64,000 bases of DNA from a virus. Position 1 is the stretch's first letter. The number at the start of each line of letters is the position of its first letter. Below the pieces are notes generated by a model. It saw only the letters and a program-made list of their open reading frames with translations, made no database searches and was not told the origin of the DNA. A program made the translations under genes and the position numbers. The stretch is from positions 1 through 64,000 of IMG/VR virus record IMGVR_UViG_3300023184_000042, one strand, 5' to 3'. Of the stretch, positions 1 to 64,000 are shown in pieces.

Positions 1-2
1 AT

Positions 3-1034
3 TATCTTTTGAAATTTGATCCTAGAGAAGGATATTTTCTAGAAAGGAAAGATGCTTTTATTCTCCCAAAGAAAATTTATGGAGATCAATCTATTATCAA
101 AAGATGGTTGACGTCTTGGAAAACAAACTCTTCAAAGAATTTAGGTATTCTTCTAGCAGGAGTAAAAGGTTCTGGAAAAACTATCACTGCACAGAAATTC
201 TGTATGGATTCTGAATTGCCAGTAATTATCATCAATGAAGTATTTCAAGGAAGTGATTTCATAGATTTTATCACTTCGCCTAAGTTAGGAGAGTGTATTA
301 TCTTTTTAGATGAGTTTGAAAAAATGTATTCTAAACAAGAACATCAACAAGAGTTGCTTTCTATCATGGATGGTAATTACTCTACCAAGTTGATTTTCCT
401 TTTAACTGTTAATGAAGATAGACTTAATGACTATTTGGTTAATAGATTGAATAGAATCAAATACTGTAAAACATATTATGATTTAGACGTTGACACTATC
501 AATTCAGTTATTGATGATATGTTAGTTAATAAAGATCACGCTCAGTCAATTCATACCTTTTTTGAAAAAGTCAATTTAAGAACATTTGATTTACTTGTTA
601 ATTTAATCAAGGAAATGAATTTGTTCAATGAAGATGCTTTGGAATGTGGTAGTCACTTGAATTTAAAGCCTCATAACAAAACTTATGAAGTTTATGAGAT
701 TTTTGGCGGAAAAGAATATCCTTGTTACTCGACTACCTTCTTCCCAGGATTGGAATGGTTAGACGTTGAAAGAAAATCTTTGGAGTATTTGCCTGAAAAT
801 AAGAAAAGGTACACTAATGAAACAGTTGCTGTGGAAATTGAAGACGATCCTTTAGCATATGAAATGGGAGATGAAGTTGAAGAAAGTGCTCCAGGAAGAA
901 CTTGGTCAGTAAGATTAGCTATTGCAGATTGTAAAGTTGTAAAGAATGGTAATATAATCTTAATTAAAGAACCTTCTTCAGGAATACAATTTAGATTGAG
1001 AGAACAAAAATTTAATTTTTCATTAGTATTTTAG
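3..1034 (+). CDS. AAA-family ATPase (5' end at or beyond the window edge)
   Basis: P-loop ATPase. Counted from the TTG at position 9, a Walker A motif GVKGSGKT lies near residues 51-58 and a Walker B CIIFLDEF near 95-103, followed by a sensor-like stretch LIFLLTVNED. This is a classical AAA ATPase core of about 150 residues. The C-terminal half (roughly 200-341) matches nothing I recognise. The reading frame is open to the window edge and the only in-frame early start is a TTG, so the true start is probably upstream and the entry is treated as partial. The next gene starts directly after its stop codon, which suggests one operon. The substrate is unknown; remodelling of DNA or protein complexes is the general family role. 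Confidence 0.75.
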   Translation, partial: YLLKFDPREGYFLERKDAFILPKKIYGDQSIIKRWLTSWKTNSSKNLGILLAGVKGSGKTITAQKFCMDSELPVIIINEVFQGSDFIDFITSPKLGECIIFLDEFEKMYSKQEHQQELLSIMDGNYSTKLIFLLTVNEDRLNDYLVNRLNRIKYCKTYYDLDVDTINSVIDDMLVNKDHAQSIHTFFEKVNLRTFDLLVNLIKEMNLFNEDALECGSHLNLKPHNKTYEVYEIFGGKEYPCYSTTFFPGLEWLDVERKSLEYLPENKKRYTNETVAVEIEDDPLAYEMGDEVEESAPGRTWSVRLAIADCKVVKNGNIILIKEPSSGIQFRLREQKFNFSLVF

Positions 1035-1277
1035 ATGAAAGAAAAAAAGAAAAATATTGATTTATATGACAGGAAAGCTGCTTTTACAGAATTAAAGCAG
1101 TTCTGTCATTTAGCCAAAGAACATGACTTTGTTGAAGTCACTGAATGGCATAATGGGGAAGGATTTGATATCAATGTAAGCAGTACTGTCGACAGTGTTA
1201 TGTCTGTTACCTATGGACAATTTAACGCAATTAAAACATTAATTAAAAAACTAGAAAAAAGATATGAGCAACTATAA
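1035..1277 (+). CDS. hypothetical protein (80 aa)
   Basis: Small soluble protein with no motif I recognise. A basic N-terminus (MKEKKK) is followed by a predicted helix and then a strand-rich centre. The ATG directly abuts the stop codon of the upstream ATPase and the 3' end overlaps the next gene by 14 bases, so it sits in a tightly coupled operon. Coding status rests on this packing and on open-frame length. Confidence 0.7.
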   Translation: MKEKKKNIDLYDRKAAFTELKQFCHLAKEHDFVEVTEWHNGEGFDINVSSTVDSVMSVTYGQFNAIKTLIKKLEKRYEQL

Positions 1278-2013
1278 ATTAATTAAAGAATATCCAGGTT
1301 CTCCAGAAGTAGGAACCATTGCAAAGGAATCAAGCCCGAAAGGTGGTAGCATTGCATATCAACTTCCAAATGGAGTTCAATATGTAGAGAGCTGTGCAAA
1401 TAATAATTTGTTTAAACAAAATATTGAAGCTCATCCTGAATTTTGGGAAAAACAACTCTTTGAAATTTTGCAATATGTACAAAAAGACAAACTTGCATTT
1501 ACTTCTAAAAGAAGAGGTGGTAAAGATCATGAAAAATATTGGAATATATTTTCAGTGAAACGTAACTCAGATGAAGAAGTATTTTGTATAGGTAATTCAA
1601 TTACAGGCGCTACTTATAATGATCCTAGAAAAATTGAAGGTATTATTTTAGATGGCGGAGGTGATATTTTATTTAATCAAGGTAAAGGTTACACTGAACT
1701 TGTTGATGCAAAAAAATGTAAACTACCTTTGTTTTTAACTGATGACGGTGTTGAAGTTTTTATTGGTGATATTATTTTTACGGTTCAAAGCAGTTTAAAT
1801 GATATTGATCAAATTATGGTATCATATTTTCGACCTGAAAATTATCCAACAATGAAAACATTTTCAACTAAAAAAGCAGCTGAAGATTACATCGTTAAAA
1901 ACAAATATGCACTTTCAATTGAAGACTTTTGGGAGGTATTTAATATGCCGACAAGTAACTTTAATAAAAGTGCTCATATGAAAAAATTAGTAAGAGAAAG
2001 ATTAGGACTATGA
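1264..2013 (+). CDS. hypothetical protein (249 aa)
   Basis: Unrecognised soluble protein of mixed alpha/beta composition without a signal peptide or membrane segment. It overlaps the preceding gene by 14 bases and its stop overlaps the next start as ATGA, so translation is probably coupled across the operon. No catalytic motif is apparent. It is flanked by an ATPase and a phosphoesterase, which gives no firm hint of its role. Confidence 0.75.
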   Translation: MSNYKLIKEYPGSPEVGTIAKESSPKGGSIAYQLPNGVQYVESCANNNLFKQNIEAHPEFWEKQLFEILQYVQKDKLAFTSKRRGGKDHEKYWNIFSVKRNSDEEVFCIGNSITGATYNDPRKIEGIILDGGGDILFNQGKGYTELVDAKKCKLPLFLTDDGVEVFIGDIIFTVQSSLNDIDQIMVSYFRPENYPTMKTFSTKKAAEDYIVKNKYALSIEDFWEVFNMPTSNFNKSAHMKKLVRERLGL

Positions 2014-2711
2014 AGATAACATTAATATCTGATACTCATACAAGACATCATGAAATAACAAATGACCTTCCAGGAGGAGATTTGCTTATTCATTCAGGTG
2101 ACATTATGAACTCAGGATACAATATAGAAGATATCAAATCATTTTGTAAATGGTTTGACTCGCTAGATCAATACACTCACAAAGTATTCATTGCTGGGAA
2201 TCATGATAAAATGTTTCAAGATGACCCAGAGAGAGCTATGGAAATAGTAAATTCATATAAAAACATTACTTATCTTCAAGACTCTTGGGTTGAGGTAGGA
2301 GATGATAATGAAAAATGTAAAATTTACGGGTCTCCATGGCAACCTTGGTTTTATGATTGGGCATTCAATCTTCAAAGAAACTCTATTGGATTAGCTTCTA
2401 AATGGGAAGCAATTCCAGAGGATACTGATATCGTTGTTACGCACGGACCGGCATACGGTATGTTAGATACAGTTATAAACCGCCAATATGACTATTTAGG
2501 TTGTGAGTTATTAAGAGAGCGATTAGATTTAATTCAACCTAAAATTCATACCTGTGGTCATATTCATTCAGGCAGAGGTTATCAAGAAAATGCTGGAACT
2601 CATTATTTCAATGCTTCAGTGTTAGATGAAAGATATGATTATGAATATAGACCTATTCATTTCGAATTTGATTTTAATTCAAATACTATTTCAGAAGAAA
2701 TAAATCTATAA
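2010..2711 (+). CDS. calcineurin-like metallophosphoesterase
   Basis: Predicted dinuclear metal phosphoesterase. The conserved blocks appear in order: ISDTH (D8, H10), SGD (D31), GNHD (N64, H65, D66), a histidine in VTHGP near residue 145, and CGHIHSG near 186. At 233 residues it is a normal length for a single-domain member. Such enzymes hydrolyse phosphomonoesters or phosphodiesters, including cyclic nucleotides or nucleic acid ends; the substrate cannot be read from the sequence. It starts on an ATGA overlap and its stop overlaps the next start. A second, different family member lies at 34859-35500. Confidence 0.88.
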   Translation: MKITLISDTHTRHHEITNDLPGGDLLIHSGDIMNSGYNIEDIKSFCKWFDSLDQYTHKVFIAGNHDKMFQDDPERAMEIVNSYKNITYLQDSWVEVGDDNEKCKIYGSPWQPWFYDWAFNLQRNSIGLASKWEAIPEDTDIVVTHGPAYGMLDTVINRQYDYLGCELLRERLDLIQPKIHTCGHIHSGRGYQENAGTHYFNASVLDERYDYEYRPIHFEFDFNSNTISEEINL

Positions 2712-3016
2712 TGAAGATAAAACAAAGAAAGATTTACAATGAATATAAAGATGCATCTAAAAAAGAAATCTGGGAGGGAGTTAGGGATAATTTTACTTTT
2801 GGATTTCTAGGTGCTACTTTAGTTGTATTCATTGCTACTCGCACAGATCTCGCAGTGCTAGCAGGATACATTTTATATTACATGTTCATGGGTAGAATTG
2901 TTAATAGACCTAAATATGTAACAGACCTCGGAAGAAAGATAGTATTTCCTATTCCGTCTGCTCTCGGAGCATTTGTAGGATATAAATTATCTTATATCTT
3001 GCTTCAATTAATTTAA
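2711..3016 (+). CDS. small membrane protein (101 aa)
   Basis: A charged N-terminal segment of about 25 residues is followed by two or three hydrophobic stretches (around residues 28-60 and 77-100), so it is predicted to be an inner-membrane protein. The start codon overlaps the stop of the phosphoesterase. No family recognised. It is the last gene before the late-type motif at 3036. Confidence 0.7.
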   Translation: MKIKQRKIYNEYKDASKKEIWEGVRDNFTFGFLGATLVVFIATRTDLAVLAGYILYYMFMGRIVNRPKYVTDLGRKIVFPIPSALGAFVGYKLSYILLQLI

Positions 3017-3035
3017 TGTGATTTATTTAAAATAC

Positions 3036-3049
3036 GATATTTATTTAAA
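3036..3049 (+). promoter_or_regulatory. candidate late promoter motif
   Basis: GATATTTATTTAAA lies 22 bases before the start of the 3072 gene. Variants of (A/G)ATATTTATwTTAAA recur just upstream of virion-type genes in this window. Its function is inferred from this placement only. Confidence 0.4.
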
Positions 3050-3071
3050 AATAATAATCTAATCATATCGT

Positions 3072-4109
3072 ATGAAATCAACTCAACTTAATATTTTACG
3101 AAACTTAATTCGTGAAGAGGTTAAGAAGTCTTTAGCAACCAAAGCTCCTATCAATGAAGCGTTTGCTTCTCCTATCTTAAGAAGACTTTTAGCTCAAAAA
3201 ACTTATAGAACAACTATCGCGCCAGCATTCCAAAAAATGGCTCAAATTGCTTTAGATAAAGTAACTGACGATTGTATTACTAAAATGGACCCGACATCTG
3301 CTTACAAAGAGCTTAAAAAAGCAGGAGGTAAAGTAGTTGTATTTTACGTTTCAGAAAAAGGTACTACTAACAGCTATGCAAAAGATGCATATTATCAAAA
3401 AGTTGCTCCAGGAACTGTGTTAGGGCTTGCATCCGGAGATAATAAATTCTTTGATGTAAATTACATTAGATATGGAGCTGACAATGGTAAACAAACTATG
3501 AGTGCTGGTAAAACAGGAGACTCTGTTGGTGTTCAAAAATCAGGTTCAGGATATGGCTCAACAGGATTATATAATGTTAAACGCGTAGCTGAAATAGCTG
3601 ACGTAGCTTATGTAATTGATTTAGAAAAATTAAAAGATAAAGGTTTAGGGACTTCAGCATTAGCTTCAAAAAGATTTAATCAAAAATTCGGAGCTATTGC
3701 ATTTAAATCAGATGCTCAATTCAAAAAAGAAAATTTAGCTAGATATAAAGAAGCTTTGCAAGGTAGAGCTGCTAAAGGAGATATTGATACTATGGTGTTA
3801 GAAGCTATTAATCAAGTAACTAAACAAATATCTGCAGCTGTAGCTGGTAAATCATTATCTCAATATGGAGATGTTCTTATTGGTAAAAGTCCAAAAGGTA
3901 GAGATGTAACTGCATCAGACGCTTCTAATGCTTTAAATAGATTGCTTCAAGACTTTGCTAGATACTCTTCTGCTAAAATAGAGTTAGAAAAATCTCAAGC
4001 TGGTGATGCTAATTATCGTTCTAGCTATTCAGAAACTAGAGTAAAAGAGTTTGCTTTGGATATTAAAAATCACTGTATCAAAATCAATAAATTAGATTAC
4101 GGCTGGTAA
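3072..4109 (+). CDS. putative head-packaged protein with capsid-targeting-like N-terminus (345 aa)
   Basis: The N-terminus MKSTQLNILRNLIREEVKKS is a predicted amphipathic helix of the same class as the MKKSELRxLIREE family downstream, and it ends at PINE|AF (residues 28-31), a plausible prohead-protease site. The remainder is a soluble alpha/beta protein with no recognised fold. The first gene after a candidate late motif, it opens the cargo-like cluster. The packaging role is inferred by analogy with T4 internal proteins; the coding call is firm. Confidence 0.72.
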   Translation: MKSTQLNILRNLIREEVKKSLATKAPINEAFASPILRRLLAQKTYRTTIAPAFQKMAQIALDKVTDDCITKMDPTSAYKELKKAGGKVVVFYVSEKGTTNSYAKDAYYQKVAPGTVLGLASGDNKFFDVNYIRYGADNGKQTMSAGKTGDSVGVQKSGSGYGSTGLYNVKRVAEIADVAYVIDLEKLKDKGLGTSALASKRFNQKFGAIAFKSDAQFKKENLARYKEALQGRAAKGDIDTMVLEAINQVTKQISAAVAGKSLSQYGDVLIGKSPKGRDVTASDASNALNRLLQDFARYSSAKIELEKSQAGDANYRSSYSETRVKEFALDIKNHCIKINKLDYGW

Positions 4110-4118
4110 TCATAACTA

Positions 4119-4451
4119 ATGAAAAGAACCATAAACGAACATCTTAAAGATATTATCAGACAGGAAATTAAAAGTGCCCTGTCTGAAAATAGAATGTCAA
4201 TAGGCAAAGGAGTGTATTCAATTCGTGTATTTTCTGATAGAAAGGGAATTGCATTGTCATTCTTACCTGACTCTAAAACTTTAGATATTCCAGTAAATAC
4301 TCAAGTAAATGATATTAATGAAGTACTTAATATAAAGTTAGGTCCTTTAGGAAAAGCTTTTTATTTTGAATCAGGTCATGAAGCAGCTGGAAGAATATAT
4401 AGATTAAACAATGACGAGTTCACTGATATAATAACTAAAATGCTATCTTGA
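4119..4451 (+). CDS. putative head-packaged small protein (110 aa)
   Basis: The N-terminus (MKRTINEHLKDIIRQEIKSA, ending ALSE|N) belongs to the long propeptide-like class of this cluster. The rest is a compact strand-rich domain of about 85 residues with no recognisable family. It lies 9 bases after the preceding gene. Predicted cargo by N-terminal motif and location; its activity is unknown. Confidence 0.65.
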   Translation: MKRTINEHLKDIIRQEIKSALSENRMSIGKGVYSIRVFSDRKGIALSFLPDSKTLDIPVNTQVNDINEVLNIKLGPLGKAFYFESGHEAAGRIYRLNNDEFTDIITKMLS

Positions 4452-4479
4452 TAAAGTGGAAGAGCAATCTAATGTGGGA

Positions 4480-4569
4480 ATGTACCTTCAAATAGGTATT
4501 TTCATTTTTGGAGTCATATTAATTGTGCTGGAATCACTTCCTAACAATAATAAAAAAAATAAACTATGA
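4480..4569 (+). CDS. tiny membrane protein (29 aa)
   Basis: The reading MYLQIGIFIFGVILIVLESL, followed by a polar tail NNNKKNKL, is one transmembrane helix with a positively charged end. Its stop codon overlaps the ATG of the next gene (ATGA), the usual junction in this phage, which is the main support. A GTG two codons upstream (4474) is an alternative start. No function can be assigned. Confidence 0.45.
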   Translation: MYLQIGIFIFGVILIVLESLPNNNKKNKL

Positions 4570-5093
4570 AAGTATCTGAATTAAGACAATTAATAAGAGA
4601 GCAAGTTAAGCAAATTCTTGCACAGCCTTTAAATGAAAATTTTGCAGTGACTATAAAAGATATTCACTTTGAAACCGATCCAGTTAAAGCTGAAACTCTT
4701 AAAAAAGCTTATGGTAAATCGACCGGAGAGTTATTTCCTTCTAAACAAATTGCCTCTGCAAATTATGCTTTAGCAAAATACAGAAAGCAAATTGGATATG
4801 ACAATGGTAAGTCAGGTACTGCGGGATCAACGGATGTATTCGTACCTCACTCGTCAATGGCAGCTTTTTCTACAGTAGGTAATGGCCCACATTCTAAACC
4901 TATGAAATGGAATCGAAAAGAATATGACAAATGGATTAAAGGAATGGCTGGTGACGGAGGAGCAAATAATGCTTACGATATGGCACAAAATGCTAAACAT
5001 GAACCAGGCTTAATTGATTGGGTAAAAAGAAATGTAGCAAATGGAGAGAACCCATTGGAAAGAATTCAATGGGATATTGAAGCTTATACATAA
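4566..5093 (+). CDS. putative head-packaged protein (175 aa)
   Basis: It begins MKVSELRQLIREQVKQILAQ and reaches a candidate cleavage site PLNE|NF at residue 24. The mature part (about 150 residues) is soluble, lysine-rich and unrecognised; it has conserved-looking glycine/asparagine-rich turns (GNGPHSKP, AGDGGANN). It ends the first subgroup of the cargo cluster and is followed directly by a strong terminator. Confidence 0.68.
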   Translation: MKVSELRQLIREQVKQILAQPLNENFAVTIKDIHFETDPVKAETLKKAYGKSTGELFPSKQIASANYALAKYRKQIGYDNGKSGTAGSTDVFVPHSSMAAFSTVGNGPHSKPMKWNRKEYDKWIKGMAGDGGANNAYDMAQNAKHEPGLIDWVKRNVANGENPLERIQWDIEAYT

Positions 5094-5099
5094 TATAAG

Positions 5100-5125
5100 A
5101 AAGCTAGGCATCAGTCTAGCTTTTC
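5100..5125 (+). terminator. rho-independent terminator
   Basis: An inverted repeat AAAGCTAG / CTAGCTTT with an 8-base loop, followed by TC-rich sequence, sits directly after the stop of the 4566 gene. Confidence 0.75.
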
Positions 5126-5144
5126 TACTGATTTATCCGTACTT

Positions 5145-5160
5145 GATATTTATTATTAAA
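5145..5160 (+). promoter_or_regulatory. candidate late promoter motif
   Basis: GATATTTATTATTAAA ends 10 bases before the start of the 5171 gene. It matches the recurring late-type motif but is very close to the start codon. Confidence 0.35.
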
Positions 5161-5170
5161 TAAAGTTTAC

Positions 5171-5833
5171 ATGGGCAAATTTGGAGAATACAAAGGACTA
5201 CAAATATTAGAAAGTCAGATTAGGTATGCTATGGATAATACCTCTTCTAATTCAGAGGCAGCTAAATGGCTTCACATTTCATTTTCTACATGGAAGAAAT
5301 ATGCATCTATGTATATTGACGAACCTACAGGAAAGACTTTGTTTGTATTACACAAAGAGACTGGGTTTGCAAAAAGATTAGTACTTCCACAAACAAGATA
5401 TAGAAGAAAGGCATCGGCTCCTTGGGCATTTCAGCCTACACCAATTCAAGAAGTGTTTGATAATAAACATCCTAAATACTCTCTGAATAGATTTAAAGAG
5501 CGTTTAATCAAAGAAGGTCATATAGAAGAAAGATGTTCGTGCTGTGGGTTTCAAGAACGAAGGGAACACGACTATGATATGCCTTTGAAAATGCATTGGA
5601 TAGACGGAAACAAAGCAAACTATGCTTTGTCTAATATTCAGCTGCTTTGCTTTAACTGTTACTTTCTTAATGTAGGAAATCCTTTCGGTGGAAAGGAAAG
5701 ACAATTTTACATAGATGAACACACAGGAGAACCTGTTCCTGTGCGTGGAGATAGAAAGTCTTTAAAAGAACAAATTATAAAGACTGGACCTCGATATTAT
5801 CGAGACAAGCTTGTTCCTCCTTCTTCTGAGTAA
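5171..5833 (+). CDS. HNH-type endonuclease with N-terminal helix-turn-helix-like segment
   Basis: A zinc-finger HNH fold is indicated by C122xxC125, the histidine of KMHWIDGNK (H142), N148/N155 in the N-rich core and C160xxC163. The N-terminal 22-50 segment (SEAAKWLHISFSTWKKY) looks like a DNA-binding helix-turn-helix as found in phage homing endonucleases. Length 220 residues. It is a likely free-standing mobile (homing-type) gene inserted between cargo genes and bounded by a terminator upstream. A second, unrelated HNH gene lies in the tRNA array at 39556. Confidence 0.8.
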   Translation: MGKFGEYKGLQILESQIRYAMDNTSSNSEAAKWLHISFSTWKKYASMYIDEPTGKTLFVLHKETGFAKRLVLPQTRYRRKASAPWAFQPTPIQEVFDNKHPKYSLNRFKERLIKEGHIEERCSCCGFQERREHDYDMPLKMHWIDGNKANYALSNIQLLCFNCYFLNVGNPFGGKERQFYIDEHTGEPVPVRGDRKSLKEQIIKTGPRYYRDKLVPPSSE

Positions 5834-5933
5834 GCAGAAACTCTTCATATTGTAAATATTCATCCCAAAATTGATTTGGATTTTCTTCTTCAAAGAATCC
5901 TATAGATTCTAAATAACGTTTAGTATAACTCAT
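5775..5933 (-). CDS. candidate small minus-strand protein (52 aa)
   Basis: The only plausible gene I find on the minus strand. It reads MSYTKRYLESIGFFEEENPN and continues acidic and aromatic to residue 52. It fills the 160-base gap after the HNH gene and overlaps its last 59 bases tail to tail. On its own strand, TATATTTA lies about 20 bases upstream of the ATG in an A-rich leader resembling other genes here, although a clear -33 box is missing. The amino-acid composition looks protein-like rather than random. Function unknown. Confidence 0.4.
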   Translation of the reverse strand: MSYTKRYLESIGFFEEENPNQFWDEYLQYEEFLLTQKKEEQACLDNIEVQSL

Positions 5934-5995
5934 AATTTCTTTATTTGTCTAAATATAAGTATTTCTTATGAATTGATAATTATTATAAAGAAATT

Positions 5996-6499
5996 ATGTC
6001 ATTATTAGACTCCTTAAAGAATTTAAGACCTGCAGAAAGATTCAAAGCCTTTTTGATAGTAGTCGTGCTATCATCAATCACTCCGCTAGCTACTATGTAT
6101 TTAAAAACTGATGATTGTAAAGGAATTTCAACTCAGTATGAAAGTTTAGTTGATAATCATACTAAACTAATGGAAACTAATAATAAAATAATTCAAGACA
6201 ATACTTCAAAAACAGAAGCTATTAGAAAATTAGATTCTATTTTAGTTACATTATCTCAGCAAGAAGCTGTAGTAGCAACTAAAGTAGAGCAAATACCAGT
6301 TAAACGACAAAGTCAAGTTGTAGTAAATGAAACTGGCTGTGGCGATAATGGAGAAGTTGTATTAGCTAAAAGTGTAATTGAAGAACCGGAACCTAGAATA
6401 TTAATTGTTAAATCAACAACAAAGACAGACTTAAATAAAACTCAAAAAGATTTAGTTAAATCTGCATTGAAAATAACAAAAGAATACAAAAATGATTAA
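5996..6499 (+). CDS. membrane-anchored coiled-coil protein (167 aa)
   Basis: One transmembrane helix lies near residues 18-36 (FLIVVVLSSITPLATMYL) after a short basic cytoplasmic end. A long predicted coiled coil from about 45 to 95 and a polar tail follow. This topology is compatible with an inner-membrane spanin or a scaffold, but no signature distinguishes these. The stop overlaps the next start by 8 bases. It has no propeptide-like N-terminus, unlike its downstream neighbours. Confidence 0.7.
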   Translation: MSLLDSLKNLRPAERFKAFLIVVVLSSITPLATMYLKTDDCKGISTQYESLVDNHTKLMETNNKIIQDNTSKTEAIRKLDSILVTLSQQEAVVATKVEQIPVKRQSQVVVNETGCGDNGEVVLAKSVIEEPEPRILIVKSTTKTDLNKTQKDLVKSALKITKEYKND

Positions 6500-7310
6500 A
6501 CTTAAAGATATATTAACAGAATTAAAGTCTATTGAAAATATAGATAAGGTTGATACTACTAAACCATATTCCATAATATGGAACAATGGAGATTTAGTTG
6601 CTATGTCTCCGGGTGCTATGCCTCCTATGTCTTTAGGTAAGATGTTTCCGATGATGGTTGAGCCTTCTAAGAAAATAGTTAAGCTGCAAGACTATGACGA
6701 TTGGTCTAGCTTCAAAGACATTTTGAAAATGCAACAAGCTGTTAAAGATATGCTTAAAGCTAAATTAATTGATATGACCTGGAAGGTTGATATTCCAATG
6801 TCTGATGTAAAAAAGAATATTGGTTCATTGAAAATTGCAGAGTTTTTAAAATACAATGCTACATTTTCAAACACGATAACAAAAGCATTTCACGGAACCA
6901 CTGATAAAGAATTAGCGTCTATTCAAAGGATAGGTATTACACCTCCGTCTAAAACAGATCAAGAAATTCTAAAATGGGATCAATTCTATGGAGAAGATTC
7001 AAAAGATAAAACATATTGGTCAATTGATTTTGATCGTGCTAAGTATTATGCGGAGCATGCTGTTGGATTATATGATAGAATGGGAATAAAAGCAAAGCCT
7101 ATTGTAATTGAAATAAACAATTGGCCAATGTCAATGACAACTGCAGACGATGACTTTCAGTCTAATATGAGTATGATTCAAATGTTAGCTGTAATGCAAC
7201 ATGGTAAGTTAGATAATACATCAGCTATTCAGTCAATCAGAATGACTTCGCAATTTGCTATTAAAGGAAGAGTACCAGCTTCTAAAATTATAAAAATACA
7301 TAAAGTATGA
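6492..7310 (+). CDS. putative packaged effector with ADP-ribosyltransferase-like domain (272 aa)
   Basis: Begins MIKLKDILTE|L, the short propeptide-like motif of this cluster. The C-terminal part carries AFHGTT (H134-G135-T136), then YWSIDFDRAKYYAEHA (about 165-180) and a strand IVIEINNW. This order (H-G-T, a Y/W-S strand, a helix starting with A) is typical of H-Y-E clade ADP-ribosyltransferase or RNA 2'-phosphotransferase-like folds. The methionine-rich segment at 37-56 is odd and unexplained. The target is unknown. The gene begins inside the preceding gene and ends on an ATGA overlap. The enzymatic call is from motif order only. Confidence 0.6.
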   Translation: MIKLKDILTELKSIENIDKVDTTKPYSIIWNNGDLVAMSPGAMPPMSLGKMFPMMVEPSKKIVKLQDYDDWSSFKDILKMQQAVKDMLKAKLIDMTWKVDIPMSDVKKNIGSLKIAEFLKYNATFSNTITKAFHGTTDKELASIQRIGITPPSKTDQEILKWDQFYGEDSKDKTYWSIDFDRAKYYAEHAVGLYDRMGIKAKPIVIEINNWPMSMTTADDDFQSNMSMIQMLAVMQHGKLDNTSAIQSIRMTSQFAIKGRVPASKIIKIHKV

Positions 7311-7891
7311 TAAAACTTAAAGATTTACTTTCTGAAGCTTGCTGGAAAGGATATAGACAATTCGGAATGAAAAAGAAAGGTAAGAGACAAGTACCTAATT
7401 GCGTTCCAGTAGAGGAAGAGATAGTGAATGAAATAGGTGATGGCTCGTCAGGGACTTATAAATGGGAATTTAAGCAGTATGGAGAGTCTTATCAAGATTC
7501 TGAATTTAGTTTTGTCACTGATTTAGATACTAAATATAATTTAGTGTTAAATAGCAAACAATGGGTAGATGCTGAATTAGATAATATTCCAGCAGTTGAA
7601 GTTGAATTTTTAGTACAAAACATAACTAGTATAGGTCGAGGATATTCTTCTAAAATAACAACTAACAAAGGAGAGCATTTAAAAGTAATGTCTACTATAG
7701 TTGATATATTAAAAGAATACATTAAAAAGAATCCAGCAGTAAAAGCTATTATGTATTCTCCTGCTAAGAAAGACAATGAAGAAGTATTTGGAACACAAAG
7801 AGATATGCTTTACAAAGCATTTATTAAGAAAGCTGTTCCTTCTGCTACATTTGTCAGAGAAGATGATTATACTATTGCTATAATAAAATAA
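7307..7891 (+). CDS. putative head-packaged protein with CWKGY...PNCVP segment (194 aa)
   Basis: The propeptide-like MIKLKDLLSE|A is followed at once by a basic segment CWKGYRQFGMKKKGKRQVPN ending NCVP, then an acidic stretch ending EIVNE|IG that could be a second processing site. I recall similar CWKGY...PNCVP segments in other large-phage proteins, always near N-termini, but know of no proven function. The remaining 150 residues form an alpha/beta domain I cannot name. ATGA coupling with the upstream gene. Confidence 0.65.
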   Translation: MIKLKDLLSEACWKGYRQFGMKKKGKRQVPNCVPVEEEIVNEIGDGSSGTYKWEFKQYGESYQDSEFSFVTDLDTKYNLVLNSKQWVDAELDNIPAVEVEFLVQNITSIGRGYSSKITTNKGEHLKVMSTIVDILKEYIKKNPAVKAIMYSPAKKDNEEVFGTQRDMLYKAFIKKAVPSATFVREDDYTIAIIK

Positions 7892-7892
7892 T

Positions 7893-8678
7893 ATGATTAA
7901 GTTAAAAGATTTATTAAACGAGTTAGACTTTGGTAAGTATCCATTTACAGACGTTACCTCATTGAAAAATTCTTGGACTCAAGAACATTTCAAACAATTA
8001 CTTGATCAATGGAAATTTGTTGAAGAACCTAATACCAAAGACGAAGCAAAATTTCTTAAAGCTTTAACTAGATATTTCAAAGACGCTAAAAATCCTATAT
8101 CTGTTTCAGACTTAAATCAATTGTTATCAATTAAATCTAAATTTCCAGGACTTTTAGATCCAGCATCAAGTACAATATATTCTAAACTTTACAGAGGTAC
8201 TTCAATTCCAATAAAAGATGTTTTGCGATACTCTTGGTCGAGTCCATCATGGGGTGTATATGAATGTAGTACTCCTATTACAATAAATTCTAAAACTACT
8301 AGAGGTTTTACTTCATTTTCAATATCTCAAAACACAGCTACTGAATTTGCTGTTGACGCTTGGCCAAATGGATTCGATGATAGTGAATATCAAGATGAAG
8401 CAGGGGCTTTAGAAGCTATTAATATGCATTTAGTTCCGGCAGTAGTATCTATAGATATTTCAGACCCTAATGCATTATTCAATCCAGAATTTTCTGAATT
8501 ATTTAACATTCACGGTAATGAAGGGGAAGTTTTATATATAGGCAATTCATATAAATCAATTAAAACAAAAATAGTAGCTTTAGATGATATTTTTTCATAT
8601 GTCAAACAATGGTCAAAAGGTAAATATGATGAACAATGGTTAGCTTTAGCTGAATATTTAAAAGTAAAATTAAAATGA
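7893..8678 (+). CDS. predicted mono-ADP-ribosyltransferase effector, head-packaged type (261 aa)
   Basis: All three blocks of an R-S-E ADP-ribosyltransferase are visible: the arginine of LYRGTS (R101), the STS-like GFTSFS (S141-S143) and the ExE turn HGNEGEVL (E210, E212). E212 would be catalytic and E210 the arginine-targeting residue. It begins MIKLKDLLNE|L, a propeptide-like motif with a possible prohead-protease site, as in T4 Alt, which is carried in the head and modifies host RNA polymerase. Residues 11-95 are helical and may bind a partner. A tandem paralogue follows at 8675. The target is not known. Confidence 0.8.
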   Translation: MIKLKDLLNELDFGKYPFTDVTSLKNSWTQEHFKQLLDQWKFVEEPNTKDEAKFLKALTRYFKDAKNPISVSDLNQLLSIKSKFPGLLDPASSTIYSKLYRGTSIPIKDVLRYSWSSPSWGVYECSTPITINSKTTRGFTSFSISQNTATEFAVDAWPNGFDDSEYQDEAGALEAINMHLVPAVVSIDISDPNALFNPEFSELFNIHGNEGEVLYIGNSYKSIKTKIVALDDIFSYVKQWSKGKYDEQWLALAEYLKVKLK

Positions 8679-9436
8679 TAAAATTAAAAGACCTTTTAAA
8701 AGAATTAGACTTTGGTAAATTTCCATTTACAGATCCTGACGCAGTGCAGTTGGGTATGATGGAGAAAATGTCTTTGGAAAGATTGATTGACAAATACAAA
8801 TATGTCACAGAACCTAATACCAAAGATGAGCAGAAACTCTTGAAAGATTTAAGTAAGTATTTTGAAAATGAAGAGAATACAGTTCAAGTTTCAGGATTAA
8901 AAGCTCTTTTAGCTGTTAAATCTAAATTCCCAGGTATACTTGATCCGGAACAAGCTGATGATTTTAGCTATGTATATCGAGGTACTTCAATGCCAATCGC
9001 TGAAGTATTGAAATATGATTGGAATAAGCTTAAGGATCAATTTGGTCAATCTGAATTTGAATGTAAATCTAATAATGTAATGATAACTGCTAAAGGAGAC
9101 AGAGGGTTTTCTTCATTTTCAGTATATGAAGACACTGCTGCAGACTTTGCTAATGAACAATATATAGACTTTCCAGCTCATTACATTAAAAATAATTTAG
9201 TTCCTGTAGTGACTTCTATATATATTTCCAATCCTAATGCATTATTCAATCCTGCATTTTCTAAAATATTCAACATACATGGTAATGAAGGAGAAGTTTT
9301 ATTGATAGATACAAAATATAAGTCTCCTAAAACTAAATTGGTATTTTTAGATGATGTATTTGAAAATATTCAAGATCAAGGAAAATTGAGTAGCGAATGG
9401 AAAGCTTTAGCCAAACATCTTAAAATTGAATTGTAA
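8675..9436 (+). CDS. predicted mono-ADP-ribosyltransferase effector, tandem paralogue (253 aa)
   Basis: Paralogue of the preceding gene with the same layout. MIKLKDLLKE|LDFGKFPFTD mirrors LDFGKYPFTD, followed by R102 in VYRGTS, GFSSFS (144-149) and HGNEGEVLL with E205 and E207. All catalytic positions are intact in both copies, so both may be active, perhaps on different targets. The start overlaps the upstream stop (ATGA), consistent with tandem duplication inside an operon. Divergence is widest in the segment between the arginine and STS blocks. Confidence 0.8.
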   Translation: MIKLKDLLKELDFGKFPFTDPDAVQLGMMEKMSLERLIDKYKYVTEPNTKDEQKLLKDLSKYFENEENTVQVSGLKALLAVKSKFPGILDPEQADDFSYVYRGTSMPIAEVLKYDWNKLKDQFGQSEFECKSNNVMITAKGDRGFSSFSVYEDTAADFANEQYIDFPAHYIKNNLVPVVTSIYISNPNALFNPAFSKIFNIHGNEGEVLLIDTKYKSPKTKLVFLDDVFENIQDQGKLSSEWKALAKHLKIEL

Positions 9437-9534
9437 TGTTGAAGTACTTTTTAATCTGGTTAGGATACGAATTTATAAGACCAAAATTAATTTGGTTATG
9501 GTATTATTTAATTAAAAAAGGAGGAGGAGAATGA
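9436..9534 (+). CDS. tiny membrane protein (32 aa)
   Basis: Reads MLKYFLIWLGYEFIRPKLIW, then LWYYLIKKGGGE. It is hydrophobic and tryptophan-rich with a basic C-terminus. It starts on a TAATG junction with the upstream gene and ends on an ATGA junction with the downstream gene. Its last codons supply a strong GGAGGAGG Shine-Dalgarno for the next gene, unusual in this genome. No known function. Confidence 0.6.
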   Translation: MLKYFLIWLGYEFIRPKLIWLWYYLIKKGGGE

Positions 9535-9881
9535 TTAAACTTAAAAACATTTTAAACGAGGCAGAACCTGTAAAAGAAGAAAAGAATTTTGAAGAATTTG
9601 CAGAAACTCGAGAAGAAGGGGCTTCTACAATTGTAGACAATGCTAAAAAGAAAGGTGGGCTAGCTATGCTAACTTGGCATCACTTCAAAGTTAAACTTCC
9701 TTACTATGAAAAAGCTGCTGAAGGTTCTTTAGATATTGAGAAAGCTCAGTCAGAATATATAGAGTTGTTAGAACAACTTTATAAATTAACTAACAAAAAA
9801 ATGGATATCGAGCAAATTGCTTTTCAAGAGTTAGTTGGTAAAATAGAAGTTTTAGGAGAACTCTTGATTAAGCATAAATAA
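9531..9881 (+). CDS. putative head-packaged small helical protein (116 aa)
   Basis: Starts MIKLKNILNE|A, the short propeptide-like motif. The remainder is charged and almost entirely helical (EEFAETREEGASTIVDNAKK, then DIEKAQSEYIELLEQLYKL). Preceded by GGAGGAGG, one of very few strong Shine-Dalgarno sites here. No family recognised. Predicted cargo from its N-terminus and position. Confidence 0.65.
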   Translation: MIKLKNILNEAEPVKEEKNFEEFAETREEGASTIVDNAKKKGGLAMLTWHHFKVKLPYYEKAAEGSLDIEKAQSEYIELLEQLYKLTNKKMDIEQIAFQELVGKIEVLGELLIKHK

Positions 9882-10399
9882 TGAGAGTTAATTTAGACAT
9901 ATCACAAAAACGAGAAACTAATTCAATACTACGACTTAGCGATGTACTCTTAAAGAAAAACTTTAACGCCTCTAACACAGTAATTATTTCAGTATCAGCT
10001 GATTATTCTAATATAGCAGGTCAGTTATTAAGACATTCATTGAGCTATGATGGAGAAATTTGTGATGGATTCAGCATAGACGTGCCTTATCCTGATGAAG
10101 TTTGGGACTCTATTTATATACGTGAGTTAGAGTCTTTGATGAATTTATACAAATACAAATTAACTAATAAAAAAATACTTTTAGTTGAAGCCGGAGTTAT
10201 CAGAGGTTCTAATTACAAATTCATTATAGATTATTTTAGAACTAATTTGAAACTTACTGAAGAAATTTATACATTAGCAGTGTATGAGAATATGCATTCA
10301 AAATTTGAATCAGACTTTGTAGGAGAATATTATAATGACGAAACTCAAGATTTAACATTTTGGTGGGAACGATATAACAAACATTGGAATAATGATTAA
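9881..10399 (+). CDS. phosphoribosyltransferase-like protein (172 aa)
   Basis: The strand-turn KKILLVEAGVIRGSNYKFI (about 135-153) resembles the PRPP-binding loop of type I phosphoribosyltransferases, with E-A-G-V-I-R-G in place of the usual DD-x-x-x-T-G; an early strand NTVIISVSADYSN would match the fold. The acidic pair is weakened, so catalysis is uncertain. Unlike its neighbours it has no propeptide-like N-terminus (MRVNLDISQKRETN). TAATG start junction and 8-base overlap with the next gene. Confidence 0.55.
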   Translation: MRVNLDISQKRETNSILRLSDVLLKKNFNASNTVIISVSADYSNIAGQLLRHSLSYDGEICDGFSIDVPYPDEVWDSIYIRELESLMNLYKYKLTNKKILLVEAGVIRGSNYKFIIDYFRTNLKLTEEIYTLAVYENMHSKFESDFVGEYYNDETQDLTFWWERYNKHWNND

Positions 10400-11360
10400 A
10401 CTTAAAGATTTATTAAAGGAATTAGAGTCCAAAGACAATTATTACATTGCTAATAATATCATGGAACCTAGATTAGCAGTGAGAAAATATTTCAATGCTA
10501 ATAAAGACTCTTTGGAAGTACTCATGGACCAAGATAGATGGCATGAAGTATATCAAATAATCTTTAAACAATTTCCACAATTTGAACAGCATATACTATC
10601 CACTGCAATTAATAACGAAGCTCTAGATGCAGGATGGCTGACTAAACAAGTTCCTGTAAATGCAAAATTATCTTTAGATGTTAATAGTGAAGTAGGAGAA
10701 ATTCAAACTACAATTTCTGCCTGGGTAGCTAAAAATAAAAATAAATTAATAAAGCTAGCAGACGATGATGACTATACAAAATTCTATCAAGCTGCTAGAG
10801 ATCAATTTCCTGGAGTTCAAGATGATAAACTTTTATTTGCTTTGAAAGTAGCAGCTGTGGAACATGATATTCATTATGATGTATTGACAGATGGAGTAAT
10901 CAAACTTAAAGATTTACTAAAGGAATCTAAATATTCAGAATTGTTATACCATGGAGGAGATGTAGATTTTAATAAACCAATGTACTTCTCTGATAGTTTA
11001 TTAATAGCTCAATCATATGGAAAGGTTACTGGGCCGTATCAAATCACTCTTGATAAATTCATTACATTAGATTTTAGTACTGCTGAAGGATGGTGGTTAC
11101 CTGAAATTGCTGCTAAAAATGAAGTTAAGAAATTTGGTATGAAACTAGAAGACTTTGATAAGTACAAGTCAAATCCAGAAATTAAATCTATAAAGACTGA
11201 CCATTTTGTTAGAGCAGCTATTGATAAAGGTTTTGATGGAATAGTCTTTCAAAATATTATGGACGCTGGAAGTCATCCAGTAAAAGGAAACAAATATATA
11301 CGAACAACTAATGTGGTTGCTATAAACCCTACAAAGTCAGCAAAATTAAAAAAAGACTGA
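10392..11360 (+). CDS. fused double cargo protein: unknown domain plus ADP-ribosyltransferase-like domain, with internal propeptide
   Basis: Residues 1-10 are MIKLKDLLKE, and the same motif recurs inside the protein as VIKLKDLLKE (169-178), directly before a new domain. The first domain (11-168) has two similar helical halves, compare QIIFKQFPQF and QAARDQFPGV. The second starts LLYHGGDVDF (H187-G188-G189), then MYFSDSLLIAQSYG and KGFDGIVFQN, an order seen in ADP-ribosyltransferase-like folds. The DNA at the internal motif matches other gene starts except that the ATG is GTA, so two adjacent genes appear to have fused while keeping the second site. A processed two-part product is inferred. 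Confidence 0.68.
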   Translation: MIKLKDLLKELESKDNYYIANNIMEPRLAVRKYFNANKDSLEVLMDQDRWHEVYQIIFKQFPQFEQHILSTAINNEALDAGWLTKQVPVNAKLSLDVNSEVGEIQTTISAWVAKNKNKLIKLADDDDYTKFYQAARDQFPGVQDDKLLFALKVAAVEHDIHYDVLTDGVIKLKDLLKESKYSELLYHGGDVDFNKPMYFSDSLLIAQSYGKVTGPYQITLDKFITLDFSTAEGWWLPEIAAKNEVKKFGMKLEDFDKYKSNPEIKSIKTDHFVRAAIDKGFDGIVFQNIMDAGSHPVKGNKYIRTTNVVAINPTKSAKLKKD

Positions 11361-11364
11361 GATA

Positions 11365-11727
11365 ATGATAAAACTTAAAGATTTACTAAAAGAATCCTCA
11401 GCTCATGAACAAGCTTTGTCTTACACTGAAGAGCAAGCTCTTGAGTTAGCACATAAAAATTGGAGTACATTTACTGGTAAAGTATGTAATTCAGGATTTT
11501 GTGATATCTATGCATCTAAATTATCTAAATTACTTCCAGGATCTGTGCAATGGGACACTGAAGAACAAGGTCCTTCAGGCACTCTTGGTCACGTTTGGGT
11601 TGAGTTCAAAGGTAAATTCTATGACGCAGAGACGCCAGACGGAGTTACCGATTGGAAACGATTGCCGTGGATGCAGGAGTTTTTCAAGGCTAAAAAGCAA
11701 TATCCAAAAGATATTAAAAAGCTATAA
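11365..11727 (+). CDS. putative packaged C-H-D (papain/transglutaminase-like) protein (120 aa)
   Basis: Begins MIKLKDLLKE|S. The remainder has a cysteine at a helix start (SGFC46DIYASKL), a histidine in a strand (LGH76VWVEFKGK) and an aspartate two strands later (FYD87AETPDG). This is the order and spacing of a minimal transglutaminase/papain-like catalytic triad. At 110 mature residues it is very short for a protease. The 15737 product shows the same arrangement, suggesting an effector subfamily. Activity is inferred from motif order only. Confidence 0.6.
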   Translation: MIKLKDLLKESSAHEQALSYTEEQALELAHKNWSTFTGKVCNSGFCDIYASKLSKLLPGSVQWDTEEQGPSGTLGHVWVEFKGKFYDAETPDGVTDWKRLPWMQEFFKAKKQYPKDIKKL

Positions 11728-11739
11728 ATAAAATACTTA

Positions 11740-11753
11740 AATATTTATATTAA
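11740..11753 (+). promoter_or_regulatory. candidate late promoter motif
   Basis: AATATTTATATTAAA-type motif 55 bases before the 11808 start. It overlaps the region just upstream of a Bacteroidota-type promoter, so this unit may be read at two stages. Confidence 0.35.
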
Positions 11754-11757
11754 ATAA

Positions 11758-11789
11758 TTTGGTAAACCAAAAGAAATGTCTTATCTTTA
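11758..11789 (+). promoter_or_regulatory. Bacteroidota-type promoter
   Basis: TTTG, 20 bases, TATCTTTA. It drives the 11808 gene and the cargo genes behind it. The leader TATAAAGAAAT resembles other promoters of this phage. Confidence 0.75.
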
Positions 11790-11807
11790 TATAAAGAAAT
11801 AAAAACT

Positions 11808-13202
11808 ATGAAAAAATCGGAATTAAGAGAGCTTATCAGAGAGCAAGTTCGAACTTTAATCAAAGAGGCTAGCGTATCTCAAGAAGCCTATACAATTCAC
11901 AACATAACAAAATGTGGGCAAGATGCCGCTCAAAATTTTATTGATGACAATAAATTAGACGGTAAAAAGTTAGCTGCTTACGTTAGACAACACTCAAACT
12001 CAAAAGAAAAGTATGATGTTCGAGACATTATTGCTGGTACAGGAGTAGGAGCTAACGTTGGATTTAAATCTAGATTTGTTAAACAATTCAAAGAATCTGT
12101 AATTAAAGAAGCTAAAGAATATTCTTTTACTTTTGACTATAATACAGATGATGATGATATTGAATACATCAACGACTTATTAAAAAAAGCTAGAGTAAAT
12201 GCAACGGCAGAGGCGGGAACGTTTGATGATGAAATGGTTGTCAAAGCTTTAAATGCAATTGAATTGAATAAAGCTAAAAAAGCAATTAAAGCTGATGGAT
12301 TTGAAATCAATGAAGCTGTGATTAATGAAAATGAGCATCTTGATTTATCAAAATGGAAAATAGGAGACAATGTTGAGTTTTCTAATGGTGAAATTTGGAA
12401 AGTAGCAAAGCCAGGATATAAAAAAGCAAATGACTCTATATTTTTAGCTCCATTCAATGCCATTGCAAAGAAAGGACATATTTCACTTGCAATTGAATTT
12501 ACGGCAGATGAATTAACAAATACAGTGACAGAGTCTGTACTTAAAGAAGCTGATATGACTAGATTTTATGACGGGTTTATTGTTCTTGACGGCAAAACAA
12601 AAAAGACATACAAATTTAAGTATATTAAAGGCAGAAAAAATACTGACGTGGAAAATGAAGCTTTTGCTAAAATAATGAAAGCAACTGGTTCTCCAAGATC
12701 AAATTTCGGAGTGCATGGGTTTGTTAAAAAAGGACAATTCGATACAGACAAAACACCTGTATTTACAGAGTCTGTGCTTAAAGAAGACGCGGGAATGGTT
12801 ATTGATGTAGCGATGGGCGTTGCAGTAGGCTTAATGGGTTTATGGGCATTAGTTCAAAGTGCACCTTTAGTAGGTAGAGTATTTGGGGATGCTGCAGAGT
12901 ATTTAGCTAATAAATCTGAAAAGAAAGCTAAATTGGCATTGAAAAATCAAAGAAAAGAAACCATAGCTCCTATCATTGCCAAATTTAAAAATGACAAGCA
13001 GTTAGCCGATATGTATCAAAACTTAACTCCATATAGCGCAGCAGCTAAATTAGGTAGCAGTCAAGCCGGACTTAAAGCACAACAAGGAAGAGTGAACCAA
13101 TTAACAAAAATTGGTAAATACATTAAATCTAAATTAACTCCTGAAGAATTAGTATATTTCAAAGATATATCTGCAATGTTAAGAGACGGAGATTTAAAAT
13201 AA
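11808..13202 (+). CDS. putative head-packaged polyprotein with repeated internal cleavage-like sites (464 aa)
   Basis: Begins MKKSELRELIREQVRTLIKE|A. The ending of this propeptide recurs inside the protein: ESVIKE|A (E101), FEINE|A (E169), ESVLKE|A (E247) and ESVLKE|D (E326). The sites separate four compact segments of 68-81 residues and a C-terminal part with a glycine/alanine-rich transmembrane helix (about 330-355). The segment at 21-101 contains a helical domain (YTIHNITKCGQ... VRQHSN). The simplest reading is a polyprotein processed by the prohead protease into several internal peptides. The cuts are inferred; the repeats are directly visible. Confidence 0.72.
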   Translation: MKKSELRELIREQVRTLIKEASVSQEAYTIHNITKCGQDAAQNFIDDNKLDGKKLAAYVRQHSNSKEKYDVRDIIAGTGVGANVGFKSRFVKQFKESVIKEAKEYSFTFDYNTDDDDIEYINDLLKKARVNATAEAGTFDDEMVVKALNAIELNKAKKAIKADGFEINEAVINENEHLDLSKWKIGDNVEFSNGEIWKVAKPGYKKANDSIFLAPFNAIAKKGHISLAIEFTADELTNTVTESVLKEADMTRFYDGFIVLDGKTKKTYKFKYIKGRKNTDVENEAFAKIMKATGSPRSNFGVHGFVKKGQFDTDKTPVFTESVLKEDAGMVIDVAMGVAVGLMGLWALVQSAPLVGRVFGDAAEYLANKSEKKAKLALKNQRKETIAPIIAKFKNDKQLADMYQNLTPYSAAAKLGSSQAGLKAQQGRVNQLTKIGKYIKSKLTPEELVYFKDISAMLRDGDLK

Positions 13203-13208
13203 GCTATT

Positions 13209-13424
13209 ATGAAAAACACAGAATTAAAAGCTCTTATAAGAGAAGAAGTTAGAAAAGCGCTAAACGAAGACATTGATATTCACAATGATGAATCTGCTAT
13301 GAAAGCTCTAGAAGATATCGCAGTTAACATGACAAAGTGGAAAGGCTCTGAAGGAGCTCATTATACAGATTTACTAGAGAAAGTAATAGACTTTTTGAAA
13401 TACGGTAACCATAGAACAAATTAA
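13209..13424 (+). CDS. putative head-packaged peptide (71 aa)
   Basis: MKNTELKALIREEVRKALNE|D occupies the first 20 residues, leaving only about 50 mature residues (DIDIHNDESAMKALEDIAVN onward) with a helical, acidic character. Similar in size to T4 internal peptides. It is followed within two bases by another gene with the same N-terminus. Confidence 0.62.
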   Translation: MKNTELKALIREEVRKALNEDIDIHNDESAMKALEDIAVNMTKWKGSEGAHYTDLLEKVIDFLKYGNHRTN

Positions 13425-13425
13425 A

Positions 13426-13905
13426 ATGAAAAAATCAGAATTACAATCTCTTATAAGAGAAGAGATAAAGAAAACTCTTAATGAAGAACCTTCAGGTGCC
13501 TGGAAATCATTTAATACTCCAGCAGATCAAAATTTCATGGCAGATGTTAAACAAGAAATTTCCAATTGGAATTGGGTTGCAAACATTGCAAAAGAAGCTG
13601 ATAAGTCAAGACAAATGTTAATTAAAATTTTAGTTAAACTAGGATATGATAATTTTGATACTTCAGATATGGGCTTTGAAATTAGAGGTTTGAATTCAAA
13701 TGAAGGGCCTTTTAAATACAGAGGAGCTATCTTTTGCGATGTAAATAAAGGAAGACAAGCTGATGTTGATTATAAAAAAATACAAAACGACCCAGACTTT
13801 AAAAAGTATTTTGAGTCGATAGGACCTGTAACTTGGGTAAGTCAGCCAACCAATAAGAAATACGCTTCCATGATTATAATGAATAGATCTAAACTACCAA
13901 ATTAA
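13426..13905 (+). CDS. putative head-packaged protein (159 aa)
   Basis: N-terminus MKKSELQSLIREEIKKTLNE|E. The mature part of about 139 residues is an unrecognised alpha/beta domain (WNWVANIAKEADKSRQMLIK, then a strand-rich end). The first 36 bases of the gene are nearly identical to those of the next two genes, suggesting spread of the propeptide-coding segment by recombination. Confidence 0.65.
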   Translation: MKKSELQSLIREEIKKTLNEEPSGAWKSFNTPADQNFMADVKQEISNWNWVANIAKEADKSRQMLIKILVKLGYDNFDTSDMGFEIRGLNSNEGPFKYRGAIFCDVNKGRQADVDYKKIQNDPDFKKYFESIGPVTWVSQPTNKKYASMIIMNRSKLPN

Positions 13906-13906
13906 A

Positions 13907-14488
13907 ATGAAAAAATCAGAATTAAGATCTTTAATTAGAGAATGTGTATGTGATGCTTTGAAAGAAGTAAACACAACTGGATGGGAAACCTATTCAGATT
14001 CACAGCTTGAAGCTAAGTTCAAAGACTTTGAAAGAAGAAAATATGACTTAACTGCGCAAGCTTCTAAAGATTTCATTGATTTGAAAAAAGAAATTTCTAA
14101 TAGAAATTTAGAAGAATCTAAAATAAACGAGGTAGCAGTTACCAATGCAGTTTCAATTAAACAAATTCTTAAGAATTCTTTTAGATTTAAAAGAACTCCT
14201 AGAGGAGGTATGTTAGGGATACCATTAGGTAACAACAACAATGATGATATCGAGTCTAATTCAATTGCAATGCAAGGCATCGCTAATTTAGTAAAGCAAT
14301 TAAAGAATACAAAAGAAATGAATGTAGTATCTGTACTGCAATCAGGTCCTGCAGATATTGAGTTTACAGTTAAAACAGACACGGCTAGATATACAGTTAA
14401 TTTACGTGCCGGGACAGTAAGAAATTCTTTAATATCTAATTCATCAAGCTTTTGGATGCTTTTAAACTCTATCAAAAAATCTAAATAA
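13907..14488 (+). CDS. putative head-packaged protein (193 aa)
   Basis: N-terminus MKKSELRSLIRECVCDALKE|V. A second site-like sequence ESKINE|VAV near residue 77 separates a helical segment (21-77) from a C-terminal domain of about 115 residues that is strand-rich near its end (ADIEFTVKTDTARYTVNLRA). It may be a two-part precursor. No known family. Confidence 0.65.
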   Translation: MKKSELRSLIRECVCDALKEVNTTGWETYSDSQLEAKFKDFERRKYDLTAQASKDFIDLKKEISNRNLEESKINEVAVTNAVSIKQILKNSFRFKRTPRGGMLGIPLGNNNNDDIESNSIAMQGIANLVKQLKNTKEMNVVSVLQSGPADIEFTVKTDTARYTVNLRAGTVRNSLISNSSSFWMLLNSIKKSK

Positions 14489-14489
14489 A

Positions 14490-14804
14490 ATGAAAAAATC
14501 AGAATTAAGATCTCTTATAAGAGAACAAGTAAAAGCTATTCTTAAAGAAGCTACTATAGATACTATAAACTATACAAAAGCAATTAAGTTTTTCAATCAA
14601 ATGAAAAGAGAATATTTTGAAGATGAAGATGCTCAAGAAGATTTCATTAATGAAATTGCTACAATTGCGAAGCAATTAGGTATTACTGAAGATGTTACCA
14701 ATGATGATATAATTGCAGGATTTTTAGAAGATGTACAAGATGTAGACGTTACTGCTGTCATTATGGTAAAAATGTTAAAGAAATTCTTATCAGAATTACA
14801 ATAA
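14490..14804 (+). CDS. putative head-packaged small protein (104 aa)
   Basis: N-terminus MKKSELRSLIREQVKAILKE|A. The mature region of about 84 residues is acidic and helical; its core IATIAKQLGITEDV aligns with LSVIGKQLGLPEDI in the next gene, so the two are paralogues in this region. Confidence 0.65.
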   Translation: MKKSELRSLIREQVKAILKEATIDTINYTKAIKFFNQMKREYFEDEDAQEDFINEIATIAKQLGITEDVTNDDIIAGFLEDVQDVDVTAVIMVKMLKKFLSELQ

Positions 14805-14808
14805 CTGC

Positions 14809-15732
14809 ATGAAAAAGACAGAGTTACAACAACTTATCAGAGAAGAAGTTCGTAAAGTACTTAAAGAAGCTATATCTATAGATTCTGCTAACTTTTCTAA
14901 TCTTGCTAAAGTCATTAAAAAATTACGAGATGACAATGCTACGCAGCAAGACTTAGCAAAAGAGTTAAGTGTTATAGGTAAACAATTAGGACTTCCAGAA
15001 GATATTGAAAAGGAATCTGATTTAATCGATAAGTTGGAACTTGCTATTAATACTGATGACTTTGGTATAGGAGATGCAATAGATGTAGTTAAAGATTGGT
15101 TTCTTGATAATTTTATTAATGCTAAAACGTCTACTAGAAATATAGCAGAAAATCCTAAAAATACAATTACAGAGGCTGAGGTTAGAAGTTTATGGAGTAG
15201 TTTAAACACTGTAGATTTTATACAAAATAATCGCACTTTAAAAGGAGTAAATAACTTAAGTATAGAAGATTTATCTAAAGTGTTTAAATTGCAAGATGCT
15301 AAATTTTACTTTCAAAAAACTCAAGCTACTGGTAAAACAAAGACTGAATTTATTTACAGTAAATCTGCAAATGTACTTATCAATGTTGGTATTCCATTTT
15401 CAGGAACTGCCGAACCAACTATAATGCTAAAATCTGATTCTCAATCTAAATTAGATCAGCTTAAAAAATTATTTTACGAGTCGAAGTTTTATGATGAAGA
15501 GCATAATCAAAAAAATGCAAATGGTCAGATATCTAGTACAAATGCCAATGCAAAGACCATGATGTCTTACATGTTAAATGCCGTTCCAAAAGATAAGCTT
15601 GATGGTATATTAGATAAGCTATATGACTCATGGACAAAATTAAGTATCGATACTAGATTAAATAAATATAAATTAGATCCTACGAAATACGCAGTTGAGT
15701 TTAATACTAAGTACAAAGAAACTCAAAAATAA
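14809..15732 (+). CDS. putative fused head-packaged protein (307 aa)
   Basis: N-terminus MKKTELQQLIREEVRKVLKE|A. Residues 21-115 resemble the entire mature part of the preceding 14490 product. A site-like TITE|A near residue 122 then precedes a separate C-terminal domain of about 185 residues, lysine-rich with no recognised fold. This looks like a fusion of a 14490-type peptide to a second cargo domain with a processing site at the join. The final codons overlap no other gene. Confidence 0.65.
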   Translation: MKKTELQQLIREEVRKVLKEAISIDSANFSNLAKVIKKLRDDNATQQDLAKELSVIGKQLGLPEDIEKESDLIDKLELAINTDDFGIGDAIDVVKDWFLDNFINAKTSTRNIAENPKNTITEAEVRSLWSSLNTVDFIQNNRTLKGVNNLSIEDLSKVFKLQDAKFYFQKTQATGKTKTEFIYSKSANVLINVGIPFSGTAEPTIMLKSDSQSKLDQLKKLFYESKFYDEEHNQKNANGQISSTNANAKTMMSYMLNAVPKDKLDGILDKLYDSWTKLSIDTRLNKYKLDPTKYAVEFNTKYKETQK

Positions 15733-15736
15733 TAAA

Positions 15737-16264
15737 ATGATACTTTTAAAAGATTTACTAACGGAGTCGACTGTAAGTAATGTTATAGAAAAATACATTA
15801 AATGGTCTAAACATGATATCTTAAACTCATGGGGTTCATGTGCCTTCTATACACAAGACTTTTTAAAATTCTGTAAAGCAACTGGCCAGTCTTATAAAGT
15901 AGTTTACCTTCCGCTAGCTAACCCTACTTCTGATGATCCTGAAGATCATATCATACCGATGTACAATAATACGTTAATTGACTTTGCATACGTAATAGGC
16001 AAAGGAGTTTCTAAACATGATCGAACAGGTACTCCTCCAGGTAAGATAACTTCTTCATGGCCATTAGTAAGTAAAGCGTCTCCTAAGCTTTTCGAAAAAC
16101 AAGGAATGTATGGCAAATTAGGATATTTAAAAGATGCAAAATATGCTGATTGGGAATATGATGAATTTCTTGAATTAAAGAAACGCAGTTATCCTATTAT
16201 ATTAAACAAAGTACCTAGTTTCTCACAAGACTCTATTAAAGACGGAACTCCTGATTTAAAATAA
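15737..16264 (+). CDS. putative packaged C-H-D (papain/transglutaminase-like) protein (175 aa)
   Basis: The start at 15737 is chosen because it gives MILLKDLLTE|S, matching the short propeptide motif; an open frame continues 42 bases upstream. The triad-like order is C35 in SWGSCAFYTQDFL, H71 in PEDHIIPMYNNT and D82 in LIDFAYV, parallel to the 11365 product. Cysteine peptidase or amidase-like chemistry is possible but unproven. It is the last gene of the cluster and is followed by a terminator. Confidence 0.62.
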   Translation: MILLKDLLTESTVSNVIEKYIKWSKHDILNSWGSCAFYTQDFLKFCKATGQSYKVVYLPLANPTSDDPEDHIIPMYNNTLIDFAYVIGKGVSKHDRTGTPPGKITSSWPLVSKASPKLFEKQGMYGKLGYLKDAKYADWEYDEFLELKKRSYPIILNKVPSFSQDSIKDGTPDLK

Positions 16265-16265
16265 T

Positions 16266-16293
16266 CGAGCTCAAAGATTCCTTTGGGCTCTTC
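16266..16293 (+). terminator. rho-independent terminator closing the cargo cluster
   Basis: A 10-bp stem GAGCTCAAAG / CTTTGGGCTC with loop ATTC, followed by TTCT, begins two bases after the 15737 stop codon. Confidence 0.8.
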
Positions 16294-16787
16294 TACTGAA
16301 TAAAATCAACAGAATGACGCGGGAAAGGGTTGACGAAGTCAGGCCCTGTATTAGCAAAATATATATACAACTACACGTATATATGCTCGTACTCAATATA
16401 CAGATACTACATATACACTTGATACAGATAATACTCTATATACATGAACTACAGCAAAAGACATAGAAATTGATATAAATCACTCTATATTTAGTATTGA
16501 TTAATTTAAGAATCAGACTCGTATAGGAAAAGGCAATTACTAGATCCTTATTAGACACATCTAGCATATACGGTAATCTATATAGGTGACACGTAGACGG
16601 TTTTAAGGCTATTGAGAATAATGGTTCGCAGATAGATTTTTCTGTCGCGACAATCGAATTTTTATATAGCGGTTTTCTTTTACTTCGCTTCGCTCGTATA
16701 TATAGGTTCTTCATATATGTTTATCGCTCTTATATATAGATCTTTATATAACGAGCGTAAAATACTTTTAAAATTTCTTTCAAATGA
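16294..16787. other. non-coding AT-rich tract with TATATA/ATATAC runs
   Basis: About 490 bases without a credible gene. It holds a nested hairpin near 16323-16352 (GGG, TGAC-GAA-GTCA, CCC) and many ATATAC, TATATA and CGTATATATA elements. A minus-strand frame and a 50-codon plus frame cross it but look like repeat translation. Bounded by a terminator and by the 16788 promoter. A possible regulatory or origin-like region; nothing is proven. Confidence 0.4.
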
Positions 16788-16819
16788 TTTGGTACTTAGG
16801 TTTATTTACCTTATCTTTA
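16788..16819 (+). promoter_or_regulatory. Bacteroidota-type promoter
   Basis: TTTG, 20 bases, TATCTTTA, then TATATAGGAATTAG. Located 28 bases before the 16847 start. Confidence 0.8.
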
Positions 16820-16846
16820 TATATAGGAATTAGAAATAATATTATT

Positions 16847-17089
16847 ATGAAATTAGTAGACATTGATAGATTAGACGGTTCAAGTAAGGTTAATGATTTG
16901 CGTAACGCTATCGATCGTATATATAGTGATAATTACTCTTCCACTAATCGATCTCGATTAGTTAAGGTATCTGATTGTGGTGAGTATTGTTATACTGAGG
17001 AAGTTCCTTCAGAGTATAATCAGAGAGTCCCGAAACCAGGCCTCTCAAAACAACCTTCTTGGTTGGTATGGAATGGAATATTTTTTTAA
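16847..17089 (+). CDS. hypothetical protein (80 aa)
   Basis: The start at 16847 is preferred over an in-frame start 63 bases upstream because the latter lies within the promoter. It reads MKLVDIDRLDGSSKVNDLRN and is polar, with two nearby cysteines (DCGEYC). No family recognised. Single-gene unit before the MoxR promoter. Confidence 0.6.
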   Translation: MKLVDIDRLDGSSKVNDLRNAIDRIYSDNYSSTNRSRLVKVSDCGEYCYTEEVPSEYNQRVPKPGLSKQPSWLVWNGIFF

Positions 17090-17106
17090 AAATAGTTTGA
17101 AAAAGA

Positions 17107-17138
17107 TTAGGATTGTAGGATTCTTTTCATTATCTTTA
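17107..17138 (+). promoter_or_regulatory. Bacteroidota-type promoter
   Basis: TTAG, 20 bases, TATCTTTA, followed by the conserved leader TGTATAGAAATTAA. It precedes the MoxR-like gene. Confidence 0.85.
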
Positions 17139-17162
17139 TGTATAGAAATTAATTAATAATAA

Positions 17163-18344
17163 ATGACAAATTTTATGAAAGCAGTTGTAACTCAGGAAGG
17201 TAGATTTTTAGTAGCTAGGTTGGCAGATGGATCGGATGTATCCAATCAAATTGATAGAGATATCAGAAGAAAGGCAGTTGAATTAGGTGTCGAGTGTATA
17301 TATACCGATGGCGAATGGTCTGTGCCTGGATACTCTAAACCGGCAGGTGGTTTTAGTTTTGCTAGAGCAACAATGCCAGAGCCAGAGATTATTGAGATTG
17401 TTGAACCTGACGCGGGTCATAAGGAAGTAACCGACTTCATCCATAAGTCTGTGGGTCTTAAGCCTCAGTCTTTGATTATGAATGATTTGAAGTGGAAGTA
17501 TTTAGTTCGCTCCGCTATGCGTGGAAGAAATATTATGATGACGGGTCCTGCAGGTACTGGTAAAACCATAGCTGCTAAGGAGTTAGTGAAGGCGTTAGAG
17601 CGTCCAGACTTTTATTTTAATTTAGGTGCCACGCAAGATCCCCGAGCTACCTTAATTGGTAATACTCACTTCTCCAAAGAAGATGGAACTTATTTTGCGG
17701 AATCGTTGTTCGTTAAAGCGATCCAAACCGAAAATGCCGTTATACTTTTAGATGAGTTGTCGAGAGCGCATCCAGAGGCTTGGAATATCTTAATGACTGT
17801 ATTGGATTTGAACCAAAGGTATTTAAGATTAGATGAGAAAGATGGTGCTCCGACTATTAAGGTTGCTCCAGGTGTATCCTTTATAGCGACTGCGAATATT
17901 GGTAATGAGTATACTTCCACTCGTATTATGGACCGTGCCCTTCAGGATCGTTTCATTACCATAGAGATGGACCAGTTAGATGAGATTACAGAGTTTGAGT
18001 TATTGAAGATGAAATATCCTTTAGCACACCAGCCATCACTTCAGGCTGTGGCAGAGATAGCTTCAACCACTCGTAAAGATATGAAGTCAGCCTCACCGAA
18101 GTTATCTAGTTGTTTATCAACCAGAGCATGTGTTGAGATCGCTTCACTTATATTTGATGGCTTTTCATTGACAGAAGCCGCAGAGGTTGCTATTTATCCT
18201 TTCTTCTCTGAAGACGGTGGTGTGGACTCTGAAAGAACCTATGTGAAGCAGATAGTTCAAAAGTATTGTGTAAACCCTGAGACAGAAGGGGAAGATTTAT
18301 TTGGAGCGGATGATGTCGCTAAAGACGCCTCAATGCCGTTCTAA
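17163..18344 (+). CDS. MoxR-type AAA+ ATPase
   Basis: AAA+ ATPase with Walker A GPAGTGKT (128-135), Walker B VILLDELSRAHPEAWN, sensor 1 FIATANIGNEYTSTR and an arginine-finger region DRALQDRF. The ELSRA and ATxN motifs place it with the MoxR/CbbQ/NorQ group, which act as chaperones that activate or insert cofactors into partner proteins, usually with a VWA protein. Residues 1-95 are an extra N-terminal domain. The VWA partner is the next gene. It may be started at the second methionine (17175), as MTNF-M leaves both options. A phage-encoded MoxR/VWA pair is uncommon. Confidence 0.85.
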   Translation: MTNFMKAVVTQEGRFLVARLADGSDVSNQIDRDIRRKAVELGVECIYTDGEWSVPGYSKPAGGFSFARATMPEPEIIEIVEPDAGHKEVTDFIHKSVGLKPQSLIMNDLKWKYLVRSAMRGRNIMMTGPAGTGKTIAAKELVKALERPDFYFNLGATQDPRATLIGNTHFSKEDGTYFAESLFVKAIQTENAVILLDELSRAHPEAWNILMTVLDLNQRYLRLDEKDGAPTIKVAPGVSFIATANIGNEYTSTRIMDRALQDRFITIEMDQLDEITEFELLKMKYPLAHQPSLQAVAEIASTTRKDMKSASPKLSSCLSTRACVEIASLIFDGFSLTEAAEVAIYPFFSEDGGVDSERTYVKQIVQKYCVNPETEGEDLFGADDVAKDASMPF

Positions 18345-18370
18345 TTATTTGTTAGTTTCTATCCGAAGAG

Positions 18371-18393
18371 TGGGGCCTGTCAGCCCCATTTTT
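18371..18393 (+). terminator. rho-independent terminator
   Basis: TGGGGC / GCCCCA stem with a 6-base loop, followed by TTTTT, lies between the MoxR and VWA genes. The pair is therefore not a simple bicistron; the VWA gene has its own promoter. Confidence 0.8.
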
Positions 18394-18416
18394 CATGTAA
18401 AATAATCACGAAATGA

Positions 18417-18448
18417 TTAGGATCTTATTGAAATTCACCTTATCTTTA
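18417..18448 (+). promoter_or_regulatory. Bacteroidota-type promoter
   Basis: TTAG, 20 bases, TATCTTTA with leader TGTATAGAAATTAA; starts the VWA gene. Confidence 0.85.
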
Positions 18449-18474
18449 TGTATAGAAATTAAATAATAGACAAT

Positions 18475-20655
18475 ATGGCAAAAAGCAGATTTTCGACGAA
18501 AGGTTTAGTAAGCAAGTATAGTAGATGGGACTCGAGATCATTCCGTACCGGATATAAGAGTACCAATACTTTATATGGTAACTCGTCATTCTGGATGGAT
18601 GATGAATTCCTTACTGATAAGCGTGAGGCGGGGCAGAGAGTAGATTATGTTAAGCTAGCTGGATATAAAAGAGCTATTGCGAACTTCGTAAGAATTGTAA
18701 CCAATAAAGATAATATTCCAGTAGTATTCTCTTCGGGTCAGGATTCCTATACCGATGGTCAAAAAGTAGTTATCTCAGCTAAATTAGATGAGAAGGTGTT
18801 TGACTCGACTGTGGGTCTTGCACTCCATGAAGGGTCTCATATTGCCTTAACCAACTTCAATGTATTGAGTAACCAATTAGGTTATGGATCGACAGAGACC
18901 GATAGATTGGTTCAATGGCATAAAGAAACCTTCGATGAGAATATAAATGCTAGCTCAATCGCTCCTAAGGTTAAGGATTTAGTAAACATCATTGAGGATA
19001 GACGTATAGATAGATTCGTATTTAACTCGGCTCCAGGTTACCAAGGTTATTATTTGGCAATGTATGATAAGTACTTCAACTCAAAGGACATTGACAAAGC
19101 TTTGTTATATGGATTGAAAGCAGAGTCTACCTGGGATGATTATATATTCCATGTATGTAATTTTGCTAACCCAAATAGAAAGTTAGATACTCTTCCTTCC
19201 TTAAGAGCCATATGGGACAAGATTAATATTGCCAATATCTCGAGACTTAAGACTACCGATGAGGTTTATGAAGTAGCCGTTGAGGTTTATAAGATGATAA
19301 TGGAAGCAATCGGTGGAATGGAAGCCAATGAAGAAAAGTCTAAAGACGGTCAAGGTAAAGGTAATAATAGCCCAGACTCAATAGAAGGAGAGCCAGGAGA
19401 GGGTGAAGGAGAAGGAGACGGAGAGAGCGATCCTAATATGGACCAAGGTACTCCCGGGAACGGTGAGCCGAAAGACGGTAAGCCTGGAGATGTTAAAGGT
19501 GATCAATCAGGAACTCCTAGACAGCCAATGACAGATAAAGAGAAAGCAGATCTTGAGAAAGTTAAAAGAACTCTAGGTAAAGCCATTGCAGCTCAGAAAG
19601 AGTTTATTGCTGGTAAGATTAAGAAAGGTAGACTATCAAAGACAGACGCCGCTAAGATTAATGCAGCAGCTGAGTCTAATATGAGTTATGAAACCGTAGG
19701 TGGTGACATTCATAATAATACGGGAAACAAGTTATCACAGAAGACTACTCGTTGTATGGTTATCAAAGGTATGAATGCCAAAGTGATTGCAACCGGAATG
19801 TTAAATAACCATTTTAGTACTTATAAGACTCCAGAAAGATTTACTGGAGACAATGACTTTGTTAATCAAGGTATGGTTCTTGGAACTCTATTAGGTAAAA
19901 AACTTAAGACTCGAGATGAAGAAAGATCTCTTAAGACAACGAGAATGGAAACCGGTAGAATGGATAGAAGAATGATTGCGGAGCTAGGTTTCGGTAACGA
20001 TAGAGTATTTTCTCAAACTCATCATTATACAGTGACTCCAGCATTGGTTCACATTAGTATAGATGCCTCGGGATCAATGGGAGGAAGAAAATGGAAGTCA
20101 GCCTTAAAGACTGCAATAGCAATTGCCAAGGCAGCGTCAATGACTTCTTCACTTCATTGTATTATTTCCTTAAGGGGCTGTTTCCAATCAGGAGGTTATT
20201 CAACCGAAGCTCCTTTAATGTGGGAGATATATGATTCTAGAAAAGACAAATTGCAAGCTTTAAAGAACAAATTTTATTCTTTAGATTGTAATGCATCGAC
20301 TCCAGAAGGTTTATGCTTCGAGGCTGTATTGAATGATGTGATTAAATCAGCTCAAGGTAAAGACATGTACTTCATTAATATATCCGATGGAGAGCCTGGA
20401 TACTCTGATCAAAATATCAATTATGGTGGAGACTATGCAGTACAGCACACTAAAATTCAAGTAGACAAAATGCGTAAGGCAGGAGTTAATGTATTATCTT
20501 ATTTCGTATCCGAAGGAAGTTCAGATTGGGGTATGTCTCGAGCTAAGTCCGCATTCGATACAATGTACGGGAAGGGCGCAGCCTATATAGACCAAAATAA
20601 CTTAAACGAGTTATCAAGAACTCTTAACCACTTATTTGAGCGTAAAGCAATATAA
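18475..20655 (+). CDS. VWA-domain protein with HExxH metallopeptidase-like motif (MoxR partner)
   Basis: Large 726-residue protein. Near the N-terminus, ALHEGSHIAL holds an HExxH zinc-binding motif (H118, E119, H122), and EDRRIDRF follows near residue 185. An acidic glycine-rich linker (about 290-345) leads to a C-terminal VWA domain with an intact MIDAS motif DASGSMG (D530, S532, S534) and a later ISDGEPG. This architecture matches cellular VWA proteins with a putative metallopeptidase domain that pair with MoxR ATPases. It probably binds metal and a client protein that the ATPase remodels; the client in phage infection is unknown. Confidence 0.82.
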   Translation: MAKSRFSTKGLVSKYSRWDSRSFRTGYKSTNTLYGNSSFWMDDEFLTDKREAGQRVDYVKLAGYKRAIANFVRIVTNKDNIPVVFSSGQDSYTDGQKVVISAKLDEKVFDSTVGLALHEGSHIALTNFNVLSNQLGYGSTETDRLVQWHKETFDENINASSIAPKVKDLVNIIEDRRIDRFVFNSAPGYQGYYLAMYDKYFNSKDIDKALLYGLKAESTWDDYIFHVCNFANPNRKLDTLPSLRAIWDKINIANISRLKTTDEVYEVAVEVYKMIMEAIGGMEANEEKSKDGQGKGNNSPDSIEGEPGEGEGEGDGESDPNMDQGTPGNGEPKDGKPGDVKGDQSGTPRQPMTDKEKADLEKVKRTLGKAIAAQKEFIAGKIKKGRLSKTDAAKINAAAESNMSYETVGGDIHNNTGNKLSQKTTRCMVIKGMNAKVIATGMLNNHFSTYKTPERFTGDNDFVNQGMVLGTLLGKKLKTRDEERSLKTTRMETGRMDRRMIAELGFGNDRVFSQTHHYTVTPALVHISIDASGSMGGRKWKSALKTAIAIAKAASMTSSLHCIISLRGCFQSGGYSTEAPLMWEIYDSRKDKLQALKNKFYSLDCNASTPEGLCFEAVLNDVIKSAQGKDMYFINISDGEPGYSDQNINYGGDYAVQHTKIQVDKMRKAGVNVLSYFVSEGSSDWGMSRAKSAFDTMYGKGAAYIDQNNLNELSRTLNHLFERKAI

Positions 20656-21008
20656 TAAGGGTAGAGTATATATAGAGCGATAGAATACCCTAGGGATCAG
20701 TTAATATATAACTCAAGAACCCTAGGGTTATCGTCTATAGAACCCTTAATATATAGAGTAGACTAAGGGTATTCCCTATATATAGACCTATGTATTAAGG
20801 GTAAACCCTGGTATAATTTCACTTAAAACAGAAGAAAAGATCGACCCGGAGGGGGCCTATATCACGTTTTTATTGAGGCAATAGTTTTTTTCATATAGAC
20901 CTTGGTTTGGATGGTTAAGGTACCCTTAATCCATTCCGCAGGCCGAAAGCCTGCTCCACAAAACAATTTACGCTCATAACGCAATAAACAAAATAAAATT
21001 AAATAACA
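20656..21008. repeat. non-coding tract with CCCTAGGG palindromes and TATATA repeats
   Basis: About 350 bases without a gene. It contains the palindromes CCCTAGGG (20688-20695) and AACCCTAGGGTT (20718-20729), several CCCTTAATATATAG/GGGTA elements in both orientations, and a GCAGGC-CGAAA-GCCTGC hairpin at 20938-20954. The density of dyads suggests protein binding, for instance an origin or operator. It follows the VWA gene and precedes a small gene without a recognisable promoter of the usual type. Confidence 0.5.
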
Positions 21009-21251
21009 ATGAAAAAACACATGAAGGCAGTTATTCGTCAAGCTGAAAAAGCAGGCGATTCGAAAATTACGGCACGGGTGCTAACGCACTTCAAAGATCA
21101 AGGCTTTGAGTTAGTACTTAAAAGTGACCTTAAAGCAATGGAAAAACTTAATAAATTATACAAGAGTCAAATCAACGATTTAGTCGACGTCAATTGGGAG
21201 ATTCAAATGCGGCTGTATGACGCCCAATTGACTCGAAAAGACCGGCCGTAA
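21009..21251 (+). CDS. hypothetical protein (80 aa)
   Basis: Basic N-terminus MKKHMKAVIRQAEKAGDSKI, then a helical body. Codon use is noticeably richer in G and C than that of neighbours (GGCACGGGTGC, CGGCCGT). No family recognised. Could bind nucleic acid, judging only by charge. Confidence 0.6.
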   Translation: MKKHMKAVIRQAEKAGDSKITARVLTHFKDQGFELVLKSDLKAMEKLNKLYKSQINDLVDVNWEIQMRLYDAQLTRKDRP

Positions 21252-21359
21252 ATGCTTCGAAACTGCAAAGCGCATATAAAGACCTTGCGGCCTAAAAAAT
21301 CGGCATTCTAATAGACCCAATTCCAGTAGTTTCCAGTAGGTAAAATTTCTTGAAAATGA

Positions 21360-21391
21360 TTAGGATCATACCAAATTTATTCATATCTTTA
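21360..21391 (+). promoter_or_regulatory. Bacteroidota-type promoter
   Basis: TTAG, 20 bases, TATCTTTA with leader TGTATAGAAATTAAAA; heads the unit of small genes from 21418 to 22845. Confidence 0.85.
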
Positions 21392-21417
21392 TGTATAGAA
21401 ATTAAAATGAATCAATT

Positions 21418-21579
21418 ATGAACCGAGTAAAAAAGACTTTTATTGTGCGAGTTATTAATCGAGATGGCTCAATTGTGCTAATACCATTTTCTTCAAAGAC
21501 CGCAGCTAGAGCTCAAGAGAAAAAAGAAATGAAAAAGCCAACCACGAGTTTTGTAGTTCTAACCGAAATTCTCTCTTAA
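21418..21579 (+). CDS. hypothetical protein (53 aa)
   Basis: Short gene placed 27 bases after a strong promoter. It reads MNRVKKTFIVRVINRDGSIV, then IPFSSKTAARAQEKKEMKKP, a basic strand-rich protein. No family recognised. An ATG 11 bases upstream is out of frame and stops after four codons. Confidence 0.6.
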   Translation: MNRVKKTFIVRVINRDGSIVLIPFSSKTAARAQEKKEMKKPTTSFVVLTEILS

Positions 21580-21580
21580 T

Positions 21581-21673
21581 ATGGAATTCTGGAAAGTATG
21601 GCTCATAGCCGCGCCGCTATGGCTAATAGCAATGAAGTTATATGATATTGAAAAACACTTAAAAAACAAATAA
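21581..21673 (+). CDS. tiny membrane protein (30 aa)
   Basis: Reads MEFWKVWLIAAPLWLIAMKL, then YDIEKHLKNK: a single transmembrane helix with a charged C-terminal tail. It starts one base after the previous stop and ends three bases before the next ATG. Function unknown. Confidence 0.55.
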   Translation: MEFWKVWLIAAPLWLIAMKLYDIEKHLKNK

Positions 21674-21676
21674 GAT

Positions 21677-22024
21677 ATGAAAGAATTTAAAGAAATGCAG
21701 GCTTTTAATAAGCAACAAAAGGAAGAAATGTTAAGAGTAGCAGTTAAAGCATTAGGAGTTCTTCCTGAAAATGTATCAATTAGTTGTTGGACTACAAGTT
21801 TAATAGTTTTAGAAGTAAATAAATCCTCAGCATTAAGACTATTAATAGTTGATAAAATTGTAAAAGAACCTTTGTTAAGAGTAGAGAAAGACGTCCAATT
21901 TTTAAATGCAGAACAAGAATCTCTTAAGAAGTTAGTAATGAAAAAGAAAGCTCACTACTCTTCAATAATTCTTCCACTTTATTTGAAGATGAAACAAGAG
22001 ATGGAACAATTTAAAAACAAATAA
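21677..22024 (+). CDS. hypothetical protein (115 aa)
   Basis: Soluble, with helices at both ends and a strand-rich middle (NVSISCWTTSLIVLEVNKSS). No known family or motif. Same short intergenic spacing (TAAGATATG) as its neighbours. Confidence 0.65.
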   Translation: MKEFKEMQAFNKQQKEEMLRVAVKALGVLPENVSISCWTTSLIVLEVNKSSALRLLIVDKIVKEPLLRVEKDVQFLNAEQESLKKLVMKKKAHYSSIILPLYLKMKQEMEQFKNK

Positions 22025-22027
22025 GAT

Positions 22028-22474
22028 ATGAAAAACATACACATCGTACCAACAGACAAACCAAGTAGGTTGATAATTTACTCAACTTTATTAAATGAGT
22101 TTAGATTGTTAGATGAACCATATGATGATTGGAAGCATAAACGAAACATCCACATCACTTCTGATGAAGAAATTAAAGAAGGAGATTGGTTTTTAACTGA
22201 TGACAAAAGAGTTGAAAAATGTGCTCCTGATTGGAGAGCAAGAGAATGGCATAAAAAAATCATTCTAACAACAGATGACCAACTTATCAAAGATGGTGTA
22301 CAAGCTATTGATGATGATTTTCTTAAATGGTTTGTTGAAAATCCAAATCATGAGAAAGTTGAGGTTGTTAAAGAACAATATTATCAATTTGTAGGGAATG
22401 CCAAATTACGACTTAAACCTAATTACAAAATCATAATCCAATGGAAACTAACTGCAAAGACTGTAATCGATTAA
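22028..22474 (+). CDS. hypothetical protein (148 aa)
   Basis: Starts MKNIHIVPTDKPSRLIIYST. Openings of this kind occur, to my recollection, in hypothetical proteins of other Bacteroidota phages, without assigned function. Acidic middle and strand-rich C-terminus (YKIIIQWKL). Overlaps the next gene by 34 bases, unusually long for this genome. Confidence 0.65.
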   Translation: MKNIHIVPTDKPSRLIIYSTLLNEFRLLDEPYDDWKHKRNIHITSDEEIKEGDWFLTDDKRVEKCAPDWRAREWHKKIILTTDDQLIKDGVQAIDDDFLKWFVENPNHEKVEVVKEQYYQFVGNAKLRLKPNYKIIIQWKLTAKTVID

Positions 22475-22845
22475 TAGATGAATGTACCTGTTTAGAAGAC
22501 ACAATCGACTTTCCTAAATACACTCGAGATCAAAAGCGCCGCGCTGTGCAAGAGATAGTTCGTCGTTTAAACGAATTCGATTCGACTTTGAAACTTGTTC
22601 GCCAATTCGACATCACTAAAGAAGACATACTCGAGTACACTGCGGCTCGATACGTTAATTCATCGAAATATACATTTGATCAAGCAGTTGAAGAAGCGAC
22701 TGAGCTTCGAACTCGCGCAATAGAAGCGGCTCGAGATCGTGAGGAGATGCTGAAAGAAGCTCATACGGCATCTGTAGCTAGATACATGAAGAGCGCAGGA
22801 ATGGTACCTCATTCGAGCATAAAATCATATACGGATTGGGCATAG
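22441..22845 (+). CDS. hypothetical protein with N-terminal cysteine cluster (134 aa)
   Basis: METNCKDCNRLIDECTC gives two CxxC-like pairs at the very N-terminus, a possible small zinc site, followed by a long charged helical region. Codon use is clearly more GC-rich and CGA/CGC-rich than adjacent genes (AAGCGCCGCGCTGTGC), hinting at recent acquisition. No family recognised. Confidence 0.65.
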   Translation: METNCKDCNRLIDECTCLEDTIDFPKYTRDQKRRAVQEIVRRLNEFDSTLKLVRQFDITKEDILEYTAARYVNSSKYTFDQAVEEATELRTRAIEAARDREEMLKEAHTASVARYMKSAGMVPHSSIKSYTDWA

Positions 22846-22921
22846 ATTTTGGATGTCTTAACCGCAGCGTTTACCGCACGAAATGCTGGAACGCCCGCCG
22901 CCAAAAATAATTGCCAAATGA

Positions 22922-22953
22922 TTAGGTTTGTATTGTTTTTATTCTTATCTTTA
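22922..22953 (+). promoter_or_regulatory. Bacteroidota-type promoter
   Basis: TTAG, 20 bases, TATCTTTA with the usual leader; precedes the 22980 gene. Confidence 0.85.
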
Positions 22954-22979
22954 TGTATAGAAATTAAAAAATAGACATT

Positions 22980-23399
22980 ATGAATTTAGTAAACCCGGAA
23001 TCGTTAGCTCAAGTATTGAAGTCGAAAAAGAGAAACAAAGGCGGTAATTTAACTGTAGTAAGTAAAGCAACCAAGAAAGAATTTACCTATAGAATTGCTA
23101 GAAGTGAGTTCAAAGATAAATGGTATACGCAGGTGTATGTGGAAACTCAATATTTGCAATTCAAGCATTTAGGTGTGTATAAAGAAGGAGGATTGTTTAA
23201 AGCGGGTCAGGCTGTTGTTACTCCTGCTGCATTAGGAGCTAGTTGGTTATTAAAGCATTGTGAAAATGGAAATCATACATTGGTAACTACTCAGGCTGAA
23301 ATTTATCACACTGGTAGTTGTTTGAAATGTGGTAAGGAATTAACCGACTCTGAATCTATTAAAGCTGGATTAGGGCCGATTTGTAGATCAATAAAATAA
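22980..23399 (+). CDS. DUF6011-like zinc-ribbon protein (139 aa)
   Basis: The C-terminal segment CLKCGKELTDSESIKAGLGP followed by ICRS has the C-x2-C ... G-x-G-P-x-C pattern of the DUF6011 zinc-ribbon, common in phage and plasmid proteins of unknown role. The N-terminal 90 residues form a strand-rich domain (FTYRIARSEFKDKWYTQVYV). Probably a nucleic-acid-associated protein by analogy; this is not demonstrable here. Confidence 0.72.
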   Translation: MNLVNPESLAQVLKSKKRNKGGNLTVVSKATKKEFTYRIARSEFKDKWYTQVYVETQYLQFKHLGVYKEGGLFKAGQAVVTPAALGASWLLKHCENGNHTLVTTQAEIYHTGSCLKCGKELTDSESIKAGLGPICRSIK

Positions 23400-23418
23400 T
23401 AAAAGATATGCCAAATGA

Positions 23419-23450
23419 TTTGGTTCTTACAGATATTTTACTTATCTTTA
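23419..23450 (+). promoter_or_regulatory. Bacteroidota-type promoter
   Basis: TTTG, 20 bases, TATCTTTA with leader TATATAGAAATT; heads the unit beginning at 23478. Confidence 0.85.
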
Positions 23451-23477
23451 TATATAGAAATTTAAAAATTGACAATT

Positions 23478-23609
23478 ATGAAAAATGTATTTAATGTGTT
23501 CCGTGAAACTTATGTAACGGATAAAAAAGAGTTTTTTGGTTCAATCGCGTTTATTATTATATGGGCTTCCATGTTGTATGCAGCGTTAATAATTGGAGGA
23601 GGTAAGTAA
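23478..23609 (+). CDS. small membrane protein (43 aa)
   Basis: Reads MKNVFNVFRETYVTDKKEFF, then GSIAFIIIWASMLYAALIIG and a short GGK end. One transmembrane helix at the C-terminus. First gene after a promoter; its last codons provide GGAGGAGG for the next gene. Function unknown. Confidence 0.6.
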   Translation: MKNVFNVFRETYVTDKKEFFGSIAFIIIWASMLYAALIIGGGK

Positions 23610-23610
23610 T

Positions 23611-23853
23611 ATGAAGAAGATGAATCACGTTGTAGACCGTAATTTAATTAAATGGGGGTCGTTTGGTAAGTATGGTAATGAGCCAATAAAGTATACTTTG
23701 ATTAGAGATCTTTCTGATTCTCACTTAATGAGAATTGTAGAATGGGTTAAAGACAATCCACATTATCATCCAGATATTTTGAGGTTGATGAAAGATGAAG
23801 TAAAATTTAGAATTAAGAATTTAATATTTGTTCCAGACTATGAAAACAATTAA
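23611..23853 (+). CDS. hypothetical protein (80 aa)
   Basis: The start at 23611 (MKKMNHVVDRNLIKWGSFGK) is preferred because GGAGGAGG lies a fitting distance upstream and the alternative TTG at 23593 would sit inside the previous gene. Soluble, with a helix-rich second half. No family recognised. Confidence 0.65.
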   Translation: MKKMNHVVDRNLIKWGSFGKYGNEPIKYTLIRDLSDSHLMRIVEWVKDNPHYHPDILRLMKDEVKFRIKNLIFVPDYENN

Positions 23854-24106
23854 GATGAATCCTTCTCAAGAGTTTATTGGGATGAAACTATTATCTGATA
23901 AGCCTGTAGAGGTGAATTTCAGAAAAGGCAAAAAGAACATTATAATCTGTAATGAGATTGAATGTACAAATGCTAATGCGACCGGTCGAAGGTTGACATT
24001 GACTTTCAAAGATAATAAAGGTACTGAGTTAGGTACCCGTCGAGTTTATTTTGAACATTTTGAAAAGATGGGTGATAGATTTGGTATTGACATTTATGAT
24101 AACTAA
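23840..24106 (+). CDS. hypothetical protein (88 aa)
   Basis: Starts at the ATG overlapping the end of the previous gene (MKTIKMNPSQEFIGMKLLSD); ATG at 23855 is an alternative. A strand-rich small domain (RKGKKNIIICNEIECTNANA). No known family. Confidence 0.6.
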   Translation: MKTIKMNPSQEFIGMKLLSDKPVEVNFRKGKKNIIICNEIECTNANATGRRLTLTFKDNKGTELGTRRVYFEHFEKMGDRFGIDIYDN

Positions 24107-24117
24107 ACCCTGAACCT

Positions 24118-24477
24118 ATGTTTAAAAAATTAAGAGCGAAGTTTGCATATAAGCCAGACTTTCAAGAAACGCAGTTTATTAACATTGTAGATACTTTACT
24201 TAAGCATCCAAAGACCTCGGTAGTCATGACTCCGTTATCTAATAAGTATTTTGTAATTAATGAGTCTAAACACTATTACATTAAATTGCAGAGTCCTAAT
24301 ATTCAGTTTACAAATTCTAAATTTTCGTTTGCAAAGTCACTTAATTTCAAAGCGTGTGATATCATTACTAAAATGATTCATGACGTAATAGAAAAAGATC
24401 GTCAGCAAATTGAGGATAGAATTTTCACTAACGAAAAATGTATGTTAGATAGTGTTATTAATAACTTAAACAAATAA
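24118..24477 (+). CDS. hypothetical protein (119 aa)
   Basis: Mixed alpha/beta soluble protein starting MFKKLRAKFAYKPDFQETQF with a long C-terminal helix (DIITKMIHDVIEKDRQQIED). No motif recognised. It lies 11 bases after the previous gene and 3 before the muramidase. Confidence 0.65.
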   Translation: MFKKLRAKFAYKPDFQETQFINIVDTLLKHPKTSVVMTPLSNKYFVINESKHYYIKLQSPNIQFTNSKFSFAKSLNFKACDIITKMIHDVIEKDRQQIEDRIFTNEKCMLDSVINNLNK

Positions 24478-24480
24478 ATT

Positions 24481-25038
24481 ATGTTTTATAGATACAATTC
24501 AGATCAATTAGCTTTTGAACGAGTCAGGACTAAAACCTTTGTCAAAGCCATTGCAATATTAGTTGCAGTAGTTGTTGTATTTGGCTGGAGTATTGCTCCT
24601 AGAGCTACTATTAAAAATTTGAGCCCTGAAGAAAAACTTATTGTAGTTCGAGAGTATAATGAGTTTTCAGAGGCTAAACTTATTGATGAGATCAAGTCTC
24701 TTAATTTTAAATTTCCTTATATTGTTCTAGCACAATCTTATCAAGAGTCAGGTCATTATAAGTCTACTATCTTTCGAGAAAACAATAACATGTTTGGAAT
24801 GAAAGAAGCTGTAGTTAGGTCTAATTTAGCGAAAGGAACTAACCGCGGTCATGCAATGTATGATACCTGGCAGGATTGTGTAATTGACTATGCTTTATAT
24901 TACTCTACCTATTTATCAGACATTAAGACTGAAGGAGAGTATTTCGAGTTTTTAAGACAAAATTATGCTGAAGATCCTACTTACGTTACCCGATTAAAAA
25001 ATATTATTAAAACAAGAAACCTTAAAACAAAATTCTAA
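24481..25038 (+). CDS. membrane-anchored glucosaminidase (GH73-like) lysis enzyme
   Basis: N-in transmembrane anchor at residues 19-38 (TFVKAIAILVAVVVVFGWSI), then a lysozyme-fold domain: IVLAQSYQESGHYKS with E89 as the likely catalytic acid, NNNMFGMK, and WQDCVIDYALYYSTYL. This matches the GH73/glucosaminidase family that cuts peptidoglycan glycan strands. The signal anchor would place the enzyme in the periplasm without a holin pore, as in SAR-type endolysins, though it is also compatible with another cell-wall role. It lies in an early/middle region rather than with late genes. Confidence 0.8.
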   Translation: MFYRYNSDQLAFERVRTKTFVKAIAILVAVVVVFGWSIAPRATIKNLSPEEKLIVVREYNEFSEAKLIDEIKSLNFKFPYIVLAQSYQESGHYKSTIFRENNNMFGMKEAVVRSNLAKGTNRGHAMYDTWQDCVIDYALYYSTYLSDIKTEGEYFEFLRQNYAEDPTYVTRLKNIIKTRNLKTKF

Positions 25039-25146
25039 ATGGAACCAACTTACGCAGAAAGATTACTTATGGATTACAATCCAATTACCGGAACAACTTA
25101 CGGTTTAGTTATGGTAGATGTAACAAATGAAGAATCTGAAAATTAA
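25039..25146 (+). CDS. small hypothetical protein (35 aa)
   Basis: ATG starts at the stop codon of the previous gene (TAAATGG) and the 3' end overlaps the ClpP gene by 20 bases. Reads MEPTYAERLLMDYNPITGTT, then an acidic end. Support comes from packing only. Confidence 0.45.
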   Translation: MEPTYAERLLMDYNPITGTTYGLVMVDVTNEESEN

Positions 25147-25726
25147 TTTAATACAAGCAGATATGTCACAAAATTTACCAGCACCAAAGGAAAGAGTACT
25201 TTACATCGCAAAACAAGTAGATCAAGATTCTATTAATGAATTAACTAAATCTATCATCTCTATCAATGAAGATGACAGACATTTAGAAAAGGTATATTCC
25301 TTACAAGATATTGACTACAAACCAAAGCCAATTAAAATTTACATAGATTCTTATGGAGGATATGTATATCAATGTTTTGGATTGTTAAGCATAATTGCCA
25401 CTTCAAAAACGCCTATTCATACAATCGTAACTGGATGTGCAATGAGTTGTGGATTCTTAATTGCTATCTCAGGTCATAAGAGATTTTGTTATCCAAAGTC
25501 GACTTATATGTATCATCAAGTATCTTCTGGAGCTATTGGAAAAGTAAAGGATTTAGAGGAAGATGTGTATGAGACTAAACGTTTACAAAAAATGTTAGAG
25601 CAACATACTTTGGAGTTTACAAAAATATCTAAAAAGCGTTTGAAAGAAGTTTATAAAACTAAATTTGATTGGTTTATGAACTCGGAAGAAGCTAAAAAAT
25701 GCTCTGTAGTAGACGAAATACTTTAA
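25127..25726 (+). CDS. ClpP-family serine protease
   Basis: Catalytic serine S107 in GCAMSCGF and histidine H130 in YMYHQVSSG lie at ClpP spacing, and IDSYGGYVYQ gives the glycine-rich oxyanion strand. The N-terminus differs from cellular ClpP, and a later ATG (25163) would remove an unusual 12-residue lead. It could function with host Clp ATPases, as a stand-alone protease, or in head maturation. Its place in an early unit argues against a purely structural role. A second family member lies at 52348. Confidence 0.82.
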   Translation: MKNLKINLIQADMSQNLPAPKERVLYIAKQVDQDSINELTKSIISINEDDRHLEKVYSLQDIDYKPKPIKIYIDSYGGYVYQCFGLLSIIATSKTPIHTIVTGCAMSCGFLIAISGHKRFCYPKSTYMYHQVSSGAIGKVKDLEEDVYETKRLQKMLEQHTLEFTKISKKRLKEVYKTKFDWFMNSEEAKKCSVVDEIL

Positions 25727-25732
25727 CAGAAA

Positions 25733-25764
25733 TTAGGATTTAAGAAAATTAATTCTTATCTTTA
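25733..25764 (+). promoter_or_regulatory. Bacteroidota-type promoter
   Basis: TTAG, 20 bases, TATCTTTA with leader TATATAGAAATTAG; begins the esterase gene. Confidence 0.85.
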
Positions 25765-25782
25765 TATATAGAAATTAGAAAG

Positions 25783-26394
25783 ATGAAGTCAATAGTAATT
25801 TATATTCACGGTTTTGCCTCAGGCCCCGGTCTTAAGGCAGAATTGATGAAAAACGCGTTTCCGAATTCGGAGATAGTAGCTCCCCAATTAACAGGACATG
25901 TAGAAGAAGATTTAGTAACTTTGAAGAAGTTAGTTTTCCAATATACAAAGTATGGTAACCAAATTCACATTGTAGGAACTTCGTTAGGAGGGTTTTATAC
26001 ATTATGTATAGCTGCTTCTTTGGATATAAAAAAAGTGGAAACCCCTCCTAAATTTTATGTAATTAATCCTTCATTCAGCCCTCATGAAACGCTATTAAGA
26101 CATAAAGATAAAGAGGTACCTAATTATAAAATTGGACCTGCTATTACGTTAATTGACGCTGACTTCGGAGCTTTAAAAGCTAATAAAGACTATATGATGA
26201 AGAACTTTCCAGGAGGTATTGATTTGAATGTATTTATTGGTACTAAAGATGAAGTGTTAGTATTTGATGAATTTCTTGAGTTTCTTGAAACGGTACCGGG
26301 GCTTATGACTAATATGCATTATTCAGATCAAGCTCACAGATTTACTAATATTGATAGTGTTATTAAATCTTTAACGTTAAATGGAGTTAGTTAA
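25783..26394 (+). CDS. YqiA-like alpha/beta-hydrolase (esterase)
   Basis: A small alpha/beta hydrolase with YIHGFASGPG near the N-terminus (oxyanion hole), nucleophile elbow GTSLGG (S67), an acid in FIGTKDEVL (near residue 155) and the catalytic histidine in DQAHRF (near 187). Length 203 residues, as expected for the YqiA/UPF0227 esterase group. The substrate is unknown; removal of acyl groups from a host metabolite or surface component is possible. Uncommon in phages. Confidence 0.8.
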   Translation: MKSIVIYIHGFASGPGLKAELMKNAFPNSEIVAPQLTGHVEEDLVTLKKLVFQYTKYGNQIHIVGTSLGGFYTLCIAASLDIKKVETPPKFYVINPSFSPHETLLRHKDKEVPNYKIGPAITLIDADFGALKANKDYMMKNFPGGIDLNVFIGTKDEVLVFDEFLEFLETVPGLMTNMHYSDQAHRFTNIDSVIKSLTLNGVS

Positions 26395-26405
26395 TATTTA
26401 TATAA
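26393..26405 (+). promoter_or_regulatory. candidate late promoter motif
   Basis: AATATTTATATAA lies 17 bases before the 26423 start, the only propeptide-bearing gene in this stretch, supporting a link between the motif and virion-type genes. Confidence 0.4.
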
Positions 26406-26422
26406 GTAATTAACCATATACT

Positions 26423-26968
26423 ATGTTAAAACTAGCTGACCTTTTAAAAGAATTAAACCTTCCAAAAAACAAATGGGTACCTGTACCTCATAATGAATTG
26501 GATGCGTTCAAAGAACAAATATTTCAATTAATTGATACTGCATATGCATCTATAGGAGGGCATCCTAATTATAGAAGTGCTAATGATGTAGAAAAGGAAG
26601 CTTCGGATACAGATTTTGAAGTTATTGATTTAGATGACACTCCTGGCATCGATGCTGTGGATGCATTTAAAACTACACCTGCTGGTGTTAAATTTGTTGC
26701 TACAGGACAAAATGGATCAAAAGCAGCTAAGTCAGCAATTATCAATAGAAAAGCAGAGTTGCTTAAACAAAGAGGTTATTATGTAGAAGTATCTGGTAAA
26801 ATTAAAGATATCTTTTTAGCCAAAGGAGTTCAGCCAGTAGACGATGAAGCTACGGTTAGAAAAGTTTTGAAAGGAAAAGATATCGAATGGCACGGAGACG
26901 GAACTTACACTAGAGATATTGCTGGAGAGCCTCATACAAAAATGTTATTAGGAAAACCTAAGGTATGA
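26423..26968 (+). CDS. putative head-packaged protein outside the main cluster (181 aa)
   Basis: The N-terminus MLKLADLLKE|LN is a variant of MIKLKDLLKE, and the gene is preceded by the late-type motif, so it is grouped with the cargo family. The body is alpha/beta with an acidic stretch (DTDFEVIDLDDTPGIDAVDA) and a C-terminus with EWHGDGTYTRD. No known fold. The ATGA junction with the next small gene ties it to a following early-type unit. Confidence 0.65.
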   Translation: MLKLADLLKELNLPKNKWVPVPHNELDAFKEQIFQLIDTAYASIGGHPNYRSANDVEKEASDTDFEVIDLDDTPGIDAVDAFKTTPAGVKFVATGQNGSKAAKSAIINRKAELLKQRGYYVEVSGKIKDIFLAKGVQPVDDEATVRKVLKGKDIEWHGDGTYTRDIAGEPHTKMLLGKPKV

Positions 26969-27096
26969 AACTAGAAGAAACTCAATTTACGATTCAAGAG
27001 ATATGGGCTGCGTCTCGACACCTTGTTCACAAAAACAAGAAGAAGTATCAGCGCAAGCCTAAACATAATAAACATGAAGAAAGAAAAGACTCTTAA
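26965..27096 (+). CDS. small basic protein (43 aa)
   Basis: Reads MKLEETQFTIQEIWAASRHL, then VHKNKKKYQRKPKHNKHEER and KDS. The lysine/histidine-rich tail suggests nucleic-acid binding. ATGA start overlap with the upstream gene and a 23-base overlap with the next gene. Confidence 0.55.
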   Translation: MKLEETQFTIQEIWAASRHLVHKNKKKYQRKPKHNKHEERKDS

Positions 27097-27400
27097 AATT
27101 TTCATAGACGAATTTTATAAGTTTTTAAAGGTTACGGCAATTCCAGGTTCCATTCTTACTACTTCTATAATAAAGAAGTGGGTAATGTCTTTGGATGCTG
27201 AACATCCATTAATTCAATCTTATATAACGTTTAAAGACTTTGATGCTGATACAGTATTAAAGGCTGATGATTACAATTTAATTGTCTCACAAATGAAACA
27301 CTGCCCTGGGTATTATCAAGTAACTGCATATCAAAGAAGAGCAGGAACGGGAGCTTTACCTAAAGTAGTAAATGTAAAGAAAAATAAATTAAAAATTTAG
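27074..27400 (+). CDS. hypothetical protein (108 aa)
   Basis: The start at 27074 (MKKEKTLKIFIDEFYKFLKV) is preferred; the longer frame extends 51 bases upstream through the previous gene without a good start. A soluble helical protein with basic C-terminus. No family recognised. Confidence 0.6.
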   Translation: MKKEKTLKIFIDEFYKFLKVTAIPGSILTTSIIKKWVMSLDAEHPLIQSYITFKDFDADTVLKADDYNLIVSQMKHCPGYYQVTAYQRRAGTGALPKVVNVKKNKLKI

Positions 27401-27402
27401 TT

Positions 27403-27669
27403 ATGGCCAAATTTGGTATTCACTCTCCTAATCAAAATACAATTCAAACGACTGTTGCAAAAGACTATGCAGCGATGATGGCTATTCATTTTGCACAATG
27501 GATGGCAATGAATTATGCTGAAGTGTTAAACACAGAAAATGGTATTTGGTATACAGAACAATTTTTACATTTTGAAACTCATGTATGGCCGAAATGGGTA
27601 GGCAATGGTGCAATGGTTGATTATTTAGATTTACTAAAAAAACAGCAAAATGATTTGGTAGTTAGATAA
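27403..27669 (+). CDS. hypothetical protein (88 aa)
   Basis: Helical, alanine/methionine-rich (DYAAMMAIHFAQWMAMNYAE). Its last codons (NDLVVR) contain the -33 box of the next promoter, an arrangement shared with the 28013 gene. No family recognised. Confidence 0.6.
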   Translation: MAKFGIHSPNQNTIQTTVAKDYAAMMAIHFAQWMAMNYAEVLNTENGIWYTEQFLHFETHVWPKWVGNGAMVDYLDLLKKQQNDLVVR

Positions 27670-27685
27670 AAAATGCTTATCTTTA
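27654..27685 (+). promoter_or_regulatory. Bacteroidota-type promoter overlapping a coding end
   Basis: TTTG, 20 bases, TATCTTTA. The -33 box lies inside the 27403 gene and the stop codon lies in the spacer. Confidence 0.8.
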
Positions 27686-27700
27686 TAAAAATTAAAAAAT

Positions 27701-28009
27701 ATGAATTTAGTCAATCATGAGCCTATGATTAAATGTTATGGAAATGGGTTTCAAATTACTTTTCCTAACAAATACACTCTTATTGTGAAGAATGGTTTAG
27801 GAGCTGCCTGCACTCAAAAACCTGCGTCTGACGATCCTGCAGAGATGCTATTAACTTATAAATTAGGCGGTAATTCAGGCCCTGACGTTCAAGTAGAGAT
27901 TTATTCTCCTTCTAAACAAGATATATCTAATACATTTGGAGATTTAAGTTTTATTACTCCCCTAGAATTAGTTAATCTATTATATATTTGTTCAGCCTTA
28001 AAACCCTAG
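27701..28009 (+). CDS. hypothetical protein (102 aa)
   Basis: Strand-rich soluble protein starting MNLVNHEPMIKCYGNGFQIT. No motif recognised. The start MNLVN resembles that of the 22980 gene, probably reflecting shared translation-start context rather than homology. Confidence 0.65.
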   Translation: MNLVNHEPMIKCYGNGFQITFPNKYTLIVKNGLGAACTQKPASDDPAEMLLTYKLGGNSGPDVQVEIYSPSKQDISNTFGDLSFITPLELVNLLYICSALKP

Positions 28010-28012
28010 ATT

Positions 28013-28576
28013 ATGAATGATATTTCGTTGACTGCTTATAAAGAACTAGATGTATCTACAAGAACGGCACTATTGAAATTCATTGAAGAATTTGAATGGA
28101 CATTTCCAGATGCTGATATTAATAATGCTCTAGTAAATTTGTATATAGCATACAGTGCTGGAACAGCCACTGATGGAAATGTTAGGAGTATGAAACATGC
28201 AGAATATCGCAGAAGAATATTTGATTTAGAATTGTATAAAGAATTTAGAATGATAGCTAGAAGTAAATCTACTTCAGTTAATTCATGGCCAGCTGCATTA
28301 TCTAGAAAAGAAGTTGCTATTTGTAAAATCACAATGATTACTACTTTATTCAGTATGTCTAGATATAATGCTATGGTAATAAAAGAAGGTCGCGAAATAT
28401 GTGAAATTATTGAAACTTTATTAAAGTCAATCGAGTCTTCTATTTACAAATGGAAATGGGATGACACTAAGCCTAAAGAAGTTTGGCCTGGTATAGATCC
28501 TGACGCCGCAGACTTTTTAAATACTTTATTTAAAACTTTTAGAAAAAACTTCCAAAAAGATTTGGCAGTTAGATAA
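28013..28576 (+). CDS. hypothetical protein (187 aa)
   Basis: Predominantly helical soluble protein; no family recognised. Its final codons (KDLAVR) carry the -33 box of the following promoter, and the end of the gene plus promoter is nearly identical to that of the 27403 gene, suggesting a duplicated junction. Confidence 0.65.
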   Translation: MNDISLTAYKELDVSTRTALLKFIEEFEWTFPDADINNALVNLYIAYSAGTATDGNVRSMKHAEYRRRIFDLELYKEFRMIARSKSTSVNSWPAALSRKEVAICKITMITTLFSMSRYNAMVIKEGREICEIIETLLKSIESSIYKWKWDDTKPKEVWPGIDPDAADFLNTLFKTFRKNFQKDLAVR

Positions 28577-28592
28577 AAAATGCTTATCTTTA
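28561..28592 (+). promoter_or_regulatory. Bacteroidota-type promoter overlapping a coding end
   Basis: TTTG, 20 bases, TATCTTTA; shares GTTAGATAAAAAATGCTTAT with the 27654 promoter. Confidence 0.8.
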
Positions 28593-28614
28593 TATTATAA
28601 TAAAAATAGAAATT

Positions 28615-28827
28615 ATGGATAATAAAAAAGTTTCCGGTAATGGAATTGGATTAGGAACTGTATTGTTTCTTATATTCTTAACATTGAAATTGGCCGAAGT
28701 AGGTCAAGTAGCGACATGGTCATGGTGGTGGATAACTTCTCCACTTTGGATTCCATTAGCTCTCGTTTTAGGCATAGCTGCTATAGCCTTAATATTAGCA
28801 GGAATTATTAAACTATTTAAAAATTAA
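28615..28827 (+). CDS. small membrane protein (70 aa)
   Basis: Two transmembrane segments (GIGLGTVLFLIFLTLKLAEV and LWIPLALVLGIAAIALILAG) separated by a tryptophan-rich turn. First gene after a promoter. Function unknown; holin-like size but no specific signature. Confidence 0.65.
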   Translation: MDNKKVSGNGIGLGTVLFLIFLTLKLAEVGQVATWSWWWITSPLWIPLALVLGIAAIALILAGIIKLFKN

Positions 28828-28832
28828 TCATT

Positions 28833-29033
28833 ATGTATTACATGGCAAGAGTTCAATTGGAGTTTGAAAATGACAATGGACAAGTTAAAAAGAAATCAGA
28901 GACTTATTTAGTAAATGCAGAATCTGTCACAGACGCAGAAGCAATTGTGCATGCAGAGTTCAAAGACTACAAACATGAATTTGAAGTAAAATCAATTTCA
29001 CAGTCTAGAGTAATCGACGTATTAACCGCTTAA
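28833..29033 (+). CDS. DUF4494-like small protein (66 aa)
   Basis: A VQLEFENDNGQVKKKSETYL strand pair followed by VNAESVTDAEAIVHAEF resembles the Bacteroidota DUF4494 family (YLVDAxSFTEAE core). Role unknown. ATG at 28842 is an alternative start. Consistent with a Bacteroidota-adapted phage. Confidence 0.6.
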   Translation: MYYMARVQLEFENDNGQVKKKSETYLVNAESVTDAEAIVHAEFKDYKHEFEVKSISQSRVIDVLTA

Positions 29034-29045
29034 TAAAAAGATACT

Positions 29046-29450
29046 ATGGCCAAGAGAATCAAGAAAAGAAAATTTTCAAATAACCAATTAGTTGTATTTC
29101 GATTTGGCGATAGAAAAATTGTAGGCAACGTTGTTTTTGTTAAGCCTGTAGGTAAACAATTTATTTATGATGTTGCGTGTGAAGACGGTAAAATATACTA
29201 TGAATTAACAGTAGACGGCCCCGTTAATAATTCTATCGATACTTATTTGACAAAACTATTTTATCAAAAATATAAAATAGATGGAAGTGCTATTCCAGAA
29301 ATTGAAGATGACACTCCAGTACTCAACTCAAAGAAGTTAGTAGAGTCTATTATCGAAACTCCTGACGAAATTCAAGAAGATGAAGAATATGAACTAGACG
29401 AAGAAGATTCTTTATTATTTACAGAAGAGGATGCAGATCCTAATTATTAA
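29046..29450 (+). CDS. hypothetical protein with acidic tail (134 aa)
   Basis: A basic N-terminus (MAKRIKKRKFSNNQLVVFRF) and a strand-rich body, then a very acidic tail (EIQEDEEYELDEEDSLLFTE). It may bind nucleic acid through the basic part or mimic it through the tail. No family recognised. Confidence 0.65.
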   Translation: MAKRIKKRKFSNNQLVVFRFGDRKIVGNVVFVKPVGKQFIYDVACEDGKIYYELTVDGPVNNSIDTYLTKLFYQKYKIDGSAIPEIEDDTPVLNSKKLVESIIETPDEIQEDEEYELDEEDSLLFTEEDADPNY

Positions 29451-29468
29451 TCAATTAAAAAAAGAAAA

Positions 29469-29639
29469 ATGAAAAAAGTATTTTTAGCATTAGCAGTAGT
29501 AGCAGCTTTAACAGTTGTATCTTGTAAACAAGCCAATGAAGAAATGTCAAAAATTGACGCTCCAGCAGATAGCACTGTTGTAGTAACTGATTCAGTTCAA
29601 GTTGATTCAGTTCAAGTTGATTCTGCGGCAGTAAAATAA
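29469..29639 (+). CDS. small lipoprotein (56 aa)
   Basis: A signal peptide MKKVFLALAVVAALTVVSC ends in a lipobox VVSC, so the mature protein starts at the cysteine (residue 19) and is lipid-anchored. The 38-residue mature part is acidic and contains the repeat DSVQVDSVQVDS. It could be an outer-membrane spanin partner or a superinfection-exclusion lipoprotein; neither can be shown. It ends directly at the structured RNA candidate. Confidence 0.7.
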   Translation: MKKVFLALAVVAALTVVSCKQANEEMSKIDAPADSTVVVTDSVQVDSVQVDSAAVK

Positions 29640-29756
29640 TTTACCAATGCTCGCTGTTAATTGATGATGGTGCTAAACGGATAAAAAAGGGTTTATAGTA
29701 ATCTAGAGTACAAGCAAATCATCAATCAGAAACCCTGAAAGACCAAGGTTGGTAAA
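29640..29756 (+). ncRNA. candidate pseudoknotted structured RNA
   Basis: Three perfect complementary segment pairs: TTTACCAA 29640-29647 with 29749-29756; ATTGATGAT 29660-29668 with 29718-29726; AGGGTTT 29688-29694 with 29730-29736. The last two interlock, forming an H-type pseudoknot enclosed by the first. No open frame. It lies between the lipoprotein stop and a tRNA gene. Similar in layout to the RNA at 40849. Identity unknown. Confidence 0.55.
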
Positions 29757-29760
29757 AAAG

Positions 29761-29834
29761 AATCGGTTGGTGTAATTGGTAACATTGCCCCTCTCCCGGG
29801 TCAGATAAGGGTTCGAGTCCCTTACCGTATTCCA
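29761..29834 (+). tRNA. tRNA-Glu(CTC)
   Basis: T-arm AAGGG-TTCGAGT-CCCTT and anticodon loop CTCTCCC with CTC at 34-36, CCA encoded. The acceptor AATCGGT / ACCGTAT has two mismatches (2-71 A/A, 3-70 T/T), so function is uncertain. Confidence 0.6.
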
Positions 29835-29847
29835 AAAATTAAAAAGT

Positions 29848-30126
29848 ATGACAAGTTTCGAATTCAACAAAAAGTATGAAGATTATCTAGAAGAAGGTCA
29901 CTATGGATTAGCAATTAACATTCCTTCAGTGGTTGAATTTTTAGATGAGATCTTCAGTAAAGTTCTTATTCATTTGCCTGATTTTAAATACAGTCAAATC
30001 AAATTGAAATTTAATTCTTCCAGGGTGTATACCACTTTGAAACACTCTGCAATGAATTATTGGATTGAAAAAGAAATTGATAATTTAGTAAAAAAATATG
30101 ATGACGACAATAATGCAAGCAGCTAA
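29848..30126 (+). CDS. hypothetical protein (92 aa)
   Basis: Soluble and mainly helical (MTSFEFNKKYEDYLEEGHYG), ending with an acidic stretch KKYDDDNNASS. Located 13 bases after the tRNA. No family recognised. Confidence 0.62.
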   Translation: MTSFEFNKKYEDYLEEGHYGLAINIPSVVEFLDEIFSKVLIHLPDFKYSQIKLKFNSSRVYTTLKHSAMNYWIEKEIDNLVKKYDDDNNASS

Positions 30127-30310
30127 TTACCTATTTATAGGAGCTTTATTAATGATTTTAGTTGATTCAATGTCACATTGGATGCAAAAGAATAATTCTG
30201 ATAATGATGTTATTTTTACTAATATAGAAAGAATTATTGTAATTGTATTTTGGCCTTTAGTCGTTTTATTTGCTATTATTAGAATTATAATTGGAGGAAA
30301 TAATAATTAG
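30098..30310 (+). CDS. small membrane protein (70 aa)
   Basis: Two transmembrane helices (ANYLFIGALLMILVDSMSHW and IIVIVFWPLVVLFAIIRIII). Start codons at 30098, 30101 and 30113 are all possible; 30113 would give MQAANYLF and the smallest overlap with the previous gene. Function unknown. Confidence 0.6.
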   Translation: MMTTIMQAANYLFIGALLMILVDSMSHWMQKNNSDNDVIFTNIERIIVIVFWPLVVLFAIIRIIIGGNNN

Positions 30311-30311
30311 T

Positions 30312-30500
30312 ATGAAAGATCAATATGTAATAATAGACCTTAGGAATATGGATTTTATGAAGGACAAAGACGGTAAGATTAACTATTACGATACAGAAGA
30401 AGACGCTTGTCTTACCTGTGGAATGTATGAGTTTGAAAATGCTTGGGTAATGAAATTAATTTATAATCACATTGAAGAAGATATGCAATCATGGGAGTAA
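30312..30500 (+). CDS. hypothetical protein (62 aa)
   Basis: The start at 30312 (MKDQYVIIDLRNMDFMKDKD) is chosen because GGAGG lies upstream and the TTG at 30291 falls inside the previous gene. It contains CLTCGMYEFENAW. No known family. Confidence 0.6.
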   Translation: MKDQYVIIDLRNMDFMKDKDGKINYYDTEEDACLTCGMYEFENAWVMKLIYNHIEEDMQSWE

Positions 30501-30904
30501 CAAACAAATATGTAGACTTTATACTTGAGAATGTAATTCAAGATTCTATTACTGTACAACTTTACAAACCAATGGAAGACGGAGCTAGAATGTTTGTGAA
30601 GCTAGGGCCGATGATACATTGTAAGGTTCAAATTGAAGTGATTGAAAAATATACTCGATCTGCTAAAATTAAATTAACTTTTGATAAGTATGTACATGAA
30701 GATATCTTTTTTATTCCTTTCAGTTCCAGCCCAGATTCAATTGAAATGAAAACTCGCAAAAAGATAGAAAATATTGTTAATAAGACTTTTATTGATGATA
30801 ATAGAACTGAAGACATTAAGCAAATGTATGCAGCTAGATATACAAATTTTGCAGAGTCATTATCAAAATTTATAAGTGAGAAAAAGGATGAACAAACTAG
30901 ATAA
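30491..30904 (+). CDS. hypothetical protein (137 aa)
   Basis: Alpha/beta soluble protein (TNKYVDFILENVIQDSITVQ at the start, charged helical C-terminus). It overlaps the previous gene by 10 bases and the thymidylate synthase start by 17. No family recognised. Confidence 0.65.
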   Translation: MGVTNKYVDFILENVIQDSITVQLYKPMEDGARMFVKLGPMIHCKVQIEVIEKYTRSAKIKLTFDKYVHEDIFFIPFSSSPDSIEMKTRKKIENIVNKTFIDDNRTEDIKQMYAARYTNFAESLSKFISEKKDEQTR

Positions 30905-32252
30905 AGATTACCAAGCGCTTCTTCAAGACATACTTGATAATGGAATACATAAACAAGACAGAACAGGTACAGGAACAATCTCCATATTTGGAAGACAAAT
31001 ACGTCACAATATGAAAGATGGGTTTCCACTTCTTACGACCAAAAAAATGCCATTCAAAACTATTGTAACAGAACTTCTTTGGTTCTTACAAGGCAATACA
31101 AATATCAAGTTTTTAGTTGATAATGGATGTAATATTTGGAATGGCGATGCGTATAAGAATTATTTAAAAAATTGTACTGAAAACTACACCGCCCATAATG
31201 AAAAAGTAAATGAAACTGATATTCCAAGTCATTGGAAAGGTAGTGTTAAATTAGATTTAAGTGAATTGTTAACACAAGAAGAATTTATCAACAAAATAAA
31301 AACAGATGATGAGTTTGCTAAAAAGTGGGGTGAGTTAGGTCCAATTTATGGTAAACAATGGAGAAAGTGGAGAGAAGGTAAATACACAAATGAATTAGTA
31401 GTTGGTGGTTTAGAAATCCCGGATGGTCCAACTTATTGGAAAGAGGGTATAGACCAAATCCAAAACCTAATCAACGACCTCAAAACAAATCCAGACTCAA
31501 GACGATTAATGGTTAATGCTTGGAATGTAGGTGAATTAGACCAAATGGTTCTTCCACCTTGTCATTATGGATTTCAAGTTTATACAAGAGAGTTGAGTAG
31601 AGAGGAGCGATACAACTTGATGCCTTCTACAACAGGACATTCAGAAAAGAATATAGAGGTTAGAAAGAAAATAAATAATTGTAACGGAAATATTCCTGGA
31701 GTATCATATCACGAGGAATGGTTAGACAGTTTTAGTATTCCAACCAGAGCAATCTCTTTAATGTGGAATCAACGTTCAGTAGATACATTCTTAGGTTTAC
31801 CATTCAATATTGCTTCTTATGGATTGTTATTGGAAATAATTGCAAAAGAAGTTAATATGGTTCCTGAAGAGTTGATTGGAAACTTAGGTGATGTTCATTT
31901 ATATTCAAACCATATTGAACAAGCAAAAGAACAGATTGGAAGAAAATATACTCACGAAGAAAGAACTGAATTGTTAAAACAAGCGATGGGTGAAGAAAAT
32001 TATAATAAAGCGGTTGATGAATTAATGCCATTTGGAGGAGGATTAAGTGAATATTATGAGTCACATAAAATTACATATTCGTCTAGAGAACCATTTTCAT
32101 TACCAAAAATAAATTTCAATTCGGAATGGTGGGACAAGCCATTTTTTGAATTAGTTATGAATGATAATTTTTGTAAGTGTTTATTAGAAGAAGATATTCA
32201 ATTATATGATTATCAATCACACCCAACAATCAAAGCACCATTATCCAATTAA
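30888..32252 (+). CDS. thyA: thymidylate synthase with large insertions
   Basis: Makes dTMP from dUMP with methylene-tetrahydrofolate. Visible blocks: RTGTGTISIFG near the start, DSRRLMVNAWN, the catalytic LPPCHYGFQ (C225), QRSVDTFLGLPFNIASYG and GDVHLYSNH. The start at 30888 (MNKLDKDYQ) follows AAAAAGG; an upstream in-frame ATG four codons earlier is less likely. At 454 residues it is far longer than the usual 264-316. One insertion near 85-130 is of the Lactobacillus type, one of about 45 residues follows the active-site strand (about 232-280), and a third lies near 350-400. None looks like an intein. Confidence 0.9.
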   Translation: MNKLDKDYQALLQDILDNGIHKQDRTGTGTISIFGRQIRHNMKDGFPLLTTKKMPFKTIVTELLWFLQGNTNIKFLVDNGCNIWNGDAYKNYLKNCTENYTAHNEKVNETDIPSHWKGSVKLDLSELLTQEEFINKIKTDDEFAKKWGELGPIYGKQWRKWREGKYTNELVVGGLEIPDGPTYWKEGIDQIQNLINDLKTNPDSRRLMVNAWNVGELDQMVLPPCHYGFQVYTRELSREERYNLMPSTTGHSEKNIEVRKKINNCNGNIPGVSYHEEWLDSFSIPTRAISLMWNQRSVDTFLGLPFNIASYGLLLEIIAKEVNMVPEELIGNLGDVHLYSNHIEQAKEQIGRKYTHEERTELLKQAMGEENYNKAVDELMPFGGGLSEYYESHKITYSSREPFSLPKINFNSEWWDKPFFELVMNDNFCKCLLEEDIQLYDYQSHPTIKAPLSN

Positions 32253-32255
32253 GTT

Positions 32256-32441
32256 ATGAAAAAAAGTGATTTTAATAACAAACTAATTTATAGAATTAAA
32301 GTGTTAAGGACTGGTATAGAAAAAGCTTTAGTTTTAGATGACATTAATGAAATAAAAAAAGTCTTATCTAATTCTATAGAAGATGTACCAACAACTTCAA
32401 ATGGAAAATGGCAAAAAATACAACAAGATGAAAAAGTATAA
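32256..32441 (+). CDS. hypothetical protein (61 aa)
   Basis: Small helical protein (MKKSDFNNKLIYRIKVLRTG, then KALVLDDINEIKKVLS). It starts three bases after the thymidylate synthase stop. No family recognised. Confidence 0.55.
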   Translation: MKKSDFNNKLIYRIKVLRTGIEKALVLDDINEIKKVLSNSIEDVPTTSNGKWQKIQQDEKV

Positions 32442-32550
32442 TAAATTAAATAATCCATTAGATTGGAATTGGACAGCAATTATTACTTGGGCAGTTATAA
32501 GCACAATTGCATATAATATATTTTCATTCCTATATTCATTAGTATGTTAG
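32428..32550 (+). CDS. small membrane protein (40 aa)
   Basis: Reads MKKYNKLNNPLDWNWTAIIT, then WAVISTIAYNIFSFLYSLVC: a single transmembrane helix. It overlaps the previous gene by 14 bases and the next start by 7. Support is from packing and composition. Confidence 0.5.
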   Translation: MKKYNKLNNPLDWNWTAIITWAVISTIAYNIFSFLYSLVC

Positions 32551-32972
32551 GAGTAGTAGCAGGTAGCTTTGATGTTATACATCCAGGTTATATAAAAATG
32601 TTCAAAGAGTGTAAAAAAAATTGTGATGAGTTTGTTGTATTATTGCAAACAGATCCTACAATAGAACGTCCCGAAAAATGTAAACCTATTTTAGATTATT
32701 TAGATCGAATAGAAATTCTTGAATCTATAAAATACATTGATAGAGTATATGTATATGAAACTGAAAACGACTTGTATATGTTACTCAAAGCACTCCGTCC
32801 GGACATCAGATTCCTTGGAGATGACTATCTAGATAAAAAATACACAGGAGATGATTTATACATTCCAATTTGGTGGATAGGAAGATCTCATGGATGGTCA
32901 ACTACTAAATTCAAAGAAGTAATTTCCAATCAAATAGAGGTTCAAAGATTACAAAAATTAGCTGCTAAATAA
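32544..32972 (+). CDS. cytidylyltransferase-like nucleotidyltransferase
   Basis: The N-terminal GSFDVIHPGYI is the HxGH-type nucleotide-binding motif (here HPGY), and the C-terminal IGRSHGWSTTKFKE carries the RSxxxSTT-like block of glycerol-3-phosphate/RfaE-type cytidylyltransferases. Length 142 residues matches the single-domain family. It would couple CMP or AMP to a phosphorylated small molecule, perhaps a sugar or polyol; the substrate is not readable. The HxGH histidine is replaced by tyrosine, which may affect activity. Confidence 0.78.
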   Translation: MLGVVAGSFDVIHPGYIKMFKECKKNCDEFVVLLQTDPTIERPEKCKPILDYLDRIEILESIKYIDRVYVYETENDLYMLLKALRPDIRFLGDDYLDKKYTGDDLYIPIWWIGRSHGWSTTKFKEVISNQIEVQRLQKLAAK

Positions 32973-33008
32973 TTTGTTTAATTCAAAAGAAATACTTAAA
33001 TTTATAGT

Positions 33009-33413
33009 ATGAAAAGAATATATTTAGACGACGTAAGAACACCAGTAGATCCAGATTGGATCGTGGTAAGAAACTATGAGCAGTTTGTTGATACTGTAAC
33101 TTTCCATGGTTTAGATCAAATTGATTTAATCTCTCTTGATCATGATTTAGGCGATTCAGCAATGGCAGAATGGCATAAGAATGTGTATCATAATTACACT
33201 TTGAATTACGATAACATCACTGAAAAAACAGGAATGGATTGTACTAAATGGTTAGTTAATCAATGGTTAGACGGTCAGCCAGTTGTTGATGTAGTTATTC
33301 ATTCTGCTAATGCAGTTGGTAGTGCAAACATGATGGGATATATTAATAATTACAGACACGTGCACAGACTGCCTCAGAATTGTGTACGAGTTCAAATAGA
33401 ACATACAGTATAA
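33009..33413 (+). CDS. cyclic-phosphate-processing receiver-like (cREC) domain protein
   Basis: Matches the stand-alone cREC domain described in RNA-repair gene contexts: IYLDDVRTPVDPDW at the start, LISLDHDLGDS in the middle, TGMDCTKWLVNQW and IHSANAVGSANMMGYI at the end. The receiver-like acidic pocket (DD, D-H-D) is intact. The family is predicted to act on cyclic phosphates at RNA ends. The HAD gene at 34218, phosphoesterase at 34859 and RNA ligase at 44744 fit the same theme. Confidence 0.72.
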   Translation: MKRIYLDDVRTPVDPDWIVVRNYEQFVDTVTFHGLDQIDLISLDHDLGDSAMAEWHKNVYHNYTLNYDNITEKTGMDCTKWLVNQWLDGQPVVDVVIHSANAVGSANMMGYINNYRHVHRLPQNCVRVQIEHTV

Positions 33414-33416
33414 ATT

Positions 33417-33635
33417 ATGACTTTATTAGATACTTTAAGAATGAACTTTTCAGGTGAATATTCACCCGATATGCCTGAAACTCATGCACAAATTGCAGCG
33501 TTTATTGCTGAAGATTTTGCTATGAAATTTCATATGTGGATGATGCAAAATGATACTCAAGCAAATGCAGAAATGTTTTTTGGATATACAGATCAAGATA
33601 TGATGAATGTATTTAAACAACAAATGGGTTTATGA
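33417..33635 (+). CDS. hypothetical protein (72 aa)
   Basis: Helical small protein rich in methionine and alanine (ETHAQIAAFIAEDFAMKFHM). The stop overlaps the next start (ATGA). No family recognised. Confidence 0.6.
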   Translation: MTLLDTLRMNFSGEYSPDMPETHAQIAAFIAEDFAMKFHMWMMQNDTQANAEMFFGYTDQDMMNVFKQQMGL

Positions 33636-33775
33636 CAGAGGTATTACATCTCATTGGAATCTGTCCGGACCATTTTGCCCACAATAATTTAATTGAATTT
33701 TGTATGGCAAATAGTTCGGAATTTTCTTGGTTATATCAGAAATTTTGCTTATCTTTATCTAAATTAAAAAAATAA
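33632..33775 (+). CDS. small hypothetical protein (47 aa)
   Basis: Reads MTEVLHLIGICPDHFAHNNL, then IEFCMANSSEFSWLYQKFCL. ATGA coupled to the upstream gene. Its 3' half contains the promoter for the next gene, so the C-terminus (CLSLSKLKK) is constrained by promoter sequence. Confidence 0.5.
   Translation: MTEVLHLIGICPDHFAHNNLIEFCMANSSEFSWLYQKFCLSLSKLKK
33726..33757 (+). promoter_or_regulatory. Bacteroidota-type promoter inside a coding region
   Basis: CTTG, 20 bases, TATCTTTA. The -33 box is weaker than elsewhere; spacing is exact. It precedes the 33780 gene. Confidence 0.65.
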
Positions 33776-33779
33776 AATT

Positions 33780-34022
33780 ATGGCAGCAGAAAGTAACACT
33801 TCAGTAGATATTGAATTATGGATCAAAAAAATTATAACATCAATTGATCATCCTACACAATTTAAAGCAGCTAGAAAATTAATTGCTCGTTATATGGTTA
33901 GATTGCAACAAGATGGGTTGGATTGGTATATCAGAAATCACATTGATAACAAATTTGATACATTAATTACAAGACAGCGTCAAACTTTACGAGATAACCT
34001 TAATGCAAAATTAAATGTCTAA
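33780..34022 (+). CDS. hypothetical protein (80 aa)
   Basis: Helical, basic C-terminal half (FDTLITRQRQTLRDNLNAKL). It is the first gene after the 33726 promoter and overlaps the next by 8 bases. No family recognised. Confidence 0.6.
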   Translation: MAAESNTSVDIELWIKKIITSIDHPTQFKAARKLIARYMVRLQQDGLDWYIRNHIDNKFDTLITRQRQTLRDNLNAKLNV

Positions 34023-34218
34023 TACAAAAATAACAATTGAGCTCAATGATTTACAGCAAGCTCAATACGACGATTGGTGTGCTACCATTAAAAAGTTATA
34101 TGGTAAGATTGGAAATATGACCTGGTCCGTTTCTGATTGTGGAATAGGTCAAACTATTAAAGTGTATAGTGAGCTTACAAAATTGACATTAAATTTAACA
34201 GATATAGATTCTTGGTAA
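34015..34218 (+). CDS. hypothetical protein (67 aa)
   Basis: Small soluble protein (MSNTKITIELNDLQQAQYDD) with a strand-rich end. TAATG junction with the following HAD gene. No family recognised. Confidence 0.6.
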   Translation: MSNTKITIELNDLQQAQYDDWCATIKKLYGKIGNMTWSVSDCGIGQTIKVYSELTKLTLNLTDIDSW

Positions 34219-34805
34219 TGAAAGTAATATTTTTAGATAACGATGGTGTAATCTGCCTTTCTAACAATTGGGGTGGCAGAGCAAAAAAATATAAGAAATA
34301 TCGCAAACTTCATCCAGAAGCTACTTCTTATAGTCAAGTAGATGTGTTTCATAGATTTGACGATTTTGACAAAAAAGCAGTAAAGGTTCTAAATGAAATT
34401 TTAGAAACTACCCAAGCTGAAATTGTAGTATCTTCCGATTGGAAGAAACATGCTACTCTAGAAGAGTTAGGAGATTATTATGAGTCACAAGGAATAATTA
34501 AACGACCTTTAGCCTTTACTCCTTCATTCATTGGGTGTGATAAACCTGAAGATTTTGTGTGGCAATTTTACCAAAGATATGAACAAGAAAGAGCTTTGGA
34601 AATACATCAATATTTAAAGGATCATCCTGAAGTTACTCATTGGGTTGCAATAGATGATTTAGATATGCGTTATGATATTGTCTATACAGACGGTGTAGAA
34701 GACATCAATCCATGGGGACTTAAGAATTTTGTGTATACAGCTCTTCCTAGCGAAGGAATCAAGCAACATGGAAAAAAAGAAAAAGTATTAAATTTTCTTC
34801 AATAA
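34218..34805 (+). CDS. HAD-superfamily phosphatase-like protein (RNA-repair associated type)
   Basis: The start at 34218 gives MKVIFLDNDGVICL with motif I DxDG (D7, D9), a motif II-like VVSSDW and a motif IV-like AIDDLDMR. The compact form with SSDW and ID-D resembles the HAD domains found as stand-alone or fused modules in RNA repair systems (HAD-SAK group). Likely an end-processing phosphatase. TAATG coupled to the preceding gene. Confidence 0.75.
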   Translation: MKVIFLDNDGVICLSNNWGGRAKKYKKYRKLHPEATSYSQVDVFHRFDDFDKKAVKVLNEILETTQAEIVVSSDWKKHATLEELGDYYESQGIIKRPLAFTPSFIGCDKPEDFVWQFYQRYEQERALEIHQYLKDHPEVTHWVAIDDLDMRYDIVYTDGVEDINPWGLKNFVYTALPSEGIKQHGKKEKVLNFLQ

Positions 34806-34807
34806 GA

Positions 34808-34839
34808 TTAGGATTTAAGGAATTAATGTCTTATCTTTA
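34808..34839 (+). promoter_or_regulatory. Bacteroidota-type promoter
   Basis: TTAG, 20 bases, TATCTTTA; precedes the phosphoesterase at 34859. Confidence 0.82.
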
Positions 34840-34858
34840 AGTATTAATAAAAAGAGAT

Positions 34859-35500
34859 ATGAAAATAGTAGCAAAAAATGTTTGGTTTACGTCCGATTCT
34901 CATTTTGGACATACCAATATTTGTAGAGGAGTTTCTAAATGGAACACAGGAGATGAAGAAGAGTTTAATGCTGCTACTCGTAATTTTCCAGACTTAGAAA
35001 CAATGAATGAACACATTGTTGAGAACATTAATAATTGTGTCGGAGAAAATGATTGGTTAATACATCTTGGAGATTTTTCCTTTGGAGGAATTGAAAATAT
35101 TGAAGTTTTACGTTCTCAAATCAAATGTAAAAACATTGTATTGATTATAGGAAATCATGATCATCACATTGAAAACAACAAAGAAAATGTCAGAAAACAT
35201 TTTCGTCACGTTGCCCATTATGAGGAACTAGATGTGACTGTAGAGAATAGATTAGGTGCTAATAAACACAAATTTGTTCTTTGCCATTACCCAATTGTAT
35301 CTTGGAACAATATGCCAAGAGGAGCATTTATGTTGCATGGTCATCAGCATTTGAAAGGCGATTCTAGATTTGGAGAAGGAAGAAGAATGGATGTTGGAAT
35401 GTGTGGATCTCCTGAATTTAGACCCTACCATATTGATGAAGTTTTAGAGTTGTTAAGTGGTAGAGATTCTAGAGAAAGACATTCTAGAGACGAAAAATAG
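34859..35500 (+). CDS. calcineurin-like metallophosphoesterase
   Basis: Metal-binding blocks in order: FTSDSHFGHTN, IHLGDFSFGG, IIGNHDHHIE, LCHYPI and LHGHQH. 213 residues, a normal length for the group that acts on nucleotides or nucleic acid ends. Distinct in sequence from the 2010 gene. The stop codon overlaps the first bases of a tRNA-like gene. Proximity to the cREC and HAD genes suggests RNA-end processing, but this is inference. Confidence 0.87.
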   Translation: MKIVAKNVWFTSDSHFGHTNICRGVSKWNTGDEEEFNAATRNFPDLETMNEHIVENINNCVGENDWLIHLGDFSFGGIENIEVLRSQIKCKNIVLIIGNHDHHIENNKENVRKHFRHVAHYEELDVTVENRLGANKHKFVLCHYPIVSWNNMPRGAFMLHGHQHLKGDSRFGEGRRMDVGMCGSPEFRPYHIDEVLELLSGRDSRERHSRDEK

Positions 35501-35611
35501 TCAGGTGGCGGAATGGTAGACGCACCGAATAGTTAAACGGAGTGGAATAAGTCGCAATATAGTTGAGATACACATAAGACCCATACGCAGGTTCGATTCC
35601 TGTCCTGACTA
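35499..35611 (+). tRNA. atypical tRNA with a perfect acceptor and an extra ~30 bases (Leu/Ser-like)
   Basis: Acceptor AGTCAGG/CCTGACT is perfect, the D-arm GGCGGAATGGTAGACGC is class II-like and the T-arm GCAGG-TTCGATT-CCTGT is canonical. The part between D and T arms is 62 bases, about 30 longer than in a class II tRNA, and no normal anticodon stem is evident. An enlarged variable arm or small insertion is possible. Its first base pair overlaps the preceding stop codon. Confidence 0.5.
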
Positions 35612-35631
35612 CTAAATTAAAATAATAAATT

Positions 35632-35787
35632 ATGATAATAGTATTAGCACAATTTGGATTAATGTCATTAAATTTAATGACAGCACATATAACAAAACAA
35701 AAAGGAGGTAATCCTGCGTTTAGCTATTTCGTAGCCGGCATACTTTGTGGCTTTGGAATTTCAGCATTGATTAAATTATTAGTATGA
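35632..35787 (+). CDS. small membrane protein (51 aa)
   Basis: Two hydrophobic segments, MIIVLAQFGLMSLNLMTAHI and FSYFVAGILCGFGISALIKL, joined by a KQKGGNPA turn. The stop overlaps the SGNH hydrolase start (ATGAGA), which supports it. Function unknown. Confidence 0.55.
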   Translation: MIIVLAQFGLMSLNLMTAHITKQKGGNPAFSYFVAGILCGFGISALIKLLV

Positions 35788-36269
35788 GAATAATCTATTT
35801 TATGATAATGTTAGTGTCAATGTCTACATTTTCACAAAACATTATAATAGGAGATTCACAAGTTCCATTTATTGATGCTCAAACTCACAAAGCAAATAGA
35901 GTGCCTCAATTATGGAGAGGTGGTATTGGAGTTGCAGATTTAACTGCAATGGTTAATAACTATCCAATTACTCCTTCCATACAAAATGTAGTAATTAGTA
36001 TTGGAACTAATGATAGATTTCAAAGCGATGTAGTGCAATTATTTTCAGCACTTAAACGTAAGTTTCCAAAAGCTAAATTTTATGCAGTGCAAGGCTCGTG
36101 GGGCTGGGGTGGAGTTAAATCAATATCTAGAACTACTGTATATTCATATTATACAAAGTTTTTACCTTATGGAGTTGTAATAATTCAACCTGCGATAGGT
36201 CCGGGAGATCCGCATGGGCCAAAAGCATCTTATAATTTAATAGGAGAAAGTTTAGATAAAATATTGTAA
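35784..36269 (+). CDS. secreted SGNH/GDSL-family hydrolase
   Basis: A cleavable signal peptide (MRIIYFMIMLVSMSTFSQ) is followed by IIGDSQ (block I serine S25), SIGTND (block III) and DPHGPKASY (block V, D and H). These are the SGNH esterase blocks in order, at 161 residues a compact version. A secreted deacetylase/esterase could trim acetyl groups from peptidoglycan or surface polysaccharide, assisting lysis or excluding competitors; the substrate is inferred only. Confidence 0.82.
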   Translation: MRIIYFMIMLVSMSTFSQNIIIGDSQVPFIDAQTHKANRVPQLWRGGIGVADLTAMVNNYPITPSIQNVVISIGTNDRFQSDVVQLFSALKRKFPKAKFYAVQGSWGWGGVKSISRTTVYSYYTKFLPYGVVIIQPAIGPGDPHGPKASYNLIGESLDKIL

Positions 36270-36270
36270 T

Positions 36271-36549
36271 ATGGATTATAAAAACGAATTAGATAAAATT
36301 ATCAATCAGTTAGATGCATTTTCAAATACATGGATTGGCCAGTATATTTTTAATTTCTTAATAGGCATAGCTATTATATTACTAATAGGTACTGGATTAT
36401 ATTTAGGAGCTGCTTTTGTAACTTGGTCATTTCCTTCATTGAAATGGTTTTTAAGTGGGTCTAATTCTCTATACAGAATAATTGTATTAGTATATGCTTT
36501 CGCAGTATTTATAGGTACTATAGATAATGGAGATGATTATCCTATGTAA
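36271..36549 (+). CDS. membrane protein (92 aa)
   Basis: Two to three transmembrane helices (YIFNFLIGIAIILLIGTGLY, then LYRIIVLVYAFAVFIGTI). It starts one base after the secreted hydrolase, in the same unit as two exported proteins. Holin-like size but no specific signature. Confidence 0.62.
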   Translation: MDYKNELDKIINQLDAFSNTWIGQYIFNFLIGIAIILLIGTGLYLGAAFVTWSFPSLKWFLSGSNSLYRIIVLVYAFAVFIGTIDNGDDYPM

Positions 36550-36566
36550 AAATACTTTAAAAAAGA

Positions 36567-36598
36567 TTTGGTTCCTACAATATAATTTCTTATCTTTA
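36567..36598 (+). promoter_or_regulatory. Bacteroidota-type promoter
   Basis: TTTG, 20 bases, TATCTTTA with leader TGTATAGAAATTAA; drives the DNA ligase. Confidence 0.85.
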
Positions 36599-36624
36599 TG
36601 TATAGAAATTAAATAATAAGACAT

Positions 36625-37923
36625 ATGAAAAATGATTTTCAGTTATTAAGGTTGATGGTAGACGAGTTGAACTCGACAAATAGCATCAATGACAAAAAAG
36701 AAATTTTATCGAAATATGATGACGAGTTTATTAAGAAAGTAATTTATTACACTTATAATCCGACATTTCAATATTACATAACTCCTGATAATTTAGAGAA
36801 GAATTACTCTAATGATTTAGGTAAAGTCGTTAAGTATAGTGATTTATTTGAATTGTTAGATGCTTTGAAATCTAGATCAATCACAGGTCACTTGGCTATT
36901 AACTCAGTCAATGATTTTTGTTTTGATAATGAAAAGTATAAAGACTTAATTTATAAAATAATTGGTAAGGATTTAGAAATTAGAATGGGAGACTCTTTAA
37001 TTAATAAAGTATTCCCTGACTTAATTCCAACCTTTGACTGTGCTTTGGCTACCGATTTTGATAAGGTGCAAGTAGACTTTGCCAAAGATACCTTTTTTGC
37101 TTCTAGGAAGTTAGACGGTGTTAGATGTTTAGCAGTAGTAGATGATATGGGTGGAGTGACTTTGTGGTCTAGACAGGGTAATCAATTTCTTACCCTAGAA
37201 AAGGTAGAAAAAGAAATAGCTTCTTTAGGTATGCGTGATGTGGTATTTGACGGTGAAATATGTCTGGTAGATGCCTTAGGTAATGAAGATTTCCAGGGTA
37301 TTATGAAGCAAATTCGTAAGAAAGACCATCAAATTGCCAATCCTAAATACCTAATCTTTGACACTATTTCCGGAGATGAGTTTAGAACTAAAACGGGTAC
37401 CCTTAAATATTCAAGCAGATATGCTAGATTAGGAGAGATCTTTTTTGATCCTTCTAGGTATAATCACTTAAAAGTAGTTACTCAAACGGTAATTACCACA
37501 GAAGATCAATATATTAATATGATGACTCAATCTGATGCTGATGGCTGGGAAGGATTAATCTTAAGAAAAAATGTTGGTTATGAAGGTAAGCGTAGTAAAA
37601 ATATGCTTAAGTGTAAATCATTTAAAGACGCTGAATATAGAGTTATTGACTTAGAAGTTGGTCCTTTTAGAATGATTGAAAATGGTTTGGAAATAACCAG
37701 AGAAGTTTTAAGTAATGTAGTTATCGAGCATAAAGGTAATAGAGTGTCAGTTGGTTCAGGATTCTCACTTAATGAAAGACAATATTTTTATGACAATCCA
37801 GCAGAGATCTTAAATAAAATTATTACCGTTAAGTATTTTCAAGAGACACAAAACCAGGCAGGTAATTGGAGTTTGCGTTTCCCGACAATTAAAGTAATTC
37901 ACGGAACGAAAAGAACAGTATAA
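36625..37923 (+). CDS. ATP-dependent DNA ligase
   Basis: Motif I RKLDGVR with the adenylated lysine K162, motif III-like VVFDGEICL, motif IV EGLILRK and motif V MLKCKSF lie at standard spacing, followed by an OB-like C-terminal domain. The N-terminal 130 residues are an extra helical domain. It seals nicks during replication, repair or recombination. 432 residues is typical of phage ligases. It heads its own transcription unit. Confidence 0.9.
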   Translation: MKNDFQLLRLMVDELNSTNSINDKKEILSKYDDEFIKKVIYYTYNPTFQYYITPDNLEKNYSNDLGKVVKYSDLFELLDALKSRSITGHLAINSVNDFCFDNEKYKDLIYKIIGKDLEIRMGDSLINKVFPDLIPTFDCALATDFDKVQVDFAKDTFFASRKLDGVRCLAVVDDMGGVTLWSRQGNQFLTLEKVEKEIASLGMRDVVFDGEICLVDALGNEDFQGIMKQIRKKDHQIANPKYLIFDTISGDEFRTKTGTLKYSSRYARLGEIFFDPSRYNHLKVVTQTVITTEDQYINMMTQSDADGWEGLILRKNVGYEGKRSKNMLKCKSFKDAEYRVIDLEVGPFRMIENGLEITREVLSNVVIEHKGNRVSVGSGFSLNERQYFYDNPAEILNKIITVKYFQETQNQAGNWSLRFPTIKVIHGTKRTV

Positions 37924-38171
37924 TGGATTCGAAACCAACTCCAATGAAAAAGCCTAAATACAAAATAGGTCAGCTAGTATATGTAAATTTTTTAGGTTCT
38001 CCTAAATTAAGTAGACTAACTGAGTTGCGTGGTAAACATGGCAGAGATCAAGACAGATGGATTTATTATGCAGTCGACGTTTATGACGGAACGGTATATC
38101 CAAATGTAGGAGTAGGTAATACAGAAAAGACATTTAACATTAACATTGAAAAAACTAAACAATTATCATGA
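37923..38171 (+). CDS. hypothetical protein (82 aa)
   Basis: Small basic strand-rich protein (KYKIGQLVYVNFLGSPKLSR), possibly an SH3-like barrel. The start overlaps the ligase stop (TAATG) and its end overlaps the next tiny gene. It may work with the ligase; no evidence beyond linkage. Confidence 0.6.
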   Translation: MDSKPTPMKKPKYKIGQLVYVNFLGSPKLSRLTELRGKHGRDQDRWIYYAVDVYDGTVYPNVGVGNTEKTFNINIEKTKQLS

Positions 38172-38266
38172 TGCAAATTTTCTTAAAAGTAATTATCAGT
38201 TTAGTGCTTTGGTTAGTGGTAGCAAAAGTATTTTTATATTTCGGTAAAAAAATATTTAAAGATTAG
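38168..38266 (+). CDS. tiny membrane protein (32 aa)
   Basis: Reads MMQIFLKVIISLVLWLVVAK, then VFLYFGKKIFKD: one transmembrane helix with a basic end. ATGATG junction with the upstream gene. The stop codon coincides with the -33 box (TTAG) of the next promoter. Confidence 0.5.
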   Translation: MMQIFLKVIISLVLWLVVAKVFLYFGKKIFKD

Positions 38267-38294
38267 GATACTCCAAAAGGTTATCTTATATTTA
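38263..38294 (+). promoter_or_regulatory. Bacteroidota-type promoter, variant
   Basis: TTAG, 20 bases, TATATTTA. The spacer contains CTCCAAAAGG and TTATC, shared with the promoter at 41999. Confidence 0.72.
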
Positions 38295-38321
38295 TGAAGT
38301 AATTAAAATTAAATAGTCAAT

Positions 38322-38498
38322 ATGGCAACAGTACAAAAACGTTCGAGACAATCGAGAGCATTAGATATGCTTGAAGCTCAATTAAAGAGTGGAGTAAAAA
38401 CTGAAAAGAAAACTACGGATGTAAAAATTCCTTTAACAGATTCTGATAGAAGAAGAATTGAAAAGGAAATAGAAGTCCTAAAATCTAAATTAGTTTAA
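38322..38498 (+). CDS. small basic protein (58 aa)
   Basis: Reads MATVQKRSRQSRALDMLEAQ and ends in a charged helix RRRIEKEIEVLKSKL. Possibly DNA-binding. It starts 27 bases after the promoter. No family recognised. Confidence 0.58.
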   Translation: MATVQKRSRQSRALDMLEAQLKSGVKTEKKTTDVKIPLTDSDRRRIEKEIEVLKSKLV

Positions 38499-38508
38499 TT
38501 TTAATTGT

Positions 38509-38907
38509 ATGGCTCTTAAGGCAGATAATAAAATTTACTTAAGTTGGGACGACGTAAGTGATTTAGTTGATACACTTTGTGAAAAGATTGTAACTGAACA
38601 ACCTCAAATTGATTCTATATTTGGAATTGCTCGAGGTGGTATGATCCCAGCAGTAATGGTATCACATAGATTAGGCTTGACCTGGTCAAATGTAATGTTA
38701 CCTAATACTCTAGTAATAGATGATATTTGTGATACAGGGCATACATTAAAAAATTGTATAGGAGGTTATACCGCAGTGTTGCATCATAAACCGCATACTG
38801 CTTGTTTAACTCCTACCATATATGCTTCACTGCATGAAGGTGATGAATGGATAATTTATCCATGGGAAAGAAATGATTCTGCACCAGTGCAAGATTATTT
38901 AAAATAA
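38509..38907 (+). CDS. phosphoribosyltransferase
   Basis: PRPP-binding motif LVIDDICDTGHTLKN (both acidic residues and the TGxT loop present) and an early IFGIARGGMIPAVM strand, as in xanthine/hypoxanthine-type phosphoribosyltransferases. 132 residues is on the short side. Probably nucleobase salvage supporting phage DNA synthesis. Confidence 0.82.
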   Translation: MALKADNKIYLSWDDVSDLVDTLCEKIVTEQPQIDSIFGIARGGMIPAVMVSHRLGLTWSNVMLPNTLVIDDICDTGHTLKNCIGGYTAVLHHKPHTACLTPTIYASLHEGDEWIIYPWERNDSAPVQDYLK

Positions 38908-38941
38908 TATAAAAAAATCGCCTGAAAATATAGCTAGGTGC

Positions 38942-38955
38942 ATATTTATATTAAA
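38942..38955 (+). promoter_or_regulatory. candidate late promoter motif
   Basis: ATATTTATATTAAA ends 11 bases before the 38967 start. Best match to the recurring late-type consensus. Confidence 0.45.
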
Positions 38956-38966
38956 TAAAAAACAAA

Positions 38967-39113
38967 ATGACACAAGTCCATACATATCAATCACAATCGT
39001 TTAGAATGCTTCAAGGAGCAGGAGCTACAATATGTAATAATGATGTGATTTTAGGCTCTTTACGTAATGATAGTATTACATGGGAACTGAAAAATGGAGG
39101 GACTGAGGTATGA
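38967..39113 (+). CDS. small hypothetical protein (48 aa)
   Basis: Reads MTQVHTYQSQSFRMLQGAGA, then TICNNDVILGSLRNDSITWE. Strand-rich. It stands alone between a late-type motif and a terminator, so it may be a minor virion component. No family recognised. Confidence 0.55.
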   Translation: MTQVHTYQSQSFRMLQGAGATICNNDVILGSLRNDSITWELKNGGTEV

Positions 39114-39142
39114 TATAGGTAATTTACATATTACTATAATTT

Positions 39143-39175
39143 AAGCCTCGGACCATAAAATCCGGGGCTTTTTTA
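39143..39175 (+). terminator. rho-independent terminator
   Basis: AAGCCTCGGA / TCCGGGGCTT stem followed by TTTTATT. It separates protein genes from the tRNA array. Confidence 0.82.
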
Positions 39176-39200
39176 TTGGCCTGGTCATAAAGAATAAATT

Positions 39201-39277
39201 GCGGTGCTGGTGTTTAACGGTTAGCATATGAGTCTTCCAAACTCGAGGTAAGGGTTCGAATCCCTTGCGCCGCTCCA
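39201..39277 (+). tRNA. tRNA-Gly(TCC)
   Basis: Acceptor GCGGTGC/GCGCCGC, anticodon loop CTTCCAA, T-loop TTCGAAT, CCA encoded. Confidence 0.88.
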
Positions 39278-39282
39278 ATATT

Positions 39283-39363
39283 GGGATGCTTCAGTCACTG
39301 GTGTGATAAGCGGTCTGTAAAATCGTTCTGTAAGAGGGTATGGTTCGATTCCATAGTGTCCCA
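39283..39363 (+). tRNA. tRNA-Tyr(GTA)
   Basis: Acceptor GGGATGC/GTGTCCC, anticodon loop CTGTAAA, long variable arm, T-loop TTCGATT. CCA not encoded. Confidence 0.82.
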
Positions 39364-39375
39364 CAAATATTAATT

Positions 39376-39447
39376 GGGTTGGTAGCTCAGAGGCAGAGCG
39401 GCTGTTTGTTAGGCAGCGGGTCGAGATTTCGAAATTCTCCCAGCCCT
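39376..39447 (+). tRNA. tRNA-Asn(GTT)
   Basis: Acceptor GGGTTGG/CCAGCCC, anticodon loop TTGTTAG. The T-arm loop is TTCGAAA and its stem has one mismatch. Confidence 0.82.
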
Positions 39448-39453
39448 CAAAAT

Positions 39454-39524
39454 ACGCCAGTAGTGCAATGGTAGCATCTCGGTCTCCAAAACCGATGGTG
39501 GGGGTTCGAATCCCTCCTGGCGTG
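39454..39524 (+). tRNA. tRNA-Trp(CCA)
   Basis: Perfect acceptor ACGCCAG/CTGGCGT, anticodon loop CTCCAAA. Confidence 0.88.
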
Positions 39525-39555
39525 CGAATTAAGTGTGTAACGTAAATTAGAGATT

Positions 39556-40062
39556 ATGAATAAATATCAAAAAACGCTTGTCGTAGATTCAAGCTTTATG
39601 GCGAGATCTATTATTAGTGCAGAGAGAGCATTTGTGATTTCTTATAAAGGTAATGCTGAAGTTGTTTCTGAACATCCTGAAACTTTTGGATTGGTTAATC
39701 CAGAGTTAAAGATTAATAAACCTTCTATTATACGTGTTTATAAGTATGTTAAACAGCATATTCATAAAGTGCCTTTAACAAGAGAAAATGTTTATAGAAG
39801 AGACAATTTCGAATGTGTATATTGTGGATGTTCAAATATCAAGTTGCTAACTTTAGATCATGTTATACCTCAATCAAAAGGAGGTCAAAACTCTTGGGAC
39901 AATTTAGTTACTGCATGTAAATTTTGTAACTCTGAAAAGGCTGATTTAACTTTGGAAGAGTTTGGTAAGGAAATTCCCGAACCAAAAAGGCCTCATTATT
40001 TAATGTTAATGAAGCAAGTAAATTATATACCTAAAGAATGGGAGTCCTTTCTATTCTTTTAG
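39556..40062 (+). CDS. HNH endonuclease inside the tRNA array
   Basis: The HNH core is complete: RRDNFECVYCG (CxxC), TLDHVIPQSKGG (catalytic H after D), SWDNLVTACKFCNSEKADL (N, CxxC). At 168 residues it matches small phage and bacterial HNH nucleases. It interrupts the tRNA cluster between tRNA-Trp and a degenerate tRNA, a typical landing place for homing endonucleases. The codon usage resembles its surroundings. Confidence 0.85.
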   Translation: MNKYQKTLVVDSSFMARSIISAERAFVISYKGNAEVVSEHPETFGLVNPELKINKPSIIRVYKYVKQHIHKVPLTRENVYRRDNFECVYCGCSNIKLLTLDHVIPQSKGGQNSWDNLVTACKFCNSEKADLTLEEFGKEIPEPKRPHYLMLMKQVNYIPKEWESFLFF

Positions 40063-40066
40063 AATT

Positions 40067-40136
40067 AATTGGAATTAGCTTATAGTAAAGCAGCAGGGGC
40101 TAACCTGTAGAACGGATACGAGAACCGATTCCAATT
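40067..40136 (+). tRNA. degenerate tRNA-like gene, anticodon unclear
   Basis: Nine-bp acceptor AATTGGAAT/ATTCCAATT, D-stem GCTT/AAGC with a 6-base loop lacking GG, anticodon stem GCAGG/CCTGT with only a 6-base loop GGCTAA, and a T-arm without TTC. Either a decayed tRNA or a tRNA-like RNA. Confidence 0.45.
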
Positions 40137-40141
40137 AAAAT

Positions 40142-40213
40142 GCCTTGGTAGCTCAATGGTAGAGCACTTGTTTTGTAAACAAGAAGTTGCAGGTTCGAGT
40201 CCTGTCCTCGGCT
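40142..40213 (+). tRNA. tRNA-Thr(TGT)
   Basis: Anticodon loop TTTGTAA, T-arm GCAGG-TTCGAGT-CCTGT. The acceptor GCCTTGG/CCTCGGC has mismatches at 4-69 (T/C) and 5-68 (T/T). Confidence 0.78.
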
Positions 40214-40219
40214 CAAAAT

Positions 40220-40293
40220 GATGATATAGCTCAATTGGTTGGAGCACCTCGCTGATACCGAGGAGGATATAGGTTCGAGTCCTATTATCATCA
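40220..40293 (+). tRNA. tRNA-Ile(GAT)
   Basis: Perfect acceptor GATGATA/TATCATC, anticodon loop CTGATAC. Confidence 0.88.
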
Positions 40294-40304
40294 CAAATAT
40301 ACTT

Positions 40305-40380
40305 CTGGTAGTATAGGAGTCCGGTTTATCTAGCCTACCTTGGATGTAGGAGCACGCAGGTTCGAATCCTGCCTATCAGA
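40305..40380 (+). tRNA. tRNA-Pro(TGG)
   Basis: Acceptor CTGGTAG/CTATCAG, anticodon loop CTTGGAT, T-loop TTCGAAT. Confidence 0.85.
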
Positions 40381-40400
40381 CAAATTTTCTTTTAAGAAGG

Positions 40401-40432
40401 TTAGGATTAATCAAAAGAATTCTTTATCTTTA
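40401..40432 (+). promoter_or_regulatory. Bacteroidota-type promoter within the tRNA array
   Basis: TTAG, 20 bases, TATCTTTA, leading directly into tRNA-Lys. Confidence 0.8.
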
Positions 40433-40448
40433 TGTAAGAAAATAATTA

Positions 40449-40519
40449 GCCCTCTAGGCTTTAAAGTGAAGCACCTAGCTTTTAACTAGGGAAAGAAGGA
40501 GCATTACCTTCAGGGGGTA
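40449..40519 (+). tRNA. tRNA-Lys(TTT) with non-canonical elbow
   Basis: Acceptor GCCCTCT/AGGGGGT, anticodon arm CCTAG-CTTTTAA-CTAGG. The D-loop lacks GG and the T-loop is AGCATTA instead of TTCGANN. Confidence 0.72.
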
Positions 40520-40578
40520 CACAGATGAGATTGTTATTAATTCATAGAGCTACATATTGCGAGCATAGAATTAAATTT

Positions 40579-40649
40579 GCCTCGTTGGCGTAATGGAAGC
40601 GTATTTCTTTTACATGGAAATGGCAGTGGTTCGATTCCACTACGAGGTA
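40579..40649 (+). tRNA. tRNA-Val(TAC)
   Basis: Acceptor GCCTCGT/ACGAGGT, anticodon loop TTTACAT, T-loop TTCGATT. Confidence 0.84.
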
Positions 40650-40655
40650 CAAAAT

Positions 40656-40729
40656 GTCCTTTTAGCTCAGCTGGTCAGAGCAGCTCGCTCATAACGAGAA
40701 GGTCACAGGTTCAAATCCTGTATAGGACA
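40656..40729 (+). tRNA. tRNA-Met/Ile2(CAT)
   Basis: Anticodon loop CTCATAA, T-loop TTCAAAT. The acceptor GTCCTTT/ATAGGAC has a T/T mismatch at 6-67. It could be elongator Met or lysidine-modified Ile. Confidence 0.8.
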
Positions 40730-40737
40730 CAAAAATT

Positions 40738-40809
40738 GGTCTATTGGTCCAGGGGTATGGATGTCTGCCTGTCACGTAGAAGACTCGGGTTCGAATCCCG
40801 AATAGACCG
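40738..40809 (+). tRNA. tRNA-Asp(GTC)
   Basis: Perfect acceptor GGTCTAT/ATAGACC, anticodon loop CTGTCAC. Confidence 0.88.
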
Positions 40810-40848
40810 CAAATGGTTTTGAACTTTTTCTTTATGTGTTTGTTTTTG

Positions 40849-40929
40849 AGGCATTTGACTTTCCATGCCAGTTAGCTTATATGCTGTGTCATGGATACCG
40901 AAGGAAGCTGAGTAAAAATGTAAATGCCT
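40849..40929 (+). ncRNA. candidate pseudoknotted structured RNA inside the tRNA array
   Basis: Outer stem AGGCATTT/AAATGCCT (40849-40856 with 40922-40929). Inside, TCCATG 40862-40867 pairs with 40890-40895, and TTAGCTT 40872-40878 pairs with 40905-40911, crossing the first helix. Same topology as the RNA at 29640. No open frame. A T-arm-like hairpin GCCTGG...CCAGGC follows at 40941-40959. Confidence 0.55.
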
Positions 40930-40962
40930 TTATATGAGAAGCCTGGTTTCGAGCCAGGCAAT

Positions 40963-41035
40963 GGGTCTTTGGTATAGCTGGTGCGTACGTTAGTCTGAAG
41001 AACTAAAGGAGCAGGTTCGATTCCTGCAGGACCCA
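40963..41035 (+). tRNA. tRNA-Phe(GAA)
   Basis: Acceptor GGGTCTT/AGGACCC, anticodon arm TTAGT-CTGAAGA-ACTAA, T-loop TTCGATT. Confidence 0.87.
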
Positions 41036-41045
41036 CAATTTAATT

Positions 41046-41113
41046 GCCGAGTGGTCAGGGACCGGAGATGGCTCATATCTATTTCTAGAATGGCTCGATA
41101 CCATTACTCGGTA
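41046..41113 (+). tRNA. tRNA-Met/Ile2(CAT) with reduced D-arm
   Basis: 68 bases. Acceptor GCCGAGT/ACTCGGT, anticodon stem GATGG/CTATT with loop CTCATAT. The D-arm is shrunk to GGTC-AGG-GACC and the T-loop is CTCGATA. Confidence 0.65.
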
Positions 41114-41120
41114 CAAATTT

Positions 41121-41192
41121 TGGGTTATAGTGTAACGGTTAGCACAAATCACTTTGGCTGATTTAGTCTAGGTTCGAATCCTAGTAACCCAA
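41121..41192 (+). tRNA. tRNA-Gln(TTG)
   Basis: Perfect acceptor TGGGTTA/TAACCCA, anticodon loop CTTTGGC. Confidence 0.87.
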
Positions 41193-41202
41193 CAAAATAC
41201 AT

Positions 41203-41276
41203 GGTGATTGTAGCTGAATTGGTAAAGCACCTGATTGTGGTTCAGGCGATTGTGGGTTCGAGTCCCACCCTTCACA
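41203..41276 (+). tRNA. tRNA-His(GTG)
   Basis: Anticodon arm CCTGA-TTGTGGT-TCAGG with an extra G at -1. The acceptor GTGATTG/CCTTCAC has mismatches at 5-68 (T/T) and 6-67 (T/C). Confidence 0.8.
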
Positions 41277-41370
41277 CGACGACGCCCAGAGGACGTAAGT
41301 CTTGGTTAGAGATTTATTCTTACAGACTCGGTACCTAAAGCTGAGCGGCTATTTGAAAGAATAGCTTTAT
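41277..41370 (+). other. spacer with tRNA-remnant-like stems
   Basis: CGCCCAG (41283-41289) can pair with CTGAGCG (41341-41347) with one mismatch, around GTAAG/CTTAC and AGTCT/AGACT pairs. A GCTATT-TGAAAG-AATAGC hairpin follows. No tRNA fold is complete. Confidence 0.3.
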
Positions 41371-41458
41371 GCGCCTGTGGTGGAATGGTAGACACGTTGG
41401 ACTTAAAATCCAATCCTCAGGATTGGGGGTGCCGGTTCGAGTCCGGCCTGGCGTACCA
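41371..41458 (+). tRNA. tRNA-Leu(TAA)
   Basis: Class II with variable arm, anticodon arm TTGGA-CTTAAAA-TCCAA, CCA encoded. The acceptor GCGCCTG/CTGGCGT has a T/T mismatch at 6-67. Confidence 0.85.
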
Positions 41459-41460
41459 AT

Positions 41461-41548
41461 GGAAAGTAATGCAACTAGGAGTTGTCACTGTTTGCTAAAC
41501 AAGTGGTCCGGGAAACTGGATAGGGTTCGATACCTTTGCTTTCCTCCA
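41461..41548 (+). tRNA. tRNA-Ser(GCT)
   Basis: Acceptor GGAAAGT/GCTTTCC, anticodon loop TTGCTAA, long variable arm TCC/GGA, CCA encoded. The anticodon stem has one bulged base. Confidence 0.8.
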
Positions 41549-41556
41549 TAATAAAT

Positions 41557-41629
41557 GCCTCTATAGCATAAATGGAAATGCAACATCCTTCTAAGATGTT
41601 AAATGGAGATTCGAATTCTTCTAGGGGTA
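41557..41629 (+). tRNA. tRNA-Arg(TCT)
   Basis: Acceptor GCCTCTA/TAGGGGT, anticodon arm ACATC-CTTCTAA-GATGT. Confidence 0.86.
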
Positions 41630-41633
41630 CAAT

Positions 41634-41727
41634 AAGAAACAGAGTAAAGCCTGGACAGCGAAAGCAGGGTAGTTTTTAACTTGGACAGTTTCTTTTAGCA
41701 GTTTAAGAGTCAGAGCTGACTTCTGCT
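41634..41727 (+). other. spacer with two structured segments
   Basis: AAGAAAC/GTTTCTT (41634-41640 with 41688-41694) encloses a CCTG/CAGG stem and a GC-GAAA-GC tetraloop. A nested hairpin follows at 41697-41727 (AGCAG/CTGCT around AGTCA-GAGC-TGACT). Possible tRNA remnants or small RNAs; no open frame. Confidence 0.35.
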
Positions 41728-41748
41728 TATCAAAAATGCTCTGCCACT

Positions 41749-41822
41749 GCCCGAGTAGCCGAATTGGTATAGGCGCTAGACTTAGGATCTAGATTTTGCG
41801 AGTTCGAGTCTCGCCTTGGGTA
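41749..41822 (+). tRNA. tRNA-Leu(TAG)
   Basis: Acceptor GCCCGAG/CTTGGGT, anticodon arm CTAGA-CTTAGGA-TCTAG. The variable region is short for Leu. Confidence 0.82.
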
Positions 41823-41828
41823 CAAAAT

Positions 41829-41900
41829 GCTCTTATAGTTTAATTGGAAAAACGTTTGGCTACGGACCAGATGATATAGGTTCGAGTCCTATTAGGAGTT
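41829..41900 (+). tRNA. tRNA-Arg(ACG)
   Basis: Acceptor GCTCTTA/TAGGAGT, anticodon loop CTACGGA. Confidence 0.85.
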
Positions 41901-41907
41901 CAATAAT

Positions 41908-41978
41908 GGCGTGATGACCGAATGGTTAGGTGCAGGTCTGCAAAACCTGTTATGCTGGTTCGATTCCAGCTCGCGCCT
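41908..41978 (+). tRNA. tRNA-Cys(GCA)
   Basis: Acceptor GGCGTGA/TCGCGCC, anticodon arm CAGGT-CTGCAAA-ACCTG. Confidence 0.87.
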
Positions 41979-41998
41979 CAAAATAATTTTAAATAATA

Positions 41999-42030
41999 TT
42001 AGGTTCCTCCAAAAGGGTATCTTATATTTA
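41999..42030 (+). promoter_or_regulatory. Bacteroidota-type promoter, variant, within the tRNA array
   Basis: TTAG, 20 bases, TATATTTA; the spacer shares CTCCAAAAGG with the 38263 promoter. It precedes tRNA-Ser(TGA). Confidence 0.72.
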
Positions 42031-42044
42031 TGAAGAATTAAAAG

Positions 42045-42134
42045 GGAAGGTTGGCAGAGTTGGTCTATTGCACCGGTCTTGAAAACCGGAGAGCGTGTAA
42101 AAGCGCTCCGTGGGTTCGAATCCCACATCTTCCT
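42045..42134 (+). tRNA. tRNA-Ser(TGA)
   Basis: Acceptor GGAAGGT/ATCTTCC, anticodon arm CCGGT-CTTGAAA-ACCGG, long variable arm. Confidence 0.88.
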
Positions 42135-42140
42135 CAAATT

Positions 42141-42212
42141 GGCCCTATCGACTATCGGTTAGGTCGTCAGGTTTTCATCCTGGAAAGTCGGGTTCGATTC
42201 CCGGTGGGGCTA
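42141..42212 (+). tRNA. tRNA-Glu(TTC)
   Basis: Acceptor GGCCCTA/TGGGGCT, anticodon loop TTTTCAT. Confidence 0.86.
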
Positions 42213-42220
42213 CAAAAAAA

Positions 42221-42292
42221 GGGGTTATAGTGAAATTGGCATCACGATAGATTTGCATTCTGTTATTCCGAGTTCGAGTCTCGGTAGCTCCA
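42221..42292 (+). tRNA. tRNA-Ala(TGC)
   Basis: Acceptor GGGGTTA/TAGCTCC, anticodon loop TTTGCAT. Confidence 0.85.
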
Positions 42293-42326
42293 CTAATTTA
42301 TTAACAAATACTAAATATTATCTATT

Positions 42327-43238
42327 ATGAAAAATTCATTATCTACTAAAGGGTTATCTTTGTCTCAAGCACAATCAATCTCTAATTTGTGTAACCAGAG
42401 ATCTATCGAATTGTCTAATACATTGTCAGATGTTAATAACGTTGAAAAGACGTTGACAATTGGTTCTGACACTTATATTGAAACTCCAGCAAAACCTTTA
42501 CCAGGTAACGTAGCTGAGTTAATTCAAGAAAAAGCGAGACTTGCTGCTACTCAAGCTTTTTTAATGGAAAATATCAAAGCGAAAGATTCTTTGATTAAGT
42601 CTATTCAAAAAGAGCAATATTATGCTTCAGCTCCGAGACCAACGTCTCCAGAGTATGTTGAAATTGATTTAAAAGAACTTGTTTCTGAAGAGTGGGCATG
42701 GAATGAATTATCAGCTGCTGAGTATAATGAATTTTTAGAAGCGGAGGCTTATGCAGCGCACATCGGTCAATTTATCCATAAAGGAGGAACTTTAGATCGT
42801 TTAAGAACAGAATTGCCAAAAATTAAAACTTTGGAATTCATGGAAATTGAAACAGGAAAGAAAACTCCTATGAAAGTAGCAGTTCATCACACTTCCGCTC
42901 AATTGCTTTCAATACATGAAGAGTTAGCAAATACTCATAGAGAGTATGAGCAAAAAGTAAATTACTTCAAGTCAAAAGTAAAAAATGCTGTGACTAAAGA
43001 AAATGCTCGAATTGCAAATGAAAATGCCGATGTAGTAGCAAAGGCAAATGAAACTAACCAAACTTTGCGAGACGAATTCAGAAAGTTAAATGAAGAATGG
43101 AACGCTTTCGTAAGAAAAGAAACTCAAGAATTTGAGGCTAAACGCCAAGGAAGAATTGAAGCTGCAGTGTCTCTTAAAATAGACGTTGCTCCTAGATTCC
43201 AACCAGTAGTGGATGAGTTTCTTAAAACAATAAAATAG
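42327..43238 (+). CDS. coiled-coil hypothetical protein (303 aa)
   Basis: Long, mostly helical protein with coiled-coil segments around 60-100 and 190-270 (RIANENADVVAKANETNQTL). No enzymatic motif. It stands alone between the tRNA array and a structured non-coding stretch. Could be a structural or scaffolding protein. Unrecognised. Confidence 0.7.
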   Translation: MKNSLSTKGLSLSQAQSISNLCNQRSIELSNTLSDVNNVEKTLTIGSDTYIETPAKPLPGNVAELIQEKARLAATQAFLMENIKAKDSLIKSIQKEQYYASAPRPTSPEYVEIDLKELVSEEWAWNELSAAEYNEFLEAEAYAAHIGQFIHKGGTLDRLRTELPKIKTLEFMEIETGKKTPMKVAVHHTSAQLLSIHEELANTHREYEQKVNYFKSKVKNAVTKENARIANENADVVAKANETNQTLRDEFRKLNEEWNAFVRKETQEFEAKRQGRIEAAVSLKIDVAPRFQPVVDEFLKTIK

Positions 43239-43585
43239 AAAAGTAGTTATGGTACTGAAAGGATAAGCAAACGCCGATACCTGGAAGTTTAATATCGGGA
43301 GGTGTAAAGCAATTTATACTTACAAAGATATAAGATACAAATCAACTTTTAATTGATTATAGGCCCCGTGCCTATACAGCCAACTCGCTTCTGTTACAAA
43401 TTAAACCAAACTGAGATAGAACTCAATAGCTCGACATGTTACTCCTAATGGGAGATTAAAAGTGGCCAGCGAACCGAGACTTAGTTTTTGTTTTTGTCTT
43501 TGCTGTAACGGAAGGTCTTTGACATTGATTTTGATTTTGATTTAGTCTATATACTTTATTCTCCCGATAACATAATTATTACCAA
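43239..43585 (+). ncRNA. structured non-coding stretch, candidate large RNA
   Basis: About 350 bases without an open frame before the initiator-like tRNA. Visible helices: CCGATA/TATCGG (43274-43279 with 43293-43298), ATAGGC-CCCGT-GCCTAT (43359-43375), CTCC/GGAG (43442-43454), and an 8-bp long-range stem TCTGTTAC/GTAACGGA (43390-43397 with 43505-43512). CGCT 43386-43389 can pair with AGCG 43468-43471, crossing that stem. Not tmRNA or RNase P by eye. GOLLD-like phage RNA is an alternative. Confidence 0.4.
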
Positions 43586-43590
43586 TATAC

Positions 43591-43663
43591 CGCGGGGTAG
43601 TGTAAGGGTAGCACGAAGGGCTCATAACCCTAAAGTTCGGTTCGAATCCGGCGACCGCTACCA
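43591..43663 (+). tRNA. initiator-like tRNA-Met(CAT)
   Basis: 5' end CGCGGGG as in bacterial tRNA-fMet, unpaired 1-72 (C/T), anticodon stem with GGG/CCC and loop CTCATAA, CCA encoded. Acceptor positions 6-67 and 7-66 are also mismatched. Confidence 0.72.
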
Positions 43664-43723
43664 ATAAGTAAAATGCATTGAAGAAATTCAGTGCATTTCT
43701 ACTGAAAAATACTTTGGAAATGA

Positions 43724-43755
43724 TTAGGACGTTAATTAAATTATACTTATCTTTA
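43724..43755 (+). promoter_or_regulatory. Bacteroidota-type promoter
   Basis: TTAG, 20 bases, TATCTTTA with leader TGTATAGAAATTAG; precedes the 43783 gene. Confidence 0.85.
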
Positions 43756-43782
43756 TGTATAGAAATTAGAAATAGACAAATT

Positions 43783-43989
43783 ATGAGAACATTAAGATTA
43801 TCAATCGCTATCCAAAGTCATTTAAGTGACGCCTTATTTGAAATGAGTTTCAATCCTGAAATGGCAGAAAATCGAATTCATTTTGTGAAAACGTTAATTA
43901 ACCTGTATCCTAATACCGATGTAGAAGTTGAGGAAGCAGAATTGACTAGAATTTATAAAGAACGAATTTTAGGAATTGTTGAAAAATAA
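43783..43989 (+). CDS. hypothetical protein (68 aa)
   Basis: The start at 43783 (MRTLRLSIAIQSHLSDALFE) is chosen because the frame upstream runs through the promoter. Small, helical. No family recognised; single-gene unit between two promoters. Confidence 0.62.
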   Translation: MRTLRLSIAIQSHLSDALFEMSFNPEMAENRIHFVKTLINLYPNTDVEVEEAELTRIYKERILGIVEK

Positions 43990-44000
43990 ATTGAAAAAGA

Positions 44001-44032
44001 TTAGGACATAAGAAATATTATCCTTATCTTTA
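44001..44032 (+). promoter_or_regulatory. Bacteroidota-type promoter
   Basis: TTAG, 20 bases, TATCTTTA with leader TATATAGAAATTAG; heads the RNA ligase unit. Confidence 0.85.
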
Positions 44033-44075
44033 TATATAGAAATTAGAAATAATAAAAATTTAAAAATTAAAAATT

Positions 44076-44273
44076 ATGTATTTACAAGTAACGAATTCGA
44101 AATTAGCAAAATTTAACCAAATTGGTACCACTTCAAGTAAATTGATGTCAGACTTAGCAAATATGGGTTGGAAATTATCTGACTGTAAAGTGTCTGAAAT
44201 TAGAAAAGAATTAGTCGAAGCCAATTATAAATGTGTAGATGGTAAGACTTCAAAAAGATTTTCAGTAAAGTAA
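44076..44273 (+). CDS. hypothetical protein (65 aa)
   Basis: Small mixed protein (MYLQVTNSKLAKFNQIGTTS) with a lysine-rich end. First gene of the RNA ligase unit. No family recognised. Confidence 0.62.
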   Translation: MYLQVTNSKLAKFNQIGTTSSKLMSDLANMGWKLSDCKVSEIRKELVEANYKCVDGKTSKRFSVK

Positions 44274-44298
44274 TTTAACCCAAATAAATTTAAAAAGT

Positions 44299-44541
44299 AT
44301 GAAAGCTCAATCAATCCAACCAGGTCAGACAAATACTATTAGTTTTGGTAATTTCGCAATAGTTTTAGAAAAAGAACAGTTACATTATTATTCAGATGGT
44401 GAAATTACCAGAGTAATTGATGTAAGCTATGAGTTCAATTATAAAGATTTATTTGATTTAGGAACAAGAATTGCTACCAAGAACACCTTAGGTGCTGTGA
44501 AGTTTGTAAATAAAAGAGATGTAGTAAAAAATTCTAAATAA
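44299..44541 (+). CDS. hypothetical protein (80 aa)
   Basis: Strand-rich (NTISFGNFAIVLEKEQLHYY). TAATG-type junction with the next gene. No family recognised. Confidence 0.62.
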   Translation: MKAQSIQPGQTNTISFGNFAIVLEKEQLHYYSDGEITRVIDVSYEFNYKDLFDLGTRIATKNTLGAVKFVNKRDVVKNSK

Positions 44542-44744
44542 TGAAGAAATCAAGTTATAGAGTAGTCCCAACTCAGCACGAAAAATTTGGTGCGTGTTGG
44601 GCTATTAAACAAGGTAAAGTAGTTGTAGGTACTTTTATTAGTAAAATAAAAGCCGATCAAAAAAAGATGGCACTAGATGCTTTAGAGCAAGAAGATTTCC
44701 TTTTAGGTAAGACAATAAATCAAGAATTAAAAATAGAATTATAA
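44541..44744 (+). CDS. hypothetical basic protein (67 aa)
   Basis: Basic small protein (MKKSSYRVVPTQHEKFGACW) with a C-terminal helix. Despite its MKKSS start it lacks the propeptide pattern. It overlaps the RNA ligase start by one base. May assist RNA binding; linkage is the only evidence. Confidence 0.6.
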   Translation: MKKSSYRVVPTQHEKFGACWAIKQGKVVVGTFISKIKADQKKMALDALEQEDFLLGKTINQELKIEL

Positions 44745-46057
44745 TGGCGTATGCAGCAATAGTCACTAGACTTAAAAATGTAAGACCGCATTCCAATGCT
44801 GATAAGGTGCAATTAGCAACTTGTCAAGGTAATCAGGTCGTAGTAGGATTAGACAACAATGAAGATGCTTTAGGAGTTTATTTTCCTACCGATGGGCAAT
44901 TATCTCATGAATTTTGTTTTGCTAACAACTTGTATCGTAAAGCAGAAATGAATAAATTTCCAGACGAGAAGCCAGGTATGTTTGACGAGAACCGAAGAGT
45001 TCGAACACAAAAATTCAGAGGTGAAGTGTCAGACGGTTTTTGGGTTCCACTTCATCAATTTGGGTTTATTCAAGTTACTGGATTAGACGTTGAAGGTTTT
45101 GAATTTACTGAATGGAAAGGAATTCCTATCTGTGATAAGTATATCAACCCAAACACTTTGAAATTAGCTAGAGAGAACCAAGGTAAGAAATTAAGAACTG
45201 CAAAGTCCTCAATTATGTTCAAAGAACATTTTGATACTGCCCACTTTGGTAAGCACGTTCATGAATTTAAACCAGGTCATAGAATTGTAGTTACTGAAAA
45301 AGTACATGGTACTTCTGGTAGAGTAGCAAGAGTTCAAGTAGATAAAAAATTATCTAGACGAGATAAGATTGCTAAATTTTTCGGAGCTAATGTAGAAGAA
45401 AAAGAGTGGACTTACCTTAATGGAACTCGAAGAGTTGTGTTAGAAGAAACTTCTGGAACTCAATATCATGACCCAACAATTAGACAAAAAGCGTTTTCTT
45501 TGTTCAAAGACAATTTAAGAAAAGGCGAGTCTGTGTTTTTTGAGATTGTAGGTTATGAATCTACCGGAGCCGCAATTATGCCTTCAGTTGATACAACTAA
45601 ATTAGGAGATAAAGAATTTTCTAAATTGTTTGGAAAGACAATGTCTTACTCTTATGGGTGTGAACCAACAGAACATAAAGTGTATGTGTATAGAATTACC
45701 AACACCAATGAAGATGGTCAGTCTGTTGATTTAACTTGGGATGATGTTAAGACTCGTTGTGAAGAGTTAGGAGTAAATCATGTTCCTGAATTGTTTATAG
45801 CTTCTATAGAAGTAATTGCCGCATATTCTAAATCTAAAGATGACAGAGATATTTATAACTTATTAACTGAAATTGTAGATACCGCTGCTAAAGGAGCTTC
45901 TGTAATTGATCCTTTTCATATTAGAGAAGGTGTATGTGTTAGAATTGATAATTTTGGTATGACTCCAAAAGTGTACAAACACAAATCTTTTGAGTTTAAA
46001 GTGTTAGAAGGTATTGTAAAAGATACAGGAGTTGTTGATATGGAAGAATCAAATTAA
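44744..46057 (+). CDS. RNA ligase (DraRnl/Rnl5-like architecture)
   Basis: Nucleotidyltransferase motif I EKVHGTS with adenylated K186, motif III-like VFFEIVGYES, motif IV EGVCVRI and motif V YKHKSFEFK. An N-terminal region of about 150 residues (VTRLKNVRPHSNADKVQLAT) resembles the OB domain that distinguishes the Deinococcus DraRnl (DRB0094) group from T4 Rnl1/Rnl2. It would seal RNA nicks, plausibly repairing tRNAs cut by host anticodon nucleases. The nearby large tRNA set and dispersed end-processing genes support that reading. Confidence 0.85.
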   Translation: MAYAAIVTRLKNVRPHSNADKVQLATCQGNQVVVGLDNNEDALGVYFPTDGQLSHEFCFANNLYRKAEMNKFPDEKPGMFDENRRVRTQKFRGEVSDGFWVPLHQFGFIQVTGLDVEGFEFTEWKGIPICDKYINPNTLKLARENQGKKLRTAKSSIMFKEHFDTAHFGKHVHEFKPGHRIVVTEKVHGTSGRVARVQVDKKLSRRDKIAKFFGANVEEKEWTYLNGTRRVVLEETSGTQYHDPTIRQKAFSLFKDNLRKGESVFFEIVGYESTGAAIMPSVDTTKLGDKEFSKLFGKTMSYSYGCEPTEHKVYVYRITNTNEDGQSVDLTWDDVKTRCEELGVNHVPELFIASIEVIAAYSKSKDDRDIYNLLTEIVDTAAKGASVIDPFHIREGVCVRIDNFGMTPKVYKHKSFEFKVLEGIVKDTGVVDMEESN

Positions 46058-46063
46058 TATAAT

Positions 46064-46600
46064 ATGAAAGAAGAAAATTCAATTTTAGACACTTATATGG
46101 CAGGATTACAAGGAAGTGATATGAGCTCTATAATGTCGACAGAAATGTTTAGGAAAATTTTAGAAGTTGCTAATGAAACTGTTGAGTTCAATACTAATAG
46201 TATGCTGTATCATAAATTGCAGCAACTTAACAAATTTATTGCTGGAAAAGTTAGTGAATCTAGACCAGGTATTGATGACACTATTTGGGTGACGACGATA
46301 GATGGTAGGCCAGGCAAAATGTCTTTAACTTCTGCACAATTTTTAATTGAAACTAATTTGAAATTAGCAGAAGCATCTAAAGAGTTTAAATTAGATACTA
46401 CCGTGGCTCATAATATTGGTCAAGTGTCAAAATCTTTAGGCTTTAAATTTCAAGAAAGTAAAGTACCGTCTGATTTAGATTATGGTTCTTTATTTCATAA
46501 GTTTAAATACTTAACTGATTATAAGCGAACTCCTTCACAAAATTCACATATTCCAATTTCAGAAGATATATTAGAAAATAATAATGATGGCATTGGTTAA
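46064..46600 (+). CDS. hypothetical protein (178 aa)
   Basis: Predominantly helical soluble protein (TEMFRKILEVANETVEFNTN) without a known motif. Last gene of the RNA ligase unit, followed by a terminator. No family recognised. Confidence 0.68.
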   Translation: MKEENSILDTYMAGLQGSDMSSIMSTEMFRKILEVANETVEFNTNSMLYHKLQQLNKFIAGKVSESRPGIDDTIWVTTIDGRPGKMSLTSAQFLIETNLKLAEASKEFKLDTTVAHNIGQVSKSLGFKFQESKVPSDLDYGSLFHKFKYLTDYKRTPSQNSHIPISEDILENNNDGIG

Positions 46601-46610
46601 TTTATTGATA

Positions 46611-46640
46611 ATGCAGTCGGGTAATTCCGGCTGTATTTTC
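46611..46640 (+). terminator. rho-independent terminator
   Basis: Ten-bp stem ATGCAGTCGG / CCGGCTGTAT, 6-base loop, then TTTTC. Confidence 0.82.
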
Positions 46641-46708
46641 ATACGTTAAGCCGTCTAACGCCTACGTAAATTAATTAAACTAAGCTCCAAGGATAAAAGA
46701 TACACAGA

Positions 46709-47044
46709 ATGATAAATTACACAAAAGAAGAGATTAAAACAATAGAAAAATATAAAAGAAGAGTGCATAAACAATATCCAGGCGCGTTCTTAACGCAAAT
46801 TAGAAAGGGGTATTATTCTATTGTGCAAGAAAAAACCGATTTTTCTGTTGTAGATGTTTTAGAAGAGCAATTGATGCCTGCTCAAATCAGTCCATTATTA
46901 GCTTGGGAAACGGCTCAGCTATCATGTAGAATATCACAAAATTTGAATAGAACTCATCCAATGCGAGCTGAAGGTAGAAATATGGCAGATAAAATTGCTA
47001 AAAAATTAAAACCTGAATTTAATTCGCGAAATTCAAATGATTAG
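46709..47044 (+). CDS. hypothetical protein (111 aa)
   Basis: Basic, helical (KTIEKYKRRVHKQYPGAFLT). The gene ends inside the late-type motif region preceding the methyltransferase. No family recognised. Confidence 0.65.
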   Translation: MINYTKEEIKTIEKYKRRVHKQYPGAFLTQIRKGYYSIVQEKTDFSVVDVLEEQLMPAQISPLLAWETAQLSCRISQNLNRTHPMRAEGRNMADKIAKKLKPEFNSRNSND

Positions 47045-47055
47045 GATATTTATTT
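47044..47055 (+). promoter_or_regulatory. candidate late promoter motif
   Basis: GGATATTTATTT, 23 bases before the 47079 start; a partial match to the late-type consensus. Confidence 0.3.
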
Positions 47056-47078
47056 GTATAACCAATTAGTTACATTTT

Positions 47079-47864
47079 ATGTTTAAGAACATTTTTAAAA
47101 AAAATACTGATTCTGAAGTTATGACTGACGATGACGTAGCTGTAGAAAATATTGAAGTTATCGACAGTGAAATTGTATATCCTAAATATAATGAAGAGGT
47201 TGAAGAAGCTCTTTCATTTCCAAATTTAGATCAAGACCTTGATCAACAAGAATATACAGAAGAAGAAAATCAATTACTTAACGAAGAAGTTGAGCAAGCC
47301 ACAGAAGAATGGGATATCTTTACTTCACCTCAAGTTGTAGGCTGGTCTTCTAAAGAAGAACAAGAAACTCTTTTTGACGCCGCTTTATGGTTAGCATCAA
47401 CACCAGGTCTATCTATTTTAGATGTAGGCTGTGGTCGTGCTGATTTGTATGTTAAGGCAACTGAAAAAGGTTTAGTTTACAAAGGAATTGATTACAATCC
47501 AAACATCATTAATATTGCACAGCAAAAGTATCCAGAAGTATCTGTTGAGGCTCTAGACGTGTTAGATATTGATGCTGGTGCGGATTATGACTGGGTGGTG
47601 GGCTCAGGATTGTTTAATTTAGCAGTTAAAGACCCAGCAAATTATGCTCAGGCAGTTGTCGCAAAAATGTATGACAAAGCCAAGATCGGTGTAGCATTTA
47701 ATTTATTAACAAGTATCCCAGAGGATATTGCAGAAGAAGACAAACAGCAATTAGTTGTTTGGGAGCCAGCCGCTTGGTTAGCTTATTTGGAATTGACTTA
47801 TAAAAAAGTTATATGCAGAACCGATTACCTTGAAGGAGATACTACATTTTACATTTTAAAATAA
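47079..47864 (+). CDS. class I SAM-dependent methyltransferase
   Basis: Motif I LDVGCGRADLY, motif II-like YKGIDYNPNI and motif IV-like YDWVVGSGLFNLAV show a Rossmann methyltransferase fold from about residue 110. The first 100 residues are acidic and unusual (SEVMTDDDVAVENIEVIDSE). The substrate is not evident: no DPPY-type DNA-methylase motif is visible, so a small molecule, RNA or protein substrate is possible. Confidence 0.8.
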   Translation: MFKNIFKKNTDSEVMTDDDVAVENIEVIDSEIVYPKYNEEVEEALSFPNLDQDLDQQEYTEEENQLLNEEVEQATEEWDIFTSPQVVGWSSKEEQETLFDAALWLASTPGLSILDVGCGRADLYVKATEKGLVYKGIDYNPNIINIAQQKYPEVSVEALDVLDIDAGADYDWVVGSGLFNLAVKDPANYAQAVVAKMYDKAKIGVAFNLLTSIPEDIAEEDKQQLVVWEPAAWLAYLELTYKKVICRTDYLEGDTTFYILK

Positions 47865-47869
47865 ACATT

Positions 47870-48193
47870 ATGATTTTAGTTTATGTGATTACTGCAGTTT
47901 TATTAGCTGCAGGTGCCATTTTTTATAATAAAATGGACAACAAATTTAAGCAAGAAATTGCAGATCAAAAAGCAATCGTTACTGCACTTCAGGCGCATGT
48001 AGATGTTTTAACAAAAAAGAGAGATCAATTAGTAAATGATTTGAGAAGTTATACTTCTACAAAACAAGTATCTGAAAAGAAAGCTCCTGAATTTCCAGTA
48101 ACTGAATCAACTCCTGAAGTTGCTGCGGCTCCAATTAAAAAGAAAAAGGTTTATAAAAGAAAACCAAAAGCTAAAGTAGTAGCAGCAGAGTAA
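47870..48193 (+). CDS. membrane-anchored coiled-coil protein with lysine-rich tail (107 aa)
   Basis: N-terminal transmembrane helix (MILVYVITAVLLAAGAIFYN), a coiled coil (residues 25-60), and a tail rich in lysine and alanine (APIKKKKVYKRKPKAKVVAA). Spanin-like topology but no proof. TAATG junction with the next gene. Confidence 0.65.
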   Translation: MILVYVITAVLLAAGAIFYNKMDNKFKQEIADQKAIVTALQAHVDVLTKKRDQLVNDLRSYTSTKQVSEKKAPEFPVTESTPEVAAAPIKKKKVYKRKPKAKVVAAE

Positions 48194-48555
48194 TGGCAGC
48201 TCCTTTTGAATCATTTATCAATCATGTAATGTCTAAACAAGACACTGCAGATAAGTTAAGACAAATTACTCATGTACAAAGTCCAACTAGCAGCAGTTTA
48301 GGTGAGTCTGTTAATTCAATGTTAGTCGAGCAAGAATTTGCTAGTCAATTTGATTATAATGGATATGATTCAGAAGAGAGAAAACAAAAAGTATTGGAGA
48401 AGTTGTATGAAGTTCGATCAAAAATTTCAAAAACATTCAATCCAAATCACAAAGAGTATATGACTGTTCTGCTATGTATTAAATATGTAGCAGAAGGTTA
48501 TGCTCTAACACCAGAGATTACATTATATCTAAATACTCTTTACAAAAATGTCTAA
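48193..48555 (+). CDS. hypothetical protein (120 aa)
   Basis: Soluble helical protein (MAAPFESFINHVMSKQDTAD). One of several small late-type genes in series with overlaps of 1-11 bases. No family recognised. Confidence 0.65.
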   Translation: MAAPFESFINHVMSKQDTADKLRQITHVQSPTSSSLGESVNSMLVEQEFASQFDYNGYDSEERKQKVLEKLYEVRSKISKTFNPNHKEYMTVLLCIKYVAEGYALTPEITLYLNTLYKNV

Positions 48556-48769
48556 AACAAAACTAGTTGAGTTAATTCAACAATTTCTATCTATATCTGA
48601 AATTGCATCATTAAATGAAATTAATGGTATTGTAGATTCAGAAGACCGTCAAAGACAGTTAAGAACGTTTTTCCATAAACCGGAAATATTTTTAAAATTA
48701 AAGCACCTAACTGACCCGGCTTGGCTATCTTATGAGATATTTATTAAAGGGAAAGCGTATGAATTTTAA
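48548..48769 (+). CDS. hypothetical protein (73 aa)
   Basis: Helical small protein (MSKTKLVELIQQFLSISEIA). It overlaps both neighbours by 8 and 11 bases. No family recognised. Confidence 0.6.
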   Translation: MSKTKLVELIQQFLSISEIASLNEINGIVDSEDRQRQLRTFFHKPEIFLKLKHLTDPAWLSYEIFIKGKAYEF

Positions 48770-49226
48770 AGACTATATAATATCAGAATCAGATTATTCA
48801 TTCTTTGACAGTTTGCCAGAGGATGAAAAATTACTGTTCATGTATGATTTAATATGTGAAGAGTCGTATGGAGTTGGGTCAGACACTTTAGAAGAACCAA
48901 ATTCTAAATATGATACCGCAGAAATTAAATCTGATTTAGATAAATTTGATACTATAGTTGATACATTTAAAAGTAAACTTCAGACTATTGTAGCCGCTTC
49001 TATTTCAGAAAAAGCTCCTGTTAACATGATATTTTTAAATGATAAGCTTATTATCAATTCAGAGTCTTTAGCACTTATCATGGATACAGTTAATCAAATG
49101 ATATTAACTGGTTATTTATTATCAGAGCAAATATTAACAAAACCACAAAGAAAAGTATTTCACCAACAAAAATATTGTAAAGTTTATACAATGTTAGGTA
49201 AGGTAAGTAGAATTTCAGAAAATTAA
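48759..49226 (+). CDS. hypothetical protein with propeptide-like start (155 aa)
   Basis: The start at 48759 gives MNFKDYIISE|S, resembling the T4 internal-protein leader MKTYQEFIAE and the short motif of the cargo cluster. The frame extends 27 bases further upst­ream inside the previous gene. The remainder is helical (DYSFFDSLPEDEKLLFMYDL). Grouping with packaged proteins is tentative. Confidence 0.58.
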   Translation: MNFKDYIISESDYSFFDSLPEDEKLLFMYDLICEESYGVGSDTLEEPNSKYDTAEIKSDLDKFDTIVDTFKSKLQTIVAASISEKAPVNMIFLNDKLIINSESLALIMDTVNQMILTGYLLSEQILTKPQRKVFHQQKYCKVYTMLGKVSRISEN

Positions 49227-49229
49227 GTT

Positions 49230-49457
49230 ATGATTCCAACTTCAACGAATTTCGTGCGCTTCAATGACAGCTTACTTCAAATTTTACGATACTACCCAGA
49301 ATCCAGGGTAAGAGATGTAGACGGCATTAAAAAATGGCTAAATGCGGATATTGCTATTCGCAGAGAAGGCATTATGTATTTTTGTCAAACTATAGAAGAT
49401 GCTTTAGAAGAAATTGACCAGGTCGTAGAAATTGAAGAGACTGCTCAAGAAAAATAA
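49230..49457 (+). CDS. hypothetical protein (75 aa)
   Basis: Small soluble protein (MIPTSTNFVRFNDSLLQILR) with an acidic helical end. Last gene before the UV endonuclease promoter. No family recognised. Confidence 0.6.
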   Translation: MIPTSTNFVRFNDSLLQILRYYPESRVRDVDGIKKWLNADIAIRREGIMYFCQTIEDALEEIDQVVEIEETAQEK

Positions 49458-49468
49458 AATAAGATTCA

Positions 49469-49500
49469 TTTGGTATTATCGAATGAATTTCTTATCTTTA
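49469..49500 (+). promoter_or_regulatory. Bacteroidota-type promoter
   Basis: TTTG, 20 bases, TATCTTTA; drives the UV endonuclease gene. Confidence 0.82.
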
Positions 49501-49536
49501 TACTATATAAAAAATAATAATTAAAAAATACAAGTT

Positions 49537-50469
49537 ATGGGTAATATTGGTTATGCGTGTATTAACATGGCGCTAGGTTCTAAAGGTATACTTACCGGAA
49601 GAGCAATGCGCAAAGCAACTTTAGAAGAAAAAGGTATTGAGCATGCTTCAATGTTAGCATTGAAAAATGCTTTAGATTTAGAGACTATCCTTAAGTGGAA
49701 CGTAGCTAATGACATTTTCTTTTTTCGATTAGGTAGTGATTTATTCCCATGGGGCAATAAAGTCGACGTATCTACATTTCCAGACTATAACGAAATATGT
49801 ACCGTGTTAGCCCGTTGTGGTCAATACGCTACTGACAATGGTGTGCGTATAACGACTCACCCAGGTCCATTTAATTTACTTGCATCTCCGCGTGAAGAAG
49901 TAGTACTCAATACTATTTTAGATTTAGAGATGCATGGTAAACTATTTGACTTAATGGGTTTGTCTCGTACTCCTTATAATAAGATTAATATTCACGTTGG
50001 TGCAACTTATGGTGATAAGTATACAGCAGCTGCTACATGGTGTAAAAACTTTTATAGGCTATCCGAGGGCGTCCGAGCCCGTTTAACTATTGAAAATGAC
50101 GATAAAGCATCTATGTATTCAGTGCGAGACTTACATGAGTTGATTCATATGAAAACAAAAATACCAATTGTTTTTGATTATCATCATCATACTTTTTGTG
50201 ATGGCGGTCAATCTGAACAAGAAGCTTTAGAGCTTGCTATGTCGACCTGGTCGAATTGTAAGCCTGTAGCACATTATTCTGAGTCTAAAGCAGTACACGA
50301 ATCTAATGACAAGCTTAATCCTAGAGCGCATTCAGATTACGTTACTAACTATATAGATACTTATGGTAATGATATTGATATTATGATTGAAGCTAAGGCA
50401 AAAGAACAAGCTTTATTAAATTATCGATTGCTGCATAAAAATACTTTGCAAAAAGAGTCTGTTTCATAA
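49537..50469 (+). CDS. uvsE: UV damage endonuclease (UvdE/UvsE)
   Basis: TIM-barrel UV endonuclease: MGNIGYACINMAL at the start, FFRLGSDLFPWG, ITTHPGPFNLLASP, NIHVGATYGDK, LTIENDDKASMYS and IVFDYHHHTFC give the family's metal-binding residues in order. At 310 residues it is full length. It nicks DNA 5' to pyrimidine dimers, which would protect the phage genome in a light-exposed habitat. It is transcribed from its own early-type promoter. Confidence 0.9.
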   Translation: MGNIGYACINMALGSKGILTGRAMRKATLEEKGIEHASMLALKNALDLETILKWNVANDIFFFRLGSDLFPWGNKVDVSTFPDYNEICTVLARCGQYATDNGVRITTHPGPFNLLASPREEVVLNTILDLEMHGKLFDLMGLSRTPYNKINIHVGATYGDKYTAAATWCKNFYRLSEGVRARLTIENDDKASMYSVRDLHELIHMKTKIPIVFDYHHHTFCDGGQSEQEALELAMSTWSNCKPVAHYSESKAVHESNDKLNPRAHSDYVTNYIDTYGNDIDIMIEAKAKEQALLNYRLLHKNTLQKESVS

Positions 50470-50574
50470 ACAGTTACATAATTATATTTTCTTTTATTAA
50501 TATTATAATATTTATTATTATATTATTATACTAGTATTATAATAAATTTTATTAACTATAAATTATAATTTGCC
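50470..50574. other. very AT-rich intergenic stretch
   Basis: About 105 bases of almost pure A/T with TATTAT/ATAATA repeats and one AATATTTATTATTA that resembles the late-type motif. No gene seen. Confidence 0.4.
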
Positions 50575-50754
50575 ATGCGCTACAAAGAAAACACCGTTAG
50601 AAGGCTAGAAGCTCAATCTCAAAAACTAGCAACACTAGAAAGAGCAATTTCAAATGCTGACATTTCCGGTCCTGATGCAATTTCATTAATTCAAAACATT
50701 AGAAAAGAATTAGACTCTATTGTTGAACGATTAGGATTGGAATCTGATGAATAA
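50575..50754 (+). CDS. small coiled-coil protein (59 aa)
   Basis: Reads MRYKENTVRRLEAQSQKLAT and ends VERLGLESDE; helical with heptad-like spacing. The end overlaps the next start (ATGAATAA). First gene after an AT-rich stretch. No family recognised. Confidence 0.62.
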   Translation: MRYKENTVRRLEAQSQKLATLERAISNADISGPDAISLIQNIRKELDSIVERLGLESDE

Positions 50755-51757
50755 AACAGTACTAAAAATATTAGTAGGATTTGTCGCGCTTGCATTAGCT
50801 GCTTGCGCGGCATTTTTTTCTATAGTAGGTTTATCTAAATTATTTGCTGGCGCTATGTTAGCAGTAATAGCAATGGCATCTACTCTGGAAATTTCCAAAT
50901 TGGTTATTGCTTCTTATCTTTATCAACAATGGAAAATTGTTAATAAGACATTGAGAGTGTATTTAGTTTCTGCTGTTGCAATAATTGCTATAATAACTTC
51001 TATAGGTATTTATGGATTTTTATCTGGCGCATATCAAACAACAAAATCTAAATATGATTTGACGCAATCTATCACTGACAGTTTAAGTGTTAAGAAATCT
51101 TATTTTGACACTGGGTTAATATCATATCAATCACAATTAGATAGCAAAACAAATCAATTGAATAGTTTATCTTCTATTAGAAATTCTCAAGAACAGCGAG
51201 CATCAAATTTAGTTAATTCTAATAAATCATTTAAATCAGTAGATAAGTCAGCTTTAAATACAGATAAGTCTATTAAAATTTTAAATAAAGAAATTGCTCA
51301 GTTAAATGATAGTATTGTAAAATATTCCACAGAAGCTTCTAAATTAAAATTGAATATTACTCAAGCAAGTTTAAAAAATGAATTATCATCAGAGTTAGGT
51401 TCACTTACTTACATTTCAAAAGTATTAAACGTACCTATGGATAAAGTTGTTAATATATTAATAATTTTATTTATGATTGTATTTGACCCACTTGCTATTT
51501 GTATGGTAATTGCATATAATCAGTTAAATGAATCTAAACCAGATAATGAAGATAATTTAGATGATTTCAGTGATGAAGAACTAGCTGAAATAGTTCAAGA
51601 TATACAATCAGAAACACCCCAAGAACCAATCGATTCAATTCCAATGGATATTGTACCCCAGGAACCTATAATTGATGAAGACGCGGCTAAGACAGCGGCT
51701 AAATTAGAAGCTAAAAGAGCACAAGATCAATCAGCATATGGAGTTAAGATTTATTAA
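50747..51757 (+). CDS. multi-pass membrane protein with coiled coil (336 aa)
   Basis: Three N-terminal transmembrane helices (about 5-30, 32-52, 70-93), a periplasmic-length coiled-coil/heptad region (110-220) and a fourth membrane segment near 238-262 (ILIILFMIVFDPLAICMVIA), then an acidic cytoplasmic tail with proline repeats. Such proteins occur near the structural genes of other large phages, to my recollection, without known function. Confidence 0.7.
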   Translation: MNKTVLKILVGFVALALAACAAFFSIVGLSKLFAGAMLAVIAMASTLEISKLVIASYLYQQWKIVNKTLRVYLVSAVAIIAIITSIGIYGFLSGAYQTTKSKYDLTQSITDSLSVKKSYFDTGLISYQSQLDSKTNQLNSLSSIRNSQEQRASNLVNSNKSFKSVDKSALNTDKSIKILNKEIAQLNDSIVKYSTEASKLKLNITQASLKNELSSELGSLTYISKVLNVPMDKVVNILIILFMIVFDPLAICMVIAYNQLNESKPDNEDNLDDFSDEELAEIVQDIQSETPQEPIDSIPMDIVPQEPIIDEDAAKTAAKLEAKRAQDQSAYGVKIY

Positions 51758-51770
51758 TTAAATAAAAGTT

Positions 51771-52295
51771 ATGAGAGCAAAAACAATTAGAAAAGTTGCA
51801 GAGTCAAAGTACAAATCTAAAATTAAAGACAATCAAAGAATAATGATTTGTCAAAATTCAATACCTGGCGGTAAATGGTGGAAAGGTACTGAATGTAAAG
51901 AATGGGTTATAGTATCTGAAAAAGCGACTGCAGTTCTATGTCACAGATGTGTAAATTTACATGTAGAGGCGCCTGTTGAAAGAGGAGCTTCAAATCGATC
52001 TGGTCATCCTAAAGGTTGGAAATTTATGAAATTATATGTAGCTCAAGATGGTACTGTATTTCATAAAGGGGTTGAGCAAGCAGACTTAAAAGGAACTATG
52101 CCAGTAACTGTTATTGAACCTAAAGTAGAAAAAGTAAAAATGTCACTTCAAGAAAAACAAGATGCAATTTTGTCCTTAGGTTTGGAAATTAAAAGTTTAA
52201 AGTCAGAATTAATTGTCGAAACTCGAAAAGGTAAAAGAGCTGAATTAACTAGAGGTTTATCAAAAGCAACTCGTGCTTTGAAAAAGTTAATGTAA
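51771..52295 (+). CDS. hypothetical protein with cysteine pairs (174 aa)
   Basis: Cysteines in MICQNS, TECKEW and LCHRCVN may form a zinc site in the first half; the C-terminal third is a charged helix (LGLEIKSLKSELIVETRKGK). No family recognised. Lies between membrane protein and ClpP genes. Confidence 0.65.
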   Translation: MRAKTIRKVAESKYKSKIKDNQRIMICQNSIPGGKWWKGTECKEWVIVSEKATAVLCHRCVNLHVEAPVERGASNRSGHPKGWKFMKLYVAQDGTVFHKGVEQADLKGTMPVTVIEPKVEKVKMSLQEKQDAILSLGLEIKSLKSELIVETRKGKRAELTRGLSKATRALKKLM

Positions 52296-52347
52296 TATCT
52301 TTTAATTACAAAAGGAAACCTTATATTACTTTAAATTAAAAATCGAT

Positions 52348-52983
52348 ATGACAAAAACTATAAAAATGGACACCATTTATGATGAGCCAATAAAACCAAA
52401 AAAGAAAATTGTTGATTTAGAAGATTCAAAAAAAGAAGATGATACTTTCAATGAAATTGACTATGGATTAAATATAGATGATTCTGTAATTTATATGCAT
52501 GGAGATATTATGTTAGGGTCACTATTTGATTTTATTTCTAAAGTAAGAATTATTCTTAAAAATAGACCTGAAGAAAAATCTTTAGATCCAATTAACTTGT
52601 TAATTAATTCCAATGGCGGTGATGTATATGAAGCTTTAGGTATAATTGATTATATTGAATCTTTATCTGTACCTGTTAATATTGTAGCTAGAGGAAGAGC
52701 AATGTCTGCAGCTGCAATGATTTTAGCATGTGGTACTGGAAAAAGAATTGCTTCTAAATTAACTACTATTATGCTTCATGAAGCATCAGCTGAAATATTT
52801 GGTAAGTCTGCAGATATAAAAGCAAATGCAGATCATATAGATGGTTTAGAAAATGACTTTTATACTATGATGGCTGAGAAGACAAATCAGACTGAAGATT
52901 TTTGGAGAAAGTCATGTAGAAAGGATTTCTATATTTCAGCAACTAGAGCAAAAGAGTTAGGAGTAATTGACGAAGTAATTTAA
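52348..52983 (+). CDS. ClpP-family serine protease, late region
   Basis: Serine S120 in RGRAMSAAAM and histidine H144 in TIMLHEASAE with a likely aspartate near 194 (RKDFYIS) form a ClpP-type triad; LINSNGGDVYEAL gives the oxyanion strand. It has a 40-residue acidic/basic N-terminal extension absent from cellular ClpP. Being next to structural genes, it is a candidate for head maturation, including cutting the propeptide-like sites of the cargo proteins, but T4-type sites are usually cut by a different protease family, so this is speculative. Confidence 0.82.
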   Translation: MTKTIKMDTIYDEPIKPKKKIVDLEDSKKEDDTFNEIDYGLNIDDSVIYMHGDIMLGSLFDFISKVRIILKNRPEEKSLDPINLLINSNGGDVYEALGIIDYIESLSVPVNIVARGRAMSAAAMILACGTGKRIASKLTTIMLHEASAEIFGKSADIKANADHIDGLENDFYTMMAEKTNQTEDFWRKSCRKDFYISATRAKELGVIDEVI

Positions 52984-52987
52984 AATT

Positions 52988-53731
52988 ATGAAAATAGAAG
53001 ATACTGAAAAGCAATGGGATAGATTAATTAATACCATTGACACTTATATTGAAAGTCCTAGAAAAGAAAAATTAACTAAAATGTATGAAGGTTTAGCAGA
53101 AAAGATTTGTACTGCACCTGCATCATCACATTCAACAAGACATAATTGTTTTCCTGGAGGTTATATTGATCACGTAAATAGAGTAGTAAAATGTTCATTA
53201 GAGTTATATACAACTTGGCAAGCTTCTGGAGCAAACGTAAGTAATTTTACAAAAGAAGAGCTAGTATTTGCAGCCTTGAATCATGATTTAGGTAAAATTG
53301 GAAATGCTAAAGAAGATTATTATATTCCAAACGATTCAGATTGGCACGTTAAAAGAGGTCAAGTATACAAAATCAATGGAAGATTGACTTTTATGAAAGT
53401 TCCAGATCGAAGTTTATTTTTACTTCAAGAATATGGAATTGACGTTTCTGAAAATGAATTCCTTTCAATTAAATTACATGATGGTTTATATTCTAAAGGA
53501 AATGAATCTTATTTAATGGGAGGACTTCCTGAATTTTCACTTAATTGTGATATGCCTATTTTACTACATCATGCAGATCATTTAGCTACTTTAATTGAAG
53601 GTAATCTAAATCACACTCCAGAAACTTCTAAACAAGAACCAAAAGTAAAATCAAAATTGTCTAATATCGGAGATCAGGTTACAAATGAAAATTTAAAATC
53701 TGCCTTTGATGAAATATTTGGAACACCATGA
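52988..53731 (+). CDS. HD-domain phosphohydrolase
   Basis: Metal-binding residues of an HD domain are seen in the order H (HNCFPGGYIDHV), HD (LNHDLGKIG) and later histidines or aspartates near 190-200 (ILLHHADHLA). Likely a nucleotide or cyclic nucleotide phosphohydrolase. 247 residues. The stop overlaps the next start (ATGA). In this late location it may process nucleotides or signalling molecules; the substrate is unknown. Confidence 0.8.
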   Translation: MKIEDTEKQWDRLINTIDTYIESPRKEKLTKMYEGLAEKICTAPASSHSTRHNCFPGGYIDHVNRVVKCSLELYTTWQASGANVSNFTKEELVFAALNHDLGKIGNAKEDYYIPNDSDWHVKRGQVYKINGRLTFMKVPDRSLFLLQEYGIDVSENEFLSIKLHDGLYSKGNESYLMGGLPEFSLNCDMPILLHHADHLATLIEGNLNHTPETSKQEPKVKSKLSNIGDQVTNENLKSAFDEIFGTP

Positions 53732-54009
53732 TAGCAGTAATTTGTATATTGATTTTGATTATAGCCATAGGAACTTATGGCATTATTAATTTATTAAAAC
53801 AATTAGAACAATTAGAAGATCAAGTATCTTTTTATATAGACGTAGTAGATACGGTTAGAGAAAAAGTATTAGATGTTCAAGTTCAATTAAAAGAAATTGA
53901 TATTAAGGGGTCATTTGAAGCTGATGATGAAGTTGGATTTGTATTTAAAGAAATCAAAGAGCTAGCAGATGACTTAACTAATACAATAAATGAAGCGTAT
54001 GAGCGATAA
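53728..54009 (+). CDS. membrane-anchored coiled-coil protein (93 aa)
   Basis: N-terminal helix MIAVICILILIIAIGTYGII anchors a coiled coil of about 60 residues (LKQLEQLEDQVSFYIDVVDT). ATGA start and an 11-base overlap with the sigma-like gene. Function unknown. Confidence 0.65.
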   Translation: MIAVICILILIIAIGTYGIINLLKQLEQLEDQVSFYIDVVDTVREKVLDVQVQLKEIDIKGSFEADDEVGFVFKEIKELADDLTNTINEAYER

Positions 54010-54805
54010 TATAGAAGAAGTGATAATTGAAGCTCCAGTAGCCGAAGTTATCACAGAAGTTTCAGAACCTAAAACAAGGGGACGGAAACCTAAAAATAAA
54101 CAATACTTTACAAAAGAAACTGAAAATGCAATTTTATTGTATAATCAGTTAGAAAACGAATATGAGCGTAATAGACTTTATGATGCTGAAATTAAATATC
54201 CATTTGATAAGTTAGTAGAAAACATTATTCATACTTTTAAATTTTATCACTTTGATGTTCCTTATGAAGATGTAAAACATGAAGTGGTAGCTTTTTTAAA
54301 TGAAAAAATACATAAGTATGTCGACCCTAATAAGGGTAAAGCCTTTTCATATTTTTCTATTATTGCAAAGAATTATTTGATTATTCATAATAACTCAAAT
54401 TACAATAAATTTAAAAATACTGAACCTACCGAAGCAATTGACGATGCTAGAAATATTATCAATGAAGTTTTGAGAGAAGAGGAAGTAGCTGAAAAGAAAG
54501 AGTTTATGGATTTGTTTGTAGAGTATATGGATAACAATTTAAACGTGTTATTTAAAAAGCAAGCAGATATTCAAGTAGCTGATTCAGTTTTAGAGTTGTT
54601 TCGAAACAGAGAAAACATTGAAAACTTCAACAAAAAAGCTTTATACATTTTAATTAGAGATAGGACCGGAGTCAAAACTCAATACATAACAAGAGTGGTA
54701 AATGCAATGAAAAATGCTTATGCTGAAATGTATTTTACTTATAAACATACCGGAAACGTTTCTTTAGATAAAGCGAAATTTAAAAAATCAGAATTCCTAG
54801 AATAA
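53999..54805 (+). CDS. gp55-like late transcription sigma factor
   Basis: The start at 53999 gives MSDNIEEVIIEAP. The core EIKYPFDKLVENIIHTFKFY, then EDVKHEVVAFLNEKI and GKAFSYFSIIAKNYLI, matches the region-2-like part of T4 gp55-type sigma factors found in many large phages; the C-terminal helical part (ALYILIRDRTGVKTQYITRV) could contact promoters or the sliding clamp. It would redirect host RNA polymerase to late promoters. It lies just upstream of baseplate genes and of a late-type motif. Confidence 0.75.
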   Translation: MSDNIEEVIIEAPVAEVITEVSEPKTRGRKPKNKQYFTKETENAILLYNQLENEYERNRLYDAEIKYPFDKLVENIIHTFKFYHFDVPYEDVKHEVVAFLNEKIHKYVDPNKGKAFSYFSIIAKNYLIIHNNSNYNKFKNTEPTEAIDDARNIINEVLREEEVAEKKEFMDLFVEYMDNNLNVLFKKQADIQVADSVLELFRNRENIENFNKKALYILIRDRTGVKTQYITRVVNAMKNAYAEMYFTYKHTGNVSLDKAKFKKSEFLE

Positions 54806-54806
54806 A

Positions 54807-54820
54807 GATATTTATTTTAA
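54807..54820 (+). promoter_or_regulatory. candidate late promoter motif
   Basis: GATATTTATTTTAA ends 8 bases before the 54829 start and heads the baseplate operon. Confidence 0.42.
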
Positions 54821-54828
54821 AGGAATTT

Positions 54829-55263
54829 ATGGATTTTGATATAGAAATTTTTAAAGGAAAGAAATTTTCCGATTTGATGAAAGACATTTACTCTAACAGT
54901 TCTAAAAAGGACCGTCAGATTAATATGTTGATTGGCGAGTTAAGACCGCTAATTAAAAACATAGGGGACGCGACAGTAATTGTACCTTTAATCAAAGAAT
55001 ATATAGAAGTAGGTGTTAAGAATGATGAACACCTTGTAAAACTAGCCGCTGTAGTCCAACGGTTAGTTTCTACTAACAATAGAGTACAAACTGATACTGG
55101 TAATTCTTGGATTTTATCTGACGAAGAAAAGAAACAGCTTTTAAGTGAGTTAGATAATCTTGCACAAGATGAAGAAACTATTAATAAAAAAGTAGTTGAT
55201 TTAACTTCACAACAAGATCAAATCGAAGCAGAACTTAACGATATTATAGACGGATTGAATTAA
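54829..55263 (+). CDS. baseplate-region hypothetical protein (144 aa)
   Basis: All-helical, acidic protein (FKGKKFSDLMKDIYSNSSKK; C-terminal coiled coil VDLTSQQDQIEAELNDII). Similar small genes precede spike genes in other T4-like marine phages, to my recollection. First gene of the baseplate operon. A structural or assembly role is likely but unproven. Confidence 0.68.
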   Translation: MDFDIEIFKGKKFSDLMKDIYSNSSKKDRQINMLIGELRPLIKNIGDATVIVPLIKEYIEVGVKNDEHLVKLAAVVQRLVSTNNRVQTDTGNSWILSDEEKKQLLSELDNLAQDEETINKKVVDLTSQQDQIEAELNDIIDGLN

Positions 55264-55264
55264 T

Positions 55265-56401
55265 ATGAAATATGAAATCTCAGCCGGCGAAGTTTTAGAA
55301 GTCATTTATAATGATGATAAACCTAATTTAATATACGGTTTAAAAGTAAAAGAATTAGGAGGAGGTCCAGCTTCTGATGTAGCTGAAGTTACTACTATAA
55401 CTGCAAAACCATTAAATATAGGATTTTTAAGAATACCTATTGTGGGTGAAGCTGTACTATTAATTAAAGCTCCTTCCTCATATGGTACCTCAATTAGAAA
55501 TACTAGCGATACATACTATTTAGATGTAGTATCAATGCAATCTAGTATACACCACAATTCATTACCTACTCAAACTGCTAAAACAGTACAAAAAAATATG
55601 ACTTCTGGCGATGCTGGAAATTATAATTCTGCCGCTGCGGGTAACATTAACAAACCTAAAGACCCTAAAGTAGACGATAACTTTTCAGAAAATGCAAAAG
55701 TACAACCACTGCAGCATTATATAGGTGATATGTTAATTGAAGGTCGATATGGAAATTCAATTAGATTTTCTACAACACCTAAATCAGGTAAATTTACAGT
55801 TCAGCCAAAATGGTCAAATGGTAAACCTGCCGCCCCAATTACAATATTTAGAAATTCTGTTCAAGAAAAAGGCGGAAAGATAAATGGATTTATTACTGAA
55901 GATTTTAATAAAGAAGATAATGTAATAGTTCAAGCCTCTGGACAAAATATAGAATTCGAGCAAGCTTCTAAAGTATTATCTTCAACTAATAAATATAGTT
56001 TAACTTCATGGAAAGATGAGAATTGGGGAACCACTCCACAAACCTTAATTTCATCAGGTAGAATTGTATTTAATAGTTTTCAAAAAGAAATTATAGCGTT
56101 TGCTAAAAAAGGTATTGCATTGTCTTCTGAAACAGCTATTACAATTGACGCTAAGGACATGGTGTCTCTTAATGCTAAAAAGATGGAATTAGGAACTGGT
56201 TCCGAAGAGCCTTTAATTTTAGGTAAAAAATGGAAAGCATGGATGGAAGATTTAATAGATGCTATTGGAGATTTAACTGATATATCTCCGGTAGGCCCTT
56301 GCGCTCCTACTAAATCAGATCCACAATGGTCAAAGATAGCTTCTTTAAAAGCAAAAATACCTACTTTATTAAGTGATATTTCATTTACGAAAAAATCGTA
56401 A
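55265..56401 (+). CDS. gp5/gpV-like baseplate spike or hub protein
   Basis: An N-terminal OB-like part (1-95) is followed by a linker and the segment LQHYIGDMLIEGRYGNSIRF, typical of spike proteins with an OB fold before a beta-helix. The second half is strand-rich, with ALSSETAITIDAKDMVSLNA consistent with a triple-stranded beta-helix needle. No lysozyme domain is evident, unlike T4 gp5. It would form the membrane-piercing tip of the contractile tail. Confidence 0.75.
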   Translation: MKYEISAGEVLEVIYNDDKPNLIYGLKVKELGGGPASDVAEVTTITAKPLNIGFLRIPIVGEAVLLIKAPSSYGTSIRNTSDTYYLDVVSMQSSIHHNSLPTQTAKTVQKNMTSGDAGNYNSAAAGNINKPKDPKVDDNFSENAKVQPLQHYIGDMLIEGRYGNSIRFSTTPKSGKFTVQPKWSNGKPAAPITIFRNSVQEKGGKINGFITEDFNKEDNVIVQASGQNIEFEQASKVLSSTNKYSLTSWKDENWGTTPQTLISSGRIVFNSFQKEIIAFAKKGIALSSETAITIDAKDMVSLNAKKMELGTGSEEPLILGKKWKAWMEDLIDAIGDLTDISPVGPCAPTKSDPQWSKIASLKAKIPTLLSDISFTKKS

Positions 56402-56446
56402 AATACTAGTAAATTAATAAACTAAATAATTATTAAAAAGAATAAT

Positions 56447-56929
56447 ATGAACTCAAAAGATTTTATACAAGCGCTTCGAAAAGTAATTCGTGAAGAAGTT
56501 TCGACCGCGGTTCGTACAGAGTTAAAGCAGTTTGGTTCCGTGATTACAGAAACAAAAAGACCTGTCAGACAAGAGCAAGCGCCTACATACACTAACACAT
56601 ATAAACCAAAACCTAAACCAAAGCAGACATTTTCAAAAAATTCTATGCTTAATGACATTTTAAATGATACTGGAGGATTTCGTTCTGAAAACCCTTATGC
56701 ATCGTTAAATGAAAGTATGGTTGATTATAGTGGAGATTTTGATGAATGGCCAACAATGCAAATGGGAGCAAGACCTTCAATGACTATGTCCAAAGCTGCT
56801 GCAATTCCAACTACTGATCCAGAAGGAAGACCTATAAACCCAGCAAATGTACCTGAGGAAGTAGTTAATGCAATTACAAAAGACTATTCAGCTTTAATGA
56901 AAGCAATTGATAAGAAAAAAGGATTATAA
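56447..56929 (+). CDS. hypothetical virion-associated protein with IREEV-type N-terminus (160 aa)
   Basis: Starts MNSKDFIQALRKVIREEVST, reminiscent of the long propeptide class of the cargo cluster but without a clear [L/I]xE cut site. The middle is proline/lysine-rich and disordered (YKPKPKPKQTF). TAATG junction with the gp25-like gene, so it belongs to the baseplate operon. Confidence 0.65.
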   Translation: MNSKDFIQALRKVIREEVSTAVRTELKQFGSVITETKRPVRQEQAPTYTNTYKPKPKPKQTFSKNSMLNDILNDTGGFRSENPYASLNESMVDYSGDFDEWPTMQMGARPSMTMSKAAAIPTTDPEGRPINPANVPEEVVNAITKDYSALMKAIDKKKGL

Positions 56930-57378
56930 TGTCATACGAAAAAAGATATAACACGATTGATTTACTTCCTGATGTAGCAGTTGGAATTAAACTTCCAATG
57001 CTAAGATCTGACGGAGTACTATTCGAGTTATCTTATTCAACGGAAGATCAAATAATTTCAAATTTAAAAAATTTAATTCTTACGAGAAAAGGCGAACGTA
57101 TAATGCAGCCTGAATTTGGAACTACATTACAAGATTCTTTATTTGAACAAAACACGGAATTGTTAGTAACTTCTATTAGAAATTCTATACAAGATGCAGT
57201 AGCATTTTGGCTACCATATGTTAGTATTGATACATTAACAGTAGATCCTGTTATAGCAGTTTTAGGAAATCAAGAAGATCATGGAGTAACAGTATCAATT
57301 TCAGTTTTATTAAATGGTCGAAAATCAGAACAATCAATTACATTTTTAGTAACAGCAAATTCAATTGAATTAATATAA
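56929..57378 (+). CDS. gp25-like baseplate wedge protein
   Basis: Matches the gp25 lysozyme-like fold family: DQIISNLKNLILTRKGERIM, the signature PEFGTTLQDSLFE and a strand-rich end. 149 residues is typical. It forms part of the baseplate wedge that triggers sheath polymerisation and contraction. Followed by the gp6-like gene as in T4-like phages. Confidence 0.88.
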   Translation: MSYEKRYNTIDLLPDVAVGIKLPMLRSDGVLFELSYSTEDQIISNLKNLILTRKGERIMQPEFGTTLQDSLFEQNTELLVTSIRNSIQDAVAFWLPYVSIDTLTVDPVIAVLGNQEDHGVTVSISVLLNGRKSEQSITFLVTANSIELI

Positions 57379-57379
57379 T

Positions 57380-59254
57380 ATGACACAGACTAAAAAAGAT
57401 ATAAGATATCTTAATAAAGATTTTGGACAGTTCAGAGCAAACTTAATTGAGTTTGCAAAAAATTATTTTCCAAATACTTACAACGATTTTAATGAAACCT
57501 CTCCTGGTATGATGTTTATAGAAATGGCATCTTATGTAGGCGACGTTTTATCATATTATACGGATAATCAATTAAAAGAATCGTTTTTGCAATTTGCAGA
57601 TAATAGGCCTAACATTTTAGCATTAGCACAAAATGTAGGATATAAAACAAAAAACACAATTCCGTCAACAGTTGATTTAGATGTATTTCAATTACTTCCA
57701 GCAAAAAATAGCGCAGAAGGAAAAGTGCCTGATTGGGCTTACACTCTTACATTGAAAGAAAATATGATAATAAGAGATGATAAAACTAATTCAGAGTTTA
57801 GAACGTTATCTTTAGTAAATTTTTCAGTATCTAGTAGTTTTAATCCAACAGAAATTTCTGTATATCAAGTTAATGATGTTGATAATACTCCTGAATATTA
57901 TTTATTAAAAAAGAAAGTTAAAACAATAGCAGGTACAATTCAAACTAAAACTTTTAATTTTGGAAATGCTAAAAGGTTTGATAAAATATTAATTGAAGAC
58001 ACTGATATTATAGAAGTTCTATCAATCACAGACTCTGATAATAATGAATGGATTGAAGTTCCATTTTTAGCTCAAGATATGGTATTTGAAACTATTTCAA
58101 ATACTGTACAAAATGATCCGGAGTTGTCAGCGTATAATGACGTTCCATATCTTTTAAAATTGAAAAAAACTGCTAGAAGATATATAACTAAATTTCGTTC
58201 TGATAAAAATTTAGAAATACAATTTGGACCGGGAGTATCGGATAACGACGATCAAGAATTAATTCCTAATCCTGATAATGTAGGTTCTAGTTTAAATGGA
58301 TTACAAATTCAATTTGATCATCCTATAGATCCTTCAAACTTTATGTATACTAAAACATATGGTATAGCTCCTTCTAATACAACATTAACCGTTAAATATA
58401 CGACAGGTGGAGGACTTAAATCTAATGTATCTGCAAATACATTAAAAAATATTGCTTCTATAGAATATCAAATAGACTCACAAAATTTAGATCCTACATT
58501 AATAGGTAGAATCAAAGCTTCAGTTGCATGTACCAATCCAACTCCAGCAGCTGGAGGTAAAAGTGAAGAAACTTTAGAAGAGATTAGACAAAATGCAATG
58601 GCTACTTTTGCTACTCAACAAAGAGCAATTACTGCACAAGATTATATTATTAGATGTTATTCATTACCTCCTAAATTTGGGTCTGTTGCAAAAGCATATG
58701 TAATTCAAGATCAGCAAATTAATCCTGATAATGGACAGCAAATGATTAATAATCCATTAGCAATTAATTTATATACTTTAGGTTATAATAAAGATGGTAA
58801 TTTAGTTGAATTGAACCCAGCAGTAAAAGAAAATTTAAAAACGTATATTAACCAATATAGAATGTTAACTGATGCTGTAAATATTAAAACAGCGTTTGTA
58901 ATTAATATTGGGATAACGTTTGAAATTATTACTTTACCTGAATATAATTCAAATGAAGTTCTAATTAAATGTGTTGATAAAATGAAGTCAATATTTGACA
59001 GTAAAATGTGGCAAATTAATCAGCCAATAGTAATGTCAAAAATATATACTGAGTTAGATAGAGTTGAAGGTGTTCAATCAGTTACTTCAGTAAAAATATT
59101 AAATTTATATAATACCACAGACGGTTATTCAGGAAATGTATATGATATTCCAGCTGCGACAAAAGCAGGAGTAATTTATCCTTCATTAGACCCAAGTGTT
59201 TTCGAAGTAAAATATCCTAACTCAGATATAGTAGGTAAAGTCGTTTCTCTATAA
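57380..59254 (+). CDS. gp6-like baseplate wedge protein (baseplate J family)
   Basis: The N-terminus RYLNKDFGQFRANLIEFAKN, then TSPGMMFIEMASYVGDVLSY, is the conserved opening of gp6/J-like wedge proteins. The central ETLEEIRQNAMATFATQQRA with TAQDYIIRC is the baseplate J signature. 624 residues, full length. It dimerises to form the baseplate inner ring with gp25 and gp7-type partners. Confidence 0.88.
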   Translation: MTQTKKDIRYLNKDFGQFRANLIEFAKNYFPNTYNDFNETSPGMMFIEMASYVGDVLSYYTDNQLKESFLQFADNRPNILALAQNVGYKTKNTIPSTVDLDVFQLLPAKNSAEGKVPDWAYTLTLKENMIIRDDKTNSEFRTLSLVNFSVSSSFNPTEISVYQVNDVDNTPEYYLLKKKVKTIAGTIQTKTFNFGNAKRFDKILIEDTDIIEVLSITDSDNNEWIEVPFLAQDMVFETISNTVQNDPELSAYNDVPYLLKLKKTARRYITKFRSDKNLEIQFGPGVSDNDDQELIPNPDNVGSSLNGLQIQFDHPIDPSNFMYTKTYGIAPSNTTLTVKYTTGGGLKSNVSANTLKNIASIEYQIDSQNLDPTLIGRIKASVACTNPTPAAGGKSEETLEEIRQNAMATFATQQRAITAQDYIIRCYSLPPKFGSVAKAYVIQDQQINPDNGQQMINNPLAINLYTLGYNKDGNLVELNPAVKENLKTYINQYRMLTDAVNIKTAFVINIGITFEIITLPEYNSNEVLIKCVDKMKSIFDSKMWQINQPIVMSKIYTELDRVEGVQSVTSVKILNLYNTTDGYSGNVYDIPAATKAGVIYPSLDPSVFEVKYPNSDIVGKVVSL

Positions 59255-59265
59255 AAAATTAAATT

Positions 59266-60372
59266 ATGATTTGGTCAATACCAGCATTACAAGATACAAC
59301 CATATATGAAAAAGATCAGTATAGAAATGCAGGTCTAGATCAAATATTAGAACTTCGAAGAGAAGGAAATTTTACTACTAGCAGTTTTACAGAATCTAGG
59401 ATATTAATGAAATTTGATATTTCACAATTACCTACAATATTATCACAAAACGGAATTTCTATAAATGATATATCTGCTAGTTTAAAATTATACACTGCTC
59501 AAGAATATGAACTACCAGCAACTCGTACGATAGAAGTAAAAGCTTTAGTAAATAATTGGAAAAATGGGTCTGGATTTCATTATTTCCCTGCAGGAATTCA
59601 AAATTCAGATTCAACTACAGACGGAGCAACTTGGATTACTACTCAAGGCACTGGATCTGCAATATGGTCAACAGGATCTGGTATTGATACTAATTATAAC
59701 AAAAATCCAGGAGGAGCTTCTTGGTATACTTCTTCTATAGTATCACAATCATTTAGTTACAAAACTCAAGATGATGTTAATTTAGATGTAACTCAAATAG
59801 TAAAAAATTGGGTTAATAATGTATATGACAATAATGGAGTTGCAATTACATTAAAAAATTCAGAATTAACAGGTTCAAATATACCTAATACAAATATTCA
59901 ATTTCATTCCTGCGATACTCATACAGTATACGAACCTCATTTATACATTAGCTGGACTGGAAGTTTAACATATTCAACAGGTAGCTTAGGAGCAATGACT
60001 TTTGAAGACGACCCAATTGTATATGTAAGATCATTCAATGCAGAATTTTTAAAAGATAAAAAGAACAGAATTTTAATTGCATCTAGACCTAAATATCCTA
60101 GACCTGCATTTACTCAAAATTCTACTTTTGCTGGAATTAAAGCATTGCCTAAAAACTCGTATTATCAAATTAAAGATGCTCATAATGATCAAATAATTAT
60201 TCCTTATAGCGAAGCAACTAAAATTAATACAAACACTTCAGGAAGTTATTTTGATTTTTACACTACAATGATGTATCCTGAAAGATATTATAAATTTGAA
60301 ATTCAAGCAAATTTCACAGACTTTACAGATTACTTTTCATCAAATGAATTTATTTTTAAAATAGTTAAATAA
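59266..60372 (+). CDS. tail/baseplate protein with DNRLRE-like domain (368 aa)
   Basis: IPALQDTTIYEKDQYRNAGL followed by SRILMKFDIS and a strand-rich body (IEVKALVNNWKNGSGFHYFP) fits the DNRLRE (disaggregatase-related) beta-sandwich fold, a surface-binding module. The C-terminal 110 residues are a separate strand-rich part. Located between gp6-like and a PA14-like protein; a peripheral baseplate or adsorption role is likely. Confidence 0.7.
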   Translation: MIWSIPALQDTTIYEKDQYRNAGLDQILELRREGNFTTSSFTESRILMKFDISQLPTILSQNGISINDISASLKLYTAQEYELPATRTIEVKALVNNWKNGSGFHYFPAGIQNSDSTTDGATWITTQGTGSAIWSTGSGIDTNYNKNPGGASWYTSSIVSQSFSYKTQDDVNLDVTQIVKNWVNNVYDNNGVAITLKNSELTGSNIPNTNIQFHSCDTHTVYEPHLYISWTGSLTYSTGSLGAMTFEDDPIVYVRSFNAEFLKDKKNRILIASRPKYPRPAFTQNSTFAGIKALPKNSYYQIKDAHNDQIIIPYSEATKINTNTSGSYFDFYTTMMYPERYYKFEIQANFTDFTDYFSSNEFIFKIVK

Positions 60373-60373
60373 A

Positions 60374-61762
60374 ATGGCAATATACGAATTACATGAATTT
60401 GATAAAGATAAAGTATTTACTGGAGAAATTAAACCTTCAAAAGTAGCACATATAAAATATAATCCTTACGAAAAAAATTCTGTAGGGCAGACTGTTATTG
60501 ATATTAATAAAGATTTAAGTCATGTTAGAAATTTTATAAACTTAAATACTACCAAAGCTTCTCAAGAAAAATTTAATCAAGTTGTTGATATTGAAATTAA
60601 AGAATTTTTACCTACTTTAATCGACACTACTATTACAGATTTATCTAATAAAGTTTCTGAATTAGAAGGAGTTAAAGCAGAACTTGAAACAATTCATGTA
60701 TTACATACAGAAAAAATAGATAGATTAAATAATCAAATTGCAACGCTAGAAGCTAAAGCAACAATGACACCTAAGGTATTAGTTAATAAAATACCTGATA
60801 CATTATTAGCAAAAAGTACATTAGTATCTAGTACTGCTAAAGATAGGTTGCTATCTAAAGGTAGACAAGCTATAGCAGTTATTGAAGCTACAGGAAACTT
60901 TACAATATATACAGGAGAGTTTGATGAAAATGGTATACCATTGCCAAATACCACTCCAGAAATTCAATTTCAAAAATCAGTTATTGACAGTGATCAAGTT
61001 AGTTTTGTAAATAGATCATATCCATCATGGGGTTCATTTATAAATACATATGGAATTTGGCCATCAACATCTAATGAAGAAAACACAAACGGCACCTTTA
61101 AAAGATATGTATATATAGAAAAAGACGGTAATTATGGATTTAATACAACTGCTGACAATGCATGTACTGTCTATATAGATAATGTAAAAGTTGCTACGGG
61201 CGAATCATTCAGAGCTAATATACCTAACGTAACTAGTCAAAAAGTTTTATTAACTAAAGGATGGCATGCATTGAAAATTGCATATTATAATGAAACTGGC
61301 CCTGGAGGGTTTGCTTTAACAATCACAGCGCCAGACGGACCGTTAGTGCCAGTAACAAAACAAGTTACTACTAAAGAGTGGGTAAGAGATACAATGGGCG
61401 GTCAATACGGATTTGGCTTTCAGGAATATAAAGATGTTACTAAAACAGTTACTGTAAATGAACCATCTCCGAAAGGTGGAATAATATGGGATACTAGAAC
61501 ATATAAAGCAGCAGATTCTAGAAACTCAACACTTCCTATAGAAGCGAATGGAGCTCCTTACGTAATGTGGATATATCCAGGAGCTACAGATAACGACGGT
61601 CTAGGTCAAATTGAATTAGCTAAAACTAAACCTTCTTGGGAGTTAATGTGGGGTTCAGGAAGAACTAAATTATCAAAATTAGCAAAAGTCGTTTTAGATG
61701 ATAATGGTATTTTAAACCTATATGAAGGAAAATACTTAGTGTGGTCATCATACGCATTTTAA
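60374..61762 (+). CDS. tail protein with coiled coil and PA14-like domain (462 aa)
   Basis: A coiled coil around 80-130 (VSELEGVKAELETIHVLHTE) is followed by a PA14/GLEYA-like beta domain around 195-320 (YVYIEKDGNYGFNTTADNAC, then GWHALKIAYYNETGPGGFAL), which binds glycans in other proteins. The C-terminus has tryptophan-rich strands. Likely a host-surface-binding tail component. Confidence 0.7.
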   Translation: MAIYELHEFDKDKVFTGEIKPSKVAHIKYNPYEKNSVGQTVIDINKDLSHVRNFINLNTTKASQEKFNQVVDIEIKEFLPTLIDTTITDLSNKVSELEGVKAELETIHVLHTEKIDRLNNQIATLEAKATMTPKVLVNKIPDTLLAKSTLVSSTAKDRLLSKGRQAIAVIEATGNFTIYTGEFDENGIPLPNTTPEIQFQKSVIDSDQVSFVNRSYPSWGSFINTYGIWPSTSNEENTNGTFKRYVYIEKDGNYGFNTTADNACTVYIDNVKVATGESFRANIPNVTSQKVLLTKGWHALKIAYYNETGPGGFALTITAPDGPLVPVTKQVTTKEWVRDTMGGQYGFGFQEYKDVTKTVTVNEPSPKGGIIWDTRTYKAADSRNSTLPIEANGAPYVMWIYPGATDNDGLGQIELAKTKPSWELMWGSGRTKLSKLAKVVLDDNGILNLYEGKYLVWSSYAF

Positions 61763-61782
61763 TACCTACAATCTTTAACTTT

Positions 61783-61796
61783 AATATTTATATTAA
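61783..61796 (+). promoter_or_regulatory. candidate late promoter motif
   Basis: AATATTTATATTAAA-type motif ending 12 bases before the 61809 start. Confidence 0.42.
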
Positions 61797-61808
61797 AGAC
61801 AAATATAA

Positions 61809-64000
61809 ATGCTGACAGTTTACACAAATCAGAATGAAATTCTAAAATCAACCGGAGCTACTCAAGGTTCTAGGTTAGAAACTGTTGATAAAGAACTTCT
61901 TGATGTAAGGAATTTCGCTATTACATTTAATAAAGGAACTCTCCCTAATTTAGAGATGCACGTCTATACACCAGACGGAGTATATTTAACAGGAAATCAC
62001 AAAACTTTATACAAGATTGAAAACAATGATACTACCTCTCAAAAGGTAGCATATCAACATTTATCAATAGACAATGTAAAAGAGTTAGATGCTTTAGGAA
62101 TTTCTAGAGGTCAGTATAAAATTGTATATAATTTATTTGATAACCTTTTAGGTTCATATGAAGGGCAAAAAGCTTTTATAAAAGAAATATCTCCTTCTAG
62201 AAGAGAATTAAGAGTTCAGCTATCACAATCAAGTCCAGGTCTTTTATCTCAATTAAAATCTTTTAAAAATAGATGGGAGCAATTAACTAATGATGATATT
62301 TTTGATTCATTTGTTATTAACTTTGGATTTAACGAAACTTATCAAATTATTAATTTAAGATTTGATACAGATTCTGACATACCTGAAATTGTCGTAAAAC
62401 TTTACGAGCCACTTACTTCTAAATTTGGAGAAAAATCTAAAATTTGGTTTTCGGAAGAAATTTTAGTACCTATAATAGAGTCTGTATCTATTGTACCAAA
62501 ACATATAGGAGACCCTGTTAATACATTAGCTGCTCCTAATTTTGAATTAGAAGGAACTGACGGAGGTTCAATTGCTACTAATTTTAAATCTTGGAATGAT
62601 TTACTATCTGAAAATATGTCTACTTCTCAACAGCTAGTAGATAACTATTTTTCAGGGTCTTTATCTGGAATTAAATTACATATAAATTACAGAGACTTTT
62701 CTAGCTTTATTCATTATGGGTCAGCAGTAGAAAGAGTTAAGAATTTCAAATATAAATTAGAGTTAATTGAATATTTTACAGGACAATTAGATTCTTTAAA
62801 ATCTATAGGAGATACTGAAGTCGTTAATGTTAATATACAAGACACTTATCAAAAACGAAACCGAGTAGTTTCAGGATTCGATGATTTTGAAAAATATTTA
62901 TTTTTTGAAAATTCAGGAAGTGCATTATATTCTCATGTAGATAATACTTCAGGTTCTATTAATCCATGGCCTAAAAAAGGAATTTCAAATACTACTTATA
63001 CTTGGGCAGCTGCTTTTGAATATTGGAGTCAAGCTTACACGACATGGAATACATATGCTTCATATGATCCTTATAGTTATTTCGCAGACATAGCAGAAAC
63101 AACATCTACTGCGGGTACAGACTATTACTATAATTTGCTAGAACAAGCTGAAATCTACGATAAATTTAATGTGCATGCCTTAACAAATACAGTGCCAATG
63201 CAAATTCAAAATTCGTCTGATGGTGAAGATTATGCATTGTTTGTAAACATGATATCGCAGCATTTTGATATTTTATGGACTTACATTAATAATTTAACTT
63301 CTATAAAATATAGAGAAGAACACCCTAAAGATGGTATGCCTGATGATTTACTTTATCACGTTGCAAACTCAATGGGATTCAGTCTATTAAATGGTAAATC
63401 TACTTCTGAATTATGGAAATATTCGTTAGGTACAAATTCAGACGGAACTTTAAATTCAGATTCAATAGCAAATGTTAATACTTTATCTGACGAATCTAAT
63501 ACCAAAGAAGTTTGGAGAAGAATTGTAAATAATTTACCTTATATATTAAAAACAAAAGGAACGTCTAGAGCAATTAAAGCTTTAATGACCTGTTTTGGTA
63601 TACCACAATCCGTATTAACTATTAAAGAATATGGCGGGCCTTCTACATTCACAGACAATGACCATTTTCCAGAATATGTTCATGATGTGTATCATAAAGC
63701 ATGGAATGCAAATGGATTAACTAATTTACGTCTCCCAGGAAATAATTTAGATAACGGGACTGGAACTTTAGTAACTCCTAATACATTAGAATTTAGATTT
63801 AAAACAGATAATAATTATACATATGACTATGGCAATTCATATACAATATTACAAACACAAAATAGTGTCGTAACATTACAACGTCAAAATAATTACAATA
63901 ATTTAGGTTCAATAATTTATACTGATAGTACTAATACTATTCAAGTTAATAATCTAGAAATATTTGATAACAGCTGGCATTTGTTAACAATAGATCAAAC
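61809..64000 (+). CDS. large tail structural protein (3' end beyond the window)
   Basis: Open from ATG 61809 (MLTVYTNQNEILKSTGATQG) to the window end without a stop, at least 730 residues. The segment YILKTKGTSRAIKALMTCFG and IPQSVLTIKEYGGP near residues 575-615 recurs in large tail proteins of marine T4-like phages, to my recollection. The end (LEFRFKTDNNY... LLTIDQ) looks like the start of a concanavalin/LamG-like beta domain. Probably a baseplate or tail-fibre-connecting protein. Confidence 0.75.
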   Translation, partial: MLTVYTNQNEILKSTGATQGSRLETVDKELLDVRNFAITFNKGTLPNLEMHVYTPDGVYLTGNHKTLYKIENNDTTSQKVAYQHLSIDNVKELDALGISRGQYKIVYNLFDNLLGSYEGQKAFIKEISPSRRELRVQLSQSSPGLLSQLKSFKNRWEQLTNDDIFDSFVINFGFNETYQIINLRFDTDSDIPEIVVKLYEPLTSKFGEKSKIWFSEEILVPIIESVSIVPKHIGDPVNTLAAPNFELEGTDGGSIATNFKSWNDLLSENMSTSQQLVDNYFSGSLSGIKLHINYRDFSSFIHYGSAVERVKNFKYKLELIEYFTGQLDSLKSIGDTEVVNVNIQDTYQKRNRVVSGFDDFEKYLFFENSGSALYSHVDNTSGSINPWPKKGISNTTYTWAAAFEYWSQAYTTWNTYASYDPYSYFADIAETTSTAGTDYYYNLLEQAEIYDKFNVHALTNTVPMQIQNSSDGEDYALFVNMISQHFDILWTYINNLTSIKYREEHPKDGMPDDLLYHVANSMGFSLLNGKSTSELWKYSLGTNSDGTLNSDSIANVNTLSDESNTKEVWRRIVNNLPYILKTKGTSRAIKALMTCFGIPQSVLTIKEYGGPSTFTDNDHFPEYVHDVYHKAWNANGLTNLRLPGNNLDNGTGTLVTPNTLEFRFKTDNNYTYDYGNSYTILQTQNSVVTLQRQNNYNNLGSIIYTDSTNTIQVNNLEIFDNSWHLLTIDQ

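What the first reader, a model, noticed from the sequence alone, without database searches (positions are those of the whole stretch)
11808..13202. Cargo polyprotein with four repeated internal processing sites
The leader end LIKE|A recurs as ESVIKE|A, FEINE|A, ESVLKE|A and ESVLKE|D, spacing the chain into compact segments of 68-81 residues plus a membrane segment. The site repeats are visible directly; proteolysis into five peptides is inferred. It would be an efficient way to load several peptides with one targeting leader.
Basis: partly seen in the sequence, partly recalled or inferred. Interest (0 to 1): 0.82.

Follow-up and report, generated by a model that had tools for sequence, protein, structure and literature searches.

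The report
Phage cargo chain with cut sites
This phage gene most likely makes one long precursor that is loaded into the virus head and then cut by the phage's own head protease into five small proteins, and related uncultured phages swap those protein modules in and out exactly at the cut sites.

Summary
ORF 11808-13202 (464 aa) carries a 20-residue leader ending LIKE|A and internal sites at residues 101, 169, 247 and 326. The ES-x-[LIV]-x-E form occurs three times, against 0.02 expected. All four junctions are in fact doublets of two glutamate sites five residues apart (96/101, 169/174, 242/247, 321/326).

The strongest evidence is comparative. In uncultivated-virus contigs each of the five segments also occurs elsewhere, next to other modules and mostly in other orders. 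Each is also found as a small ORF, or at the start of an ORF, behind a short targeting-leader-like N-terminus. Of 43 segment occurrences, 40 have an [LIVMF]xE site at the upstream edge, and all 30 with a downstream neighbour have one there (null about 8 and 7). In a near-identical phage, segment 4 is replaced by other modules with breakpoints at sites 3 and 4. The structure model shows separate compact segments with low confidence at the junctions. The phage encodes a T4 gp21-type head protease, and its capsid protein carries LVTE|A.

Best reading: a T4-like internal-protein precursor that is a modular cargo polyprotein. Cleavage itself has not been shown.

The parts
11808..13202 (+). 464-aa cargo precursor ORF
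11808..11867 (+). Leader MKKSELRELIREQVRTLIKE (capsid-targeting-like), one of 25 leader-type N-termini found in this 132-kb phage
   Evidence: low pLDDT 1-21
11868..12110 (+). Segment S1 (residues 21-101), helical; occurs behind a leader as a short ORF in L009, L019, L025 and inside other chains
12093..12110 (+). Junction 1: FKE96|SVIKE101|A
12111..12314 (+). Segment S2 (102-169), beta-alpha-beta-beta-alpha; short leader-bearing ORFs in L013, L046, L047
12300..12329 (+). Junction 2: EINE169|AVINE174|N
12330..12548 (+). Segment S3 (175-247), small beta-rich domain; short leader-bearing ORF in L010 (7018-7293), N-terminal behind a leader in L054
12522..12548 (+). Junction 3: VTE242|SVLKE247|A
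12549..12785 (+). Segment S4 (248-326); in L055 behind a leader with two sites, inside 231-1016 aa chains in L008, L010, L011, L012, L049, L051, L054; replaced by other modules in the near-identical phage L007
12768..12785 (+). Junction 4: FTE321|SVLKE326|D
12786..13199 (+). Segment S5 (327-464) with one hydrophobic (membrane-type) stretch about 331-349, then helices; leader-bearing ORF in L017 (4110-4553), C-terminal in L041, internal in L058
14490..14804 (+). Single-domain leader-bearing gene, paralogue of the first domain of the next ORF
   Evidence: 37% identity
14809..15732 (+). Second likely precursor: 14490-like domain, then NTITE122|A, then a further domain
10392..11360 (+). Third likely precursor: leader, acidic-helical repeat, then a second complete leader VIKLKDLLKE|S before a weakly ART-like domain
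   Evidence: (PF18760 E 0.018, below Pfam cut-off)

Best explanation
The ORF is a modular precursor of virion internal (cargo) proteins of a T4-like phage, probably infecting a flavobacterium. The N-terminal leader targets the whole chain into the prohead core. The phage's gp21-type head protease then cuts after glutamate at [LIV]xE sites in the flexible junctions, often at two sites five residues apart. This removes the leader and releases five small proteins: four compact domains of about 70-80 aa and one 138-aa protein with a membrane-type helix. They stay in the head and are delivered with the DNA. Related phages rebuild such chains by gaining, losing and reordering modules at the junctions. 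Shown: motif recurrence, module mobility with edges at the sites, stand-alone leader-bearing versions, a gp21-type protease gene, separate predicted folds. Inferred: targeting, cleavage, packaging, delivery. Function of each product is unknown; counter-defence or host take-over is the likeliest role by analogy with T4 internal proteins and Alt.
For: Sites beyond chance. All five segments found in other contexts, each behind a leader in at least one phage: short leader-bearing ORFs for S1, S2, S3, S5, and S4 in L055. Upstream site at 40 of 43 and downstream site at 30 of 30 segment edges, null maxima 17 and 16. Homology breakpoints among 62 chains fall near ES-type sites 75 times against 35 +/- 5 expected. 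L007, 96% identical DNA downstream and 86% upstream of the swap, has S4 replaced; left homology ends at window 12555 (cut at 12548/12549), right resumes at 12780 (cut at 12785/12786). Unconstrained P2 is Asn in 30 of 52 non-redundant junctions against 6% background and in 58 of 83 leader ends. A second site upstream: hydrophobic P3 in 36 of 52 junctions against 27% overall or 38% before any ES dipeptide (P = 6e-6). gp21-type protease phrog_207 E 4e-55 and T4-type capsid protein; capsid protein LVTE60|A, matched by IVSE|A in Flavobacterium phage immuto. T4 gp21 cuts after L/I-X-E and removes targeting leaders (PMC9026906). Segments fold separately.
Against: No proteomics of this or any close phage; no isolated phage has a detectable homologue of the chain. 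Some segment occurrences are related by descent, so the edge counts are not fully independent. T4 gp21 prefers L/I at P3, while the inner sites of junctions 1 and 4 have F and junction 2 is ambiguous. P1' = D at site 4 is uncommon (4 of 52). Leader-like N-termini also occur on genes beside tail and baseplate genes in this phage (56447, 114726-117114), so the leader is not proven to mean the head. S3 and S5 are modelled only moderately well.
Confidence: 0.8

Rival explanations
1. An uncut multidomain injected protein (like polyvalent proteins): the domains stay tethered and the ES-x-[LIV]-x-E strings are only flexible linkers that happen to be recombination joints.
For: Multidomain injected proteins are known in phages (PMC5512222); the junctions are clearly recombination joints.
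Against: The joints carry the same specific pattern as leader ends, including the unconstrained P2 Asn and small P1' residues, and a second hydrophobic-x-Glu five or so residues upstream. A mere linker needs none of that. The chain holds no peptidase domain (no Pfam or PHROG match) but the phage supplies a protease with this type of specificity.
Confidence: 0.12
2. A scaffold or core protein (gp22/gp67 type) whose cleavage merely breaks it into fragments that leave the head, so the pieces are waste rather than cargo.
For: T4 gp22, gp67 and gp68 are cut into several pieces and mostly lost (PMC9026906).
Against: The segments are conserved folded domains that occur singly behind leaders and are shuffled between chains; the phage has a separate acidic scaffold-like protein next to the capsid gene (L005:1516-2391); the gene is not in the head gene block.
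Confidence: 0.05
3. Chance Glu-rich repeats in a single-domain protein.
For: Loose motif [LIV]xE[AGSD] is only modestly enriched (P = 0.023).
Against: Tight motif 3 against 0.019 expected; edges of mobile modules coincide with the sites; no single fold across the sites.
Confidence: 0.02

Closest known systems
T4 internal proteins IPI, IPII, IPIII and Alt with capsid targeting sequence removed by gp21
   Same: Short N-terminal leader, cut after L/I-X-E by a gp21-type protease; small, variable, phage-specific cargo; leaders such as MKHIKLFEDFINE|A in related phages show an MK..F..F[IV]xE pattern read here as CTS-like.
   Different: T4 cargo genes carry one protein per leader (Alt also loses a C-terminal piece, PMC5694885). 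Here several proteins share one leader, separated by repeated, usually doubled sites.
T4 gp22/gp67/gp68 core proteins
   Same: One chain cut at several sites by gp21 inside the prohead (PMC9026906).
   Different: Their pieces are mostly expelled; here the pieces are conserved, independently folding, mobile domains.
SPN3US and phiKZ inner head proteins cut at multiple sites
   Same: Prohead protease of the same superfamily cuts several times within one head protein (PMC10052503).
   Different: In SPN3US 13 of 14 mapped sites serve to remove N-terminal propeptides; no release of several separate mature proteins reported. Motif there is AxE/SxE.
Polyvalent proteins (Iyer et al. 2017)
   Same: Many domains in one phage-encoded chain thought to enter the host; explicitly compared with polyproteins (PMC5512222).
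   Different: Those are released, if at all, by peptidase domains inside the chain; here cutting would be by the head protease in trans, at repeated sites, and domains are about 70-80 aa.

Membership tests
T4-type CTS internal (cargo) proteins | Short N-terminal leader ending in [LI]xE|small residue | tested here: met
   LIKE20|A; 25 leader-type ORFs in this phage; 83 MK..F..F[LIV]xE ORFs in related loci
T4-type CTS internal (cargo) proteins | Phage encodes a gp21-type head protease | tested here: met
   L004:17872-18480, phrog_207 E 4e-55
T4-type CTS internal (cargo) proteins | Protein present inside the mature head, leader removed | not testable with these tools
   needs virion proteomics
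T4-type CTS internal (cargo) proteins | One mature protein per leader | tested here: not met
   five segments, four junctions behind one leader
Multi-cut core/scaffold proteins (gp22, gp67) | Located in the head gene block, pieces not independently conserved | tested here: not met
   gene lies far from the head block at about 95.7-106 kb; segments conserved and mobile
Polyvalent proteins | Named polyvalent domains and usually an embedded peptidase | tested here: not met
   no Pfam family in the chain; the neighbouring ORF 10392-11360 has only a sub-threshold ART-PolyVal match
phiKZ/SPN3US inner-body proteins | Similarity to pfam12699 and SxE/AxE sites | tested here: not met
   no Pfam match at E 0.05; sites are [LIV]xE

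The most novel reading that the evidence does not exclude
T4-like phages of aquatic environments carry a combinatorial cargo-polyprotein system. A doubled head-protease site acts both as the processing signal and as the joint at which cargo modules are gained, lost and reordered, so that one targeting leader loads up to about nine separate effectors per chain.
Probability: 0.5. Interest if true: 0.85.

Novelty: new variant of a known kind. Interest (0 to 1): 0.72.

Why it matters
Polyproteins are a hallmark of RNA viruses; in tailed phages the head protease is known for removing propeptides and clearing scaffold. A cargo polyprotein would explain how a phage packs many injected proteins with few leaders and in equal amounts. 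It also gives a rule ([LIV]xE|S...[LIV]NE|[AGS] doublets) for parsing many unannotated phage proteins into the units that are probably delivered into bacteria, where T4 relatives act against restriction systems. The claim is directly testable by N-terminomics of virions.

Tried and rejected
Sequence searches of isolated phages with the whole protein, its segments and three related chains gave no homologue; H5/H6 (Tenacibaculum pT24, E = 1) and the PDB hit VP24 (E = 0.007) were judged chance. PHROGs and Pfam gave nothing for the chain. Foldseek against PDB and BFVD gave no match at E <= 0.001; the weak RRM/ferredoxin-like hits probably reflect S2 only. A scan with ORF 14809-15732 returned only leader matches, so its module mobility rests on the in-window paralogue. 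The cyanophage S-CAM8 gp114 match of a related chain lies near a basic 'GMKMKGGKLVPNCVP' motif and its sites are weaker; not used as evidence. Treating the sites as single was replaced by the doublet reading.

Full report
Setting. The window is the first 64 kb of a 132,303-bp IMG/VR virus record. The rest of the record encodes a T4-type head block: portal (phrog_213), head maturation protease (phrog_207, E 4e-55) and major capsid protein (phrog_138; aligns with solved T4 gp23*). DNA similarity to isolated phages is limited to small patches of Flavobacterium phage immuto, so the host is probably a flavobacterium (inference).

Observation. ORF 11808-13202 encodes 464 aa. Its leader ends LIKE20|A and the chain holds ESVIKE101|A, FEINE169|A, ESVLKE247|A and ESVLKE326|D. 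The tight form ES-x-[LIV]-x-E occurs three times against 0.019 in shuffles, and once in 31,820 residues of the phage's non-leader ORFs. Reading the junctions closely, each is a doublet spaced by five: FKE96/IKE101, INE169/INE174, VTE242/LKE247, FTE321/LKE326.

Leaders. Twenty-five ORFs of this phage start with one of two leader types, MIKLKDLLKE or MKKSELRxLIREQVRxxLKE. Most lie between 3.0 and 15.8 kb. T4 internal proteins are directed into the head by a 10-residue leader that gp21 removes after L/I-X-E (PMC9026906). In related contigs the leaders are of an MK..F..F[IV]NE type (83 ORFs).

Modules move. Searches of viral contigs with the whole protein and with segments gave L007-L058. Profile searches show S1 as an 82-91 aa leader-bearing ORF in L009, L019 and L025; S2 in L013, L046 and L047; S3 as a 91-aa ORF in L010; S4 behind a leader with two sites in L055; S5 as a 147-aa ORF in L017 (MKHVKLYEEFVNE|DMGMVV...). 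The same segments sit inside other chains in other orders, for example leader|S2|S4|S3 in L012, S2 and then S5 in L041, and S4 inside chains of 459 to 1016 aa in L051, L054, L010, L049, L008 and L011.

Edges. For 43 non-redundant occurrences, an [LIVMF]xE site lies at the upstream edge in 40 and at the downstream edge in 30 of 30 (null means 7.8 and 7.0, maxima 17 and 16). The three upstream failures are two profile edges shifted past LVNE/MIKE and one FANE. Among 62 chains with such sites, 251 homology breakpoints fall near ES-type sites 75 times against 35 +/- 5. Segments cut at the sites match each other over more than 80% of both partners in 72 of 123 hit pairs. L007, a near-identical phage (S5 97% identical), has S4 replaced by two other modules plus a short linker; DNA homology ends at window 12555 and resumes at 12780, within 7 bases of the two cut positions.

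The junction pattern. In 97 distinct junction strings the position two before the first glutamate, which the search did not constrain, is hydrophobic in 74, while its neighbours are so in 17 each. After strict removal of related junctions it is 36 of 52 (P = 6e-6 against the 38% seen before any ES dipeptide). P2 of the second site, also unconstrained, is Asn in 30 of 52 (background 6%) and in 58 of 83 leader ends. Leaders and junctions therefore share a recognition pattern. The phage's capsid protein has LVTE60|A, and phage immuto has IVSE|A at the matching place.

Structure. AlphaFold2 on 16 sequences gives mean pLDDT 60 and pTM 0.28. Compact regions cover S1, S2, S4 and the helices of S5; low-confidence stretches are 1-21, 97-104, 169-248 (nearly all) and 320-378. 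S3, which had only one homologous row there (L007), was modelled separately with 8 sequences as a small beta-rich domain, pLDDT 69, with poor ends 1-8 and 76-80. This is not one continuous fold across the sites. No fold match at E <= 0.001.

Other chains in the window. ORF 14809-15732 is a 14490-14804-like domain (37%) followed by NTITE122|A and a further domain. ORF 10392-11360 has a second complete leader, VIKLKDLLKE|S, in its middle, before a weakly ART-like region (PF18760, E 0.018, below the cut-off). These are independent instances in the same phage of two cargo units behind one start codon.

Comparison with the known. T4 gp21 cutting one chain several times is known for core proteins, and SPN3US cuts propeptides several times (PMC9026906, PMC10052503). 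Polyvalent proteins are multidomain injected proteins with embedded peptidases (PMC5512222). T4 Ip1, Ip2 and Ip3 each block a different type IV restriction enzyme (PMC12373910). None of the papers found describes a chain of several cargo proteins behind one capsid-targeting leader; the library searched is open-access only, so this is not proof of novelty.

Verdict. Cleavage, packaging and the functions of the products remain to be shown.

Noticed in passing
10392-11360: One ORF with a duplicated acidic-helical domain, a second complete leader (VIKLKDLLKE|S) in mid-chain and a weakly ART-like C-terminal part; its first domain has a paralogue at G000 92350-93267.
   Followed up: partly
7893-8678 and 8675-9436: Paralogous leader-bearing ORFs with YRGT...FTSFS/FSSFS...EGEV motifs that look like an R-S-E ADP-ribosyltransferase (T4 Alt-like cargo?); Pfam gives no match.
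   Followed up: partly
7307-7891: Leader followed by a very basic 30-aa unit (CWKGYRQFGMKKKGKRQVPNCVP) and an IVNE site; the same unit sits between or after sites in L026/L027, and a similar motif occurs in cyanophage S-CAM8 gp114.
   Followed up: partly
G000 88375-91110 (L004:5375-8110): 911-aa cytidylyltransferase-like protein with NESLDLNE|A, FMTE|A and IQESLLRE|G between its domains; a cyanophage citidylyltransferase (T4-GC190) was found in virions (PMC3037559), orthology not tested.
   Followed up: partly
56447-56929; G000 114726-117482: Leader-like N-termini (LIREEV type) also on genes among baseplate and tail genes; unclear whether these are head cargo.
   Followed up: no
L061:14006-16531: Isolated Flavobacterium phage immuto gp079 (841 aa, hypothetical) carries two ES-type sites and a leader-like start: a tractable test case.
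   Followed up: partly
39201-42293: Dense array of 21 tRNA genes, plus one more at 29761 (22 in the window).
   Followed up: no
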